Below are positions 1 through 64,000 of a stretch of DNA of 64,000 bases, one piece after another. Below the pieces are notes generated by a model. The model was not told the origin of the DNA and searched no databases. It saw nothing but the letters and a program-made list of their open reading frames with translations. Location: positions 3,844,001 through 3,908,000 of the forward strand of contig NZ_CP146614.1 in NCBI RefSeq assembly GCF_037094685.1, read 5' to 3'. The stretch is from Massilia sp. METH4. GTDB taxonomy: Bacteria; Pseudomonadota; Gammaproteobacteria; Burkholderiales; Burkholderiaceae_D. A program made the translations under genes and the position numbers. Numbering within the stretch: the stretch's first letter is position 1; every line of letters starts with the position of its first letter.

Positions 1-50
1 AAAAATCGGGACTGTCCCTGTTGTAAAAATTCGGGGACTGTCCCTGTTGT
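1..50. repeat. two adjacent copies of a GGGACTGTCCC-type intergenic repeat
   Basis: Two near-identical copies of about 25 bases lie head to tail (about 1-24 and 25-50). Each is an A-run followed by the imperfect palindrome GGGACTGTCCC and TGTTGT. The core resembles GGGGTCTGTCCCC at 7299-7311 and GGGGACGTACCCC at 28155-28167, so this looks like one member of a dispersed family. It lies downstream of the ppc terminator; the left end of the window cuts off its context. Confidence 0.6.
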
Positions 51-80
51 AGGCATGGAACACCGTTGGCAGTTCAGAGC

Positions 81-108
81 AAAAAAAAAGCGGACCCGCA
101 GGTCCGCT
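81..108 (-). terminator. rho-independent terminator of ppc
   Basis: On the minus strand an 8-bp stem (AGCGGACC / GGTCCGCT, 89-96 with 101-108, four-base loop) runs straight into a run of nine T (81-89 on the plus strand is all A). It starts 19 bases after the ppc stop codon. Confidence 0.85.
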
Positions 109-126
109 TTCGTCGGCTCGTGAAAA

Positions 127-2949
127 TCAGCCCGTATTGCGCAAGCCCGCCGCCACGCCGTTGATCGACAGGTGGATGCCGCGGTGCACGCGCGGGTCGG
201 CCTTGTCCGCCTCGGCGGCCAGCGCCCGGCGCCGCTTGATCAGCTCCACCTGCAGGTGGTTCAGCGGATCGAGATACGGGAAGCGGTTCTGGATCGAGCG
301 CGCCAGCAGCGGGTTGCCTGCCAGGCGTTCGGTCGCGCCGGTCACGGTATCGAGCACCTCCAGCGTGCGGCGGTACTCGTCGCTGATGCGCTTGAAGATC
401 CGCTCGCGCAGTTCCTTGTCCGCCACCAGTTCGGCATAGCGCGAGGCGATCGCCAGGTCGGTCTTGGCGAACACCATGTCCATATTGGACAGCAGCGTGG
501 CGAAGAACGGCCAGTGCTCGGCCATCTCGCGCAGCTTGCCGAGGCGTTCCTCGCGGTCGCCGTCGGCGATCCAGCCCGCCACGGCGCTGCCCACGCCGTA
601 CCAGCCCGGCAGCAGCAGGCGGCACTGGCCCCACGAGAAGCCCCACGGAATCGCGCGCAGGTCTTCGATGCGCTTGGTCGACTTGCGCGAGGCGGGGCGC
701 GAACCGATGTTCAGCTCCGCGATCTCGGCGATCGGCGTGGCCGCAAAGAAGTAGTCGGTGAAGCCCGGCGTTTCGTACACGAGGTTGCGGTAGGCCTTGT
801 ACGCGCGGTCGGACAGTTCCGCCATCACGGCTTCGAAGCCCGCTACCTGTTCGGTGTGCTCCGGGTGGGCCACCGGCATCAGGCTCGCTTCCAGCGTGGC
901 CGCGACCAGGCGCTCCAGGTTGCGGCGGCCGATCTCGGCATTCGAGAATTTCGAGGCGATGATCTCGCCCTGTTCCGTCAGGCGGATCTGGCCGTTCACG
1001 GTGCCCTTCGGTTGCGCCAGGATCGCCTCGTAGCTCGGGCCGCCGCCGCGGCCGACGGTGCCGCCGCGGCCGTGGAACAGGCGCAGCTTCACGCCGGCCT
1101 TGCCGAACACCTCGATCAGCGCGATCTCGGCCTTGTACAGTTCCCAGTTCGACGTGAGGAAGCCGCCATCCTTGTTCGAGTCGGAGTAACCCAGCATCAC
1201 TTCCTGGATTTGCCCGCGCTTCTCGATCAGGCCCTTTACCAGCGGCAGCGACATCACCGCTTCCATGATGCCGGCGGCGCGCTGCAGGTCGGGGATCGTC
1301 TCGAACAGCGGGATCACCATCAGGTCGGCCGTCGTTTCGCCTGCGGCGTTCGTGCGCAGCAGCCCCGTTTCCTGTTGCAGTACCAGCACTTCCAGCAGGT
1401 CGGACACGGTTTCCGTGTGCGAGATGATGTAGTTGCTGATGGCCCGCTCGCCGTAGCGGCGGCGGATCTCGCGCGCGGCGCGGAAGATCGACAGTTCGGA
1501 CTGCGTCTCGTCCGTGTAGTCGATGTACGGCGAGTACAGCAGGCGCGGCTGGGCCAGCTCGGCCAGCAGCAGTTTCACCTTCGCATCCTCATCGAGTTCC
1601 GCGTAGTTCGGCAGGGCGCCGGCGCGGGCAAACAGTTCGGTCAGCACGCGCTCGTGCACGTCCGAGCTCTGGCGCATGTCCAGCGAAGCCAGGTGGAAGC
1701 CGAAGATGTCGGCGGCGCGCTTCAAGGTCGTCAGGCGCGGGCGCGCCAGCAGCGCGGCGTGGTTCGCTTCCAGCGAATCGATCAGCACCTGCAGGTCGGC
1801 CGAGAAGGCGGCGGCGTCCGGGTACGGCTCGGCATGGCCCACTTCCTTGCGCAGGATATTGGTCGCGCCCAGCGACCGTGCGGTGCTGGCCAGGCGGGCG
1901 TAGATGCCGATCAGCGCGCGGCGGTAAGGCTCGTCCGCGCGGTGGTCCGACTGGTCCGGCGATGCATCGGCCAGCGCCTGCAATTGCGGGCTGCACGGCA
2001 CCATCAGCGTGGAGATCGACAGGTCGGCGCCCAGCGCGTGCGCTTCGTCCAGGTAGAAGTCGAGGATCGTCGTGGCCTGGCGGGCCAGCGCGTGCTGCAT
2101 CGTGTCCGCGTTCACGTTCGGGTTGCCGTCGCGGTCGCCGCCGATCCAGCTGCCCATCTGCAGATAGGGCGCTTCGATGGTGGGAACGTCGCTGCTTCCG
2201 TACTGCTCGGCGATATCGGCCTCGATATCGTCGTACAGGCCCGGCACCTCGGTGAGGAAGGTAATGCGGTAGTACGACAGCGCGTTCTCGATCTCGTCGG
2301 CCACCGTCAGTTTCGTGTAGCGCAGCATGCGCGTCTGCCACAGGGTGGCGATGCGCACGCGCAGCATGTGCAGGTTGGCGGCGCGTTCGCGCGGCGTCAG
2401 CGGCAGGTCGCGTTCGGCCAGCAGGCGGGCGATGTCGTGCTCGGCATCCAGGATCGACTTGCGCTGCACCTCGGTCGGGTGGGCGGTCAGTACCGGGGCG
2501 ATCAGCGCTTCCTTGAAGAAGTTCTGTACGGTGTCCTGGCCGACGCCGGCTTCCTTCAGCTTGGCAAGGGCGTAGCGGGTACTGCCGCGCCGCGGCTGCG
2601 AGCCCGCCAGCAGGTGGGCGCGGCGGCGGCGGATGTGGTGCTGGTCTTCCGCGATATTGGCCAGGTGCGAGAAGTACGAGAAGGCGCGCACCACCGAGAT
2701 GGTCTGTTCCTTCGTCAGGATCTTCAGCATGCCGTCCAGTTCCTTGGCGGCACCGGCGTCCGCCTCCCGGCGGAAACGCACGGCGGTCTGGCGGATCGTT
2801 TCCACCACGGCGAAGACTTCCTCGCCTTCCTGTTCGCGCAGCACGTCGCCCAGCAGGCGGCCGAGCAGGCGGATATCTTCTTTCAGCGGCGCGTCCTTGT
2901 CGGCGGCGCTTTGTTCATTATTATCTGTCGCACTTACTTGATTAACCAT
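127..2949 (-). CDS. ppc: phosphoenolpyruvate carboxylase
   Basis: Cytosolic enzyme that carboxylates phosphoenolpyruvate with bicarbonate to oxaloacetate, refilling the TCA cycle. About 940 residues, normal for the family. Visible signatures are TAHPTEVQRKS with the catalytic His, the glycine-rich FHGRGGTVGRGGGP loop, GYSDSNKDGG, and a C-terminal RNTG that corresponds to the conserved NTG tail, so the gene is complete. The ATG at 2949 (MVNQVSATDN) is chosen because the residues upstream do not look like protein of this family. An in-frame ATG at 2991 is possible, and neither start has a strong Shine-Dalgarno. The gene diverges from hemC and ends in a hairpin terminator. Confidence 0.97.
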   Translation of the reverse strand: MVNQVSATDNNEQSAADKDAPLKEDIRLLGRLLGDVLREQEGEEVFAVVETIRQTAVRFRREADAGAAKELDGMLKILTKEQTISVVRAFSYFSHLANIAEDQHHIRRRRAHLLAGSQPRRGSTRYALAKLKEAGVGQDTVQNFFKEALIAPVLTAHPTEVQRKSILDAEHDIARLLAERDLPLTPRERAANLHMLRVRIATLWQTRMLRYTKLTVADEIENALSYYRITFLTEVPGLYDDIEADIAEQYGSSDVPTIEAPYLQMGSWIGGDRDGNPNVNADTMQHALARQATTILDFYLDEAHALGADLSISTLMVPCSPQLQALADASPDQSDHRADEPYRRALIGIYARLASTARSLGATNILRKEVGHAEPYPDAAAFSADLQVLIDSLEANHAALLARPRLTTLKRAADIFGFHLASLDMRQSSDVHERVLTELFARAGALPNYAELDEDAKVKLLLAELAQPRLLYSPYIDYTDETQSELSIFRAAREIRRRYGERAISNYIISHTETVSDLLEVLVLQQETGLLRTNAAGETTADLMVIPLFETIPDLQRAAGIMEAVMSLPLVKGLIEKRGQIQEVMLGYSDSNKDGGFLTSNWELYKAEIALIEVFGKAGVKLRLFHGRGGTVGRGGGPSYEAILAQPKGTVNGQIRLTEQGEIIASKFSNAEIGRRNLERLVAATLEASLMPVAHPEHTEQVAGFEAVMAELSDRAYKAYRNLVYETPGFTDYFFAATPIAEIAELNIGSRPASRKSTKRIEDLRAIPWGFSWGQCRLLLPGWYGVGSAVAGWIADGDREERLGKLREMAEHWPFFATLLSNMDMVFAKTDLAIASRYAELVADKELRERIFKRISDEYRRTLEVLDTVTGATERLAGNPLLARSIQNRFPYLDPLNHLQVELIKRRRALAAEADKADPRVHRGIHLSINGVAAGLRNTG

Positions 2950-3024
2950 GGAATGATCGCTACGAAGTGGCAAAGTTGAGGTTCGGTGCATGGGGCTCGT
3001 GACCACGGCTGCAGGGAATACGCG

Positions 3025-3033
3025 TGCTAGAAT
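3025..3033 (+). promoter_or_regulatory. extended -10 promoter element before hemC
   Basis: TGCTAGAAT matches an extended -10 (TGn plus TAGAAT, five of six to TATAAT). No convincing -35 box lies 16-18 bases upstream, which is usual for extended -10 promoters. It would give a leader of about 130 bases before the preferred hemC start. Not tested. Confidence 0.4.
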
Positions 3034-3169
3034 CTCTGGTCCATTTTGTGGTCCAAGACTACGCGCAGGTCGCTGGTGCACGCTTGTCGGCGTGGGCAAC
3101 AGCATAAAGTACAGGAAAGACAAGGTTTTGAATACATCTGAATCAGTCCAGTCGGAAGCAAGGGATGAA

Positions 3170-4138
3170 ATGAGGGGCGCAACCGTCGTCCCGTCCAGGC
3201 TGGTGATCGCCTCGCGTGAAAGCCGGCTCGCCATGTGGCAAGCCAATCACGTGCGTGATCAATTGGCATCATTATATCCGCAGTGCTGCGTCGAAATCCT
3301 CGGTATGACGACCCGCGGCGATCAGATCCTTGATCGCACCCTGTCCAAGGTGGGCGGCAAGGGCCTGTTCGTGAAGGAACTGGAAGTCGCGATGGCCGAG
3401 GGCCGTGCCGACCTGGCCGTGCACTCGCTGAAGGACGTGCCGATGGAACTGCCGGAAGGCTTCGCGCTGGCCGCCGTGCTCGAGCGCGAAGACCCGCGCG
3501 ACGCCTTCGTCTCCAACGATTACGCCTCGTTGGCCGAGCTGCCGGCCGGCGCCGTCGTCGGCACCAGCAGCCTGCGCCGCCAGGCGCTGATCGCGGCGCG
3601 CTATCCGCACCTCGTGATCAAGCCGCTGCGCGGCAACCTCGATACCCGCCTCGGCAAACTGGACCGCGGTGATTACGCGGCCATCATCCTGGCCGCCGCG
3701 GGCCTGAAGCGCCTGGGCCTGCCGCAGCGCATCCGCGCGCTGCTGGAGCCGGAAGACAGCCTGCCGGCGGCCGGCCAGGGCGCGATGGCTATCGAGATCG
3801 CCCAGCGCACCGACGGTGTCGACCTTGTCGCCCTGCTGGCACCGCTGAACCACGTCGCGACTTCCCAGGCCGTGACGGCGGAGCGCCGCGTGTCGAAGGT
3901 GTTCGGCGGCAGCTGCCAGGTGCCGCTCGCCGCGCACGCCACCATCGAGGGCGGGCAGATGCACCTGCGCGCCATGGTCGCCACGCCGGACGGCAAGCGC
4001 GTGGCCAGCGCCTCGGTGCACGGTCCGGCCACCGATGCCACGCAGCTGGGCGACCAGGTCGCCGGGAAGCTGCGCGAACAGGATGCCGTGGCGATCCTCG
4101 CCTCCTGCCTCGCCGAGGCGGACGGCGCCGGCGCCTGA
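3170..4138 (+). CDS. hemC: hydroxymethylbilane synthase (porphobilinogen deaminase)
   Basis: Condenses four porphobilinogens into hydroxymethylbilane, a step of haem and sirohaem synthesis. Seen: the N-terminal [43 protein letters not shown], and [12 protein letters not shown] holding the Cys that carries the dipyrromethane cofactor. The start at 3170 ([10 protein letters not shown]) gives 322 residues, close to the family norm, with AAGGGA just upstream. A TTG at 3128 preceded by AGGA would add 14 residues and cannot be excluded. The stop is 4 bases before hemD, so the two genes are surely cotranscribed. Confidence 0.96.
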
Positions 4139-4142
4139 CGGG

Positions 4143-4937
4143 ATGCCGGGCGCCGTCGTCATCACCCGTCCGCGCGCGCAAGCCTTGCCGCTGGCCGAGC
4201 GCGTGACGGCGCTGGGCCGGCGCGCCGAGATGCTGCCGCTGCTCGACATTTCTCCGCTGCCCGATACCGCGCAGCTGCGCGCCGTGCTGGCGCGGCTGCC
4301 GCAATTCGCGCTGGTGGCCTTCGTGTCCCCGAATGCCATCGATGCCGCCTTCGCGCACATTGCTCAGTTACACGGTGCGTGGCCAGCCGGCGTCACGCTG
4401 GCCGTGGTGGGGGAGGGGAGCCGGGCCGCACTCGCTGCGCACGGCATCACGCCGGAGACCGCGCACATCGTCAGCCCGCTCGACCCCGTGCACAGCGACT
4501 CCGAGCACCTGATGCAGGCGCTCGACCTGCCTGCGCTGAACGGCAAGGAAGTGCTGATCGTGCGCGGTGAGTCGGGCCGCGAACTGATGGCCGACGGCTT
4601 TCGTGCCGCCGGCGCCAATGTCACCGTGCTGCCGGCCTACCGCCGCAGCGTTCCCCAGCTGACGCCCGGCTTCGCGGCACGCCTGCAGGCGCTGCTGGCC
4701 GAGCCGAACGACTGGATCGTCACCAGCTCCGAAGCGCTGCGCGGCCTGTTCATGCTGCTGGAAGAGCTGGCCTGCTCGGCGGCCTGCGAGGATGTTGTGG
4801 CAAAGATGCAACAACAGCATCTTATTGTCCCGCATGCCCGGATTGCCGAAACGGCGCGCCTGCTCGGCCTTACCCGGTTGACGCTCACAGGTTCCGGCGA
4901 CGAGCGCCTGCTCGCCGCGTTACAATCACGGCCATGA
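4143..4937 (+). CDS. hemD: uroporphyrinogen-III synthase
   Basis: Cyclises hydroxymethylbilane with inversion of ring D to uroporphyrinogen III. About 264 residues from ATG 4143 (MPGAVVITRPRAQ), which begins 4 bases after the hemC stop. The N-terminal VITRP, the SPNAIDAAF segment and the later VTSSEALRGLF segment are typical of this poorly conserved family. The position between hemC and hemX supports the call. Its last four bases (ATGA) overlap the start of hemX, implying translational coupling. Confidence 0.93.
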   Translation: MPGAVVITRPRAQALPLAERVTALGRRAEMLPLLDISPLPDTAQLRAVLARLPQFALVAFVSPNAIDAAFAHIAQLHGAWPAGVTLAVVGEGSRAALAAHGITPETAHIVSPLDPVHSDSEHLMQALDLPALNGKEVLIVRGESGRELMADGFRAAGANVTVLPAYRRSVPQLTPGFAARLQALLAEPNDWIVTSSEALRGLFMLLEELACSAACEDVVAKMQQQHLIVPHARIAETARLLGLTRLTLTGSGDERLLAALQSRP

Positions 4938-6085
4938 ACGAATTGCCTACCTTACCAGACCCGGCTGCTCCATCCGGCGCCCAGGCCGGCGCGGCCGTTC
5001 CACCCGCTCCCGCCGGCACGCCGCCTTCCGCTCCCTCCGGCCTGTCCAACCGCCACCTGACCATCGGCGTCGCCGTGCTGGCCTTGCTGCTGGCCGCGCA
5101 CGCGATCAATACGCACACGCAGATGCGCAAGGTGCGCACGGAGACGGCGATGCGCCTGCAGAAGGCCGATGCCGTCAATGCCGAGTCGAACCAGCTGGTG
5201 AAGTCGGTGCAGGAAACCACGCGCGACCTGCAGGTGAAGGTGGGCGTGCTGGAAAACCGGCAGCAGGAAGCGCAGGCGCAGCAACTGGCGCTGGAACAGC
5301 TGTACAACGACATGTCGCGCAACCGCGACGAGTGGGCGCTGGCCGAGATCGAGCAGGTGCTGTCGACGGCGAGCCAGCAGCTGCAACTGGCCGGCAACGT
5401 GTCCGGCGCGCTGATCGCGCTGCAGAACGCCGACCGCAGCCTGTCGCGCTCCGACAAGCCGCAATTCATCACCATCCGCCGCGCGATCGCGCGCGATACC
5501 GAGAAGCTGAAGGCGCTGCCGAGCGTCGATTCCGTGGGCCTGGCCGTGCGGCTGGACAATGTGATCGCCCAGGTCGACACGCTGCCGATGCTGTCGGACG
5601 CCACGCTGTCCACGCACGGCATGGCCGACCGGGCGGCGGGCAGGCATGAAGCGCGCGTGAAGAGCCGCGCCCCGCAGATGGAGCCCGTGGTGCCGCAGGA
5701 TACGTGGGTCACGCGCCTGCAGGCGGCCTGGAATGGCTGGAGCAGCGAGATGTGGACGGACGTGCGCGAGCTGGTGCGCGTGCGCACCGTGGAGAACCCC
5801 GACTCGCTGATGCTCGCCCCGGAACACGCCTACTTCCTGCGCGAGAACCTCAAGCTGCGCTTGCTGAACGCGCGCATGGCGCTGTTGTCGCGCAACGAAG
5901 GCGCCTTCCGCGCCGACCTGCTGGCGGCCCAGGAAACGCTGGCGCGCCACTTCGACACGCGGGCGCGCCAGACGCAGACGGTGCAGACCTTGCTGCGCCA
6001 GGTACAGGGCAGCAACCTGTCGATCGAGATGCCCACCCTCTCGGACAGCCTGAACGCCGTGCGCAACTACAAGGCGAAGCCCTGA
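4934..6085 (+). CDS. hemX: HemX-type membrane protein (uroporphyrinogen-III C-methyltransferase-like)
   Basis: 383 residues. A Pro/Ala-rich cytoplasmic N-terminus (1-37) is followed by one membrane span (about 38-58, HLTIGVAVLALLLAAHAI), then a coiled coil (about 65-125, rich in Gln/Glu/Leu) and a helical periplasmic domain. This is the architecture of HemX, encoded between hemD and hemY in many proteobacteria. Despite old names no methyltransferase motif is seen, and the precise function of HemX is not established. It overlaps hemD by 4 bases and ends 1 base before hemY. Confidence 0.9.
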   Translation: MNELPTLPDPAAPSGAQAGAAVPPAPAGTPPSAPSGLSNRHLTIGVAVLALLLAAHAINTHTQMRKVRTETAMRLQKADAVNAESNQLVKSVQETTRDLQVKVGVLENRQQEAQAQQLALEQLYNDMSRNRDEWALAEIEQVLSTASQQLQLAGNVSGALIALQNADRSLSRSDKPQFITIRRAIARDTEKLKALPSVDSVGLAVRLDNVIAQVDTLPMLSDATLSTHGMADRAAGRHEARVKSRAPQMEPVVPQDTWVTRLQAAWNGWSSEMWTDVRELVRVRTVENPDSLMLAPEHAYFLRENLKLRLLNARMALLSRNEGAFRADLLAAQETLARHFDTRARQTQTVQTLLRQVQGSNLSIEMPTLSDSLNAVRNYKAKP

Positions 6086-6086
6086 C

Positions 6087-7283
6087 ATGCGTGTATTCCT
6101 CTGGTTACTTGCGCTGATGGCGGCCGCCATCGGCATCGCCGTGACGGCCCGCTACAACCCGGGCAACGTGGTGCTGTTCTATCCGCCGTACCGGATGGAC
6201 CTGTCGCTCAATATCTTCGTGGTGCTGCAGGTCCTGCTGTTCGTGCTGCTGTATGCGGTGGTGCGTGCCGTGCGCGCGACCGTCAAGATGCCCGAGCGCG
6301 TGGCCGAGTACCGCCAGCGCAAGCGCGAACGCGACGGCAACAAGGGCTTGCGCGACGCGTTGAAGGCGCTGTTCGAGGGCCGCTTCGGCCATGCCGAGAA
6401 GGCCGCGCTGCGCGCCGCTGAGCTGCCGGAAAACGCCGGCGTGGCCGCGCTGATCGGCGCCCGCGCCGCCCACCGCATGCGCCAGGCGGCCCGCCGCGAC
6501 CAGTGGCTGGCGCGCGTTGCCGACGACCCGGCCATGAAGACGGCGCGCCTGATGACGATGACCGAACTGCTCGTGGACGACCACCAGCCGGAAGCGGCGC
6601 TGGCGGCCGTGCGCGAGCTGAACGCCAGCGGCACGCGGCACATCCATGCGCTGCAATGGTCGCTGAAGGCCGAGCAGCAGGCGAAGAACTGGCCGGAAGT
6701 GCTGCGCCTCGTGCGCTCGCTGGACAAGCACCGCGCGCTGCACCCGGCGTTGTCGGCCCGGCTGCGAGAACTGTCCTACGAACACCTCTTGTCCGACAAG
6801 ACCCACGACGCGGAATCGCTCATGCGCGTGTGGGCCACGATCCCGACGACCGACCGCGTCAAGCCCTATGTGGCCTGCCGTGCCGCCACCGCGCTCAATT
6901 CGCGCGGGCTGCATGACGAGGCGCGCCATGTGGCGGAAGAAGCGCTCAAGGCGAACTGGGACGAACGCATCGTGCGCGCGTACCGCGACGCCGCCGCCCC
7001 GGCCGGCTCGGCCGCGCTGCTGGCCCAGATCGAGCATTGCGAAGCCTGGCTGGCCGAGCGCCCGAACGACGCCGAACTTGCTCTCGCGCTGGGCTCGCTT
7101 TGCCTGAAGCAGAAGCTGTGGGGCAAGGCCCAGCGCTACCTGGAGGGGGCGCTGTCCGACGCCACCGAACCGGCGATGGTGCGAGAAGCCCACCTGAAAC
7201 TCGCCCAGCTGCACGAGGCGCTGCAGCAGCCGGAAGAAGCTGCCAGCCATTACCGGCAGTGCGCGCTGGCGACGATCCTCTAA
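6087..7283 (+). CDS. hemY: HemY-type membrane protein with TPR-like repeats
   Basis: 398 residues. Two N-terminal membrane spans (about 2-22 and 40-63) enclose the HemY signature region RYNPGNVVLFYPPYRMDLSLN, seen here in two parts. A long alpha-helical tetratricopeptide-like domain follows (about 100-390, with a clear TPR near LKLAQLHEALQQPEEAASHY). This HemY is the proteobacterial TPR protein, not the Gram-positive protoporphyrinogen oxidase of the same name. It is the last gene of hemCDXY and is followed by a hairpin that probably ends the operon. Confidence 0.92.
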   Translation: MRVFLWLLALMAAAIGIAVTARYNPGNVVLFYPPYRMDLSLNIFVVLQVLLFVLLYAVVRAVRATVKMPERVAEYRQRKRERDGNKGLRDALKALFEGRFGHAEKAALRAAELPENAGVAALIGARAAHRMRQAARRDQWLARVADDPAMKTARLMTMTELLVDDHQPEAALAAVRELNASGTRHIHALQWSLKAEQQAKNWPEVLRLVRSLDKHRALHPALSARLRELSYEHLLSDKTHDAESLMRVWATIPTTDRVKPYVACRAATALNSRGLHDEARHVAEEALKANWDERIVRAYRDAAAPAGSAALLAQIEHCEAWLAERPNDAELALALGSLCLKQKLWGKAQRYLEGALSDATEPAMVREAHLKLAQLHEALQQPEEAASHYRQCALATIL

Positions 7284-7293
7284 AGTTGCTCCG

Positions 7294-7320
7294 AAAATGG
7301 GGTCTGTCCCCATTTTTGTT
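7294..7320 (+). terminator. repeat-derived terminator after hemY
   Basis: A 9-bp stem AAAATGGGG / CCCCATTTT (7294-7302 with 7308-7316) with loop TCTGT, followed by TGTT, starts 10 bases after the hemY stop. The GGGGTCTGTCCCC core belongs to the same family as the elements at 1-50 and 28150-28215, so a mobile-looking repeat seems to serve as the terminator. Confidence 0.65.
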
Positions 7321-7356
7321 GCAATATTTGCTGCGCCGCACCAGCTTGCATTTGGC

Positions 7357-7362
7357 TATAAT
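7357..7362 (+). promoter_or_regulatory. -10 box before ppa
   Basis: A perfect TATAAT stands 46 bases before the ppa ATG. No good -35 hexamer is seen at 16-18 bases upstream, so the strength and exact promoter class are uncertain. Confidence 0.4.
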
Positions 7363-7407
7363 TGCGCGGTTTAGCCAATTGACAAAGCTGTATTACCGAG
7401 GAAAAAC

Positions 7408-7947
7408 ATGAGTCTGAATAAAGTATCCGCCGGCCGCGACGTGCCGAATGACTTCAACGTCATCATCGAGATCCCGATGAATGCCGATCCGATCAAGTAC
7501 GAAGTGGACAAGGAATCCGGCGCGATCTTCGTCGACCGCTTCATGGGCACCGCGATGCACTACCCGTGCAACTACGGCTATGTGCCGAACACGCTGTCCG
7601 CCGACGGCGACCCGGTCGACGTGCTGGTCATCACCCCGTTCCCGCTGATCCCGGGCGTGGTCGTGCGCTGCCGCGCGATCGGCGTGCTGAAGATGACGGA
7701 CGAAGCGGGCCAGGATGCGAAAGTGCTGGCGGTGCCGGTCGACAAGGTGCTGCCGATCTACAAGCACTGGCAAAAGCCGGAAGACCTGCAAGACCTGCGC
7801 CTGCAGCAGATCCAGCACTTCTTCGAACACTACAAGGACCTCGAGCCGGGCAAGTGGGTGAAGGTCGACGGCTGGGAAGGCCCGGAAGCGGCCAAGGAAG
7901 AAATCCTGTCCGGCGTGGAAGCGTACAAGAAGGGCGCGCAGGCGTAA
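7408..7947 (+). CDS. ppa: inorganic pyrophosphatase (family I)
   Basis: Hydrolyses pyrophosphate to two phosphates, pulling biosynthetic reactions forward; soluble and hexameric in bacteria. 179 residues, typical of the short prokaryotic form. Seen: the metal-binding signature DGDPVDVLV near residue 68, the N-terminal [15 protein letters not shown], and [17 protein letters not shown] near the C-terminus with the conserved Lys. The start at 7408 has GAGG about 10 bases upstream. It is monocistronic, framed by its own -10 box and a strong terminator. Confidence 0.97.
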
Positions 7948-7971
7948 TCACGCAGGCACCAGGACCCTCGA

Positions 7972-7995
7972 AAAAGGCAGCTTCGGCTGCCTTTT
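7972..7995 (+). terminator. rho-independent terminator of ppa
   Basis: A 10-bp stem AAAAGGCAGC / GCTGCCTTTT with a TTCG tetraloop ends in a short T-run, 24 bases after the ppa stop. The A/T symmetry would also let it work for transcription from the other side. Confidence 0.85.
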
Positions 7996-8042
7996 CCAAT
8001 TGACGACCGCCGATGTCCGGAACCAGTACCTCATTGAGGCCT

Positions 8043-8167
8043 GGTGTCGGTCATATTTTCCGGGCGCTTTCTCCGGAAAATGTGTGCGACACCGGTTCTC
8101 GCGGAGCCTGCCATTGCGGGTGCCTCAAAGGAAAACCGGTGTCGAACACCTGAAGGTGTCCGACACC
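8043..8167. repeat. 125-bp dispersed intergenic repeat, copy 1
   Basis: This element begins GGTGTCGG and ends CCGACACC, so its ends are inverted repeats. It contains further palindromic pieces (TTTTCCGG...CCGGAAAA; GGTGTCG/CGACACC). The reverse complement of 23034-23159 matches it at about 90 percent (12 mismatches and one 1-base gap counted by eye). A truncated copy lies at 57044-57080. It has no coding potential of its own. It lies between ppa and the DUF3500-like gene. Confidence 0.85.
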
Positions 8168-8202
8168 AGCACGCAACACCAGCACGCAACACCAGCACGC
8201 AA
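8165..8202. repeat. 13-bp tandem repeat, about 2.9 copies
   Basis: ACCAGCACGCAAC is repeated almost three times, starting inside the last bases of the 125-bp element. It looks like slippage at the element's edge. Confidence 0.75.
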
Positions 8203-8346
8203 AGGCCGGTAGCGGCCTCGGCTTTCGCTGCCTGTGCAACACCTGTAAAGCCGCGTAAAACCCCGCAAAACTCCCGCAAGACCCATCCCGCCGGCGACCC
8301 GCTTCGCTACAGTGCCGCGTATCCAAACCAACCACGGAGTACGCGC

Positions 8347-10404
8347 ATGCACTTTTCAACACGGGCAGCGGTCATCGCCACTTCGCTCACGCTGTTCCTG
8401 TCCGGCTGCGGCAGTTCATCCGACACGGAAACAGGTCCCGCGATCGTGACGCAACCCGCGTCGGTCACGATCATCGACGGTTCGAACGGCGTGCTGTCGG
8501 TCGTCGTCAAGGGTAGCGGCCTCGCTTACCAGTGGTACAAGGACGGTGCTCCGATCGATGGCGCCACGGCCGCCATCTACACGGCCACGGCGGCCGGCAG
8601 CTACTACGTGGTGGTGACTCATGCCGAAGGTTCGATCACGAGCGGCAACGCCGTGGTGTCGGTCACGACCGCCCCGGTCATCACCGCGCAGCCGGCGTCC
8701 GCCACGATCCTGACGGGTACCAGCCAGGTGCTGAAGGTGGGCGCGGAAGGGGCCGATCTCACGTACCAGTGGTACAAGGACGGCGTGGCGATCGGCGGCG
8801 CGACGGCGGCCACGTATTCGGCGTCCAGTGCCGGCAGCTACATGGTGCAGGTCTTGAACGCGGCCGGTTCGGCGCAGAGCACCGCGGCCGTGATCGCCGT
8901 GTCGCCGAACGTGACCGCGCCCGTGATCATCACGGAGCCGCGCTCGCAAACGGTGAACGCCGGCACGGGCGTCACGTTCTCGGTCGCCGTCAGCGGCACC
9001 AGCGTCGCTTACCAGTGGTACCGCAACGACGTGCCCCTCGCCGGTGCCAACGGCCCCACCTACACGATCACGGCGGCAAACGCCAACAGCGCCGGCATCT
9101 ACCAGGTCGTGGCCACGAACACGGCGGGTACCGCCACCAGCACCACGGCGGAGCTGAAGGTGAACGTCCTGGGCGATGGCGCCAACACGGCGGCCGTCGT
9201 CAACGCCGCAAATGCCTTCCTGGCCACGCTGACGGCGCAGCAGAAGACTGTCGCCACCGATGCCACGTCGTCCACCACGGTGCTGTTCGACTACTCGCTG
9301 GCCAATGCGAACCAGTGGACGAACCTGCCGGGCAACCGCCACGGCCTGCGCCTGAACGGCAGCGCGCTGAACAGCGAGCAGCTGGCGGCGGCCAATGCCG
9401 TGATCGCGAAGGCGCTGAGCGCCACCGGCATCGCGCTGCTGGGCGAGCTGCGCGCGGCCGATCAGGTGCTGGCCACGGCGCAGGCGAACGGCACCGGCAC
9501 CGGCATGCCGGGCGGTACGGGCATGCCACCCACCGGCACCTTCCCGACGGACGGTACCGGAACGCCGATGGCCGGGACCTTCCCTCCGGACGGTGCCGGC
9601 ACCCCGCCAACGGGCACCGGCGGCGGCATGGCAGCGATGGGCTACGGCAGCGACCTGTATTCGATCGCCTTCGTGGGCACGCCCTCGAAGACGTCGCCCT
9701 GGATCCTGCAGGTGATCGGCCACCACCTGGCCTATAACATCACCTACAACGCCAGCAAGGTAAGCGCCACGCCGGCATTCATCGGCGTCGAACCGCCCGA
9801 CTGGAGCGTGGCCGCGGACGGCACGGTGACCGTCACGAACAATGCTTCCACCGCGGGGTACGCGCACGCGCCGATGGAAAGGCAGCGCGCCGCCATGTAC
9901 AACCTGGCCGAAGCCATCCATGCGGACAGCACGGCGAGCGCCGCCGCGAAACTGGCCGGCACCTTCACCGACGTGCTGATGGGCGCTTCGGGCAACAGCG
10001 ACGGCAACTACAAGTCGCTGGTGTACCCGACCAGCGGCCGCGGCCTGCAATACCCGGCCATGAACGACACGCAGAAGGCCTATGTGCGCGCAGCGATCGA
10101 AGCCTGGGTGAACACGCAGGCGGCGGACGTGGCGGCCGCGCTGCTGGGCGAATACCTGTCCGACGAGGCACTGGCCGACACCTATGTGGCCTATGGCGTC
10201 GGCCAGAACGGCACCAAGGCCGATTTCTCCGCCTACCCGAACGCGAAGGCGGTGCCGCTCGACGCGCAGCACTCGTACATGCGCATCGACGGGCCGCGCG
10301 TGTGGATCGAATTCGTCGTGCAGCAGGGCGTGGTGTACGGCACCAATGTCCACTACCACACGATATGGCGCGACAAGACGGCCGATTACGGCGGCAGCTT
10401 CTGA
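8347..10404 (+). CDS. lipoprotein with three Ig-like domains and a DUF3500-like domain
   Basis: 685 residues from ATG 8347. A signal peptide ends in a lipobox (LSGC, Cys21), so the protein is a lipoprotein, probably on the outer membrane. Three Ig-like domains follow (about 31-108, 109-187, 190-275), each with the YQWY(K/R) core Trp motif. The rest (about 280-685) resembles the DUF3500 family (FVGTPSK, IGHHLAYNITYN, near the C-terminus YMRIDGPRVWIEF), whose function is unknown. A Gly/Thr/Pro-rich insert with GTFP(T/P)DG repeats sits at about 380-434 inside it. The next gene starts 1 base after the stop, so the two are probably coupled. Function is not known; binding of a polymer or surface ligand by the Ig part is a guess. 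Confidence 0.85.
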   Translation: MHFSTRAAVIATSLTLFLSGCGSSSDTETGPAIVTQPASVTIIDGSNGVLSVVVKGSGLAYQWYKDGAPIDGATAAIYTATAAGSYYVVVTHAEGSITSGNAVVSVTTAPVITAQPASATILTGTSQVLKVGAEGADLTYQWYKDGVAIGGATAATYSASSAGSYMVQVLNAAGSAQSTAAVIAVSPNVTAPVIITEPRSQTVNAGTGVTFSVAVSGTSVAYQWYRNDVPLAGANGPTYTITAANANSAGIYQVVATNTAGTATSTTAELKVNVLGDGANTAAVVNAANAFLATLTAQQKTVATDATSSTTVLFDYSLANANQWTNLPGNRHGLRLNGSALNSEQLAAANAVIAKALSATGIALLGELRAADQVLATAQANGTGTGMPGGTGMPPTGTFPTDGTGTPMAGTFPPDGAGTPPTGTGGGMAAMGYGSDLYSIAFVGTPSKTSPWILQVIGHHLAYNITYNASKVSATPAFIGVEPPDWSVAADGTVTVTNNASTAGYAHAPMERQRAAMYNLAEAIHADSTASAAAKLAGTFTDVLMGASGNSDGNYKSLVYPTSGRGLQYPAMNDTQKAYVRAAIEAWVNTQAADVAAALLGEYLSDEALADTYVAYGVGQNGTKADFSAYPNAKAVPLDAQHSYMRIDGPRVWIEFVVQQGVVYGTNVHYHTIWRDKTADYGGSF

Positions 10405-10405
10405 C

Positions 10406-11524
10406 GTGCTGACGAGGTTCCTGCAATGCGTGGCCGTGCCGTGCCTCGCCTTCGCGGTGGCGGCGGCATCGGCCCACCCGTCGCCGCAATCCGAGGTGCT
10501 GCTCGAAGGCCGCGCCGACAGCGTGCATGCCCAGGTCACGCTGCCGCTGGACGAGCTGGCGCTGGCATTGGACCGGCGGCCGGCCGAGCCGGGGCCGGAC
10601 AGCGCCCTCGTCACCGATGTGCAACTCGGCGCCTACCTGGCCGCGCACATCCGCCCGGTGGCGCCGGACGGCCGGGCATGGACGGTGAAGACGGGAGACG
10701 TGCGGTGGATGCTGCGCCAGCGCCCGGCCGACGTGGTGGCTTCGCTGACCTTGCGCCCGCCCGCGGGCGCGCCGCTCGACCGCTTTACCCTGAACGTCGA
10801 TGCGATCGCGCACCAGGTGCCGAGCCATGTCACGATCGTGGCGATGCGCGGCAGGGGGGAGGCCAGGCCGCGCGTCGTCGGCACGCTGCGCTTCGGCCAG
10901 CGCAGCGTGGCCGTGCGCGGCGCCGATCCGCGCTGGTGGATCGGCAGCGCCGACCTGTTCAGGCTGGGCATGGCCCATATCGCCGAAGGCGCCGACCACC
11001 TGCTTTTCCTCCTCACTTTGCTGCTGCCCGCGGCGCTGGTCGCCAACGGTGGGCGGTGGCAAGGCTACGGCGGCACGCGCCACCTGGCCGCCAACCTGCT
11101 GAAGGTGGTGACCGCCTTCACCGTGGGACATTCGCTCACGCTGTTGCTGGGTGCCACGGGTGCCGTGCGGGTACCCGAACAACCCGTGGAAGTGGCGATC
11201 GCGGCGTCGATCCTCGTCTCCGCTGCCCATGCCTGGCGGCCGCTCTTCCCGCGCCGCGAAGCGTGGATCGCCGCCGGCTTCGGCCTCGTGCACGGCCTCG
11301 CATTCGGCGCCACGCTGCGGGAACTGGATCTGTCGGGCCTGCGGCTGGCTTGCGGCATCCTCGCCTTCAACCTGGGCATCGAAACCATGCAGGCCGTGAT
11401 CGTGGCGCTGGCCGCGCCGCTGCTGGTGCTGCTGGCGCGCTCGCGTTTCGGCACGCGGGGCAGGCGCGTCGCCATACTGGCCGCCGGTGCGGCGGCCGTC
11501 GCGTGGGTTGTGCAAAGGGTATGA
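10406..11524 (+). CDS. HupE/UreJ-family membrane protein
   Basis: 372 residues, GTG start 1 base after the upstream stop. An N-terminal signal peptide (ends near SAHPSPQ) is followed by an extracytoplasmic domain (about 25-180) and then six or so membrane helices. The first helix follows the motif HIAEGADHLLFLLTLL, and later FTVGHSLTLLL and GLVHGLAFG carry conserved His residues. This arrangement matches the HupE/UreJ_2 family, related to nickel/cobalt permease-like proteins. Transport of metal is not shown for this subfamily. Coupling to the DUF3500-like lipoprotein suggests a joint role. Confidence 0.82.
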   Translation: MLTRFLQCVAVPCLAFAVAAASAHPSPQSEVLLEGRADSVHAQVTLPLDELALALDRRPAEPGPDSALVTDVQLGAYLAAHIRPVAPDGRAWTVKTGDVRWMLRQRPADVVASLTLRPPAGAPLDRFTLNVDAIAHQVPSHVTIVAMRGRGEARPRVVGTLRFGQRSVAVRGADPRWWIGSADLFRLGMAHIAEGADHLLFLLTLLLPAALVANGGRWQGYGGTRHLAANLLKVVTAFTVGHSLTLLLGATGAVRVPEQPVEVAIAASILVSAAHAWRPLFPRREAWIAAGFGLVHGLAFGATLRELDLSGLRLACGILAFNLGIETMQAVIVALAAPLLVLLARSRFGTRGRRVAILAAGAAAVAWVVQRV

Positions 11525-11639
11525 CGCTACCTCCTTTGCGTGTTGCAAATTGGAATAAGTAGTTACCGCAGGGATGCATAAAATGCCAGGCCGAGGCGGT
11601 ACAATGCGGCGCTTTCAATCAAAACGGGAAGAAGTGACG

Positions 11640-13331
11640 ATGAAAGCATTCGCCAACATGAATATCGGCAGGCGTCTCGGCGTGGTCTTTACGCTCGTGC
11701 TCGGCCTGACCATCGTGATCGCGGTGGCTGCCATCTGGCGCCTGAACAAGATCGCCGACGAGACCAGCGCGATGATGGCTGTGCCCCTGGCGAAAGAGCG
11801 CCTGATGAGCGAATGGCACACGCAGACCTTCGCCGCGGTGCGCCGCACCGCAGCGATCGTCAAGAGCAACGACACGAGCCTGGCGGAGTTCTTCAAGGCC
11901 GACGGCATCAAGACGTCCGGCCGTTCCACGGAACTGATCAAGCAGATCGAACCGCTGCTCGAGGGCGAGGAAGAACGTGCCCTGTTCAAGCGCATCGGCG
12001 AACTGCGCAAGGCCTACACCCAGGCCAAGGACAAGGCGATCAAGGCACGTACCGACGGCGACCCGGCCGGCTCGGCGCGCATCCTGAACGAGGAATATAT
12101 CCCGGCGGCCGACATCTACGAGAGCACCCTGGCGCAACTGGTCCACATGCAGCAGCGCCGCATCGACACCATCGCCGCAGGCATCACGGCCGATAACGGG
12201 GCCAGCGCGCGCATGATCGGCATCCTGGCCGCGGCGGCGGTGACGCTGGGTGCGCTGTGCTCCTGGGTCCTTACGCGCGGCATCGTGCGCCCGATCCGCG
12301 AAGCGGTCGAGCTGGCCGAGACGGTGGCCAGCGGCGACCTGACGCGCAAGATCGACGCCACCACGAACGACGAAACGGGCGCATTGCTGCGCGCGCTGCG
12401 TAACATGAACGACAGCCTCGTGAAGATCGTCACCGACGTGCGCGGCGGCACCGATACGATCGCCGGCGCGTCGGGCGAGATCGCCTCCGGTAACCTCGAT
12501 CTGTCGAGCCGCACCGAACAGCAGGCCGCGTCCCTGCAGGAAACGGCCGCCTCGATGGAGCAGATCACCGGCACTGTGCGCCGCAACGCCGACAATGCCA
12601 GCGAGGCGAACGAACTGGCGATCACGGCGTCGAACGTCGCCGTCGAAGGGGGCGCGGTGGTCGGCAAGGTCATCACCACGATGGGCTCGATCAACGAATC
12701 GTCGCGCAAGATCGTCGACATCATCGGCGTCATCGACGGCATCGCGTTCCAGACGAACATCCTGGCGCTCAACGCCGCGGTGGAAGCGGCGCGCGCCGGC
12801 GAACAGGGGCGCGGCTTTGCCGTCGTGGCCTCGGAAGTGCGCACGCTGGCGCAGCGTTCGGCCGCCGCCGCGAAGGAGATCAAGGGCTTGATCGGCGATT
12901 CGGTCCAGAAGGTGGATGCCGGCGCCAAGCTGGTCGACCAGGCCGGCGCGACGATGGAGCAGGTGGTCGAATCGATCCGCCGTGTCACCGGCATCATGGC
13001 CGAGATCACCGCCGCGACCAGGGAGCAGGCGGTCGGCATCGAGCAGGTGAACCAGTCCATCGGCCTGATGGACGAGGCGACCCAGCAGAACGCGGCCCTG
13101 GTCGAGCAATCGGCCGCGGCGGCGGGGGCGATGCAGGACCAGGCGGCCAGGCTGGCGCAGGCGGTCGGCCTGTTCAAGCTCGATACGGCGCTGGCGAGCT
13201 TCGCGGCCCCGGCACCGGTTCGCCCGGCCGCGGTGACACGCGCCGTGGCGGTGCCAGTGGTCAAGCCCGCCAAGACCGCCAAGCCGGCGGCACCGGCGGC
13301 CGCGATGGCGGACGAGTGGGAAGAGTTCTGA
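11640..13331 (+). CDS. methyl-accepting chemotaxis protein with CheR-tether tail
   Basis: 563 residues from ATG 11640, preceded by GGGAAGAAG. Order: cytoplasmic tip, membrane span 1 (about 11-33), periplasmic four-helix-bundle ligand domain (about 34-190), span 2 (about 192-212), HAMP (about 213-265), and a signalling coiled coil whose hairpin tip [20 protein letters not shown] is intact. After an Ala/Pro/Lys-rich linker the protein ends EWEEF, which fits the xWxxF pentapeptide that tethers CheR/CheB in enteric receptors. It senses an unknown ligand and controls CheA. No che genes are nearby. Confidence 0.95.
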
Positions 13332-13611
13332 TCGGATTTGTCGCGTCATCCGGCCGGGCCGCATGACGGGCCACGGCCGGCCTGCTTTCCCTGCCGGGCG
13401 CGCCATCGCCGTGCGCCCGGCGTCTCCCCTCGCGCGACCCGATCCCGGGTCGTGCCAATCTGAACAAGCATCGTTGCATGAGGTGCCTTGTCGCATAAGG
13501 GTATGCGATCGCACCGCATAACATTATGCAAATTCATTCGTGGCCCCTTTCATAACCCCTCCTTATGATGACCGCACTCATCTGTAGTCATCTCATCTAA
13601 AGGAGGTTTCC

Positions 13612-15012
13612 ATGACCGTTGCACGACGCCGCTTCACGACCCTGCCAACCCTTGGTGCGCTGGCGGCGGCGATGATGGTGGCGATGCCGGCGGTCGCGGC
13701 GCCCAGCGTGCATCCTACCGGCGTCACGCGCTATGATCCGGAGCGCGCCTGGAATGGCTATGTGCTGTTCTCGGGGCAGGACAAGAAGACACACCTCATC
13801 GACATGAACGGCAACGAGGTGAGGCAGTGGCCGTACGAAGGCTTCCCGCCGGTGCTGCTCGACCCCGCGCTGACCAAGGGCAAAAAGGGCAATGTGCTGG
13901 TGCAGCTGGCGCAGCTGCCCGGCGTGCAGCAGGCCGGCAATGGCCTCGGCAACAAATCGATCGGCGAAGTGGACTGGAACGGCAAGGTGCTGTGGCAGTG
14001 GGGCGAGGGCGCGCAGGATGCGTACGCTTCCGCCTCGGTCGACAGCGCCGGCGCGCCGGGCGGCACCGCCAAGCAGCACCATGACTGGCGGCGCCTCGCC
14101 AACGGCAACACGCTGGTACTCGCGAACAAGGTGCATGCCGTGCCCGGCTTCGCCGCGAAGGCCCTGCTCGACGACGTGATCTACGAGGTCACGCCGGACG
14201 GCAAGCTCGCCTGGCAATGGACCGCATCCGAGCACCTCGACGAATTCGGCTTCTCGCCCGAGGCACTAAAGCTTGTGAAAGCCGCGCAGCCTAAGCACGG
14301 GGCGCAGGCGGTCGACTGGCTGCACATCAACAATATGTCGGTGGTCGGACCGAACAAATGGCACAAGGCCGGCGACAGCCGCTTCGCGCCGGACAATATC
14401 CTGGTCGATTCGCGCGAAGCCAATTTCATCGTCATCATCGACAAGAAGACCGGCAAGATCGTCTGGTCGCTGGGCCCCGACTATCCGGCCATCGCCGGCA
14501 CGGCGGTGCCGCGCGCCGTGGACCAGATCATCGGCCCGCACGACGCCCACATCATTCCCGAAGGCCTGCCCGGCGCCGGCAACCTGCTGGTGTTCGACAA
14601 CCAGGGCGAGGCCGGCTATCCGAAGGTCAGCCCCGGCATCTTCCCGCACTCGCGCGTGCTGGAGATCGACCCGGTCAGCAAGCGGATCGTGTGGCAGTAC
14701 ACGGCCACCGATTCGCGCCAGCCGCAATGGAGCTTCTACAGTGCCTTCATCTCGAGCGCGCGCCGCCTGCCGAACGGGAACACGCTGATCGACGAAGGCA
14801 TGACCGGCCGCTTCTTCCAAGTCACACCGCGCGGCGACATCGTGTGGGAGTACGTGAGCCCGTACTACGGCGTGTCCGCAGTGGGCGGCAGCGGCAAGCA
14901 GATCGACACGAACTGGGTCTATCGCGCGCAGCCGGTGCCGTACGACTGGGTGCCCGAGGGCACGCCGCGTTCCGAGCAGCCGGTGCCCATGCCCGCCATC
15001 GCCAGGCAATAA
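13612..15012 (+). CDS. exported arylsulfotransferase-family (ASST) protein
   Basis: 466 residues with a very strong Shine-Dalgarno (AAGGAGGT, 13600-13607). The N-terminus ARRRFTTL plus a hydrophobic stretch and AVAA is a signal peptide, possibly Tat type. The body shows the repeated beta-propeller blades of arylsulfotransferases (DMNGNEVRQW, EVDWNGKVLWQW, HDWRRLANGNTL, GPHDAHIIP, RRLPNGNTLIDEG). ASST enzymes move sulfate between phenolic compounds without PAPS, but many family members are uncharacterised and the catalytic His was not assigned here. It is first in a probable operon with a TonB receptor (83-base gap) and a sulfatase, which supports a role with sulfate esters. Confidence 0.85.
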   Translation: MTVARRRFTTLPTLGALAAAMMVAMPAVAAPSVHPTGVTRYDPERAWNGYVLFSGQDKKTHLIDMNGNEVRQWPYEGFPPVLLDPALTKGKKGNVLVQLAQLPGVQQAGNGLGNKSIGEVDWNGKVLWQWGEGAQDAYASASVDSAGAPGGTAKQHHDWRRLANGNTLVLANKVHAVPGFAAKALLDDVIYEVTPDGKLAWQWTASEHLDEFGFSPEALKLVKAAQPKHGAQAVDWLHINNMSVVGPNKWHKAGDSRFAPDNILVDSREANFIVIIDKKTGKIVWSLGPDYPAIAGTAVPRAVDQIIGPHDAHIIPEGLPGAGNLLVFDNQGEAGYPKVSPGIFPHSRVLEIDPVSKRIVWQYTATDSRQPQWSFYSAFISSARRLPNGNTLIDEGMTGRFFQVTPRGDIVWEYVSPYYGVSAVGGSGKQIDTNWVYRAQPVPYDWVPEGTPRSEQPVPMPAIARQ

Positions 15013-15095
15013 ATCCAGCTTTACCGAAAACACCGGCGCGCCCGCCGAGGGGGCAGGGCGCGCCACGCCCACACAACAATAACGAGGGGAGCATC

Positions 15096-17516
15096 TTGAA
15101 CAAGTCATTCCAACATACCGCCATCGCACTGGCCCTGCTGGCCGCCTATGCGGGCACCGCGCAAGCCACGCCGCTGGTGGCCGCCGTGGCTGCCGCGCCA
15201 TCCGGCGCCGCGCTTGCCGCCGCAACCGGCGCAGCGGCGACCGGAGAGGCAACCGGGGTCGCAAACGTGGCCGCAAACGAGGCGGCAAGCGAGGCTGCCG
15301 CCGGCGCGCAAGCAGAGGCGGGCGCCGCCGCCGAAACCTTCGTCGGCGCCCTGCAAACCGTGCTCGTGACGACGCGCCGCCGCGTGGAAAGCTCGCAAAG
15401 CGTGCCCACGCCGATGACGGTGCTGGGCGAGGACGCACTGGAAGGCAGCCGCATCTACCGCGTGCAGGACCTGCAGCAACTGCTGCCCAGCACCACGATC
15501 AACTACGTGCATGCGCGCCAGCTGAGCTTCGCGGTGCGCGGCCTGGGCAACAACCCCGCCAGCGACGGCCTGGAAGGCAGCGTCGGCATCTACCTGGACA
15601 ATGTGTACCTGGCGCGCCCCGGCATGGCCGCGTTCGACGCGCTGGACGTGCAGCAGCTGGAACTGCTGCGCGGCCCGCAGGGCACGCTGTTCGGCAAGAA
15701 CACCACCGCCGGGGTATTGAACATCTCGACGAAGAAGCCGACCTCCACGCCCGAGCGCAGCGTGGAACTGTCCGGCGGCCAGTTCGGCTACGTGCAGGGC
15801 AAGCTCGCCTTGTCCGGCCCCGTCAACGACACGACGGCCTACCGGCTCTCCGCCTACAAGACGCACGACGACGGCTACATCACGAACCTGTACAACGGCG
15901 ACAAGGTGCAGGGCGGCGACCGCCAGGGGGTGCGCGGGCAACTGCTGTATGAACCGGGTCGCGCCTTCAGCCTGCGCGTGATCGCCGACTACCACGAGGA
16001 AAACTCGAACAACGGCACGCTGGTGTTCTACAGCGCCGGCCCCTCGGGCCGCGCCATCACGCAGGCCGCGCTGGTGGGCGCCACCCCGGTGCTCGATCCT
16101 GCGCGGCGCGCCGTCAACCTCGATTCCGGTTCGAGCGTGACGGTGCACCAGGGCGGCGTGTCGGCGGAGGCCAACTGGACTTTCGCCGACGATGCAAGGC
16201 TCACGTCCATCACGGCATGGCGCCGCTGGAACTTCGTGCCGCGCAACGACGACGGGCTGCCGGTGCCGGTCACGCTGAACGTGGGCGCCTCCGCCAACCA
16301 CAAGCAGTTCACGCAGGAGCTGCGCTGGGCCACGCCGTCCGGCCGCGCTGTCGAATCCGTGTTTGGCGCCTATTACTACTACCAGGAACTGTCGAACAAT
16401 TCGTTCACCGAGAACGGCCCGCTGGCCGACCGCTACAACGGCAACCCGGCCGGCGCCTGGTCCAACGTGAGCAGCACGGCGCCCGGCGAGCTGCGCGTGA
16501 ACAGCTATGCGCTGTTCGGCCAGTCGACCTGGCACGCCACCGACCGGCTCGACCTCACGGCCGGCGTGCGCGCCAGCTATGAGGACAAGTGGGCGCGCGT
16601 GATCCGCAATGCGCCGACCGGCGGCGCGACGGTAACGGGCGCCGCGCTGGCCGCGCGCAACGGCCGCTATGGCGTATTCGATTCGGGCGATTTGTCGCTC
16701 ACGCAATCGAGCCCGACGGCGCTGTTCTCGGCCGGCTACAAGCTCCAGCCGGAAGTACTGCTGTACGGCAGCCTGTCGCACGGCGAGAAATCCGGCGGCA
16801 TCAACCTGGCCGTGCCGGGTGCCGGCGGCGTCGCCTCGATGCTGGTGGGCGCCGAGCGCGCGAATGCGCTGGAACTGGGCGTGAAGAGCACCCTGCTGGA
16901 GAACCGCCTGCAGCTGAACGGCAATCTGTTCGCCACCATCGTGCACGGCTACCAGAGCAATGCCTACGACCCGGTCAGCCGCACGTCGTATCTCACCAAC
17001 GCGGGCGACGTGCGCACGCGCGGCATCGAGATCGAAGCCATCGTCACGCCGCTGCGCGGCCTCACGCTGCGTGCCAACGGCTCGTTCAACGACGCGAGCT
17101 ACCTGCGCTACACGAACGCTCCGTGCGCGCCGGAACGCGCCGGCACGTTCTGCGACCTGTCCGGCCGCAATGCGCTGGTCAATGCGCCGCGCTGGATCGG
17201 CAACCTCGGCGCGCAGTACTCGCGCGCCGTGGCCGAAGGGCTGCAAGGCTATGTGAACGCGAACTATGCCTACCGCAGCGACACCTACGGCACGCTGGAC
17301 GCATCCGAGTACGCGAAGATCCCGTCGTACAGCGTGAGCAACCTGTCGCTGGGCCTGCGCAGCACGCGCGGCGCCGCCTGGGATATTTCGCTGTGGGTCA
17401 AGAACGCCTTCGACAAGCATCACTACACCAGCATGTGGAACAGCGGTTTCGGTTCCTACAACGCCGTCATCGGCACCCCGCGCACGGCCGGCATCACCGG
17501 GCGCCATGAATTTTAA
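15096..17516 (+). CDS. TonB-dependent receptor of the sulfatase locus
   Basis: 806 residues. The start is taken as TTG 15096 because GAGGGGA lies 5 bases upstream and a clear signal peptide follows (MNKSFQHTAIALALLAAYAG, cleaved near AQA). No ATG is available nearby. An unusual run of about 60 mostly Ala/Gly/Glu residues follows the signal peptide, ahead of a TonB-box-like TVLVTT, the plug domain (LRGPQGTLFGKNTTAGVLNIST) and the 22-strand barrel ending in HEF. It moves a substrate across the outer membrane using TonB energy. Plug and barrel are of the small-molecule (CirA/FecA-like) type rather than the SusC type. Between an arylsulfotransferase and a sulfatase, a sulfated organic compound is the likely cargo. 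Confidence 0.93.
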   Translation: MNKSFQHTAIALALLAAYAGTAQATPLVAAVAAAPSGAALAAATGAAATGEATGVANVAANEAASEAAAGAQAEAGAAAETFVGALQTVLVTTRRRVESSQSVPTPMTVLGEDALEGSRIYRVQDLQQLLPSTTINYVHARQLSFAVRGLGNNPASDGLEGSVGIYLDNVYLARPGMAAFDALDVQQLELLRGPQGTLFGKNTTAGVLNISTKKPTSTPERSVELSGGQFGYVQGKLALSGPVNDTTAYRLSAYKTHDDGYITNLYNGDKVQGGDRQGVRGQLLYEPGRAFSLRVIADYHEENSNNGTLVFYSAGPSGRAITQAALVGATPVLDPARRAVNLDSGSSVTVHQGGVSAEANWTFADDARLTSITAWRRWNFVPRNDDGLPVPVTLNVGASANHKQFTQELRWATPSGRAVESVFGAYYYYQELSNNSFTENGPLADRYNGNPAGAWSNVSSTAPGELRVNSYALFGQSTWHATDRLDLTAGVRASYEDKWARVIRNAPTGGATVTGAALAARNGRYGVFDSGDLSLTQSSPTALFSAGYKLQPEVLLYGSLSHGEKSGGINLAVPGAGGVASMLVGAERANALELGVKSTLLENRLQLNGNLFATIVHGYQSNAYDPVSRTSYLTNAGDVRTRGIEIEAIVTPLRGLTLRANGSFNDASYLRYTNAPCAPERAGTFCDLSGRNALVNAPRWIGNLGAQYSRAVAEGLQGYVNANYAYRSDTYGTLDASEYAKIPSYSVSNLSLGLRSTRGAAWDISLWVKNAFDKHHYTSMWNSGFGSYNAVIGTPRTAGITGRHEF

Positions 17517-17528
17517 ACAGGAGATCAC

Positions 17529-18953
17529 ATGAGCATCGACAAGAAACGACGCGCCGTTATCGGAGGCCTGGGCGGCCTTGGTACGCTGGCGGTATTGCCT
17601 TCGGCGGCCTTCGGCAAGCCTGGGCGAGGCGGCTCGGCGGGCAAGCCGAACATCATCTTCATCCTGGCCGACGACCTGGGCTGGGCCGACCTGTCCGTCT
17701 ACGGCAACACCGAGTTCAAGACGCCCAATCTCGACAGGCTGGCGGCGCAGGGCCTGCGCCTGACGCAGCATTACTCGAATTCCGCCGTGTGCTCGGCCAC
17801 CCGCTTCGGCCTGATCACGGGCCGCTACCAGTACCGGCTGCGCGGCGGCCTGGAAGAGCCGATCGCCGGCGCATCCGATACGATCGGCCTGCCGCCGGAC
17901 CACCCCACGCTGCCGTCGCTGCTGAAGGCAGCCGGCTACCGCACCGCGCTGTTCGGAAAATGGCACCTTGGTTCGCTGCCGAATTTCGGCCCGTTGAAGA
18001 GCGGCTACGAAACCTTCTACGGCAACTACGGCGGCGCGATCGACTACTTCACGCACAAGCCGGGAGTGGGCCCGAACGTGAAGGAAGACCTGTACGAGGG
18101 CGAAACGCCGGTCTCCGAAGTGGGCTACTACACGGACCTGCTGGGCGACCGCGCATCGGGCTACATCAAGAAGCACTCGTCCGATAAACCGTTCTTCCTG
18201 TCGCTGCACTACACGGCGCCGCACTGGCCGTGGGAAGGCCCGAAGGATGAAGAAGTGTCGAAGCAGATCTCGAACATCTTCCACTACGACGGCGGCGACC
18301 TGGAAACCTACGCGAAGATGGTGGTGGCGCTGGACGCGTCGATCGGCCGCGTGCTCAAGACGCTGGAACAGAAGGGCCTGGCGGAGAACACGATCGTGAT
18401 CTTCACCAGCGATAACGGCGGCGAGCGTTTCTCGAAGACGTGGCCGTTCTCCGGCCAGAAAACGGAATTGCTGGAAGGCGGCATCCGCGTGCCCGGCATC
18501 GTGCGCTGGCCCGCGAAGATCAAGGCGGGACAGGTGAGCGACCAGGTGGCGATCAGCATGGACTGGCTGCCCACCCTGCTGGCCGCCGCCGGCACGGAGC
18601 CGGCCACCTCGCACCCGCCCGATGGCAAGAACCTGCTGCCGGTGCTGCTGGGCGACGACAAACCCGTGGAGCGCACGCTGTTCTGGCGCTACAAGGCCAA
18701 TGCGCAGCGCGCGGTGCGCGCCGGCGACTGGAAATACCTGAAATTGAACGGCAACGAATTCCTGTTCGACTTGTCGAAAGACCAGCGCGAACGCGCCAAC
18801 CTGGCGCGGAGGTTCCCGGACAAGCTGGCCGACCTGAAGCTGCAATGGGAGCAGTGGAACAGCGAGATGCTGCCGATCACGCCGGAGGTGCGCACGCACG
18901 GCGTGAACGGCAAGGTGCAGGCCGACAAGTACGCGCCGGAAGGCACCGATTGA
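17529..18953 (+). CDS. exported type I sulfatase (arylsulfatase family)
   Basis: 474 residues, 12 bases after the receptor gene. The N-terminus KKRRAVIGGLGGLG resembles a Tat signal, consistent with a periplasmic enzyme. Metal ligands ADD (48-49) and TSDNGG are present. The formylglycine site is Cys88 in CSATR, a C-x-A-x-R variant of the usual C-x-P-x-R, so a maturation enzyme would be needed and none is in this window. It hydrolyses sulfate monoesters; the substrate is not deducible. Together with the two genes before it, it forms a sulfate-ester uptake and processing unit. Confidence 0.95.
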   Translation: MSIDKKRRAVIGGLGGLGTLAVLPSAAFGKPGRGGSAGKPNIIFILADDLGWADLSVYGNTEFKTPNLDRLAAQGLRLTQHYSNSAVCSATRFGLITGRYQYRLRGGLEEPIAGASDTIGLPPDHPTLPSLLKAAGYRTALFGKWHLGSLPNFGPLKSGYETFYGNYGGAIDYFTHKPGVGPNVKEDLYEGETPVSEVGYYTDLLGDRASGYIKKHSSDKPFFLSLHYTAPHWPWEGPKDEEVSKQISNIFHYDGGDLETYAKMVVALDASIGRVLKTLEQKGLAENTIVIFTSDNGGERFSKTWPFSGQKTELLEGGIRVPGIVRWPAKIKAGQVSDQVAISMDWLPTLLAAAGTEPATSHPPDGKNLLPVLLGDDKPVERTLFWRYKANAQRAVRAGDWKYLKLNGNEFLFDLSKDQRERANLARRFPDKLADLKLQWEQWNSEMLPITPEVRTHGVNGKVQADKYAPEGTD

Positions 18954-19045
18954 TGCAGGCGAGGCGCGCCAGCCAAGGCCCGCCTCTGGCCGCGCGGCGC
19001 GCTTCATGGCAGACTTCTTGATCACTTTGCCATGGAGACGATCGT

Positions 19046-19636
19046 ATGATGAAAGCCGCACTGTCGATGTTGATCCTGTCTGCCGCTGCTTCCGCCATTG
19101 CCGCCGATGCGCCAACCCGGCCCGACTTGCGCGAAGAACTGCTGCGGATGCGCGATGTGGACCAGCGCGCGCGCGGGGGCAGCGGCGGCGCGCCGGACCC
19201 GCAGGCGATGGTGAAGGTGGATGCCGAGCACACCGCGCGGCTGAAGGAGATCGTGGCGAAGGAAGGGTGGCCCACGAAATCGATGGTGGGCGAGGATGGT
19301 GCCCTGGCCGCCTGGCTGCTGGCCCAGCATGCCGATCGCGATCGTGCCTTCCAGGCCGACGTGCTGGCGCGAATCGAGAAGCTGCTCGACTCCGGCGAAG
19401 TCTCGCGCAAGAACTACGCCTACCTGTACGACCGAATCAACGAGCCGCAGCGCTACGGCACGCAGGGCATGTGCGTGGAACCGACCCGCTGGGCGCCGCG
19501 CGCGATCGAGGACGAGGGCAAAGTCGACAAGCGGCGCGCCGAAGTGGGGCTGCCGCCGATCGCGGAGTACATTGCGCTCATCTCGGGCAAGTGCGCCGAG
19601 ATCGCGGCGGCCGCGCCGCAACCGCCCAAGCCGTAA
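19046..19636 (+). CDS. exported DUF6624-like protein
   Basis: 196 residues with a signal peptide (cleaved near AIAA at about residue 19). The segments GWPTKSMVGEDGALAAWLLAQHAD and YAYLYDRINEPQRYGTQG, seen here in pieces, match the DUF6624 family pattern (GAxAAWLLxQHAD ... LxDRxxxxxxxPQxYGTQ), of unknown function. A second ATG at 19049 is equally usable. It lies 92 bases after the sulfatase on the same strand. Whether it belongs to that operon is open. Confidence 0.75.
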   Translation: MMKAALSMLILSAAASAIAADAPTRPDLREELLRMRDVDQRARGGSGGAPDPQAMVKVDAEHTARLKEIVAKEGWPTKSMVGEDGALAAWLLAQHADRDRAFQADVLARIEKLLDSGEVSRKNYAYLYDRINEPQRYGTQGMCVEPTRWAPRAIEDEGKVDKRRAEVGLPPIAEYIALISGKCAEIAAAAPQPPKP

Positions 19637-19895
19637 CCAGCAGCCGCCGTGCCGGGTTCCGGCCCGGCGGCAGCAGATGCGCCGGCTGCTCTGGTAACGT
19701 GACCATATACTGCAAGTCACCGCCACGCGCAAGCTGATATTTCAGCTTGTTGCACCCTTCCGACTGTTCGCCCGGTATCACTCAACCCGCTGACCGTTTG
19801 CCGGCGGGCCGCTCAAATCGCGGTACGCATCTTCTAGAATCGGATCGAGAGGACACTACCTTTCAAGTTGATAATAAGATCCGGAGACCAGAAAG

Positions 19896-22800
19896 ATGCC
19901 ATCGAACCGCACCACGCGTTACCGCATCCGTCCCACGGTTTGCGCTGCCGCCGTCACCACCGCGATATCCCTTCTCGCCATCGAAACAGCGAGCGCGCAG
20001 CAGGAAGCCGCAGCCGCCGCACAGTCGAATGTCGTTGTCGTTTCCGGAACCCGGGCTTCGGTGGCCTCGGCGATCGACCGGAAGAAGAACGCTTCCACCG
20101 TCGTCGATTCCATCGTCGCCGAGGACATCGGCGAATTCCCCGACAAGAACGTGGGCGAGGCGCTGTCGCGCGTCACCGGCGTGCAGCTGTCGCGCGATTT
20201 CGGCGAGGGCTCGCAAGTCAATATCCGCGGCGTGGAAGCAAACCTGAACCGCGTGGAGATCAACGGCCTGTCCGTGCTGTCCACCAACGGCACGGCCGGC
20301 CGCGGCGCCGAACTGCGCGAGCTGCCTGCCGAATTGATCAAGTCGATCGACGTGTTCAAGGGCGTGACCGCCGACCAGACCGAGGGCGGCATCGGCGGCA
20401 CCGTGAGCATCAGGACGAACCTGCCGCTGGACTTCAAGACGCGCACGATCGTCACCAAGCTCGAGGCGGAGCACAGCACCAACCGCGGCGGCGTGCAGCC
20501 GCGCGGCAGCCTGCTGTTCGCCGACAAGTTCCTCGATGGCCGCCTGGGCGTGATGGCGAACCTGGTGTACGACAAGGTCCACACGCAGAACGATTACGTC
20601 CGCAACAGCAACTGGCGCTACCTGCGCGACTGGGATTTCTCGCCCGAGAAGACCAATACGAGCCTGAATCCCGCCGCCGCCGCGGTGAACGACAAGGCTG
20701 GCTGCGCGGCGCTGACCGGCGCGAACAAGACGGCGTGCGAAAGCCAGTGGTTCGACTACTCGCCGGGCGTGCCGCGCTACGGCATCTGGACGCGCGACCA
20801 CAAGCGCTCGAGCGCCGAGCTGACCGCGCAGTACAAGATCAACAACGGGCTGGACGTCTGGGCGCGCTACAACAAGAACAACCAGGACCAGATGCTGAAC
20901 GACCGTAACTACACGACGGACTTCGGCTCGCTGCACCGGTTCTCCACCAGTGGCGTGGCGCCGACCTATGGCGCGAACGGCGCCCCGATTGCGCCAGCGG
21001 CGACGTGCGCCAATCCGGATGCCAGCAGCACCCCGGCCGGCATGAGGTTCGTCAACCACGTGATGACGGAGTTCAGTGCCGGCACCTGCACCAACGTGCC
21101 GGGGCAGGGGGCTTCGTACAACTTCGATACGGCGGCGCGCGACTTCGCGCTGAAGATCGATTCGAACTACCGTTCCGCCGGCTTCAACTGGAAGAACAGC
21201 CGCTGGTCGGCCGAGGGCCTGGTGGCCAAGACCGATTCGTTCTACGAGCTGCACACGAACCTGATCTCGATGGGCGCCAACATCCCCGGCCTGAAGGTGA
21301 CGCTGGACGACCAGGGCCTGCCGAAATTCACCTTCCCGGCCGGCTACGATCCGAACGACAGCAGCATCTACACGCGCATCCGCTCGCAGTACCAGCCTTC
21401 GTTCACGGACAACACGGAAGACCAGGTCAAGCTCGATTTCAAGTACCGGCCCGACCTGCCGTTCCTGAAGTCGATCCAGTTCGGCGGCCAGGGGCGCCGG
21501 GCGACCTCGGAGCAGTACCGCTGGACCGGGTACATCGTGCCGAACAATCCCGGCAGCACGGCGGACGACGTGTACGTGCGCAATCCCGAAGTGCTGCACG
21601 AGATCATCCACGATCCGCGCAATACCAGCGGCACGCTGCGCAACAATGGTGCAACGGTGTCCGGCAATAACCTTACCGCCAACAACACCACGCGCTACGT
21701 GACGGCGGGGCAGATGGCGTCGCTGGTCGATGCTATCCGCACCAACACGCCAGGCAGCTTCCTGAACGGCTACGGCGGCCTGTCCGGCTATCCGGCCGGC
21801 TGGATGGCGCCAAGCTTCCAGCAATCGGCCCAGTACTTCGACCTGTCGCGCTACAACCATGACCTGCTGCGCGAATCGCTCGGCAGCGACGGCCAGCGCT
21901 ATCCGATGCCGCCGCAGTTCGCGGTCAAGGAAAGCATCCGTGCCTTCTATGTGCGAGCGGACTTCTCGCACGAACTGTTCGGCATCGAATGGGACGGCAA
22001 TGTGGGCGTGCGCTATGCCGGCACGCGCACGCGCGCCACGGGCTTGCAGTCTTATCGCAGCTATTCGTTGAACGGAAGCGGCACCCGCGAGGAGGCGGTC
22101 CTTGCCAACCAGATCGTCACGCGCGAGAACAAGTACAGCGATGTGCTGCCAAGCGTGAACCTGTCTGGCTGGCTGGTGCCGGACAAGCTGGTGGCCCGCA
22201 TCGGCTGGGGCAAGGTGATGGCGCGTCCGTTCATCGACAAGCTCACGCCGAACATCAGCTGCATCGCCGGCAGCGGCCAGGCCTTGTATGGCGGCGACGG
22301 CGGTACCGACGACTGCACGGTCGGTAATCCGGACCTGGAACCGTTCCGCGCCACCAACAAGGATGTCAGCGTGGAGTGGTATCCGTCGCGCGACAGCCAG
22401 CTGTCGCTGGCCTTCTTCCGCAAGGATATCCGCACGTACATCCAGAACGACGTGGTGCTGCCCAACGTGGACCTGTTCGGCGACGGCACGCGCTGGGACG
22501 TGAAGACGTCGATCAACGGCCGCGGCGCGACGACGAAGGGCTGGGAACTGGCCGGCCGCACGGCGCTCACCATGCTGCCCGGCTTGCTGAGCGGTTTCGG
22601 CCTGGACGCGAACTACACGCGCATGAGCTACGAGTACGCGGCCGGGAACGAGCTCCTCAACCCGCTGGACAATACGGTGCTGCCGTACCCGGGCATGTCC
22701 CGCAACAGCTACAACGTGGGCGTGTGGTACGACCTGGGCAAGTGGAACGCGCGCCTGGCCTACAACTATCGGGACGGCTACTACACCGGCACGGTGGATG

Positions 22801-23009
22801 CGAACGCCCAGCTGCCCGTGTACGGCGAGAAGGTGGGTTACCTGGATGCGAAGATCCAGTACCGCGTGACCGACAACCTCACCATCTCGGCGGAGGGCAA
22901 GAACCTGACGGACGAGGGGCAGTACCTGAACTCGGGGTCGACGTCGCGGCGCAACGAGCTGGCGTGGTCGGGGCGCAGGTATTTCGTGGGGGCGACGTAC
23001 AAGTTCTGA
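19896..23009 (+). CDS. TonB-dependent receptor (Xanthomonas/Caulobacter TIGR01782-like)
   Basis: 1037 residues with an N-terminal signal peptide ending near SAQ. A TonB-box-like VVVVSG is followed by the plug (VDSIVAEDIGEFPDKNVGEALSRV, in pieces; VEINGL; GTVSIRT) and a very large barrel ending in TYKF. The long loops with paired Cys (for example GCAAL...CESQ) and the plug wording EDIGEFPDKNV are features of the large receptor subfamily often tied to carbohydrate or other organic uptake. A -10-like TAGAAT lies at 19835. No regulator is adjacent, so the substrate is unknown. The dispersed 126-bp repeat starts 25 bases after its stop. Confidence 0.94.
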   Translation: MPSNRTTRYRIRPTVCAAAVTTAISLLAIETASAQQEAAAAAQSNVVVVSGTRASVASAIDRKKNASTVVDSIVAEDIGEFPDKNVGEALSRVTGVQLSRDFGEGSQVNIRGVEANLNRVEINGLSVLSTNGTAGRGAELRELPAELIKSIDVFKGVTADQTEGGIGGTVSIRTNLPLDFKTRTIVTKLEAEHSTNRGGVQPRGSLLFADKFLDGRLGVMANLVYDKVHTQNDYVRNSNWRYLRDWDFSPEKTNTSLNPAAAAVNDKAGCAALTGANKTACESQWFDYSPGVPRYGIWTRDHKRSSAELTAQYKINNGLDVWARYNKNNQDQMLNDRNYTTDFGSLHRFSTSGVAPTYGANGAPIAPAATCANPDASSTPAGMRFVNHVMTEFSAGTCTNVPGQGASYNFDTAARDFALKIDSNYRSAGFNWKNSRWSAEGLVAKTDSFYELHTNLISMGANIPGLKVTLDDQGLPKFTFPAGYDPNDSSIYTRIRSQYQPSFTDNTEDQVKLDFKYRPDLPFLKSIQFGGQGRRATSEQYRWTGYIVPNNPGSTADDVYVRNPEVLHEIIHDPRNTSGTLRNNGATVSGNNLTANNTTRYVTAGQMASLVDAIRTNTPGSFLNGYGGLSGYPAGWMAPSFQQSAQYFDLSRYNHDLLRESLGSDGQRYPMPPQFAVKESIRAFYVRADFSHELFGIEWDGNVGVRYAGTRTRATGLQSYRSYSLNGSGTREEAVLANQIVTRENKYSDVLPSVNLSGWLVPDKLVARIGWGKVMARPFIDKLTPNISCIAGSGQALYGGDGGTDDCTVGNPDLEPFRATNKDVSVEWYPSRDSQLSLAFFRKDIRTYIQNDVVLPNVDLFGDGTRWDVKTSINGRGATTKGWELAGRTALTMLPGLLSGFGLDANYTRMSYEYAAGNELLNPLDNTVLPYPGMSRNSYNVGVWYDLGKWNARLAYNYRDGYYTGTVDANAQLPVYGEKVGYLDAKIQYRVTDNLTISAEGKNLTDEGQYLNSGSTSRRNELAWSGRRYFVGATYKF

Positions 23010-23033
23010 CCCAGGCCGCGGCTTCGAAGCGCT

Positions 23034-23159
23034 GGTGTCGGACACCCTTCGGGTGTCCGGCACCGGTTTTCCTATGAGGCAGCCGTAACGGCAGGTTCCG
23101 CGAGAACCGGTGTCGCACACATTTTCCGGAAGAAGCGTCCGGAAAATATGTCCGACACC
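23034..23159. repeat. 126-bp dispersed intergenic repeat, copy 2 (inverted)
   Basis: This is the reverse complement of the element at 8043-8167, with matching ends (GGTGTCGG ... CCGACACC) and full length to within one base. A strong internal hairpin lies at its left end (GGACACCC TTC GGGTGTCC, about 23040-23058). It sits directly after a TonB-receptor gene and before a small secreted protein gene. Confidence 0.88.
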
Positions 23160-23250
23160 GATGCGCCATCGCCGCGGAATGCCCCGAGCACCCCAAGTGC
23201 TGGCACCCTTCTTGCAGCGCAAACGGCATCCAAAGTGCAAGGAGGTACCG

Positions 23251-23556
23251 ATGGCTTTCCACACCACGTCACGCAAGATGCTTGGGTTGGCATTGCTCTG
23301 CTTGTGCGCGACTGCCGGAGCCGCCAATCCCCTCGGTCTCGCCGTCGCTGGCGCTCCCTCCATGTTCGTGCTTGCGGTAGCGGAATCGAGAGGCGACAAC
23401 AAGGAGGCGAAGGCGGAACCGAAGGAGCGCGAACGGCGTGTGGAAGCGTCCGGCGCGGCTCGCGAGAGCACCCGGCAGGCCGAGGCTGAAGCGCCGCCGC
23501 GACAACGCGAGGCCGACGGCACGCCCGCCGAGAACCCCAGGCTTACCTTGCGCTGA
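23251..23556 (+). CDS. small secreted, highly charged protein of unknown function
   Basis: 101 residues. A near-consensus Shine-Dalgarno (AAGGAGGT, 23239-23246) fixes the start at ATG 23251. A signal peptide (about 1-25, LGLALLCLCATAGAA) is followed by a second hydrophobic patch (about 28-47) and then about 55 residues dominated by Glu, Arg, Lys, Ala and Gln, probably disordered or helical. No family was recognised. It lies between a dispersed repeat and a convergent acyltransferase gene, so it is probably transcribed alone. Confidence 0.65.
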   Translation: MAFHTTSRKMLGLALLCLCATAGAANPLGLAVAGAPSMFVLAVAESRGDNKEAKAEPKERERRVEASGAARESTRQAEAEAPPRQREADGTPAENPRLTLR

Positions 23557-23617
23557 GAAGCTGCCCGGGCACCGCCCCGGTGCGCCTCTCACCACAAGCG
23601 GGCGCTATTCCTGGGCA

Positions 23618-24760
23618 TCACCCCTTGAACGGGTTGCGTTCGTTCAGCTCATCCATATACGCATCGATGCCGCCGCTTTCCCGTTCCAGGAAGCGCTCCA
23701 CGGCATCGGCAAAAGCCGGATGCGCGAGCCAGTGGGCCGACCAGGTGCGGGTGGGCAGGAAGCCGCGCGCCATCTTGTGCTCGCCCTGGGCGCCGCCTTC
23801 GAAGGTGCCGATGCGCTGCTCGATGCAAAATTCCAGCGGCTGGTAGTACGCCGTCTCGAAATGCAGGCAGGGCACGTGTTCGAGCGCGCCCCAGTAGCGG
23901 CCGTACAGCGTGTCTTCGGTGTGGATCAGCAGCGAGGAGGCGATCGGCTCGCCGCCGCGCTCGGCGATCACCAGCAGGATGTTCTCCGGCATGGTTGCCC
24001 CGATGCGCTGGAAGAAGTCCAGGTTCAGGTACGGCTTCGAATAGTGCTCGGAATACGTGTTGCGGTAGCAGCGGTGGAAGAAGCGCCAGTCGGCCTCGAG
24101 CGCGTCCACGCCGCGCACGCGGCGCATCGTCACGCCGGCCTCGCGCACCTTGCGCCGCTCGGCGCGAATGTTCTTGCGCTTCTTGTGCTCCAGCGAGGCG
24201 AGGAAGGCTTCGAAGTCTTCATAGCCGTCGTTGAGCCAATGGAATTGCACGCCGGTGCGCAGCATGAAGCCGGCATCCTTCAGCGTGTCGGCCTGCGCCT
24301 GCGGCGGGTACAGCACGTGAGTGGACGATACGCCCGACGCTTCCTGCTGCTCGCACAGCAGCGCCACCAGGGCCGCGCGCGCCGCGTCGTCGCGCGCCAG
24401 CAGCCGGCCGCCGGTCACGGGCGTGAACGGGATGGCGGACAGCAGCTTGGGGTAGTACTCCACGCCGTTGCGGTGGTAGGCATCGGCCCAGGCCCAGTCG
24501 AACACGTACTCGCCGTAGGAATGCGACTTGACGTACAGCGGCATCGCGGCCGCGAGCTCGTCGCCATCCCACAGCGCGAGGAATTGCGGCTGCCAGCCGG
24601 TTTTCGCGCTGGCGCTGCCCGACTCGTGCAAGGCGTGCAGGAAGGCGTAGGACAGGAAAGGGTTCGGGGCGCGGCCCGGCTCCTGGCTCGCCAGCAGCGC
24701 GGTCCAGGCGGCATCCCCTGCCTGCGACAGGGAGGTGAGGACGGCGGATCGAAAGCTCAT
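23618..24760 (-). CDS. FemAB-like GNAT-fold acyltransferase (PF04339-like)
   Basis: 380 residues from ATG 24760 ([10 protein letters not shown]). The segments [69 protein letters not shown] and [14 protein letters not shown] are those of the large proteobacterial GNAT/FemAB-like family often encoded alone. The fold transfers an acyl or aminoacyl group, but the substrate of this family is not established. It is soluble with no signal peptide. It converges with the small secreted protein gene and diverges from nadE. Confidence 0.85.
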
Positions 24761-24939
24761 CGGACCATTGTACGGGACTTCCGGGGTCCGCGCCGGCGCG
24801 GCGCGCACACGTGAACCGGAGGGCGCGCTGCGCCGAAGCTGACCCGGTATTGAACTGCCGACAGAGGTTTTGCCACTGCTGCGGCATTGCCGGGGGCTCA
24901 ATGTTAAAATCTTCGGCATTCGAAGCGAAGAACGAGCCC

Positions 24940-26991
24940 ATGCCGCAATCCTTCCACAATCTGTACACCCATGATTTCGTCCGGGTCGCGGTCGGCGTGC
25001 CGCGCTGCCGCGTGGCGGACCCGCTCTACAATGCCCAGCAGACCGTCGCGCTGGCCGAACAGGTGGCCGCCAAGGGCGCAGTCCTGGCGGCCTTCCCGGA
25101 ACTGGGCCTGTCGGCCTATACCTGCGACGACCTGTTTCACCAGCGCGCGCTGCTCGACTCGGTGCAGGTCGCGCTGGGCAAGATCGTCGAGGCATCGATC
25201 CGCATTCCGGTGGCGATGATCGTCGGCATGCCGCTGCGCGTCGACCACCGGCTGTTCAATTGCGCGGTGGTGGTGTACGGCGGCCGCATCCTCGGCGTGG
25301 TGCCGAAGATCTACCTGCCCAACTATAACGAGTTCTACGAGGTGCGGCAGTTCAGCTCCGCGGACGACGCGGTGTCGACCGAGATCGAACTGCTGGGCCA
25401 GCGCGTGCCGTTCGGGGCCGACCTGCTGTTCCAGGCCGCCAACCTGCCGCTGCTGCGCTTCCATGCCGAGATCTGCGAGGACGTGTGGGTGCCGATCCCG
25501 CCGTCTTCCTACGCGGCGCTGGCCGGCGCCACGGTGCTGGTGAACCTGTCGGCCTCGAACATCGTGGTGGGCAAGTCCGATTACCGCCACCAGCTCGTGG
25601 GCCAGCAGTCCGGGCGCTGCATGGCCGCCTACCTGTATTCGTCGGCGGGGCGGGGCGAGTCGACCACCGACCTGTCGTGGGACGGCCAGGCGCTGATCTA
25701 TGAAAACGGCGAGATGCTGGCCGAGGCCGAGCGCTTCCAGGACGATTCGCACGTGATCTTCGCCGACGTGGACCTGGAGCGCCTGTCGCGCGACCGCATG
25801 CGCACCAATACGTGGGGCGATTCCGTGCGGCGCCATGCGCAGCAGGTGGAAGCCTTCCGCGTGGTCAAATTCGCCGTCGAACTGCCGGTGCAGGACGTGC
25901 TGCCGCTGCAGCGCACCGTGGCCCGCTACCCGTACGTACCCGCCAACCCGGCCGTGCGCGACAAGCGCTGCATGGAGGTCTACAACATCCAGGTGATGGC
26001 GCTGGTGCAGCGGCTCTCCGCCAGCGGCATGAAGAAGGTGGTGATCGGGATCTCGGGCGGCCTGGATTCCACGCACGCGCTGCTCGTCTGCGCGAAGGCG
26101 ATGGACCGGCTGGAACTGCCCCGCACGAACATCCTCGCCTACACGATGCCCGGCTTCGCCACCAGCACGCGCACGCTGGAGCAGGCGCGCAGGCTGATGG
26201 ACTTCGTGGGCTGCACCGCCCACGAGATCGACATCCGCCCCAGCTGCATCCAGATGCTCCAGGATATCGGCCATCCGTACTCGGAGGGCAAGGAAGAATA
26301 CGACGTCACGTTCGAGAACGTGCAGGCGGGCGAACGCACGAGCAAGCTGTTCCGGCTGGCGAACCACCACAACGGCATCGTGATCGGCACGGGCGACCTG
26401 TCCGAGCTGGCGCTGGGCTGGTGCACGTACGGCGTGGGCGACCATATGTCGCACTACAACGTGAACGCCAGCGTGCCCAAGACGCTGATCTCGCACTTGG
26501 TGCGCTGGGTGGCCGAGAGCCGCCAGTTCGGCGAGGCCGATTCCCAGGTGCTGCTCGACGTGGTGAACACCGAGATCAGCCCCGAGCTCGTGCCGGGCAA
26601 GGCAAACGACACTGCGCCGGCGCAGAGCACGCAGAGCGTGATTGGGCCGTATGAACTGCAGGACTTCAACCTGTACTACACGCTGCGCTTCGGCTTCACG
26701 CCGGCCAAGGTGGCCTTCCTCGCGCTGCACGCGTGGAAGGACCGCTCGGCCGGCGCCTGGCCGGACGATGCGCACGTGGTGCGCAACCAGTACACGCTCA
26801 AGGACATCAAGCAGAACCTGGCCATCTTCCTGCGCCGCTTCTTCCAGAGCCAGTTCAAGCGCACCTGCGTGCCGAACGCGCCGAAGGTGGGCTCCGGCGG
26901 CTCGCTGTCGCCGCGCGGCGACTGGCGCGCCCCCAGCGATGCGGAATCGGTGGTGTGGCTGGAAAACTTGAAGTCCGTGCCGGACGCCTGA
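24940..26991 (+). CDS. nadE: glutamine-dependent NAD+ synthase
   Basis: Makes NAD+ from deamido-NAD+ with glutamine as nitrogen donor. About 683 residues, the two-domain form. The N-terminal glutaminase (nitrilase fold) shows its Glu (FPELGLSAY), Lys ([14 protein letters not shown]) and Cys (HAEICEDVW). The C-terminal synthetase shows the P-loop GISGGLDST near residue 370 and the [11 protein letters not shown] segment. The start at 24940 ([13 protein letters not shown]) is preferred; an in-frame ATG at 24901 would add 13 residues, and a -10-like TTAAAAT at 24904-24910 would exclude it if real. glnB follows after 45 bases. Confidence 0.95.
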
Positions 26992-27375
<384 letters not shown>

Positions 27376-27391
27376 TTAGGTGGTGTAAGGA

Positions 27392-27442
27392 GTGATGGCT
27401 TGCAAGCCATCACCGCTGCGCAGGCGCGGAGCATGCTCCGCG
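27392..27442. repeat. pair of perfect palindromes after glnB
   Basis: A perfect 22-base palindrome (27392-27413, half-site GTGATGGCTTG) is followed 11 bases later by a perfect 18-base palindrome (27425-27442, half-site CGCGGAGCA). No T-run follows either, so these are not classic terminators. A fragment CCGGTTTTCC...TGAGG, shared with the 126-bp repeat, follows at about 27461-27477. Together this looks like a REP-like intergenic element between convergent glnB and the TRIC gene. Confidence 0.65.
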
Positions 27443-27482
27443 AAACCCCTGCTACGCCACCGGTTTTCCCCTGAGGCATACG

Positions 27483-28109
27483 CTACGGCCTCCCCACCCG
27501 CAAATCGAACTTCCACGTCACCAGCCGCATCACGGTAATGGTCGCCGCCGACGACCACAGCGCAATATCCTCGCCCACCTGCACCTGCCGCAGCAGGATA
27601 TACAGCCAGCACCCGAAGAACGCGCAGATCGCGTAGGGCTTGCCATCCCTGAACACCATCGGTACTTCGTTGCAGACGATATCGCGCAGCACGCCGCCGA
27701 AGATTCCCGTGATCACGCCCATCATCGCCGCGATGAAGACCGGCATCTGCGCCGCGAGTGCCTGCGACACGCCGGCCACCGCGAACAGGCCCAGGCCCAT
27801 CGCATCGGCCACCACGATCAGGCGCTCGGAAACGATATGGCGCAGGTGCTTCATGAAGGGCGCCACGGCCAGCGCGAGCACGAACAGCAGGATCGTGTAT
27901 TCCTGGTGCTGCACCCAGAACAGCGGGCGTTTATCCAGCAGGATGTCGCGCAAGGTGCCGCCGCCGAACGCGGCGATGAAGGCCACGATGATGACCCCCA
28001 CGATGTCCATGCGCTTGCGGCGCGCTTCCACGAATCCCGAGAACGCCCCGACCAGGATGGCGATCACTTCGATGATGGTGACGAGGGAAACGTGGGGGAC
28101 GATTTTCAT
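27483..28109 (-). CDS. trimeric intracellular cation channel (TRIC/UPF0126) family membrane protein
   Basis: 208 residues with seven hydrophobic helices. The two internal repeats carry the signature glycines FGGGTLRD (about residue 48) and FGGVLRDI (about residue 137), which mark bacterial YicG-like proteins of the TRIC family. Bacterial members conduct monovalent cations in vitro; the cellular role is unclear. It converges with glnB and has no operon partner. Confidence 0.92.
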   Translation of the reverse strand: MKIVPHVSLVTIIEVIAILVGAFSGFVEARRKRMDIVGVIIVAFIAAFGGGTLRDILLDKRPLFWVQHQEYTILLFVLALAVAPFMKHLRHIVSERLIVVADAMGLGLFAVAGVSQALAAQMPVFIAAMMGVITGIFGGVLRDIVCNEVPMVFRDGKPYAICAFFGCWLYILLRQVQVGEDIALWSSAATITVMRLVTWKFDLRVGRP

Positions 28110-28149
28110 GCGGGCGGGTTAAGTAATGGTGTCCACAGGTTAACAGAAA

Positions 28150-28215
28150 AAAAATGGGGACGTACCCCATTTTCCGGGAAATGTTTCCCAGAAAATGGGG
28201 TACGTCCCCATTTTT
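28150..28215 (-). terminator. large inverted repeat acting as terminator of trxB-Smr operon
   Basis: Two 30-base arms (28150-28179 and 28186-28215) are inverted with a single mismatch and a 6-base loop. Each arm itself holds a palindrome (GGGGACGTACCCC or its reverse). Read on the minus strand it starts 9 bases after the Smr stop and ends in a run of eight T, so it fits a terminator. The core belongs to the same family as 1-50 and 7294-7320. Confidence 0.75.
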
Positions 28216-28224
28216 AGAGCAAAG

Positions 28225-28935
28225 TCAGCGCTCGGGTCGGAGTGCCGCCCGCAGCAGCACGATCAGCGCACCCTCGCCACCCTCGGCGGCATGCGCCTGG
28301 CAGAAGGCGATCACGCCCTCGGTCTGCACCAGCCAGCTGTGCACCATCGATTTCAGCACCGGCTCGCCGCCGCGCGAGCTGAAGCCGCGGCCGTGGATCA
28401 CGCACACGCAGCGCTGGTTGCGCTGGTTGGCGCGAAGAAGGAAGCCGGCGAGGGCCTCGCGTGCATCGTCGCGGCGCAGGCCGTGCAGGTCCAGCTCGTC
28501 CTGCACGGGCCAGTAACCCTTGCGCAGGCGCTTCATCACGTCGCCGCCCACGCCGGGGGCGAGGTAGTTCAGCGTCGGCTCCTCTTCCATGTAGTGCTCG
28601 ACCCCGAACAGGTCGGACAGCGACTCGCGCAGCACGGCCGCGTCGTCGTCCTTCTGTTCGGCGGCGGTCAGCTTGCGCTTCGGTGCAGGGGGCGGGGCGA
28701 TGACGGGCTTGGGCGCCTGCGGTACGTAGCGGTTCGACTCCGGCATCTTTTGCACGCCCTTCATCGTCGAGCGGAAGATGGTGGCCTCGGCCGCTGCCTG
28801 CTTTTCGCGCTCGATGCGCTCTGCCTCCGCCTTGGCGCGCGCCGCTTCCTCGCGCTCGCGCTCCTCGTGCTTGCCCTTGAGCTGCTGCCCCAGGGCCTTC
28901 AGTGCCGCGAAATCCTTCAGGCTGCCACCTGCCAT
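28225..28935 (-). CDS. Smr-domain protein
   Basis: 236 residues from ATG 28935 (MAGGSLKDF). The N-terminal third is a charged Glu/Arg/Ala coiled coil (about 15-60), then a Pro-rich linker. The C-terminal Smr domain (about 140-225) shows LDLHGLRRDDAREAL and VIHGRGFSS, the LDxH and HGxG motifs of Smr nucleases. Smr proteins of this small proteobacterial type (YdaL-like) cleave or nick nucleic acid; the target here is unknown. Starts 7 bases after trxB, with which it forms an operon. Confidence 0.88.
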   Translation of the reverse strand: MAGGSLKDFAALKALGQQLKGKHEEREREEAARAKAEAERIEREKQAAAEATIFRSTMKGVQKMPESNRYVPQAPKPVIAPPPAPKRKLTAAEQKDDDAAVLRESLSDLFGVEHYMEEEPTLNYLAPGVGGDVMKRLRKGYWPVQDELDLHGLRRDDAREALAGFLLRANQRNQRCVCVIHGRGFSSRGGEPVLKSMVHSWLVQTEGVIAFCQAHAAEGGEGALIVLLRAALRPER

Positions 28936-28942
28936 GTTGCCT

Positions 28943-29959
<1,017 letters not shown>

Positions 29960-29977
29960 TCAGGCAAGCAAACCGCG

Positions 29978-29983
29978 ATTATA
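29978..29983 (-). promoter_or_regulatory. -10 box for trxB
   Basis: TATAAT on the minus strand, 85 bases before the trxB start. The best -35 is a weak TTCAGA at 16-17 bases upstream. The region 29894-30103 holds the divergent promoters for trxB and ftsK. Confidence 0.4.
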
Positions 29984-30103
29984 AGCGAACCCCCGGTTTT
30001 CTGAATTGGAAGGCCTGAAGAGGCCGGGATGGCTTAAAATAAGCGCAATAGAAATACTTACCTTGGCGCAACACACCCCGCGCCCTTCACCATAGTTGTA
30101 GCA

Positions 30104-32530
30104 ATGAGCAAATCCACGCAACAGACGAGCAATTCCTATCGGCGCAAGACAACCGAGCGACAACCGTTGCCGAACCGGCTCGTACGCCTGCTGTCCGAGG
30201 CGCGCTGGTTCGCGCTCGTCGTCGCCTCGCTGTATTTCTTTATCATCCTGGCCAGCTACCACAAGGGCGACCCCGGCTGGTCGCACGCCAGCCTGGTGCC
30301 GGACGTGAAGAACCTGGGCGGCCGCGGCGGTGCCTGGCTGTCCGACCTGATGCTGTACATCTTCGGCTTCTCGGCCTGGTGGTTCTGCGTGTACATCGTG
30401 CGCTTCGTCTGGCGCGGCTACCGGCGGCTCACCAACAAGTTCGTGCTGGAGCAGGAAGAGGATGAAGAGCACAGCCACGAGCCCGTGATCCGCCTGATCG
30501 GCTTCGTGTTGCTGCTGACCGGCAGCATGGGCCTGGAATACCTGCGCATGTACTCGCTGCCGGTCGACCTGCCGCGCGCGCCGGGCGGCGTGCTGGGCCA
30601 GCTGATCGGCCATGCGGCGCACGTGGGCCTGGGCTTCACGGGCGCCACGCTGGTGCTGCTGCTCCTGTTCGGCATGGGCTTTTCGCTGTTCTTCCACGTG
30701 TCGTGGATGACGGTGGCCGAGCGCATCGGCGCGGGCATCGAGACGGCGATCGAGTGGGTGGTCCTGCGCTACGAGGACCGCCAGGACCGCCGCCAGGGCC
30801 AGGCCGCCACCGTGAAGCGCGAGGAAGTGGTGGTGAAGGAGCGCGAGAAGTACGTGGAGAAGCACCCCGTGGCGGAGCCGGTGCTGAAGGTGGAGCCGCA
30901 GATGGTGGTGGTGCCGAAGGCCGAGCCGCGCGCCGAACCGCGCGTTGATCCGATCGCGAAGGAGAAGCAGCAGCCGCTGTTCACCGAGGCCGACCTGCCG
31001 CCGCGCGAAAAGCCGACGCTGTTCCAGAACATCGACAATACCGACCTGCCGCCGCTGGCGCTGCTCGACGAGCCGCCGCCGGCGCAGGAAACGATCTCCA
31101 TCGAAACGCTCGAATTCACCAGCCGCCTGATCGAGAAAAAGTTGTCGGACTTCGGCGTGGAAGCCAAGGTCGTCGCGGCCTATCCGGGCCCCGTCGTCAC
31201 GCGCTACGAGATCGAGCCGGCCACCGGCGTGAAGGGCAGCCAGATCGTCAACCTGGCGCGCGACCTGGCGCGTTCGCTGTCGCTCACCTCCATCCGCGTG
31301 GTCGAAACGATCCCCGGCAAGAACTACATGGCGCTGGAGCTGCCGAACTCGAAGCGCCAGATCGTGCGCCTGACCGAGATCCTCGGCTCGAAGGTGTACA
31401 ACGACAGCGCATCGGCGCTGACCGTGGCGCTGGGCAAGGATATCGCCGGCAAGCCGGTGGTGGCCGACCTGGCGAAGATGCCGCACCTGCTGGTCGCCGG
31501 TACCACGGGTTCCGGTAAATCGGTGGGTATCAACGCCACGATCCTGTCGCTGCTGTACAAGGCCGACCCGCACGACGTACGCATGATCCTGATCGACCCG
31601 AAGATGCTGGAAATGTCGGTCTACGAAGGCATCCCGCACCTGCTGGCGCCCGTGGTGACGGACATGCGCCAGGCCGGCCATGCGCTGAACTGGGCGGTGA
31701 ACGAGATGGAACGGCGCTACAAGCTGATGTCGAAGCTTGGCGTGCGTAACCTGGCTGGCTACAACGCGAAGATCGCGGAGGCGGCCAAGAAGGAACAGCA
31801 TATCCCGAACCCGTTCTCGCTCACGCCGGATGCGCCGGAGCCGCTGGAAAAGCTGCCGACGATCGTCATCATCATCGACGAACTGGCCGACCTGATGATG
31901 GTGGTCGGCAAGAAGGTGGAAGAGCTGATCGCCCGTATCGCGCAAAAGGCGCGCGCGGCCGGCCTGCACTTGATTCTCGCCACGCAGCGCCCATCCGTCG
32001 ACGTGATCACGGGCCTGATCAAGGCGAACATCCCCACGCGTATCGCGTTCCAGGTGTCGTCGAAGATCGACTCCCGCACGATTCTCGACCAGATGGGCGC
32101 CGAGACGCTGCTGGGCATGGGCGACATGCTGTACATGCCGCCGGGTACGGGCCTGCCGATCCGCGTGCACGGCGCCTTCGTGTCCGACGACGAGGTGCAC
32201 CGCGTGGTGGCGCACCTGAAGGAACAGGGCGAGCCGAACTACGTGGATGGCATACTCGAAGGCGGCACGCTGGAAGGCGAGGGCGGTGGCGGCGGCGACG
32301 GGGCCATGGCGGGCGAGGGCGGTGGCGAAGCCGACCCGATGTACGACCAGGCCGTGCAGGTGGTGCTCAAGCACCGCCGCGCCTCGATCTCGCTGGTGCA
32401 GCGCCACCTGCGCATCGGCTACAACCGCGCGGCGCGCCTGCTGGAACAGATGGAACAGAGTGGCGTGGTCTCGGCCATGCAATCGAACGGCAACCGGGAC
32501 ATCCTGGTGCCCGCCGCCTCCGCGGAATAA
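30104..32530 (+). CDS. ftsK: DNA translocase FtsK
   Basis: Septum-anchored ATPase that pumps chromosome termini at division and activates XerCD. 808 residues, the shorter form usual in betaproteobacteria. Four membrane spans (about 35-52, 80-105, 128-150, 172-196) anchor it, followed by a short charged linker. The motor domain shows Walker [11 protein letters not shown] (about 465) and Walker [15 protein letters not shown]. The C-terminal winged-helix gamma domain (about 745-805, [19 protein letters not shown]) reads KOPS sites. A TTAAAAT -10-like sequence lies near 30033. lolA follows after 14 bases. Confidence 0.97.
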
Positions 32531-32544
32531 ATAGGATAAATAAT

Positions 32545-33180
32545 ATGAAGCGTTTCATGCTGGCCGCATCGGTTTCGTTGACCTTCGCGGCCTCCTTTGC
32601 GGGCGCCGCCCACGCGGCAGCCCTGGACCAGTTCAAGTCCTTCGTGGCCTCCACCAAGTCCGCGCGCGGCGAATTCACGCAGACGATGACGAAGAACGTC
32701 GACGGCGCGAAGAAGACGTCCGCGCCCTCCACGGGCACCTTCGTGTTCGCCCGCCCGGGCAAGTTCATCTGGACTTACCAGAAGCCGTATGAACAGGTGC
32801 TGCAAGCCGACGGCGAGCAGCTGTACATCTACGACAAGGACCTGAACCAGGTGACGGTGAAGAAGCTGGGCGATGCGCTGGGCTCCTCGCCGGCCGCGAT
32901 CCTGTTCGGTTCCAATGACCTGGAAAAGAATTTCACCCTGTCCGAAGCGGGTGCGCGCGACGGCATGGAATGGCTGAAGGCCGTGCCGAAGGCAAAGGAC
33001 ACGAGCTTCGAACTGATCTCGATCGGCTTGAAGAACGGCCAGCCCGAAGCAATGGAGCTGAAGGATAACTTCGGCCAGGTGTCCACGCTGGCATTCAAGA
33101 AGTTCGAGAAGAACCCGGCGCTGGGCGCGACCGCGTTCAAGTTCGACGTGCCGAAGGGCGCGGACGTCGTCAAACAGTAA
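32545..33180 (+). CDS. lolA: outer-membrane lipoprotein carrier protein
   Basis: Periplasmic chaperone that ferries lipoproteins from LolCDE to LolB. 211 residues with a signal peptide (cleaved near AHA, about residue 24). Typical features are FTQTM, the hydrophobic-cavity strand [21 protein letters not shown] (in parts), and [15 protein letters not shown]. Lies between ftsK and rarA in the common ftsK-lolA-rarA order, with gaps of 14 and 7 bases. Confidence 0.95.
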
Positions 33181-33187
33181 GGCACTC

Positions 33188-34495
33188 ATGGCCGATCTCT
33201 TTTCCGCCGAGCCGCGCCAACCGCTGGCCGAGGCGCTGCGCCCCAAGACGCTGGACGAAGTGATCGGCCAGCAGCACCTGCTCGGCGAAGGCAAGCCGCT
33301 GCGCCTGGCCTTCCAGGCCGGCAAGCCGCACTCGATGATCCTGTGGGGCCCGCCCGGCGTCGGCAAGACCACGCTGGCACGACTCACGGCCAATGCCTTC
33401 GACTCGGCGTTCATCGCGCTCTCCGCCGTGTTCGCGGGCGTGAAGGATATCCGCGCCGCGATGGAACAGGCGCAGCAGAACCTGGACCAGTTCGGCCGCC
33501 ACACGATCCTGTTCGTGGACGAGATCCACCGCTTCAACAAGGCGCAGCAGGATGCGTTGCTGCCGTTCGTGGAATCGGGCCTGGTCACGTTCATCGGCGC
33601 CACGACGGAAAATCCCAGCTTCGAAGTCAACTCGGCACTGCTGTCGCGCGCCCAGGTCTACGTGCTCAAGTCGTTGACCGACGCGGAGATGCGCCAGCTG
33701 CTGGAAAAGGCACGCGCATCGGCGCTGTCCGGCCTCACGTTCGACGACGTGGCGATCGACACGCTGGTCGGCTTCGCCGATGGCGATGCGCGCCGCTTCC
33801 TGAACCTGCTCGAACAGGCCGACACGGCGGCCCGTTCGGCGCGCATCACGCACATCGACGCGAAGTTCGTCGAGAACGCGATGACGTTGAATGCCCGCCG
33901 CTTCGACAAGGGCGGCGACAACTTCTACGACCAGATCTCGGCGCTGCACAAGTCCGTGCGCGGTTCGCATCCGGACGCGGCGCTGTACTGGTTCTGCCGC
34001 ATGATCGACGGCGGCGCCGATCCGCGCTACCTGGCGCGCCGCATCATCCGCATGGCGTGGGAAGACATCGGCCTGGCCGATCCGCGCGCGCTGACGATCG
34101 TGAACGACGCCGCCGAGACCTACGAGCGGCTGGGCTCACCCGAGGGCGAGCTGGCGCTGGGGCAGGCCGTCGTCTATCTCGCCATCGCGGCCAAGTCGAA
34201 CGCCGGCTACAACGCCTTCAATGCGGCGATGGCGTTCGTGAAGAAGGACAAGTCGCGCGAAGTGCCTGTCCACCTGCGCAATGCGCCGACGAAGCTGATG
34301 AAGGAGCTGGGGTACGGGCACGAGTATCGCTATGCGCATGACGAGCCGAATGCCTATGCCGCCGGCGAAACCTACCTGCCGGACGGCATGCCAGAGCCGC
34401 GCTGGTACCAGCCGGTACCGCGCGGGGTGGAGAGCAAGATTGCCGAGAAGCTGGCGTGGTTGAGGGAGCTGGATCGGCAGGCGGGGGAGGAGTAA
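33188..34495 (+). CDS. rarA: replication-associated recombination protein A (MgsA-type AAA+ ATPase)
   Basis: AAA+ clamp-loader-like protein acting at stalled replication forks. 435 residues. Walker A GPPGVGKTTLA (about 55), Walker B FVDEIHRFNK, sensor segment GATTENPSFEVNSALLSRA, and the C-terminal RarA tetramerisation domain with MAWEDIGLADPRAL are present. The tail AWLRELDRQAGEE ends the gene. An imperfect second copy of that tail lies 1.3 kb downstream at 35787-35868. Confidence 0.96.
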   Translation: MADLFSAEPRQPLAEALRPKTLDEVIGQQHLLGEGKPLRLAFQAGKPHSMILWGPPGVGKTTLARLTANAFDSAFIALSAVFAGVKDIRAAMEQAQQNLDQFGRHTILFVDEIHRFNKAQQDALLPFVESGLVTFIGATTENPSFEVNSALLSRAQVYVLKSLTDAEMRQLLEKARASALSGLTFDDVAIDTLVGFADGDARRFLNLLEQADTAARSARITHIDAKFVENAMTLNARRFDKGGDNFYDQISALHKSVRGSHPDAALYWFCRMIDGGADPRYLARRIIRMAWEDIGLADPRALTIVNDAAETYERLGSPEGELALGQAVVYLAIAAKSNAGYNAFNAAMAFVKKDKSREVPVHLRNAPTKLMKELGYGHEYRYAHDEPNAYAAGETYLPDGMPEPRWYQPVPRGVESKIAEKLAWLRELDRQAGEE

Positions 34496-34502
34496 CCGCC
34501 CG

Positions 34503-35567
34503 TCAGTCCTGGGCGCGCCCCTTGCGGCGGCGGGCCCAGCCGACCATCGCGAGGCCGGCGCCCAGCATCGCATATGTGGCGGGCTCGGGCACCGGGCTGA
34601 GCGGATCGAGGCGCACGTCGAAGCACTCGTCGCTGTCTGCGCGGCAGCCCATGCCAACGAACTGGCCGAGCGAATTCATGCCGTCGACCGAATACAGGAC
34701 TTGCCAGCCATCCTCGGACGCGATTTCGTCCAGGCCGTAGGTTTCGCCGTTGAGCAAGGCCAGGCGCCCCGTGTTGCTGCTCCAGGTGTCGCCGCCCATG
34801 GCGTAGCCGCGCGCATAGTCGATGCCGGCGATGTAGCCGAGATCGTAAGGGTAGCTGACGACACCATCCTTGATGTGATAGCTGACGGCGCCGCCGAAAT
34901 CGTTGGTCGAGTAGCCGCCGGAATATCCGCCGTCCGGCTCGAAACTGTAGACCGGCCGGTTGGACGGCGTTTCCAGCTTCGTCATCACCCCGTTCTCGTA
35001 GATGAAGTTGTACCAGGTGCCAGTCGCATCCTGAGAGCGGCCGAGCACGCGGCCGTTCGCATCGATGTCTGAAACGGAACTGTCCCGGCCGCCAAGCGTG
35101 CCGACATCGACCAGGCCGCCGCTTTCTGTCCAGATGAAGCCATGCGATGCGCCGCTTGCCGTCCTCGAGTAGCCGAGCACGGTACCGTTGTCGGTGATCC
35201 TGTGGGCAGACGTGTAGTTGCCGCCGAATGAGCCCAAGTCCCGCATCGTGCCGTTGCTGTACAAGAACGCGCGCGTCTCTTCGCTCGCGTTCGTGGAAGT
35301 GCCGACGACTTGTCCCAGGTTGTTGATGTCGAAGCCACTGCTGTCCCGGCCGCCAAGCGTGCCGAGCACGGTCTGCTGGTTACCGGTCAGGATCGCGGCC
35401 TGCCGCCCCAGACCGACGTAGTGCCACTGGAGGATCTGGCCACGGTCGTTGATCCCGCCCGTTCCCTCCTGGACCGGCAGGATGACGACATTGAATTTTG
35501 GCGGCGTCGCAGCCACCGCCGAGCCGGCCAGCAGCATCGCGGAACAGAACACGGTCACAAAACGCAT
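34503..35567 (-). CDS. PEP-CTERM protein with HAF repeats (paralogue 1)
   Basis: 354 residues from ATG 35567, with GGGGAAG just upstream. A signal peptide (1-20, AGSAVAA) is followed by several HAF-type repeats of about 40 residues (the recurring DLG(T/S)(L/F)GG and IN.xGxVxGxS units). The C-terminus holds the sorting signal VPEPATYAMLGAGLAMVGWARRR, seen in parts: PEP motif, membrane span, Arg cluster. Such proteins are exported and cut by exosortase (XrtA/EpsH), which is not in this window. Tandem paralogue of the next PEP-CTERM gene; converges with rarA with only 7 bases between stops. Confidence 0.9.
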   Translation of the reverse strand: MRFVTVFCSAMLLAGSAVAATPPKFNVVILPVQEGTGGINDRGQILQWHYVGLGRQAAILTGNQQTVLGTLGGRDSSGFDINNLGQVVGTSTNASEETRAFLYSNGTMRDLGSFGGNYTSAHRITDNGTVLGYSRTASGASHGFIWTESGGLVDVGTLGGRDSSVSDIDANGRVLGRSQDATGTWYNFIYENGVMTKLETPSNRPVYSFEPDGGYSGGYSTNDFGGAVSYHIKDGVVSYPYDLGYIAGIDYARGYAMGGDTWSSNTGRLALLNGETYGLDEIASEDGWQVLYSVDGMNSLGQFVGMGCRADSDECFDVRLDPLSPVPEPATYAMLGAGLAMVGWARRRKGRAQD

Positions 35568-35632
35568 ATCTTCCCCATGAGTATGAGCCGGCCAACCCGG
35601 CATGGTCTGGATCATATGTCGGCCGGAAAAAA

Positions 35633-35653
35633 GATGCAATTTTGATATTAACT
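35633..35653 (-). promoter_or_regulatory. conserved box upstream of PEP-CTERM paralogue 1
   Basis: On the minus strand the sequence TTAATRTCAAAATTGCATC lies 66-86 bases before the start codon. The same sequence sits at the same distance before paralogue 2 (37015-37035). The flanking bases differ between the two, so the match points to a promoter or operator rather than just to shared ancestry. The binding protein is unknown. Confidence 0.45.
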
Positions 35654-35786
35654 TGCGGTTTGCCAGTCGTCGAGGACACAATGGCCCTGCGCGATCGTGC
35701 CGGTCGCGGCGCACCGTCAAGCCGGCCGCGGCCAGGTTGCGCGCTTCGTTGCTGCGAAGCCATGAGGAAAAGCGCCGCGCAGGTAC

Positions 35787-35868
35787 CGCCGGGTACCGCG
35801 CGGGGTTCAAGCCGGCCGGGAAGGCAGCGTGGTTGAGGGAGCTCGACCGGCAGGCCGGGAAAGAATGG
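35787..35868 (+). pseudogene. duplicated fragment of the rarA 3' end
   Basis: The region repeats the end of rarA (34411-34490). It has GTACCGCGCGGGG exactly and GCGTGGTTGAGGGAGCT exactly, and in one frame still spells GYRAGFK...AWLRELDRQAGKE against rarA GVESK...AWLRELDRQAGEE. It has a few small deletions and no start codon. It lies directly after the stop of PEP-CTERM paralogue 2, exactly as rarA lies after paralogue 1, so it is a relic of a tandem duplication. Confidence 0.8.
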
Positions 35869-35874
35869 ACCTCG

Positions 35875-36951
35875 TCAGGCGCGCTGCTTGCGGCGGCGCG
35901 TCCAGGCGAGCATCGCGAGGCCGGCACCGAGCATCGCGTACGCGGCTGGTTCGGGCACCGGGCTGAGCGGGTCGAGCCGGATCGACGTGCACCCAATATC
36001 GACACGGCACCCGGTGCCGATGATCTGGCCCGCATCGTTGATGCCATCGATCGTGAAGAAATCGCTCCAGCCCGGTTCGTCGACCAGGTCGTCCAGGGAG
36101 TACGGACCGCCCTCCGGCGTCGTCAGCCGACCGAAGAGGGTCAGCTCGGCATCCATGCCCACGGCGTAGCCGCCGGCATTCACGGCCTGCACCGAGCCCA
36201 GGCCGAAGGGATAGGAAATCACGCCATCCTTGATCACATAGGAGTAGCCGCCACCGAAATCACTGGTGGCCTTGCTGCCGTAATAGCCGCCGCCAGGCAT
36301 GAACCCGCTCACGGACAGGCCGAGCGGCAAGTCCAGCGCGGTCATCGTGCCATTTTCGTAAAGGAAGTTGCGCCACTCTCCGCTGGCCGTCTGGGCCGCG
36401 CCCAGCACCCTTCCCGACGCGTCGATATCCGACACATAGCTGCCCGCGCCGCCGAACGTGCCGATATCGACCATGCCACTGTTCTCCGTATAGATGAACG
36501 CGTGCGCGTCGCCATTCGCGAGCCTGGACGTGCCGACGATGGTGCCCGCGTCGTTGATGTACTGCGCCGAGCTGTAGTCGCCGCCGAGCGTGCCCAGGTC
36601 TTTCACGGTGCCATTGCGGTAGACATACGCGTGCGTCGTGGTGTTGTCGGCAAGCCGCGAAGCCCCCACGATCTGGTTAGCCGAATTGATGTCGCTCGCC
36701 ACGTTCTCGGTCCCGCCGAGCGTGGGGATGAAGCTCTGCGACGAGCCATCCGTGTAGGCCGCCCGGCGTTGCCCGAGAACGTATCCGATGACTTGTGTCG
36801 CGACGCCACTATTGTTGATGGCAGTGGCCGTTCCATCCTCACCAGGAAGCACGACGACCGTATAACGCGGGGCCTCGGCGGCCATTGCGGTCGAACCGTA
36901 CAGCGCCGCCAGCAAGGGGACGCTCAGGAAGGTGGCAGACAAAGCGCGCAT
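35875..36951 (-). CDS. PEP-CTERM protein with HAF repeats (paralogue 2)
   Basis: 358 residues. Signal peptide (1-24, ending STAMAA), HAF-type repeats (LGTLGGDYSSAQYINDAG, GTFGGAGSYVSDIDASG), and a C-terminal VPEPAAYAMLGAGLAMLAW with RRRKQR. It is clearly paralogous to the neighbouring gene at 34503, sharing the order of repeats, the GVISYP motif, the RLDPLSPVPEPA ending and the upstream box. Exported, probably processed by an exosortase encoded elsewhere. It diverges from the hydrolase gene at 37125. Confidence 0.9.
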   Translation of the reverse strand: MRALSATFLSVPLLAALYGSTAMAAEAPRYTVVVLPGEDGTATAINNSGVATQVIGYVLGQRRAAYTDGSSQSFIPTLGGTENVASDINSANQIVGASRLADNTTTHAYVYRNGTVKDLGTLGGDYSSAQYINDAGTIVGTSRLANGDAHAFIYTENSGMVDIGTFGGAGSYVSDIDASGRVLGAAQTASGEWRNFLYENGTMTALDLPLGLSVSGFMPGGGYYGSKATSDFGGGYSYVIKDGVISYPFGLGSVQAVNAGGYAVGMDAELTLFGRLTTPEGGPYSLDDLVDEPGWSDFFTIDGINDAGQIIGTGCRVDIGCTSIRLDPLSPVPEPAAYAMLGAGLAMLAWTRRRKQRA

Positions 36952-37014
36952 AGCATTCTTCTCCAGGAAAGCCGACCATTCGGCGATGCGCTATCGTATA
37001 GACACTTTGAAATT

Positions 37015-37035
37015 GATGCAATTTTGACATTAACT
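37015..37035 (-). promoter_or_regulatory. conserved box upstream of PEP-CTERM paralogue 2
   Basis: One-mismatch copy of the box at 35633-35653, 64-84 bases before the start codon. A related CAAATTGCAATT sequence precedes the third PEP-CTERM gene (near 48627). Confidence 0.45.
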
Positions 37036-37124
37036 ATCGAACCGCCAGCCACTTCCGCCGCCGTGGCCGGGCGGTGGTGGGCGCATGCTATATTGCTGGC
37101 GATCGCATACCAACAAGGAGTTAC

Positions 37125-37946
37125 ATGAGCGTGCAGCATATCGCCGGGGTGGAAGTCCGCATCGACGGCACTGGCCCCGCCACCATCCTCATGCTCCACG
37201 GCTGGCCCGACACCGCGGCCATGTGGGAACCCCAGGTCGCCGCCTTTTCCCCATATTTCCGATGCGTACGCTTCACCTGGCCCGGCTTCGAAACCGGCGC
37301 ATCCCGCAAGGAATATCCGCTCGATGACCTCATCGGCCTGTGCGAACAGGTCGTCCGCGAAGTCAGCCCCGACAAGCCCGTAACCTTGCTCGTGCACGAC
37401 TGGGGCTGCCTGTTCGGCTACCAGTTCGCCATCCGGCATCCCGAGCGCGTGGCGCGCATCATCGGCGTCGACATTGGCGACGGCGGCTCGAAGGCGCACC
37501 TGGACGAGATCGGACTGAAGGGCAAGCTCGCCATCGTGAGCTACCAGCTCTGGCTGGCGGCGGCATGGAAGATCGGCGGCGGCATCGGCGAATCGATGAC
37601 GCGTTCGTTCGCGAAAATGGCAAAGGTGCCGGTGCGGCCCGATGCGCTCACCGTCGAGAAGAATTACCCGTACTATTCGACCTGGACAGGCAAGTACAAG
37701 GGCGTGAAGCCGTTCCGCCCCACGTGTCCCATGCTGTTCATCTATGGTACGCGCAAGCCGGTCATGTTCCACTCGTCCGCGTGGCTGGCCGAGCTCCAGG
37801 CGAAACCCGGCAGCAAGGTCGTGGCCATGGACACCGACCATTGGCCCATGCTGCGCCAACCGGAATCCTTCAACCGGCTCGTGCTCGAATGGCTCGGGCC
37901 ATCCACCTCAATGGAAAGCATCGATGCACTACCTGCTGACTTATGA
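37125..37946 (+). CDS. alpha/beta hydrolase (epoxide hydrolase / haloalkane dehalogenase type)
   Basis: 273 residues from ATG 37125, preceded by AAGGAG. Oxyanion motif HGWPDTAAMW; the nucleophile elbow is VHDWGCLFGY, where an Asp in HDWG marks the epoxide-hydrolase/dehalogenase branch rather than Ser esterases. The catalytic His is likely in DTDHWPML near residue 242. Soluble. The substrate cannot be named. Its 3' end overlaps the YciI-family gene by 23 bases. Confidence 0.87.
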   Translation: MSVQHIAGVEVRIDGTGPATILMLHGWPDTAAMWEPQVAAFSPYFRCVRFTWPGFETGASRKEYPLDDLIGLCEQVVREVSPDKPVTLLVHDWGCLFGYQFAIRHPERVARIIGVDIGDGGSKAHLDEIGLKGKLAIVSYQLWLAAAWKIGGGIGESMTRSFAKMAKVPVRPDALTVEKNYPYYSTWTGKYKGVKPFRPTCPMLFIYGTRKPVMFHSSAWLAELQAKPGSKVVAMDTDHWPMLRQPESFNRLVLEWLGPSTSMESIDALPADL

Positions 37947-38220
37947 ACTGGCCGACGGCTATCTGGAACGCCGTGCCGAATTTCGCGACGAGCACCTGAA
38001 GCTGGCATGGAATGCCGTCGAGCGCGGTGAGCTGCTGCTGGCCGGCGCGGCCGGCGATCCGCCCGATGTCGCCCAGCTCGTCTTCACTATCGACAGCCCG
38101 GCCATCGCGGAAAGTTTCGCGGCCGCCGACCCGTATGTGAAGCACGGCCTCGTCAAGCGGTGGACCGTGCGCAAATGGCACACCGTTGTCGGCGAGTTGG
38201 CCAGCTCGCCAGTGCGCTGA
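37924..38220 (+). CDS. YciI family protein
   Basis: 98 residues. The N-terminus MHYLLTYELADGYLERR, then RDEHL and later DPYVKHGLVKRWTVRKW fit the small YciI/YCII ferredoxin-like fold. Family members have a conserved His/Asp pair and mostly unknown function. The start overlaps the preceding hydrolase gene by 23 bases, so it is translated from the same mRNA, and the pair may act on one substrate. Confidence 0.85.
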   Translation: MHYLLTYELADGYLERRAEFRDEHLKLAWNAVERGELLLAGAAGDPPDVAQLVFTIDSPAIAESFAAADPYVKHGLVKRWTVRKWHTVVGELASSPVR

Positions 38221-38348
38221 TACTTCGTTCGGACGGTGAAAACGTTTGCCGTCCGGTTAGTTCCCCAGCAGTAATCCCCATCTGATTTTTCTCAGTCGCG
38301 CCTTTGCGCGCGCGCAATCATCGGGGCTCCAAGCAGCCTAAGCTGTGA

Positions 38349-40094
<1,746 letters not shown>

Positions 40095-40107
40095 TCATGC
40101 TTCCTGT

Positions 40108-40138
40108 GAAGGGCTTTTGCAGATAGCCCTTCCATTTT
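40108..40138 (+). terminator. probable terminator of serS
   Basis: Stem GAAGGGCT / AGCCCTTC (40108-40115 with 40125-40132), then CATTTTG. The T-run is short, so the call is moderate. It lies 13 bases after the serS stop. Confidence 0.6.
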
Positions 40139-40184
40139 GCTTGCGGGCTGCTATAATCTTGCCTTCTCGCAGCGATGTGAGAAA

Positions 40185-40322
<138 letters not shown>

Positions 40323-40327
40323 GGACG

Positions 40328-40467
40328 GCAGAGGGTGGGATTCGAAGACTCGCGCTTACCAGCGCGGGGCTCTCCGAATCGCCACTTTGCCGCAGCTTCG
40401 CTGCGGCTTCGCGCGCCGAGGGCGCGCGGCGCCTGCGTCATCTTTCGGCGAGCTCGCCACGAGGACG
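40328..40467. repeat. single 140-bp unit of the tRNA-associated repeat
   Basis: Diverged copy of the unit that forms the array at 41171-41999. It begins with GAGGGTGGGATTCGAA, the reverse complement of the tRNA-Ser 3' portion, continues through CTCTCCGAATCGCCAC and the CGCGCGCC...GGCGCGCG hairpin, and ends CACGAGGACG. The open reading frames crossing it are not considered real. Confidence 0.8.
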
Positions 40468-40572
40468 GCACTTTGCCGCGCCCGCGCGGCGCCGCCAGCG
40501 CTTCGCGCTGGCGTCCTCCCCCTGACTAGGCTCTACGCCTCCGCTCCGCTCCCGGCGCTTCCAACGCTCTTG

Positions 40573-40868
40573 CGCTCCCGCGCTCCCGCGCTCCCGCGCT
40601 CCCGCGCTCCCGCGCTCCCGCGCTCCCGCGCTCCCGCGCTCCCGCGCTCCCGCGCTCCCGCGCTCCCGCGCTCCCGCGCTCCCGCGCTCCCGCGCTCCCG
40701 CGCTCCCGCGCTCCCGCGCTCCCGCGCTCCCGCGCTCCCGCGCTCCCGCGCTCCCGCGCTCCCGCGCTCCCGCGCTCCCGCGCTCCCGCGCTCCCGCGCT
40801 CCCGCGCTCCCGCGCTCCCGCGCTCCCGCGCTCCCGCGCTCCCGCGCTCCCGCGCTCCCGCGCTCCCG
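40573..40868. repeat. octanucleotide tandem repeat (CGCTCCCG)37
   Basis: 37 uninterrupted perfect copies of the 8-base unit CGCTCCCG (296 bases), with degenerate copies on both sides. The period is not a multiple of three and the unit has no stop codon in any frame, so every frame is open (Ala-Pro-Ala-Leu-Pro-Arg-Ser-Arg and the like) without being coding. It lies between the two tRNA-Ser genes. Copy number is likely to vary between isolates and may be collapsed or expanded by assembly. Confidence 0.95.
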
Positions 40869-40956
40869 CGCTCCCCCCGCTCCGCTCCCATCGCTCCCAC
40901 ACGCATACGCATCCGGTCCTCCCGCCGCCATCCGCCCCCCGATTCACCTCAAAGAA

Positions 40957-40985
40957 TTGACGAGCAACACCCATTGCTATAGAAT
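40957..40985 (+). promoter_or_regulatory. sigma-70 promoter of tRNA-Ser copy 2
   Basis: TTGACG (40957-40962), 17-base spacer, TAGAAT (40980-40985): five of six matches in both boxes with ideal spacing. Predicted start near 40992, 36 bases before the tRNA. Confidence 0.75.
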
Positions 40986-41027
40986 CCGTGCCTCTTGAGT
41001 TGCAAGCAGTTCAGCGCAACGCGAGAA

Positions 41028-41165
<138 letters not shown>

Positions 41166-41170
41166 GGACG

Positions 41171-41999
41171 GAAGAGGGTGGGATTCGAAGACCAGGCCCT
41201 ACCGGGCCTGGGCTCTCCGAATCGCCACTTTGCTGGCGCTCCGCGCCAGCCTCGCGCGCCGAGGGCGCGCGACGTGTGCGTCATCGTTCGACGAGCTGGC
41301 CACGAGGACGGAAGAGGGCGGGATTCGAAGATCTGGCCCTGTCGGGCGCCCAGGCCTTTGGCCTGGGCTCTCCGAATCGCCACTTTGCTGGCGCTCCGCG
41401 CCAGCCTCGCGCGCCGAGGGCGCGCGACGTGTGCGTCATCTTTCGACGAGCTGGCCACGAGGACGGAAGAGGGTGGGATTCGAAGATCTGGCCCTGTCGG
41501 GCGCCCAGGCCTTTGGCCTGGGCTCTCCGAATCGCCACTTTGCTGGCGCTCCACGCCAGCCTCGCGCGCCGAGGGCGCGCGACGTATGCGTCATCTTTCG
41601 ACGAGCTGGCCACGAGGACGGAAGAGGGTGGGATTCGAAGATCTGGCCCTGTCGGGCGCCCAGGCCTTTGGCCTGGGCTCTCCGAATCGCCATTTTGCTG
41701 GCGCCTTGCGCCAGCCTCGCGCGCCGAGGGCGCGCGACGTATGCGTCATCTTTCGGCGAGCTGGCCACGAGGACGGAAGAGGGCGGGATTCGAAGATCTG
41801 GCCCTGTCGGGCGCCCAGGCCTTTGGCCTGGGCTCTCCGAATCGCCACTTTGCTGGCGCCTTGCGCCAGCCTCGCGCGCCGAGGGCGCGCGGCGTGTGCG
41901 TCATCTTTCGGCGAGCTGGCCACGAGGACGGAAGAGGGTGGGATTCGAAGACCCGCGCTTGCCAGCGCGGGGCTCTCCGAATCGCCACGGTGCGTCATT
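41171..41999. repeat. tandem array of about 5.5 units of a 155-bp tRNA-derived repeat
   Basis: Units start with GAAGAGGG at 41171, 41311, 41466, 41621, 41776 and 41931. The first is a 140-bp short form, the next four are 155 bp, and the last is broken by an internal deletion. Each unit begins with an antisense 16-mer of the tRNA-Ser T-arm/acceptor (GAGGGTGGGATTCGAA). It then holds a CCCAGGCC TTT GGCCTGGG hairpin, a CTGGCGC...GCGCCAG hairpin and a CGCGCGCC GAG GGCGCGCG hairpin. 155 is not divisible by three, so successive units change frame; the long open frames on both strands are by-products, not genes. Confidence 0.9.
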
Positions 42000-42210
42000 C
42001 AGACGTACGCGGCCCATTGCCGGCAGGCTGGCCATGCTCGTGCCTTTGAATGATGGGACTACTCGATGACATAACGGCGGTCGCGCCGCTGGCAGCGATG
42101 GCCGGTACGGGGCCTCTTTCTGCCGAGTGACTGGTTGGAGCGTTGATGGGCCACAGGAACCACATGGTGACGACGATAACCAGGATCAGCACCGGAACGA
42201 TCTTGTTCAT
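41995..42210 (-). CDS. small single-pass membrane protein, unknown
   Basis: 71 residues. CGGAGG stands 9 bases before ATG 42210. A membrane span (about 3-22, IVPVLILVIVVTMWFLWPI) is followed by a short polar tail. No family recognised. The 3' end runs into the last, broken repeat unit, which may have replaced its original tail. Confidence 0.6.
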   Translation of the reverse strand: MNKIVPVLILVIVVTMWFLWPINAPTSHSAERGPVPAIAASGATAVMSSSSPIIQRHEHGQPAGNGPRTSE

Positions 42211-42595
42211 GTAGTGGCCTCCGAGCAGTGGAAGAGACAGTCTACATGCAATGCTGTGTCAAGGCATGAAAGGCCGACGGCCCCGTTGCTGCAATCAGCA
42301 AGGGCAGCTTTCCGGACGAGCCGCCTGTGCCCCGGAATCCGTGTCGAAAGTCTTTACACCATCCTGTGCCTTCGCTCGAACGTCCGCAGTGAAAACACTC
42401 GCAGGAATGCGCTGGCATACGAATTGCTGAGATGCGGTTTTAACCAACAGTCATTCCAATGCATTGGCCCATTGAACACAATTTGTTCGCGTCGACGAGT
42501 CCCTTGGGTGCGCTCGTGGCAGGGCTTTTCCGCCCGCTCGGTTACGCCCGGTTCCTGCAAATGCCAATGCGCCGCGCCAGAATCCACTGACATCG
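42211..42595. other. intergenic stretch with no recognisable feature
   Basis: No convincing gene. Several short open frames exist on both strands but have irregular composition (many Arg, Cys, His), no Shine-Dalgarno and no recognisable domain. The bases, especially 42240-42520, are visibly less GC-rich than the neighbours, suggesting decayed or acquired DNA. Confidence 0.5.
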
Positions 42596-42892
42596 ATGCG
42601 ATATACCTATGAAATCACGGAACGTCCGGCAAGCTTCGGTGGAGGGTGGCGCTTGCGCTTGCAGGAGGACGGCCAGGAAGTAGGGGGCGGTGTCTTCCCG
42701 GCGCCGGCCGCCAGCGCAGCCGTTGTCGCGGCATGGTGGGCCAGCCTGGACGACGAACAGCGGGTTGCATGGCTCGACCTCAGCGGCGGAACGACACCGG
42801 CGGACGCGCATCTCGCCTTCACGCGCAAGCAGGCTTACCAGGAGGCTGAAGCTGCCGCGCTGGCGTGGTTGAGCATGCATGCCGCTCCCTGA
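42596..42892 (+). CDS. hypothetical small protein
   Basis: 98 residues, MRYTYEITERPASFGGGWRLRLQEDGQEVGGG onward in parts. Composition and codon use look like real protein of this genome (GC-rich third positions), with an amphipathic helix (about 65-95) near the end. No clear Shine-Dalgarno and no recognised domain. Convergent with tarD. Confidence 0.55.
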   Translation: MRYTYEITERPASFGGGWRLRLQEDGQEVGGGVFPAPAASAAVVAAWWASLDDEQRVAWLDLSGGTTPADAHLAFTRKQAYQEAEAAALAWLSMHAAP

Positions 42893-42946
42893 CGCGCTCG
42901 CTTCTACGCTCGCTTCTCAGCCAGTCGGGCGTCCATGTGGAATGCT

Positions 42947-44113
42947 TCAGCCGGCCAGCTCCCGCATCACGCTATACAGGTCGCTCTTGCCTTCGAAACC
43001 GATGCCCGGCAAGTCCGGCATGGTGATGTACCCATTCTCGACAATCACCCCGTCGGGGAACCCACCGAACGGCTGGAACAAGTCCGGGTAGGATTCGTTG
43101 CCGCCTAGGCCCAGGCCGGCGGCGATGTTCAGCGACATCTGGTGCCCGCCATGCGGAATGCAGCGCTTGGGCGACCAGCCGTGCTCGCGCAGCATGTCCA
43201 GCGTGCGCAGGTATTCCACCAGGCCATAGGACAGGGCGCAGTCGAACTGCAGCCAGTCGCGGTCGGCGCGCATGCCGCCGTAGCGGATCAGGTTGCGCGC
43301 ATCCTGCATCGAGAACAGGTTTTCGCCGGTGGCCATCGGGTTCCTGTAGTAATTGCGCAGCGTGGCCTGCAGTTCGAAGTCCAGCGGATCGCCGGCTTCC
43401 TCGTACCAGAACAGGTCGTACTGCGACAGGGCTTTCGCATAGCTCACCGCGGTGTCGAGGTCGAAGCGGCCGTTGGCGTCCACCGCCAGCTTCTGGCCGT
43501 CGCCCAGCACGGAAAGGATCGAATCGATGCGGCGCAGGTCTTCGTCCAGCGACGCGCCGCCGATCTTCTTCTTCACCACCGTGTAGCCGCGGTCGATGTA
43601 GCTGCGCATCTCGTCCTTCAGCTTTTCATGGTCCTGGCCGGGGTAGTAGTAGCCGCCTGCGGCGTAGACGAATATCTTGCGATCGGCCATGCCGTTGCCG
43701 TAGCGGTCGGCCAGCAGCTGGAACAGCGGCTTGCCTTCGATCTTGGCCACCGCGTCCCACACGGCCATGTCGATCGTGCCGATCGCCACCGAGCGCTCGC
43801 CGTGGCCGCCCGGCTTCTCGTTGGTGAACATGCAGTTCCAGATCTTGTGCGGATCGAGGTTGGTGCCGGCATCGTCGACTAGCGAGGCTGGATCGGCTTC
43901 GAGGATGCGCGGGATGAAGCGCTCGCGCATCAGCGTGCCCTGGCCATAGCGGCCGTTGGAGTTGAAGCCGTAGCCCACGACCGGTTTGCCGTCGCGGATC
44001 ACGTCCGTGATCACCGCCACGAGGCTCAGCGTCATCTTGCTGAAGTCGATGTAGGCATTGCGGATCGGCGAGCTGATCGGGAGGGTCTGTTCGCGGATTT
44101 CTACGATTCTCAT
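42947..44113 (-). CDS. tarD: D(-)-tartrate dehydratase (enolase superfamily)
   Basis: Dehydrates D-tartrate to oxaloacetate. 388 residues. The sequence closely follows the characterised Bradyrhizobium TarD as I recall it: SSPIRNAYIDFSKMT, NEKPGGHGERSVAIGTIDMA (in parts), YAAGGYYYPG, RDWLQFDCALSYGL, CIPHGGHQMSLNIAAGLGLG. Active-site residues of the family are all present: the KxK acid/base (KKK 181-183), metal ligands Asp212, Glu238, Glu264, and the catalytic His321. Divergent from a LysR-type gene that probably controls it. No transporter is adjacent. Confidence 0.92.
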   Translation of the reverse strand: MRIVEIREQTLPISSPIRNAYIDFSKMTLSLVAVITDVIRDGKPVVGYGFNSNGRYGQGTLMRERFIPRILEADPASLVDDAGTNLDPHKIWNCMFTNEKPGGHGERSVAIGTIDMAVWDAVAKIEGKPLFQLLADRYGNGMADRKIFVYAAGGYYYPGQDHEKLKDEMRSYIDRGYTVVKKKIGGASLDEDLRRIDSILSVLGDGQKLAVDANGRFDLDTAVSYAKALSQYDLFWYEEAGDPLDFELQATLRNYYRNPMATGENLFSMQDARNLIRYGGMRADRDWLQFDCALSYGLVEYLRTLDMLREHGWSPKRCIPHGGHQMSLNIAAGLGLGGNESYPDLFQPFGGFPDGVIVENGYITMPDLPGIGFEGKSDLYSVMRELAG

Positions 44114-44233
44114 GGGGTCTCCTGTATGGCGCGTGTGTTCGCGGCGGTATCGAAAGCCGTAGGTTAAGCGCAGCCAGCGGGCCTATAATTCTCCGGAAGT
44201 CAATTGATTAATGAATGCAGGTGAATAATCGCG

Positions 44234-45145
44234 GTGAAGAACGATGGCACTTCCGATATGCAGTTCTTCGTGCTGGTCGCGCGGCTGGGCAGCCTGGCGG
44301 CCGCGGCGCGCGCCATCGACTTGACGCCGCCCGCGGCCACCAAGCGCCTGGCAGCGCTGGAAGCCCGGCTGGGCGTGCGGCTGGTGAACCGTACTACGCG
44401 CAGCCTCAGTCTCACCAGCGAGGGAGAGACGTACCTGCGCCATGCCACGCGCATCCTGGCCGACGTGCGCGAGATGGAAGACGTGGTATCGCAGGGAAGG
44501 GCCACGCCGCGCGGGCTGCTGCGCGTGAATGCCACGCTGGGATTCGGCCGCACCGTGATCGCGCCGCTGGTTTCGCAATTCGCCCAGCGCTATCCGGACG
44601 TGGAAGTGCAGGTCGAGGTCACGGACCGCCCCGTCGACCTCGTGGAAAGCGGCTTCGACCTGGCGATCCGCTTCGGCGAGCTGCCGGACAAACGGCTCAA
44701 TGCGCGGCGCATCCTGTCGAACCGGCGCTTCCTGTGCGCCTCACCGGGCTACCTAGAGCGGCACGGCACGCCGGCCACGCTGGCCGACCTGGCCAGCCAC
44801 CGTTGCATCATCCACCGGCAGAACGACGATGCGTACGGGATCTGGCGCTTCATGCACCGCGACCACAGCGAAGCGGTGAAGGTGCACGGAGCGCTGTCGA
44901 GCAACGATGGCGACATCGTGCTGGGCTGGGCGCTGGACGGGCACGGCATCCTGATCCGGTCGGAATGGGATCTGGCCAAGTACCTCGACAGCGGGCGGCT
45001 GCGTGTCGTGCTGCCCGAGTTCAGGCTGCCCGCGGCCGACCTGTTCGTGTATTACCCCAGCCGGCGCAACCAGCCTGTTCGGGCCAGGGCATTCATCGAC
45101 TTCCTTGCCGACCACTTCAAGGGTGCAAGGCAACGGCACGGCTAG
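44234..45145 (+). CDS. LysR-family transcriptional regulator
   Basis: 303 residues with a GTG start at 44234; the next in-frame ATG (44258) would remove eight residues. The N-terminal winged helix-turn-helix (about 8-66, GSLAAAARAIDLTPPAATKRLAAL in parts) is followed by a ligand-binding domain (about 92-295). A perfect -10 (TATAAT, 44184-44189) and a TCAATTGA palindrome (44200-44207) lie in the shared intergenic region with divergent tarD, an arrangement typical for a LysR protein controlling its neighbour. The likely effector is tartrate or a related acid, but this is inference. Confidence 0.9.
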   Translation: MKNDGTSDMQFFVLVARLGSLAAAARAIDLTPPAATKRLAALEARLGVRLVNRTTRSLSLTSEGETYLRHATRILADVREMEDVVSQGRATPRGLLRVNATLGFGRTVIAPLVSQFAQRYPDVEVQVEVTDRPVDLVESGFDLAIRFGELPDKRLNARRILSNRRFLCASPGYLERHGTPATLADLASHRCIIHRQNDDAYGIWRFMHRDHSEAVKVHGALSSNDGDIVLGWALDGHGILIRSEWDLAKYLDSGRLRVVLPEFRLPAADLFVYYPSRRNQPVRARAFIDFLADHFKGARQRHG

Positions 45146-45237
45146 CGCGGGCGTTTCCTCTCCTCAAGCGTGCTCCGCATCTCTGGCAGGTCCCTATAGT
45201 AAGGCCCTTCGTGTGCAACCAACACAAGGAGCAAACC

Positions 45238-46077
45238 ATGTCACAGCCACCCCAACAGCAAACCCCACCCGGCTCCGAGGCCGCAATGCGGCCCGCCGCC
45301 GACCACGGCGAAACGAGCTACCGAGGCAACGGCAAGTTGCAGGACAAGGCCACCGTGATCACGGGCGCCGACAGCGGCATCGGCCGCGCGGTGGCGATCG
45401 CCTTCGCCCGCGAAGGAGCGGACGTGCTGATCTCCTACCTGAACGAAGACGATGACGCCCGCGAGACGGCGAAATGGGTCGAGGAAGCGGGCCGCAAGGC
45501 CGTGCTGGTGCGCGGCGACATCAGCGATCCGGCGCACTGCCGCGCCATCATCGCCAGGGCCGTGGAAGAATTCGGCCGCGTCGACGTGCTGGTCAACAAT
45601 GCCGCTTTCCAGATGACGCGCGATTCGCTGGACGAGATTCCGGACGAGGAGTGGGACTACACCTTCCAGACCAATATCACGGCCATGTTCCACCTGTGCA
45701 AAGCGGCCGTGCCGCACATGCGGCCCGGCTCCTCCATCATCAACACGGCATCGGTCAATTCGGATACGCCCAAGCCGAAGCTGCTCGCCTACTCGGCAAC
45801 GAAAGGGGCCATCGTCAACTTCAGCGGCGGCCTGGCGCAACTGCTGGCGGAGAAGGGCATTCGCGTGAACTCGGTGGCGCCTGGGCCGATCTGGACCCCG
45901 CTGATCCCCGCCACGATGCCGCCCGAGCAGGTGGAAAGCTTTGGCCAGCAGGTGCCGATGAAGCGGCCCGGCCAACCGGCCGAGCTGGCACCGACCTATG
46001 TGCTGCTGGCGTCAAATGACGGCAGCTATATTTCCGGCGCGCGCATCGCGGTGACGGGCGGGGTGCCGGTGATCTAG
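45238..46077 (+). CDS. short-chain dehydrogenase with N-terminal extension (YghA/YdaD type)
   Basis: 279 residues from ATG 45238, preceded by AAGGAG. An approximately 38-residue polar N-terminus leads into the Rossmann motif TGADSGIG, the VNNAAF segment, the catalytic Ser in INTASVNS and YSATK (Tyr-x-x-x-Lys). The extended N-terminus and PGPIWTPLIPATMP are typical of the general-stress SDR group that reduces aldehydes or oxidises sugars with NAD(P). Alone on its strand; the substrate is unknown. Confidence 0.92.
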   Translation: MSQPPQQQTPPGSEAAMRPAADHGETSYRGNGKLQDKATVITGADSGIGRAVAIAFAREGADVLISYLNEDDDARETAKWVEEAGRKAVLVRGDISDPAHCRAIIARAVEEFGRVDVLVNNAAFQMTRDSLDEIPDEEWDYTFQTNITAMFHLCKAAVPHMRPGSSIINTASVNSDTPKPKLLAYSATKGAIVNFSGGLAQLLAEKGIRVNSVAPGPIWTPLIPATMPPEQVESFGQQVPMKRPGQPAELAPTYVLLASNDGSYISGARIAVTGGVPVI

Positions 46078-46090
46078 CCCTGAAACCCCA

Positions 46091-46747
46091 CTATTGCTCC
46101 AGGTTGAAGCGGATGGCCGCTTCCATCGCCTGGTGCAGGGGAATCTTCTCGCCGGGTTTGTGATCCTTGATCGGCCAGACGGTTCGCGTGAAGCGGCGTT
46201 TCTGCTGCGATTCGCTGTCGATGTAGATGACCCACACCGACGTGCCCGCCGGGATCTCCGGATCGGTGTAGATGGCGCGCCTGTATTCGTTGTCGCCGGA
46301 TTCGGCGGCGAAGCGGGCAGGGTCGGCCAAGGTGTGGATCGCGTCGCCTTCGCGCTTGAAGGTGGCGTTCGCAATGATGGAACCTACCGCACCCCCGAAG
46401 CCTCCGGCGGCCGCATGGCGCTTGAACTCGTGGCGCCGGTTCGTATAGACCACGAAATGATGCAGCCGGACGGATGCCCCGTCGGCGCCATGCTTCTCCT
46501 GCCAGCGGTGTGCGAACAGCCTGGCTCCGCTGGGAACGGTAACGTCTTCGGCGATGCGCGCATAGCCGAAGCGCTCGCTCGTGGTAATGCGGCTGAACGT
46601 CTCTCCCGTGGCCTCGGTGCCGGGGCGAACGTCCTCGACCCGCGCTTTGTCGGACGCGGCAAGGTCATCGATGGGCAGCCTGGCCGGGCCGGAACCGCAC
46701 CCTGCCAGCGCAAGCGCCGCGATCAGGGGAAATAGGCGAGAAAACAA
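46091..46747 (-). CDS. putative lipoprotein, unknown
   Basis: 218 residues with a lipobox (LAGC, Cys17). The body is mixed alpha/beta with a Gly/Ala-rich hydrophobic stretch (about 112-130, AAAGGFGGAVGSIIANATF) that could insert in a membrane. No recognised domain. It converges with the SDR gene, stops 13 bases apart. Confidence 0.7.
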   Translation of the reverse strand: MFSRLFPLIAALALAGCGSGPARLPIDDLAASDKARVEDVRPGTEATGETFSRITTSERFGYARIAEDVTVPSGARLFAHRWQEKHGADGASVRLHHFVVYTNRRHEFKRHAAAGGFGGAVGSIIANATFKREGDAIHTLADPARFAAESGDNEYRRAIYTDPEIPAGTSVWVIYIDSESQQKRRFTRTVWPIKDHKPGEKIPLHQAMEAAIRFNLEQ

Positions 46748-46907
46748 GGGGTAGCTCCTGAAGTGATCAATCTGTTCGAAGCACGCGACTCCGCCGCCTG
46801 CAATGGCGACGGCCGATCAGGGAAGAGTCGCGCAGAATTGTCAGTTTATCAATTACATGCGTAATTGGCAACCTTTGCGGCGTGATGATCTCTACAGGAA
46901 GGCGCGG

Positions 46908-47462
46908 TCAGCAGCTATCCGAAACCACCGTGACCGAAGGAGGCGTGATGGCGTTGCCGGAGCCGCTGGCGCCGACGTACAGCGTGTAGCAAGCCAGCGC
47001 CGCCGGGGTGTTGGCGACGCCGCGCGGAATTGCCGCGAAGGAGTTGACGGGCAGTGCGGGCTGGGTGGCCGTCGCCGTGGCGGAGCCGTAGCGGATGACG
47101 TAGTCGGCGACAAGGCCGGCGGCAGCGGCCATGTTGCCGTTGCCGGCGGCGGACGGGTAGCCTGACACGAGCGTCACCACTATCTCCTCATTGGTGATGT
47201 TGACGGCCGACGGGTCGATAAGCGCCTGGCCGTGGACCATCGTCGCAGTGGCTTCGAGCGCGCCGCGGGCACCATTCAACGCCGCGATGCGCGCGTCCTT
47301 CTGGAAGCCGGCAAAGCGCGGCAGCGCGACGGCCGCAAGGAGGCCCAGGACGACGATGACCGCGATAAGCTCGATCAGCGTGAAACCCTCCTGCTTGCCC
47401 GCGCGAGCGGGGCCGGAAGCCGGAAGCGGATGCCTGCCTGTGCAGGTGGTCGAGATGATCAT
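46908..47462 (-). CDS. type IV pilin-like (MSHA-type) prepilin
   Basis: 184 residues. A long leader (about 26 residues) ends in the prepilin peptidase site G|FTLIE, with Glu at +5, followed by the hydrophobic N-terminal helix (LIAVIVVLGLLAAVALPRFAGF in parts). The C-terminal half has two Cys (one near residue 160, one at the last residue) that may form the D-loop disulfide. Exported into a pilus or pseudopilus. No assembly genes are next to it, so it is an orphan pilin or a minor component. The start codon is uncertain by some residues. Confidence 0.85.
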   Translation of the reverse strand: MIISTTCTGRHPLPASGPARAGKQEGFTLIELIAVIVVLGLLAAVALPRFAGFQKDARIAALNGARGALEATATMVHGQALIDPSAVNITNEEIVVTLVSGYPSAAGNGNMAAAAGLVADYVIRYGSATATATQPALPVNSFAAIPRGVANTPAALACYTLYVGASGSGNAITPPSVTVVSDSC

Positions 47463-47669
47463 GAATGGCAGGTGAACGAGACAGGAAGGCCGAGTCTGTC
47501 ACTGTAGTGAATTTGCCTGCAACCAACAATCGCTTCCGCGTCAAAGCAGTGGATGTGATGCATTGCTGCAACAACGGGTTTTCCGGCGATGGCGGCCGTG
47601 CCGCTGGCGGCAAAGGTAAGAGGCATCGCGCGCGGGAAGCCAGTCGTTGCAGGCCTCGGTGCCCACCGG

Positions 47670-48530
47670 TCAGCCGCGGCGGCGCGCGGCAGCGCCCAGC
47701 AGGCCCAGGCCTGCCAGCAGCATTGCCCAGTTGGTCGGTTCCGGTACGGGTGCGGTCGGGGTCAGCACGTAATCGAAGCCGATCGCACGTTGTTCCCAGG
47801 GGGCCAGCGTGCCGAAGGCGTAGCCGAGCGCGATCGTGAAATCGCCATTGCCCCGGGCCTCGGTATCGCCCGACAGCACGTAGGGATTCGTTTCGAAATT
47901 GCTCACGCTGGCGGTCGCATCCCGGTTGCCCGTATTGCGTAGCGTAACGGCAAGGTCGGTGCCCGAGGAACGCACGGACGCGCCCTTGCCCTGGCCGAGG
48001 ATCGTGTTCACGCTGTCATGGCTGTAGCCGTAGCGGTAGTCCGGATCGGCGTCGAGGCCCACGGCGTAGCTGACATCATCCAGTACCTGGCCACTGATAT
48101 TGGTGAGCAGCACGCTCGTGTGGATCACGCTCGACGACAGGTCAAAGCTGATGAGCTGGCGGATCGCCAGGCCCTGGTAAGAGCCGCTGGAGGCGATCTC
48201 GACCGTGCCCGTTCCCGCGGCGAGGATGCCGGTCGTGCTGCCGAAAGCGTTGTAACGCGATCCGGCGCCAGCGGTATCGTAGTTGCCGTTCACGCCGATC
48301 GTATTGAAAGCAAACGGGTTGCCCGGCATGAGCATGTCGAAGCTGGCGCTGAAGTTGCCCGAACCGGTCGGGTCGAACTGGATGCCCGTGCGCGTGCCGA
48401 AGTCGATCAGCGAACCGCTGTCGTTGACGCCGAACTTGACGTAGGAACCGGCGACGGTGACATCGGCGAGGGCCGCTTGGGCGCCGCCCAGCAGGCAGGT
48501 GCCGAGCGCGGCGCGCAGGAACTTGTGCAT
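47670..48530 (-). CDS. PEP-CTERM protein 3
   Basis: 286 residues from ATG 48530. Signal peptide (about 1-23, ending ALA), a beta-rich body, and a C-terminal PEP-CTERM signal (VPEPTNWAMLLAGLGLLGAAARRR in parts). Not a HAF-repeat protein and not closely related to the other two PEP-CTERM proteins here. Exported and probably exosortase-processed. The 292 bases upstream hold its promoter region, with a 16-base palindrome at 48627. Confidence 0.87.
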   Translation of the reverse strand: MHKFLRAALGTCLLGGAQAALADVTVAGSYVKFGVNDSGSLIDFGTRTGIQFDPTGSGNFSASFDMLMPGNPFAFNTIGVNGNYDTAGAGSRYNAFGSTTGILAAGTGTVEIASSGSYQGLAIRQLISFDLSSSVIHTSVLLTNISGQVLDDVSYAVGLDADPDYRYGYSHDSVNTILGQGKGASVRSSGTDLAVTLRNTGNRDATASVSNFETNPYVLSGDTEARGNGDFTIALGYAFGTLAPWEQRAIGFDYVLTPTAPVPEPTNWAMLLAGLGLLGAAARRRG

Positions 48531-48626
48531 GGTTGAACCCTGAAGAAGGTAAATAATGATTTCCCGGCTTCGAACACGCGACGGTTCGGGCCCGCGTACT
48601 ACCTCGACATGGTTACATAAGAGAAC

Positions 48627-48642
48627 ACAAATTGCAATTTGT
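48627..48642. promoter_or_regulatory. 16-base palindrome upstream of PEP-CTERM protein 3
   Basis: ACAAATTGCAATTTGT is a perfect palindrome about 100 bases before the start. The minus-strand core CAAATTGCA resembles CAAAATTGCA in the boxes of the two other PEP-CTERM genes. A second inverted pair GCAAC...GTTGC lies at about 48656-48669. Candidate operator; binding protein unknown. Confidence 0.4.
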
Positions 48643-48822
48643 AAATTATGAAAATGCAACTTACGTTGCACGGTCGCGCAAAAGGCGACAGTTCGAGGGA
48701 GAGACCGGCGACGGCGGAGGGGGGGGAATGCCGGACATGCGGGCGCGGCACTGCGTGCGGACGGACCGGCGACGCCACCCCGCCGGCCGTCCAGGCCACC
48801 GACGGCTGCCCGCGGCGGTCGC

Positions 48823-50826
48823 CTATTTCCTTGCGTCGGCCTTCGGGGCCTCGCGCATCTGCGGCTTCTTCTCCGCTTCCCTGATGGCGGCGGCGCAATC
48901 CGTATCAGGCACCTTCGTCACGTTCACCAGCGGCAGCACGGCGGCCAGCGGCGACACTGTCGCGAGGGCCACGGCGGCGCCGGCCTTCATGGCCAGCGGG
49001 CCCTTGTACGGCCCCACGTCGGGATTGGCGAACGTGCCCTTGGCGTACAGCGGCGTGCGCAGCGAGAAGATGCGCGTGCCCTTGGTCTTGGGCCGCACGT
49101 CGAGGTTGAGCTGTTCCTGGGCCAGGTCCACGTAGCCGGTCACGTCGACCACCGCTTCGTCCGTGTCGAGCACGAAGCGCTGCACGTTGGCGCGGCCATT
49201 GTGCACCGCCGCCTCGGCGGCCAGGCAATTCATCTGGATCTGCTTGTCGCCGAAGACCTTCACGAAGATGGCATTGGCCACGTTCAGGCCCGCCAGTTCC
49301 AGCATGAACTGGCTGACCGAGCCTTCCGTGACCACGGCATTGAGTTCGCCATTGGACGTGGCCAGCATGGAAGCGACCGTGTTGCCCTTGCCGGCCAGCG
49401 CCGCATCGCCATTGATCTCGCCGAAGCTGCCGCGCATCGATTCCAGTTTCGGGAACAGGCGGTTGATCTTCAGGTGCCGCGCCGCCAGGCGGGCTTGCGC
49501 GTCGATCGTCTTGTCGCGGCCGTCGAGCGAGATATTGGACGTGATCCGCCCGCCGGCCATGCCGAAGTTCAGCGGCGTCAGCTTGAGCACCTTGTCCTTC
49601 ATGTGGATGTTGGCCACCAGGTCTTGCAGCGGAATGTCGTTGGTTCGCACGATACGCTTGCCGGTGAACTTCACGTCGGCGTCCAGCGCGTCCCATTTTT
49701 CCGTCTTGAATTCGTTGACGGGGAGGGCCTTGCCGGCCGGTGGCGACTTCACGGTGCCGGCCTGTTTCGTGCCTGCGCCCGTGTCGGCGCCGACCGACGG
49801 GCCCAGGTCCGCCAGGCGCAGCTGTTGCGACGTGAGCTCGCCGCGCAGCAGCGGGCGCGGCTTGCGCTGCGAATAGGCGAGCGTGCCGGCGATATCGCTG
49901 GCGCCCACCTTGCCGCTGAATTTCTCGTAGGTGAAGGTCCAGGCGTCGGCGTCGTTCTTCTTGCCGATCAGCCGGCCATGCGTTTCGTAGGGCGGCGTCT
50001 CCGGCAGCAGCACACCGGTAAGCGGATACAGCTCGGCCATGCTGGGGCCGCCCAGCTTCAGCCGCAGGTCCAGGCCGGACAGCGACTTCGGATCGCTCAG
50101 CGTGCCCTTCACGCTGACCTTGTTGCCGCCCAGGTCGGCATTGGCCTCGACCGGGAACGTCGTGTCGGGATCGGTGAGCGTCAGCACGGCGCCCGCCTTG
50201 CCGCCGCCCGTGATGGGCGCCTGCCGGTACCTGCCGCCCAGCGTGAATGCCAAGCCGTAGGGCTGGGCGTTGGCCAGCGATTTCGCGTCCGCCCGCAGGT
50301 CCATGTTGATCGCTTCATCCAGGTAGCGCAGCGAGGCGCTCGAGAACGCCAGGCGCTGGATGTCCACGTTCCATTCGGAAGGGCCGTTATCCTTGAGCGT
50401 CCAGGAATTGCTGCCATCCTTGCGGCGCTGCAGTGCCGCGCTGGGCGCGTCCAGGCGCAGGTCGGTGATGATGAAGTCCTTGGACAGCAGCGGCAGAATG
50501 CGGAAGCCCATGTCGACCCGCCGCGCCGTGGCCATGTCCTTGCCCACGGTACTCCAGGCCGGATTGCCCATGCGGATGTTCTCGGCGCTGACGTACGGCC
50601 GCGGCACATAGCGGCGCCAGCCTTTCTCGGTATCGAGGCCACGGTGGAACTTCACGTCCAGGTCGCCCTGGATGGCGAATTCGCGGCCCGTCGTTTCCGA
50701 CACCTTGCGGTTGATATACGGTCGCAGCATGTTCCAGTCGAACAGCGCGAACAGGATCATCAGACCCAGGATCGCCGCGAGGATCACGGCGCCAATCCTG
50801 AGGGCCCTGGATTTTATTTTCGTCAT
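48823..50826 (-). CDS. AsmA-family protein
   Basis: 667 residues from ATG 50826 ([14 protein letters not shown]). One N-terminal membrane span (about 10-32) is followed by a long beta-helical periplasmic body with the AsmA N-terminal domain ([21 protein letters not shown] in parts) and a C-terminal AsmA_2-type domain ([25 protein letters not shown] in parts). AsmA-like proteins bridge inner and outer membranes and move phospholipids or influence outer-membrane assembly. A Pro-rich insert (about 360-375) splits the middle. Stands alone, divergent from the FKBP gene. Confidence 0.88.
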
Positions 50827-51070
50827 GGCATTGCCCCACGGATGGATGACGCGGCCGTTTGCCGCGAATATGCTGCCGGCAAACGCTTCGTGCGCCAGGA
50901 AACATAACGTTACCCCCATTCGGGCCGGGCGTTTGTTAGCCACGCAACCGTGCGCCCTCATTGGGCGCGAGCGGCAAATGGCAGCGGCTGGCAGCGGTTG
51001 GCAGCGGTTGGCGGCGGGCGCATTGCGCTGTATGCTGCGGCGGCATCCGCAACCTATTCGAAAGAACAAT

Positions 51071-51511
51071 ATGAAACAGTTGATTTCCTCCTGCATCCTC
51101 GGCCTGTCCCTCACCCTGGCCCTGTCCGCCTGCGACCGCGCCAAGGCGCCTCCGGCCGTCGCCGCCGCGCCCGCGCCGTTCCAGAAGATCGATACCGTCG
51201 CCGGCACCGGCAAGGAAGCCACGGCGGGCGCCACCGCCGTCGTCCACTACACGGGCTGGCTGTACGAGCCGAAGGCAGCGGACCAGCACGGCTCCCAATT
51301 CGATTCCTCGCGCGGGCGCGACCCGTTCAGCTTCCAAATCGGCGCCGGCCAGGTCATCAAGGGTTGGGACGAAGGCGTGCAGGGCATGAAGGTGGGCGGC
51401 AAGCGCACGCTGATCCTGCCGCCCGACATGGGCTATGGCGAAGGCGGCGCCGGCCCGATCCCGCCGAACGCCAACCTGATCTTCGAGGTGGAATTGCTGG
51501 ACGTGCGCTGA
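51071..51511 (+). CDS. FKBP-type peptidyl-prolyl isomerase lipoprotein
   Basis: 146 residues. Lipobox LSAC (Cys19) after a short signal peptide, a 20-residue linker, then one FKBP domain (about 40-146) with [31 protein letters not shown] in parts, and [24 protein letters not shown] in parts. The Tyr, Asp and Phe that line the FKBP pocket are present, so it should be active. Faces the periplasm. Confidence 0.92.
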
Positions 51512-51551
51512 GCGCAAAAATAATCGCGATCCTGCCGAGGATTTCCCGCTC

Positions 51552-51562
51552 CCGTTCGTCAT
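51552..51562 (+). promoter_or_regulatory. shared 11-mer upstream of fecI-like gene (candidate ECF -10 region)
   Basis: CCGTTCGTCAT lies 30 bases before the sigma-factor start. The identical 11-mer lies 34 bases before the start of the separate receptor gene at 57213. In both places CGATCC stands 18-19 bases upstream. CGTC is a usual -10 core for ECF sigma factors. Candidate auto-regulated promoter. Confidence 0.5.
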
Positions 51563-51591
51563 AGTGGCGGGAGACCCAAAAAGACAAAACC

Positions 51592-52176
51592 ATGGACAAC
51601 GATGCTGTCACCTGGCTGAAACTGCATTTCCTGCCGTTCGAGGCGAAGTTGCGCAACCAGCTCGCGCGCATCTGCCAGAGCCCGGCGGAAGTCGATGACG
51701 TGATCCAGGAAACGTATTGCCGGGTGCTGCAGGCCGGGAGCCTGGAGCACATCCGCGAGCCGCGCGCCTTCCTCGTGCAGACGGCGAAGAACATCGTCAT
51801 GGACAAGCTGCGTCGCGAAGCGATCGTCAGCATCCAGGCGATGGCGAGCCTGGAGGAGCTGGGCGTGGAGGATGGCGGGCCCACGCCCGAGCGGGTGGTG
51901 GCGGCGCGGGCGGAGCTCGATTGGGTGCTGCGGCTGGCGGCCCGCCTGCCCGAGCGCTGCCGCAAGGTGTTCCGCGCGCGCCGGCTGCACGGCCTGTCGC
52001 AGAAGGAAACGTCGGAATCGCTGGGCATCACGGTGAGCATCGTCGAGTACGAAACGATCCGGGCAATGGACCTGATGTCGGGCATGATCGCGGGCGCCAC
52101 GCCGGACAAGGCACAGCCGCCCGCCCAGGAAACGAAACCCACAAGACGCCCAATGAACAGACATGTCGACAATTGA
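51592..52176 (+). CDS. ECF sigma factor, FecI-like
   Basis: 194 residues. Sigma region 2 (about 15-80, DVIQETYCRVLQAGSLEHI) and region 4 (about 108-165, LSQKETSESLGITVSIVEYE) are recognisable. It directs RNA polymerase to a small regulon, usually the adjacent receptor genes, once a FecR-type regulator passes the signal. The C-terminal tail of about 25 residues is Pro/Lys-rich. Overlaps the fecR-like gene by 14 bases. Confidence 0.92.
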   Translation: MDNDAVTWLKLHFLPFEAKLRNQLARICQSPAEVDDVIQETYCRVLQAGSLEHIREPRAFLVQTAKNIVMDKLRREAIVSIQAMASLEELGVEDGGPTPERVVAARAELDWVLRLAARLPERCRKVFRARRLHGLSQKETSESLGITVSIVEYETIRAMDLMSGMIAGATPDKAQPPAQETKPTRRPMNRHVDN

Positions 52177-53176
52177 ACAGCAAGCCAACCGCTGGGTCGT
52201 GCGCGAGAAGAATGGCCCATTGGACGAGGGCGAGCGCGCGGCGCTGGACGCCTGGCGCGGCTCGGACGTGCGGCACCAGGGCGCCTACCTGCGCGCGCTG
52301 GCGATCCACGCCGCGCTTGAGGATGCTGTCGCCGGCGAGGCCGCGCCGGCCGCGAACGACCATGCCGCGGCGCCGCGGCGGCCCGGCCGGCGCGCCGCGC
52401 TGTGGTATGGCGCCATGGCGGCCAGCCTGGCCGTGGCGGTGGGGGCCGGCATGTTCATGGCGCAGCCGCGCCCCGTGACCTATGCCACGGTCACCGGGGA
52501 ATTCCGCAGGGTGCCGCTGGGCGATCACTCGGTGGCCCACATCAACAGCGGCAGCCAGATCATCGTCACGCTCACGGAAGGGGAGCGGCACGTGGAGCTG
52601 GTGCGCGGCGAGGCATGGTTCGACGTGGCCAAGGACAAGTCGCGCCCCTTCGTCGTCGCGGCGGGGAATGCGCGGGCGCGCGCCGTGGGCACATCGTTCA
52701 GCGTGGCCCGGCGGCCGGACGGCGCGGACATCCTCGTCACCGAAGGCGTGGTCGAAGCCTGGCGGCAGGACGGCGAAGGCGCGGCCAAGGTCGTGCTGGC
52801 GGCCGGCGACAGCGCGCGGGTACCGGCACGCGCCGGCCAGATGACCGTGGCGCGCGAGCCGGAGGAGGTCGCGCGCAAGCTGGCCTGGCGCGACGGCAAG
52901 ATGGTCTTTCGCAACCAGACGCTGACGACGGCCGTGGCCGAATTCAACCGCTACAGCCGCAAGCCGATCGTCGTCGCCGACAGTGCCCTGGCGGGCCGCA
53001 CCCTGGTCGGCCGCTACAAGGTCGACGATCCGGAACTGTTTGCCCGCGACGTGGCCGCCTACCTGCGCGTGCCGGTATCGATCACGCACGAGAAAATTAT
53101 CCTTGGCGATGTGCGCCTGCTCGACGGCGCGGCCGAACCGGGTAACAATAAGGAAGCTGGCAAACAGAAGAACTAG
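52163..53176 (+). CDS. FecR-like anti-sigma/sigma regulator
   Basis: 337 residues. The N-terminal cytoplasmic FecR domain (about 5-45, ANRWVVREKNGPLDEGERAALDAWR in parts) is followed by one membrane span (about 83-101) and the periplasmic FecR domain (about 110-205, GEFRRVPLGDHSVAHINSGS in parts; GTSFSVARR), then a C-terminal STN-like region (about 255-320, FNRYSRKPIVVAD). Takes the signal from the receptor plug and frees the sigma factor. The intergenic gap to the receptor (41 bases) contains a GC-rich hairpin. Confidence 0.93.
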   Translation: MSTIEQQANRWVVREKNGPLDEGERAALDAWRGSDVRHQGAYLRALAIHAALEDAVAGEAAPAANDHAAAPRRPGRRAALWYGAMAASLAVAVGAGMFMAQPRPVTYATVTGEFRRVPLGDHSVAHINSGSQIIVTLTEGERHVELVRGEAWFDVAKDKSRPFVVAAGNARARAVGTSFSVARRPDGADILVTEGVVEAWRQDGEGAAKVVLAAGDSARVPARAGQMTVAREPEEVARKLAWRDGKMVFRNQTLTTAVAEFNRYSRKPIVVADSALAGRTLVGRYKVDDPELFARDVAAYLRVPVSITHEKIILGDVRLLDGAAEPGNNKEAGKQKN

Positions 53177-53217
53177 ACAGCCCCCTCGCCCCGGCGGGAG
53201 GGGCGGGAGGGAGAAGG

Positions 53218-56200
53218 ATGGCATGGCGGTATCTTCGCGGCGCCGCCGCGATGATATTCCTCGGCGCGCTGGGCCTGGCGCCGCCCGCGGGCGCGCAGGC
53301 GGGCGCCAGGCCGTTCGACATTCCCGCCGGCCCGGCCAGCGCCGCCATCGACGAATTCGCCCGGCAGGCGGACGTGAACGTGCTGGCCGCGGGGGAACTG
53401 CTGGCGGGGCAGCGCACCGGCGGCCTGCGCGGCAGCTACGGCCTGGCCGAGGCGCTCGCCCGGCTGCTGGCCGGCACCGGCCTCTCGGCCACCGTGAGCC
53501 CGGGCGGCTCGGTCTTCATCGAGCGCTCGCCGGAGGCGCGCTCCGACCCCGAACCGCTCACCGTGGTACCGGACGTGATCGTGCTCGGCACCCGCGCCGC
53601 GCAGCAATCCTCCATCATCGAAAAGCGCTTCGCACCCACCGCGATCGACGTCGTGGTGGCCCAGGACGTGGGCTCCTTCCCGGACCGGAACGTGGCCGAG
53701 GCGATCTCCCGCGTGGCCGGCGTGGCGCTGGACCGCGGCGACTATGGCGAAGGCATCACGGTCGGCCTGCGCGGCATCGGTGCCGACATGACCCGTGTCG
53801 AGATCGACGGCCTGGGCGTGGCGGGGGCGGGCGGCGCCGCGCTGACCGGGCCGGACGACCGCAGCGTGGAATTCCGCGAACTGCCGTCGGACATGATCAA
53901 GTCCGTCGAGATCGTGAAGGGCGCCACGGCCGCGGACACCGAAGGGGGCCTGGCCGGCAGCATCCTGATCCACACGCGCACGGGCTTCGATTTCAAGGAA
54001 CGCTACGTATCCGGCCGCCTGTCCGGCAACCGCAATTCCATCGACAAGCGCTGGGGGCCGGACCGGAACCTGGTCTATGCCGACCGCTTCCTCGGCGGCC
54101 GGCTGGGCGTTCTCGCCACCGTCAACAGGAGCCGCTCCTACAACGAGCACCACCGCCAGGAGCTGTCCGTGAACGGCGGCTCCGGCCCCACGCTGCAGTG
54201 GGACTTCGACGGCTCGCCGCGGAAGACGTTCTCGTTCAACCCGGCCACGGTATCCCGCAGCGACCCGGCGGCCGACGCCAGGCCAGCCACTTCGCCCTAT
54301 GCGCTGACGCCGCGCGAGCTGGTCACGGTGGCCGCCGGCGCGCCGTCGAAAGCCGCATGCCGGGCAGCCCTGCCGGCACTGACCGCGGCACAACTCAACG
54401 CGCTGCCGCAGAGCCGCCGCCAGGCGGCCGTCACCCAGCGCAACAACGAACTGGCCACGTGCCTGAACCAGTGGAACGACTACACGCCCACGCTGGTGCG
54501 CTCGGCCATCAGGCGGCAGGACGACAAGCGGCGTTCGAGCGATATCCGCTTCGACTACAAGGTGAACGACAACCTGGCGCTGTTCGCCAAGGGCACGCGC
54601 CAGGACCGCCTGGTGTGGGAAACATGGATGACGCACTCGCTGGGCAATATCGGCGCGAACAACGTCGATCCCGCCACCGTGGTGGTGGACGGCACCCATC
54701 ACGTGGTGCAAGCCACCATTGCCGACGGCGCGGTCTACACGGACAAGCAGCTCGACCGCATCGAGACGAAGAACACCTACCTGCAACTGGGCGGTTCGTG
54801 GCGCGCCGGCCGGTTCAGGAGCGAGTTCTTCGTCGGGCACGTGGCGTCGGATTTCCAGCGCGAGGCTCGCAGACTCGCCCTGGGATTCGGCTACGGCCCC
54901 GTGACGATGCGGCGCCTGCCCGGCGGCTTGTGGGCCTACGAGCTGCCGTCAGGCAGGACGTATGACCTGTCGGATTACACGGCATATTCTCCGGTGGCGG
55001 CCCAGCCGGCCCGCGCGGCGGTCGCGGCAACGGTGAACTCGCCGGCGGCGCCGGCCTACACGGCCGCCCAGCTGCCGCTGGCCGGCGCGGGCTTCTCCAC
55101 GGCGTACACGCCGACGGCCGCCGAAACGCGCGAGCTTACGGCCAGGTTCGATGCGGCGTATGCACTGGCCGGCCTGGTGCCCTTCGCCGGCAAGCTGCGG
55201 TTCGGCGCGCAGCGGCGCGATTACGACAACCGATTCTGGAACCATGTCGGCTACCAGGTGTCGGGGGCCACCGGCACGTACGGCCAGCCGGGCTACGTGG
55301 CGCCGGTGGTGGTGCCGTCGCCGCGCCTGCGCGAAAGCGGCCTGTATCCCTGCCAGGATACCGCGGGCTCCCTGGGCGCCGGCGGCCTGCCATGCGCCTA
55401 CGGCTACACGCCGTCGACGGCGCTGGCTTCGCCGCGCGATGGCCGCACGGCCGTCACGCCGCAGCAGTTCGCGGCGATCGTGGGGCAGGTCATGGCGGCG
55501 CGCACGGCACCGCTATTTTCCGGCGCGCGCGACCGGTTGGCGGGGCAGGTGGACGGCTGGAACGATATCGACGTGTTGCAGGCGTTCGCGCTGGCCGGCA
55601 TCCGCAACGACGATCCCGGCTGCCTGAAGCGCTGCACGGCAAACGACGGCAAGGTGTACGCGCAGCCGGTCAACGCCCTGTCCGAGAAAGTCGATGCCGC
55701 CTACCTGATGGCCGAGTTCAGTACCGGCGAATCGCTGCCGTACGGCGTGCGGGTCGAGGGCAATGCCGGCGTGCGCGCCGTGCGCACGCGCGTGCGCGGC
55801 ACCGGCCTGCTGACGATCACGGCGATCACGAAGACGCCGGCCTTCAACCCCGCCAATCCCGCGCTCGCGCAAGGCGTGGCCAGCACGTCCGTCACCAGCC
55901 TCGCATCGCTGGACCGGCGCTACATGGACTACCTGCCGTCGTTCAACGCCGCCGCCTGGCTGGTGCCCGACCGCCTCGCGCTGCGCTACGGCTGGGCCAA
56001 GATGATCGGCCGCCCGAAAGTGAGCCAGATGGTGCCGAACGGTACCTGCACCTACGACGAGCGGCAGGCCGACCTGGGCGAGGCCATGCAATGCACGACC
56101 ACCGTGGGCAATCCCGCCCTGAAACCGTGGTCCAGCAAGAACCACCACCTGGGCCTGGAGTATTACCCGGACGACGACACGATGCTCACGCTGGCGCACT

Positions 56201-56937
56201 TCCGCCACCACGGCGCGCGGGGCGCGCCCCGGCAGGCCACGCTCACGGACCAGCAACTGTTCCAGGGCAGCGGCGTGACCGATCCCGCCACCGGGCAGGC
56301 GCTGGACGGCTACCGCTTTTCCGTGCCCACGCTGGTGAACGGCGAGGGCGTATCGCGCAGCGGCTGGGAGGTGGCCGTCAAGTCCGCCATGCCGAAGCTG
56401 CCGGCATTCCTGCCCGCGCATCTTCTCGCCTTCCTGCGGCATACGGGCATCGACCTGAACGTGAGCAGGAGCCGCCCGCGCAACGATGGTGCCCAGTACC
56501 GCGACCTGAACTCGGGCGCGGTGCTGCCGCCGGTCTTCGAGCCCCGGCGTACCGTGAACCTCTCGCTGTGGTACGACGACGGCGCCTTCAGCGCCCGCAT
56601 CGCCGCCCAGGCCGTCGGCGAGCGCCTGCTCTGCATCGCACCCTGCGGCGGCAACGGCCCCGCCCAGAACTATCCTGCCGATGGCGCCACGCGCGTGATG
56701 CTGCCCTACGTGCCCGGCCTGCCCGTGTTCGGGCGCGAGACGCGCTACCTCGACGCTCGGGTGGCTTACCGCTTCGGCAACGGCGTCGAGCTGTTCGCCG
56801 ATGTGCGGAACCTGGGCAAGACGTGGCTGCGCACGGATACGGGCAACTATGCCGTGCACGAGGATGGTGGCTCGAATGTGCTGGGGATCGGGTATGGCGG
56901 GGTGAGGGTGGCGGCGGGGTTGACGTTCAGGTATTGA
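53218..56937 (+). CDS. TonB-dependent receptor with N-terminal STN signalling domain
   Basis: 1239 residues. Signal peptide (1-27, ending GAQA), STN domain (about 32-102, FDIPAGPASAAIDEFARQADV; LRGSYGLAEALARLLAGTGL) that contacts FecR, a TonB-box-like VIVLGT, plug (VVVAQDVGSFPDRNVAEAISRV in parts; EIDGLGVAG) and a large barrel ending in TFRY. Extended loops have paired Cys. Third gene of the sigma/FecR/receptor operon; the ligand both signals and is imported. Paralogous to the receptor at 57213, which lacks the STN domain. Confidence 0.95.
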   Translation: MAWRYLRGAAAMIFLGALGLAPPAGAQAGARPFDIPAGPASAAIDEFARQADVNVLAAGELLAGQRTGGLRGSYGLAEALARLLAGTGLSATVSPGGSVFIERSPEARSDPEPLTVVPDVIVLGTRAAQQSSIIEKRFAPTAIDVVVAQDVGSFPDRNVAEAISRVAGVALDRGDYGEGITVGLRGIGADMTRVEIDGLGVAGAGGAALTGPDDRSVEFRELPSDMIKSVEIVKGATAADTEGGLAGSILIHTRTGFDFKERYVSGRLSGNRNSIDKRWGPDRNLVYADRFLGGRLGVLATVNRSRSYNEHHRQELSVNGGSGPTLQWDFDGSPRKTFSFNPATVSRSDPAADARPATSPYALTPRELVTVAAGAPSKAACRAALPALTAAQLNALPQSRRQAAVTQRNNELATCLNQWNDYTPTLVRSAIRRQDDKRRSSDIRFDYKVNDNLALFAKGTRQDRLVWETWMTHSLGNIGANNVDPATVVVDGTHHVVQATIADGAVYTDKQLDRIETKNTYLQLGGSWRAGRFRSEFFVGHVASDFQREARRLALGFGYGPVTMRRLPGGLWAYELPSGRTYDLSDYTAYSPVAAQPARAAVAATVNSPAAPAYTAAQLPLAGAGFSTAYTPTAAETRELTARFDAAYALAGLVPFAGKLRFGAQRRDYDNRFWNHVGYQVSGATGTYGQPGYVAPVVVPSPRLRESGLYPCQDTAGSLGAGGLPCAYGYTPSTALASPRDGRTAVTPQQFAAIVGQVMAARTAPLFSGARDRLAGQVDGWNDIDVLQAFALAGIRNDDPGCLKRCTANDGKVYAQPVNALSEKVDAAYLMAEFSTGESLPYGVRVEGNAGVRAVRTRVRGTGLLTITAITKTPAFNPANPALAQGVASTSVTSLASLDRRYMDYLPSFNAAAWLVPDRLALRYGWAKMIGRPKVSQMVPNGTCTYDERQADLGEAMQCTTTVGNPALKPWSSKNHHLGLEYYPDDDTMLTLAHFRHHGARGAPRQATLTDQQLFQGSGVTDPATGQALDGYRFSVPTLVNGEGVSRSGWEVAVKSAMPKLPAFLPAHLLAFLRHTGIDLNVSRSRPRNDGAQYRDLNSGAVLPPVFEPRRTVNLSLWYDDGAFSARIAAQAVGERLLCIAPCGGNGPAQNYPADGATRVMLPYVPGLPVFGRETRYLDARVAYRFGNGVELFADVRNLGKTWLRTDTGNYAVHEDGGSNVLGIGYGGVRVAAGLTFRY

Positions 56938-57043
56938 CTTGGCAGCCGTTGGCGGCCGCCCGCAACGCTAGCAGGACGGCCCGCAATAATCAATCACCAG
57001 CGCTCATGCTGCGCGGGATGCGTTCGATGCGCGCGATCAGCCT

Positions 57044-57080
57044 GGTGTCGGACACCGCAGGTGTCGGACACCGGTTTTCC
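57044..57080. repeat. truncated copy of the dispersed repeat
   Basis: GGTGTCGGACACC...GGTGTCGGACACCGGTTTTCC, given here in parts, matches the left end of 23034-23159 in the same orientation, about 100 bases after the receptor stop. Only the terminal 37 or so bases are kept. Confidence 0.75.
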
Positions 57081-57168
57081 CGAATCTGTGCCGCCGGCCG
57101 ATGCGATTTCCAATCAACTTCTTGACCATTCACGCCAACCGCCCCGATCCATCCATGATCACTCCGTG

Positions 57169-57179
57169 CCGTTCGTCAT
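57169..57179 (+). promoter_or_regulatory. shared 11-mer upstream of the orphan receptor
   Basis: CCGTTCGTCAT, identical to 51552-51562. It also forms the left arm of an inverted repeat (57169-57176 with 57197-57204) whose right arm touches the Shine-Dalgarno GGGAG. CGATCC lies 18 bases upstream. Suggests the gene belongs to the regulon of the nearby ECF sigma factor. Confidence 0.5.
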
Positions 57180-57212
57180 GAAGTCACAACACCATCACGA
57201 ACGGGAGACAAG

Positions 57213-60200
57213 ATGAAGCAGCATGCAGCAGCACTGCGCAGCCGGCGCATGTCCGGCGCCGTGGCGATGGCGCTCGCCTCGCTGGCCGCCGGCGCCCCCG
57301 CGCAGGCACAACAAGCGGCACAACAAGCGGCACAACAGGCAGGCCAGGGTCAGCAGGCCGAGGTGGTCACCACCGTGACCGTGGTCGGCACGCGCCAGTC
57401 GCAGGAAAGCGCGATCGCGAAGAAGAAGCGCGCCGACACGGCGCTCGATTCGATCGTGGCGGAAGACGTGGGCGCCTTCCCCGACCGGAACGTGGCCGAC
57501 GCGATCTCGCGTATCGCCGGCGTGGCCGTGGACCGCGGCGATTTCGGCGAGGGCATTTCCGTATCGATCCGCGGCAACGGCCCGGAACTCACGCGCGTGG
57601 AGCTGGACGGGCAGGGCGTGCAGTCGGCCGGCGGGGCCGACCTGCTGGGCGGAATGAACGCCGGGTCCGACCAGTCCGGCGGCCGGGCCGCCGAGATGCG
57701 CCAACTGTCGTCGGACCTGATCAAGAGCGTGGAAATCATCAAGGGTTCCACCGCCGACCTTACCGAGGGTTCGCTGGGCGGCGGCGTGCGCATCACCACC
57801 CGTAACGGCCTCGATTTCAAGAAGGATTACCTGTCGATCCGCGTGGCCGGCCAGCAGAACACGCTGAACGACAAGCTCAATCCGAACCTGAACCTGGTGG
57901 GCGTGAAGAAGCTGATGGATGGCCGCCTGGGCGTGCTCGTCAACCTCGGCAAGAGCAGGTTGAACCAGGAATCGCACTCGATCAACCAGGGCGGCAGCAG
58001 CAACCTGGTCGGTGCCTACCGGCCGATCGACTTCGATAATTCTCCGGAAAAGACGTTCTCGTTCCAGCCCGGTACGGTGAAGATGGACGACGAGCGCTCC
58101 ACTACCACGCTGATGGCGTCGGACCTGATCGGCGGCGGCAAGTTCAACGCCGCCACGCCGTACGAGATCGTCAGCAAGTCGGCCGCCGCGAACAGCAAGG
58201 CCGATTGCCATACCGCCTTCCCCCTCTTGACCACGGCCCAGCAGAATGCGCTCGCGCCGGGCAACAACCGCACCAACGCGATCAACCAGCGGCAGCTGGA
58301 ACTGCTGTCGTGCCTGGGGCAGTGGAACGACTGGGTGCCGAGCAGCACGCGCTATGTCGTCAACCGGCAGAACGAGGATCGCGATTCGGGCGATATCCGC
58401 TTCGACTTCAAGGTGAACGACAACCTCACCGTATACTTCAAGCACAGCCGCTCGGTGCGCGACATCGTGTCGGAATCGGCCAGCACCGGCTATGGCGGGC
58501 CGGCCTTCAACCCCGCTTCGGTGACGGGGCCGAACGGCTATGTCGGCCCGGCGTTCATCGACAGCGCGTTGAGCACCCAGCTGCCCAACGGGGCCTGGGC
58601 CACGCGCAACGTGGCGCCGGGCTCGGGCTACTTCCGGTACCCGGACCTGGCGTGGCGCACCGGCGGCGCGGCCAACGGTACCGTCTCGAACATCGATCCC
58701 GCTTCGGTGCGCGTGGACGCGAACCACCATCTCACCGGCTACACGATCGCCGACGGCGGCTTCGGCGTCGAGAACACGCTGCTCGATATCCAGGAGCGGG
58801 CCCGCTACAGCCAGGCCGGCGGCACCTGGCGCAACCGCTACGTGCTGGCCGAGCTCCTGCTGGGCGACTCGCGCTCGGATTTCTCCCGCTATGAAAAGCG
58901 CGCCGGCTGGAGCGGCTACACCGGGCCGGTGCAGGCTACCCTGCTGCCGAACGGCATCTGGAACTACGTGCCCACCGCTTCCTTCAACCCCAACGATCCG
59001 AACAATTACTTCAACCTGCGTCCGCAGCCGGCGGCGGCGGCCTTTGCGGGCAATGCCTTCGGCCCGCCGACGCCGGCCTACACATCGGCCCAGCTGCCGC
59101 TGGTGGACCCGGCGCGCACGCTGTCGCTGCAAAATGCCCGTATCAACGAGCAGACCGAGCGCACGGCCAAGTTCGATCTCACCCTGAACACGGGCGACTT
59201 CACGAACGGCTGGCTGCCGCGCATGAAGTTCGGCTACAACCGGCGCAAGAGCGACTACACGGCCTGGGGCACGGGCGGCCTCACGGTGCAGGAGCCCACC
59301 GGCGAATGGGGCAAGCCGGGCTATGTGCCGGGCATCTATGTGCCGAACAAGAACCTGCGCACCACGTACCAGATCTGCGAAAACACGCCGGGTTCGCTGG
59401 GCGCGGGCGGCAAGCCCTGCGCATATGGCTACACGCCGAACACCGACCCCCGCTCGAACCTGGCGGGCACGATCCAGATCACGGCCGACCAGTTCCGCGA
59501 CATCTTCGCCAAGGCCTACACGAAGCAGCCGACAGCGCAGTTCTACAGTGGCGACCGGGACCGCCCGGCCGGCCTGATCGACGGCTGGACCGAGATCGAC
59601 ATCAACAAGCTGTACGAGCTGCTGGGTGTGCCGAACTACAACCTGGACTGCCTGAAGGAGTGCCAGGGCAGCGACGGCAAGATGTATGCGCAGCCGATGA
59701 ACCGGCTGGTGGAAACGGTCGATGCCGGTTACCTGATGACCGACTTCGCCCTGGACCGCATTCCGTTCACGGAGCGCGCCCTGCCGTTCGGCATCGAGTT
59801 CGACGGCAACGTGGGCGTGCGCATCGTGAAGACCAAGGTGACGGGTACCGGCCAGCTCACGTTCCAGTCCACCGTCAAGAACCAGAACTTCAACCCGCTC
59901 GATCCCGAAAACGCCAACGGCGTCAACACGCAGATATTCCGGCGCGATACGGCGATCACCGAGGAAACCACCGATTACCTGCCTTCGGTGAACCTGAATG
60001 CGTGGCTGATCCCGAACGAGGTGGTGCTGCGCTACAACTGGGGCAAGACCATCGCCCGCCCGCCGGGCGGCCGCCTGATCCCGAGCGGCACCTGCTATTA
60101 CGACGAGCGCTTCATGGACCAGCTGGGCGCCGACGGCGAGCCGCGCGCGCAGTACTGCAGCGGCACGATGGGCAATCCGGCGCTGGAGCCGATGACGAAC

Positions 60201-60983
60201 CACAACCAGAACCTGTCGCTGGAGTGGTACCCGAACCGGGACAACATGCTGTCCGTGGCTGCCTACAAGCAGGATGGCATCATCGGCGCGGCCACGCTGA
60301 TCGAGACCGTCACGGCGGCCAACCTGTTCGCCGGGTCGAACGCGGTCGATTCCCAGACCGGCAAGCCGCTGGCGGGCCAGCAGTTCGACTACCGCCGCTG
60401 GACCAACCAGCTGCCCAACACGCGCAAGGGCTACGAGATCTCGGCCAAGACGGCCTTCACGTTCCTGCCCTGGTACCTGCGCTACCTGGGCGTGGACGCG
60501 AACTACACGCGCAACAAGTCCGAGCTGACCGGCACGGCCGTGCGCGACCTGCTGACCGGCACCATCATGCCCGTCTCGGGCGAACCGCACCATTCCTGGA
60601 ACGCGTCACTGTGGTACGACGACGGCCGGCTGACGGCGCGGGTGGCCGTGCAGTTCGTGTCCGAGAAATTCAGCTGCATCTCGGGCTGCAATTCCACCGC
60701 CGTGAACAACTACCCGGCCGAGGGCCTGACGACGGTACGCGCGCCGGTGTATGCGCCGGGCGCGCCGAACTTCCGGCTCGGCACCCGCTACATCGACGCC
60801 AAGATCGGCTACCGCCTGAACGACAACGTGGAACTGTTCGTGGAAGGACGCAACCTGGGCCGCATCCACACGGGCACCACCACCGGCTCGTTCGCCCGCT
60901 TCGCCGACGGCACGCCGAATGTGTACACCGACACCTTCGCCGGCGCCACCTACATGGCCGGCGTGAACTTCAAGTTCGAGTAG
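57213..60983 (+). CDS. TonB-dependent receptor (paralogue of the STN receptor)
   Basis: 1256 residues, among the largest of its kind. Signal peptide (about 1-32), then a Gln/Ala repeat stretch (QQAAQQAAQQAGQGQQ), TonB-box-like TVTVVGT, plug (DSIVAEDVGAFPDRNVADAI in parts; SIRGNG; VELDGQGV) and barrel ending in NFKF E. It shares long loop motifs with the receptor at 53218 (QWNDW, GSLGAGGKPCAYGYTP, CLKEC...DGKMYAQPMN) but lacks an STN domain, so it can import but not signal. GGGAG precedes the start; a strong terminator follows. Confidence 0.94.
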   Translation: MKQHAAALRSRRMSGAVAMALASLAAGAPAQAQQAAQQAAQQAGQGQQAEVVTTVTVVGTRQSQESAIAKKKRADTALDSIVAEDVGAFPDRNVADAISRIAGVAVDRGDFGEGISVSIRGNGPELTRVELDGQGVQSAGGADLLGGMNAGSDQSGGRAAEMRQLSSDLIKSVEIIKGSTADLTEGSLGGGVRITTRNGLDFKKDYLSIRVAGQQNTLNDKLNPNLNLVGVKKLMDGRLGVLVNLGKSRLNQESHSINQGGSSNLVGAYRPIDFDNSPEKTFSFQPGTVKMDDERSTTTLMASDLIGGGKFNAATPYEIVSKSAAANSKADCHTAFPLLTTAQQNALAPGNNRTNAINQRQLELLSCLGQWNDWVPSSTRYVVNRQNEDRDSGDIRFDFKVNDNLTVYFKHSRSVRDIVSESASTGYGGPAFNPASVTGPNGYVGPAFIDSALSTQLPNGAWATRNVAPGSGYFRYPDLAWRTGGAANGTVSNIDPASVRVDANHHLTGYTIADGGFGVENTLLDIQERARYSQAGGTWRNRYVLAELLLGDSRSDFSRYEKRAGWSGYTGPVQATLLPNGIWNYVPTASFNPNDPNNYFNLRPQPAAAAFAGNAFGPPTPAYTSAQLPLVDPARTLSLQNARINEQTERTAKFDLTLNTGDFTNGWLPRMKFGYNRRKSDYTAWGTGGLTVQEPTGEWGKPGYVPGIYVPNKNLRTTYQICENTPGSLGAGGKPCAYGYTPNTDPRSNLAGTIQITADQFRDIFAKAYTKQPTAQFYSGDRDRPAGLIDGWTEIDINKLYELLGVPNYNLDCLKECQGSDGKMYAQPMNRLVETVDAGYLMTDFALDRIPFTERALPFGIEFDGNVGVRIVKTKVTGTGQLTFQSTVKNQNFNPLDPENANGVNTQIFRRDTAITEETTDYLPSVNLNAWLIPNEVVLRYNWGKTIARPPGGRLIPSGTCYYDERFMDQLGADGEPRAQYCSGTMGNPALEPMTNHNQNLSLEWYPNRDNMLSVAAYKQDGIIGAATLIETVTAANLFAGSNAVDSQTGKPLAGQQFDYRRWTNQLPNTRKGYEISAKTAFTFLPWYLRYLGVDANYTRNKSELTGTAVRDLLTGTIMPVSGEPHHSWNASLWYDDGRLTARVAVQFVSEKFSCISGCNSTAVNNYPAEGLTTVRAPVYAPGAPNFRLGTRYIDAKIGYRLNDNVELFVEGRNLGRIHTGTTTGSFARFADGTPNVYTDTFAGATYMAGVNFKFE

Positions 60984-61022
60984 CTTGCTTCGCCCTCCAC
61001 CCGGTGCCGAAGCGGGCTTCAT

Positions 61023-61053
61023 GCCGAAGGCGCGGTTGGCCTTCGGTTTTTTT
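61023..61053 (+). terminator. rho-independent terminator of the receptor gene
   Basis: Stem CCGAAGGC / GCCTTCGG (61024-61031 with 61039-61046) followed by seven T, about 40 bases after the receptor stop. Confidence 0.85.
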
Positions 61054-61089
61054 GCTGGCGCTGCCAGCGGGCGAACAGCGCCTTCTTGC

Positions 61090-62805
61090 TCAGTGGGCCA
61101 GCGCCAGCCGCGGGGCGAGGGCGGGCCGCGCGGCCGCCGCGTCCTCGCGCAGCCGGAAACTGCCCACCGCCTGCGACAGGCCGGCAGCCTGCTCGCTGAG
61201 GCTTTCCGCCGCCGCCGCGGCCTGCTCGACCAGCGCCGCGTTCTGCTGGGTGATCTCGTCCATCATCGTCACGGCGCGGTTGATCTCGGTGATGCCGGTA
61301 CTTTGCTCGGCGCTGGCGCTGGTGATGCCGGCCATGATGCCTTCCAGCTGGCGCACCGCCTGCACCACCTGGTTCATCGTCTTGCCCGCTTCGTCCACCA
61401 TCGTCGCGCCCTGTTCCACGCGGGCCGAGGAATCGCCGATCAAATCCTTGATTTCCCGGGCCGCCGCGGCGCTGCGCTGGGCCAGGTTGCGCACTTCCGA
61501 GGCGACCACGGCGAAGCCGCGGCCCTGCTCGCCGGCGCGCGCCGCTTCCACGGCGGCGTTCAGCGCCAGGATATTGGTCTGGAAGGCGATGCCGTCGATC
61601 ACGCTCGTGATATTGCCGATGCGGGACGAGCTTTCGCGGATCGCACCCATCGTGCTGACCACCTTCGACACCACGTCGCCGCCCTGCGCGGCGATCGACG
61701 AGGCGCTTGCCGCCAGCCGGTTCGCCTCGCCGGCATCGGTGGCGTTGCGCTGCACCGTGTGGGTCAGCGTTTCCATCGAGCTGGCCGTTTCCTGCAACGA
61801 GCTGGCCTGCGATTCGGTGCGCGCCGACAGGTCGGCATTGCCGCGCGCGATCTCGCCGGTGGCCAGCGCCATTTCCTCGGTGGTGTCGCGGATCCGGCCG
61901 ATCATGCCGGCCAGGTTGCCGTTGATGGTGGCGATCGCGCGCATCAGCACGCCCACCTCGTCGTCGTGCGCCACCTGGATGTCTTCGGTCAGGTCGCCTT
62001 GCGCCACGCGGCTGGCCGCGGCGGCAGCCTTGGCCAGGTTGCGCTGGATATAGCGGTACACCAGCCACAGGCACAGCACCGTGCCGCCCACCGACAGGGC
62101 CAGCAGCACGACCGCCAGCGCGAACGCCGTGCGCGTTTCCTGTCCGGCCTGCGCCACCGCGGCGGCGGTGCGGGTGTCGAGCATGGCCAGGAATTCGTTC
62201 ACGGGCTGCATGATGCGCGCCTTGTTCTGGTGGTATGTGGTGTCGTGCATGATGCGGCGCGCCATCTCCATGTCCGGCTCGCCCTGGCGCGTGAAGCCGC
62301 CCTTGCCATCGTCGAACAGGCCCTTCACCGCGTTCATCGCGATCACCTCGGTCTTCACCAGGCCGTCGGAGTTCGCCTGCGCCTCCTTCAGCTTCGCCAG
62401 TTCCTGTTCCGTGAAGCCGGCTTCCTTCATCAGCTGCTGCAAGGGCACGGACTGGCCGGAGGAGGGCGGCACGGGCATGCCGCCGGCCACGAAGTCCCAG
62501 TAGATGCGCTCGTAGTGCTCCGGGCGCGGCTTGCTGCCGTTGCGGATGTCGAGGATCTCCATGTACTGCTTCTCGTAAGCCGCGTCGCCGGACACCACGT
62601 AGGTACGCGCCAGGCGCGTCAGGTCGTCGGAACTCTGCCGCAGCTCGTCGGCCAACAGGTAGGAGTCATAGCGCGCCTGGCTGGCCGCCGTGGCCGCAGC
62701 CTCCTTGGTGGAGACGCGCAGCATTGCCCAGAGGGTGAGGGAGGCGAGCAACAGGGTAAGCAGGAAGGTCGCCACGAAGGCTTGCTTGATCGATAAATGG
62801 CGCAT
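61090..62805 (-). CDS. methyl-accepting chemotaxis protein
   Basis: 571 residues from ATG 62805 ([10 protein letters not shown]), with CGGAG 8 bases upstream. Span 1 (about 10-31), periplasmic helical ligand domain (about 32-205) of the 4HB type, span 2 (about 208-230), HAMP, and a signalling coiled coil with the intact tip [20 protein letters not shown] and the usual flanking methylation helices. Ends in LAPRLALAH, so it lacks a CheR-tether pentapeptide. Divergent from another chemoreceptor; ligand unknown. Confidence 0.95.
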
Positions 62806-63113
62806 GACAGTCTCCGGAAGTGGTTGCCGTGCATAAACATTAGCTTCCAAAAAGGAATCGTGTCCACCATTCCGTGCGATTCCATGCCCTTGCGTTACCG
62901 GTTTGTCGGCTGCGGTGCACACTGTTGGCGCAGCGGCATGCCAGCCGGGCAAGGAAGCGCACAGGCGTTCTGTCTTGGAAATAAAAGTTTCCATTTGTCA
63001 CATTGCCGTCATGTGGTATCCCTACAATGCGCAGGCGTTGCGCCGTTCGACAGCCGCCCCGTGAGCGCGGCTGGGGCGGAGCCGCATGCCGATTCACCAC
63101 TACCGATTGCCTC
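62806..63113. other. intergenic region between divergent chemoreceptors
   Basis: Holds the promoters of both genes. A TACAAT (-10-like, plus strand) lies near 63023 and an imperfect inverted repeat GGAAA...TTTCC near 62977-62992. No gene or RNA was recognised. Confidence 0.45.
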
Positions 63114-64000
63114 ATGCTGAACATGCTCCGCCGGCGCACCGGCTCCCGCGTTGTCGCCGCCATCACCGTCATCCTCGCCATGCTTGCCGTGGTGACGCTC
63201 GCTTCCCTGTGGTCGCTGCAAAAGGTCGCCGGCAATGCCGACGTGCTGGTCGACGACAAGCTGGCGCGCCAGCGCCTCACCATCGAGCTGCGCGCCAGCG
63301 AGCAATTGAACGCCTTGCGCGCGCTGTCGATCGCCCGCAGTGACAGCCTGGAAGTGGCGGACGCATTCAAGACGCAACTGAGCGAAGGCGAGCGGACGAC
63401 CGCCCGCCTCGCGCGCCAACTGGAACGCATGCGTGGCGACGCGCGGGAGCAGGCGCTGGCCGGCGCGGTGCGCCAGCAGCGCCAGCGCTTCCACGCCGTG
63501 CGCGACGAGATCTTCCGGCAAAAGGACATGGGGCGCACCCAGCAGGTGGACGAGCTCGTGACGGCAGGTTTCGCCCCGCGCCTGTCCGCCTACATGGCCG
63601 CCATGGACGCGCTGCTCGACCACCAGGCGCAGGCGGCCAGGCAGGTGTCCGAGGACTCCCGCGGCACGCTGGCCGCCATGCGCATGCTGCTGGCCGGCCT
63701 CGGCGCGCTCGCGCTGATAGCCGGCACCGCGCTCGCCCTGGCCCTCACCCGCAGCATCGTGCGGCCATTGCGCGACGCCGTGGCGTTCGCCGAACGCGCG
63801 GCGGACGGCGACCTGGCGGCTGCGCTGCACCACGGCCGCCAGGACGAACTGGGCCAGCTGCTCGACGCGCTGAACGAGATGGCGCGGCGGCTGGCGCGCA
63901 CCGTGAGCGGCGTGCGCGATGCCGCGGCCGCGATCGACGCGGCATCCGAGGAAGTCGCGCACGGCAACCTCGACCTGTCGCGCCGGACGGAACGCCAGGC
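63114..64000 (+). CDS. methyl-accepting chemotaxis protein, cut off by the window end
   Basis: First 295 or so residues of a chemoreceptor starting MLNMLRRRTG at ATG 63114 (63123 is an alternative; neither has a clear Shine-Dalgarno). Span 1 (about 12-34), helical periplasmic domain (about 35-190), span 2 (about 193-215, LLAGLGALALIAGTALALAL in parts), HAMP (about 216-268, beginning TRSIVRPLRDAV), and the start of the signalling domain, GNLDLSRRTERQ, matching the other receptors here. The tip region lies beyond 64000. Confidence 0.93.
   Translation, partial: MLNMLRRRTGSRVVAAITVILAMLAVVTLASLWSLQKVAGNADVLVDDKLARQRLTIELRASEQLNALRALSIARSDSLEVADAFKTQLSEGERTTARLARQLERMRGDAREQALAGAVRQQRQRFHAVRDEIFRQKDMGRTQQVDELVTAGFAPRLSAYMAAMDALLDHQAQAARQVSEDSRGTLAAMRMLLAGLGALALIAGTALALALTRSIVRPLRDAVAFAERAADGDLAAALHHGRQDELGQLLDALNEMARRLARTVSGVRDAAAAIDAASEEVAHGNLDLSRRTERQ

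Follow-up and report, generated by a model that had tools for sequence, protein, structure and literature searches.

In the window analysed here, a 64,000-nucleotide stretch of Massilia sp. METH4 DNA, two tRNA-Ser(CGA) genes on the plus strand are each followed by hairpin-rich repeat DNA. The first, copy 1 and the target gene (40185..40274, +, detected by ARAGORN and RF00005), stands just after an ORF ending at 40094 that we read, from its sequence, as probable serS; copy 2 lies at 41028..41117 (+, ARAGORN). A terminator-like symmetric palindrome adjoins each tRNA gene on the 3' side, at 40275..40322 for copy 1, where it has 22-bp arms and a 4-nt loop, and at 41118..41165 for copy 2. Starting 55 nt after each copy, AGAGGGTGGGATTCGAA reverse-complements the tRNA-Ser 3' end exactly over 17 nt, from T-loop to acceptor (40330..40346 and, in the first array unit, 41173..41189; minus strand in both cases), so that the exact antisense stretch which the original prediction had placed at the start of the unit is present behind both genes. 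The inverted repeat runs on into the terminator arms.

Copy 1 is followed by one element, with a core at 40338..40429 (+) scoring 97.3 bits with R1, a covariance model of the core whose alignment includes this copy; a 102-nt match at 40367-40468 reaches 86% against the unit at 41472-41626. Behind copy 2, one unit of 140 bp comes first, then four of 155 bp and finally a truncated one, all on the plus strand. Unit 1 (41177..41316) matches at 86% the comparison unit, unit 3 (41472..41626), while the values are 98% for unit 2 (41317..41471), 96% for unit 4 (41627..41781) and 95% for unit 5 (41782..41936); the last unit (41937..41988) breaks off at ~41988. TRF reports a period of 155 with 4.8 copies and 97% matches over 41205-41951. 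The description of the array as near-identical 155-bp units is accurate for four of them, at 95-98%, but not for its first unit of 140 bp. Eight reading frames of at least 80 aa overlap 41171-41999 and are probably spurious. Between the first element and tRNA-Ser copy 2, about 41 copies of the 8-bp GC-rich repeat CGCTCCCG occupy 40547-40875 with 96% matches.

The units have a conserved fold. In unit 1, a closing helix, GATTCG (41182-41187) with CGAATC (41218-41223), surrounds hairpin 1 (arms 41192-41199 and 41204-41211; whole structure 41182..41223, +), and two further hairpins follow at 41232..41250 (hairpin 2, with covarying arms) and 41253..41271 (hairpin 3), both on the plus strand. The pairing of GATTCGAAGA with TCTCCGAATC, predicted to contain one mismatch, is present in the sequence with a single A·C mismatch. 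A 129-nt piece of the unit folds better than 200 of 200 shuffled sequences on both strands (z -5.7 for plus, -7.7 for minus). In an alignment of 131 copies of this kind, hereafter window type (A2; 126 distinct, fitted to the structure of R1), 97.6% of pair cells are standard, and both partners vary in 19 of 27 pairs, a number equalled in 0 of 500 shuffles. This covariance analysis bears out the expectation that the hairpins would carry compensatory changes.

Within the same genome, the inverted matches keep to tRNA-Ser genes. RF00005 finds 85 tRNA genes, of which 75 were examined for inverted 3'-end matches; such matches occur 51-79 nt downstream only behind the two tRNA-Ser(CGA) genes (17 nt), tRNA-Ser(TGA) (12 nt) and tRNA-Ser(GGA) (11 nt). 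Behind tRNA-Ser(GCT) of this genome no inverted 3'-end match was found, and an ordinary terminator-like hairpin stands there, while the 70 non-Ser genes give inverted matches of 10 nt at most, the longest lying at 315 nt. A search with the unit finds nothing outside the flanks of the two tRNA-Ser(CGA) genes, where it returns six matches; diverged forms of the element lie behind tRNA-Ser(TGA) and tRNA-Ser(GGA).

In other genomes, the unit as query matches 27 of 61, own genome included, and R1 finds the core in at least 66 of 294 genomes and at least 6 of 44 genera of the family, both lower bounds from a search that scored 14 candidates per genome. Among the R1 matches listed, 100 regions were retrieved. 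With copies below 40 bits excluded, 127 loci hold 164 copies, and the nearest same-strand upstream tRNA is tRNA-Ser in 132 of 132 cases (GCT 38, GGA 36, TGA 32, CGA 26). Because L044 and L186 represent one site entered twice, the distinct copies with an upstream tRNA-Ser are 130 of 162; this double entry amounts to 2 copies of the 164 and 1 of the 99 used below, in the counts for tRNA link, T-stem, conservation and nearest core. With all 130 distinct upstream tRNAs being tRNA-Ser, the units of relatives are linked to tRNA genes and not scattered, and of the two possibilities raised in the original prediction, a read-through antisense RNA and a tRNA-targeted repeat, the latter is the best fit. 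The distance from tRNA to element ranges from 56 to 9101 nt; 99 copies lie within 110 nt, and many of the other 33 are later copies of arrays. More tandem arrays, with other unit lengths, occur in other genomes (L143, L146, L186 (= L044), L033 and L263). A strict, non-split pattern is found in 4 of 300 genomes of the order and 5 of 299 of the phylum, own genome included in each.

For 32 copies, the retrieved flank contains no tRNA gene; in 25 of these, a piece of a tRNA-Ser 3' end, 10 nt or longer, is present in the 150 nt upstream (none of 32 when shuffled), and we read them as probable sites where a larger island split the tRNA from the element. Truncated tRNA-Ser 3' ends adjoin tRNA-less elements at L102, L111, L119, L122, L132, L174 and others, as expected were larger islands integrated into tRNA-Ser. 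For 78 of 99 copies, the nearest core shares the isoacceptor (27% expected), therefore much of the element's spread is old, and a core from another isoacceptor of the same genome is closer in only 8 of 56. By these comparisons old vertical descent dominates the spread, which counts against the reading of the element as an inserted cassette, developed below.

The inverted arm is matched to the local tRNA gene in most window-type copies. Among the 99 copies (98 distinct) no further than 110 nt from a tRNA, the inverted T-stem is the complement of the local T-stem in 85, with 26/26 for TGA, 25/26 for GGA, 10/13 for CGA and 24/34 for GCT. Where tRNA genes have altered T-stems, the inverted arm tracks the alteration in three GGA genes and in one of two GCT genes. 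This host-customised arm is the hardest fact to explain.

A longer arrangement, the full form, is found more widely. A split pattern that allows a spacer hairpin matches 110 of 294 genomes, which belong to 19 of 44 genera, and nothing in the reversed control; the counts include window-type matches and some chance ones. The full form begins with the tRNA 3' end and a trailer or terminator; in many cases an inverted acceptor strand comes next, then a hairpin and the inverted T-arm. It continues with hairpin 1, GCGG, a hairpin 2 of its own (CCYGC-N-GNA-N'-GTRGG) and a second sense copy, CGAATC...CCA. Hairpin 1 is a near-perfect palindrome of varying sequence. The 61 full-form cores (53 of 41-nt length, 51 distinct) have a tRNA within 200 nt in 55 cases: Ser 30, Glu 18, Asp 6 and Arg(CCG) 1. 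In these 55, the second sense copy measures at least 14 nt in 27, 7-13 nt in 26 and less in 2, and the inverted T-stem exactly fits the adjoining tRNA in only 29, an argument against the cassette. An intact tRNA with a displaced direct 3' fragment, a trait of tRNA-integrated elements, is thus found in the full form and as a vestige in the window type. The full-form alignment (A3) drew on 48 of 58 references; the 48 cores align gap-free, with 97.7% standard pairs, a value biased for the closing helix and hairpin 2 because the core-picking script required pairing there, while hairpin 1 was unfiltered. In hairpin 2, with the same pre-filtering, a G·T pair is kept in 50 of 51 cores, G·U being allowed and A·C absent, hinting at a plus-strand fold and so speaking against a cassette.

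R2, a model built from full-form copies only, matches at least 10 of 230 genomes across the order (22 candidates scored per genome), and in other families the elements lie at tRNA-Asp (L318), tRNA-Ser (L321) and, once, tRNA-Leu(CAG) (L320). Another, L319, is a full-form element of 65.8 bits in a 3-kb locus with no tRNA, which again does not favour a tRNA-targeted cassette; L323 and L324 also match without a tRNA and are the weakest matches of this search. Two own-genome tRNA-Asp genes (L059:813-876 (-) and L241 near 1500-1620 (+)) have apparent degraded relatives of the full form downstream, with 24.9 bits in R2 for L059 and a pattern match for L241; these are perhaps diverged forms of the element. 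At three tRNA-Asp units, L237, L238 and L240, the inverted arm GGGGATCG is one base closer in fit to tRNA-Arg(CCG) of the same genus (L236) than to the tRNA beside it. This would be consistent with transfer before re-matching, on the strength of that one base.

R2 also recognises three elements in the window (30.6-36.8 bits, E 5e-6 to 1e-7): behind tRNA-Ser copy 1 (33.8 bits at 40333-40385), in array unit 1 (30.6 bits at 41176-41228) and in the truncated last unit (36.8 bits at 41936-41988). In these, the full-form hairpin 2 is missing and the sense copy is down to CGAATCGCCA (41218..41227, + in unit 1), which comparison with full forms of other genera suggests to be what is left of a second, sense-oriented copy of the tRNA 3' end, its T-stem and acceptor strand having probably been deleted. 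The window unit seems, as far as such comparison goes, to be a reduced form of the full form. The 155-bp units score at most 15.3 bits with R2 (E 0.088), which weakens the cassette reading.

The serS/tRNA-Ser(CGA) site is occupied in some members of the genus and free of matches in others. In 30 same-genus loci retrieved, of 59 genomes with a match, we found window-type elements in 8, full forms in 4, one weak match (L290, behind its second tRNA) and no match within the retrieved flank in 17, one of which (L298) has no detected tRNA. At the filled locus L293, one 140-bp unit runs from T-loop to T-loop, and a 67-bp exact direct repeat begins at the CGAATC of the T-loop with no upstream extension; because this repeat spans the tRNA 3' end and the terminator, the first tRNA is intact. 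L293 shares the tRNA and terminator with L289 and L290, which have no unit behind the first tRNA. The two tRNA genes are 378 nt apart in L293, compared with 247 in L289 and 251 in L290, and the net difference is 131 and 127 rather than 140 because the rest of the flank changed too. The contrast between filled and empty sites is not clean and its direction not polarised, being either gain in L293 or loss in the others, and to that extent it tells against a cassette.

Together with the fold and the tRNA link, these comparisons suggest that the window unit belongs to a family of tiny gene-less cassettes at tRNA genes in many related bacteria. The family comprises cassettes of ~140-155 bp at the T-loop end of mainly tRNA-Ser, also tRNA-Glu, tRNA-Asp and tRNA-Arg and once tRNA-Leu, and the element of the window looks more like inserted DNA than like an antisense-RNA gene. 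Our tentative reading, which we regard as a serious possibility somewhat short of probable, is that of a gene-less, tRNA-targeted insertion cassette, the window holding a reduced lineage amplified in tandem. A cassette would have arrived through a site-specific event at the T-loop. It has no integrase gene of its own, because 140-155 bp is too short to hold one, and would be non-autonomous, moved by a recombinase supplied in trans that recognises the folded hairpins, much as the same tRNA sites are used by larger islands. The inverted copy could stay matched to its host either through selection or through fold-back template switching over the terminator palindrome, which could create or re-match the arm. 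Arrays would grow by unequal exchange, and the window lineage would have lost the full-form hairpin 2 and most of the second sense copy while having two other hairpins. That such elements amount to a new class of mobile DNA, with ~140-bp gene-less cassettes defined by fold rather than sequence, inserted precisely at the T-loop so that the tRNA is kept intact, bearing an arm rewritten to the host tRNA, moved in trans by a structure-recognising recombinase and forming cassette arrays behind tRNA genes, seems to us rather unlikely, if conceivable.

Replication itself might instead have built these structures. Template switching during replication through the terminator hairpin would leave an inverted copy of the tRNA end, a second switch and amplified palindromes would follow, and quasipalindrome correction would maintain the pairing, with nothing mobile involved. 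We consider this explanation unlikely, although it would account for the order of sense, inverted and sense copies in the full form, for the inverted copies that track changes in the local tRNA and for the 67-bp exact direct repeat of the filled site L293. It also fits hairpin 1 of the full form, which is nearly without intermediates (WC 441, G·T 1, A·C 2, other 15), and the trailers on both sides of full sites, alike in 15 of 27 and unlike in 8; the likeness at those 15 sites is also explained by local duplication alone. What it leaves unexplained is a common, non-local core at different tRNAs in different genera and families, the restriction of carriers in the own genome to tRNA-Ser and, with weaker matches, tRNA-Asp among the 75 tRNA genes examined, and the G·T that stays uncorrected in the full-form hairpin 2.

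A functional RNA, co-transcribed with the tRNA or convergent to it, might pair with or mimic the acceptor/T-arm and thereby tune processing or charging; we consider this unlikely. An RNA selected on one strand is expected to give pair changes like those of a tRNA. The pair cells of the element (WC 3163, G·T 34, A·C 25, other 52) are unlike those of the acceptor and T stems of 71 tRNAs at the same loci (WC 809, G·T 32, A·C 5, other 6), and the window type shows no RNA-strand bias in them; its exchanges run from Watson-Crick to Watson-Crick. Deviations in the inverted arm (A·C 40, G·T 18, other 79, in 92 of 99 copies) likewise have no plus-strand G·U preference, and we estimate that their spread is about that given by the G-rich make-up of the arm. 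The read-through antisense RNA of the original prediction lacks support in the window type: there is no G·U bias on either strand, the symmetric terminator-like palindrome separates tRNA and unit, and beyond ~15 nt after hairpin 3 there is little conservation (99 rows). The 17 match-free serS loci of 30 also count against such an RNA. Nevertheless, the strong folds and their covariation, the complementarity matched to the local gene and the G·T kept in the pre-filtered hairpin 2 of the full form speak for it. Of 98 window-type cores, 79 fold better as the minus strand, an effect that may stem from the conserved A·C mismatch, in which the T-loop dictates the A. At L195, L216 and L325, the unit stands within a tRNA cluster and no obvious terminator precedes it. 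An RNA role is possible, above all where the unit sits inside a tRNA cluster.

REP/BIME and MITE-like palindromic repeats are short, gene-less and hairpin-rich and form tandem clusters, and the element resembles them in being short, gene-less, hairpin-rich and tandem. It differs in lying at tRNA 3' flanks and in having one arm copied from the host tRNA. That REP/BIME-like intergenic palindromes stand beside tRNA genes by coincidence, for which the tandem copies and clustered GC-rich hairpins might speak, is very improbable given that the six unit matches of the own genome are all at two tRNA-Ser genes rather than dispersed, that the nearest same-strand upstream tRNA is never non-Ser in 127 loci and that the tRNA-derived arm is matched to the local gene. 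A tRNA-like molecule, that is, an acceptor/T-arm minihelix ending in CCA, is possible but not favoured here, since degradation of the inverted acceptor strand is frequent.

The insertion cassette that we tentatively favour has partial parallels among known systems. In E. coli, the 178-bp tyrT repeats (rtT RNA) stand in tandem behind a tRNA gene, each with a piece of the tRNA 3' end, the fragment being sense and the repeats lying in one operon. The element shares with them tandem units that contain a tRNA 3' fragment, inverted in the window and sense in the full-form arrays L205 and L216, but its defining arm is inverted, mostly gene-matched and part of a covarying fold, and it occurs at several tRNA families in many genera. 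Integron attC sites conserve structure over sequence. The element does so as well, and arrays are conceivable for it too, yet its closing helix is built from T-arm sequence and we noticed no attC core boxes by eye. At Rfam 15 gathering scores, only RF00005 passes, both in 20 loci and in window positions 40000-42200. Matches to sX4, miRNA and plastid families were rejected as sub-threshold and resting on the tRNA or the terminator palindrome; that of the sX4 sRNA (RF02223, 34.2 bits against a gathering score of 70, over the tRNA-Ser region) is due to the tRNA-Ser-like part of the sX4 model and not to the element. In the open-access literature we found no description of such an element, a result that does not establish its absence from print, and both searches agree with the earlier statement that no named element of this kind is known.

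Islands integrated at tRNA genes likewise combine an intact tRNA with a displaced 3' fragment, as the Islander description presents them (PMC4383910); compared with these, the element is ~140 bp long, has no integrase gene and carries an inverted copy besides the direct one. That description lists the T-loop or the T/acceptor junction among the crossover subsites, and states that Islander drops candidates below 2 kb and tests for an integrase (PMC4383910). Because of this minimum and this test, as given there, units of ~140 bp cannot appear in Islander. If the insertion reading is true, mobile DNA, or a look-alike produced by replication, operates at tRNA genes on a very small scale, one overlooked by island finders with length filters, and how inserted DNA keeps an inverted copy matched to whichever tRNA adjoins becomes a testable question. 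Annotation can then treat the hairpin arrays behind these tRNA genes as one group.

Further searches gave isolated matches. Plasmids yielded no match in the window-type search, and plasmids, phage records and viral contigs none in the full-form search. Nor was an excised form seen, and these absences weigh against the cassette. A fixed-pattern search of genome contigs returned 14 stretches, with ~13 estimated by chance, of which only that of Pseudoduganella flava (L044, two matches) looked real. Gammaproteobacterial matches of the strict, non-split pattern were seen at tRNA-Ser (L200), and inverted T-arm pieces with hairpins at tRNA-Ser(GGA) (L202) and tRNA-Lys (L201); the latter two are possibly independent cases. 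Three IMG/VR viral contigs (L327, L328 and L329) carry the window-type pattern.
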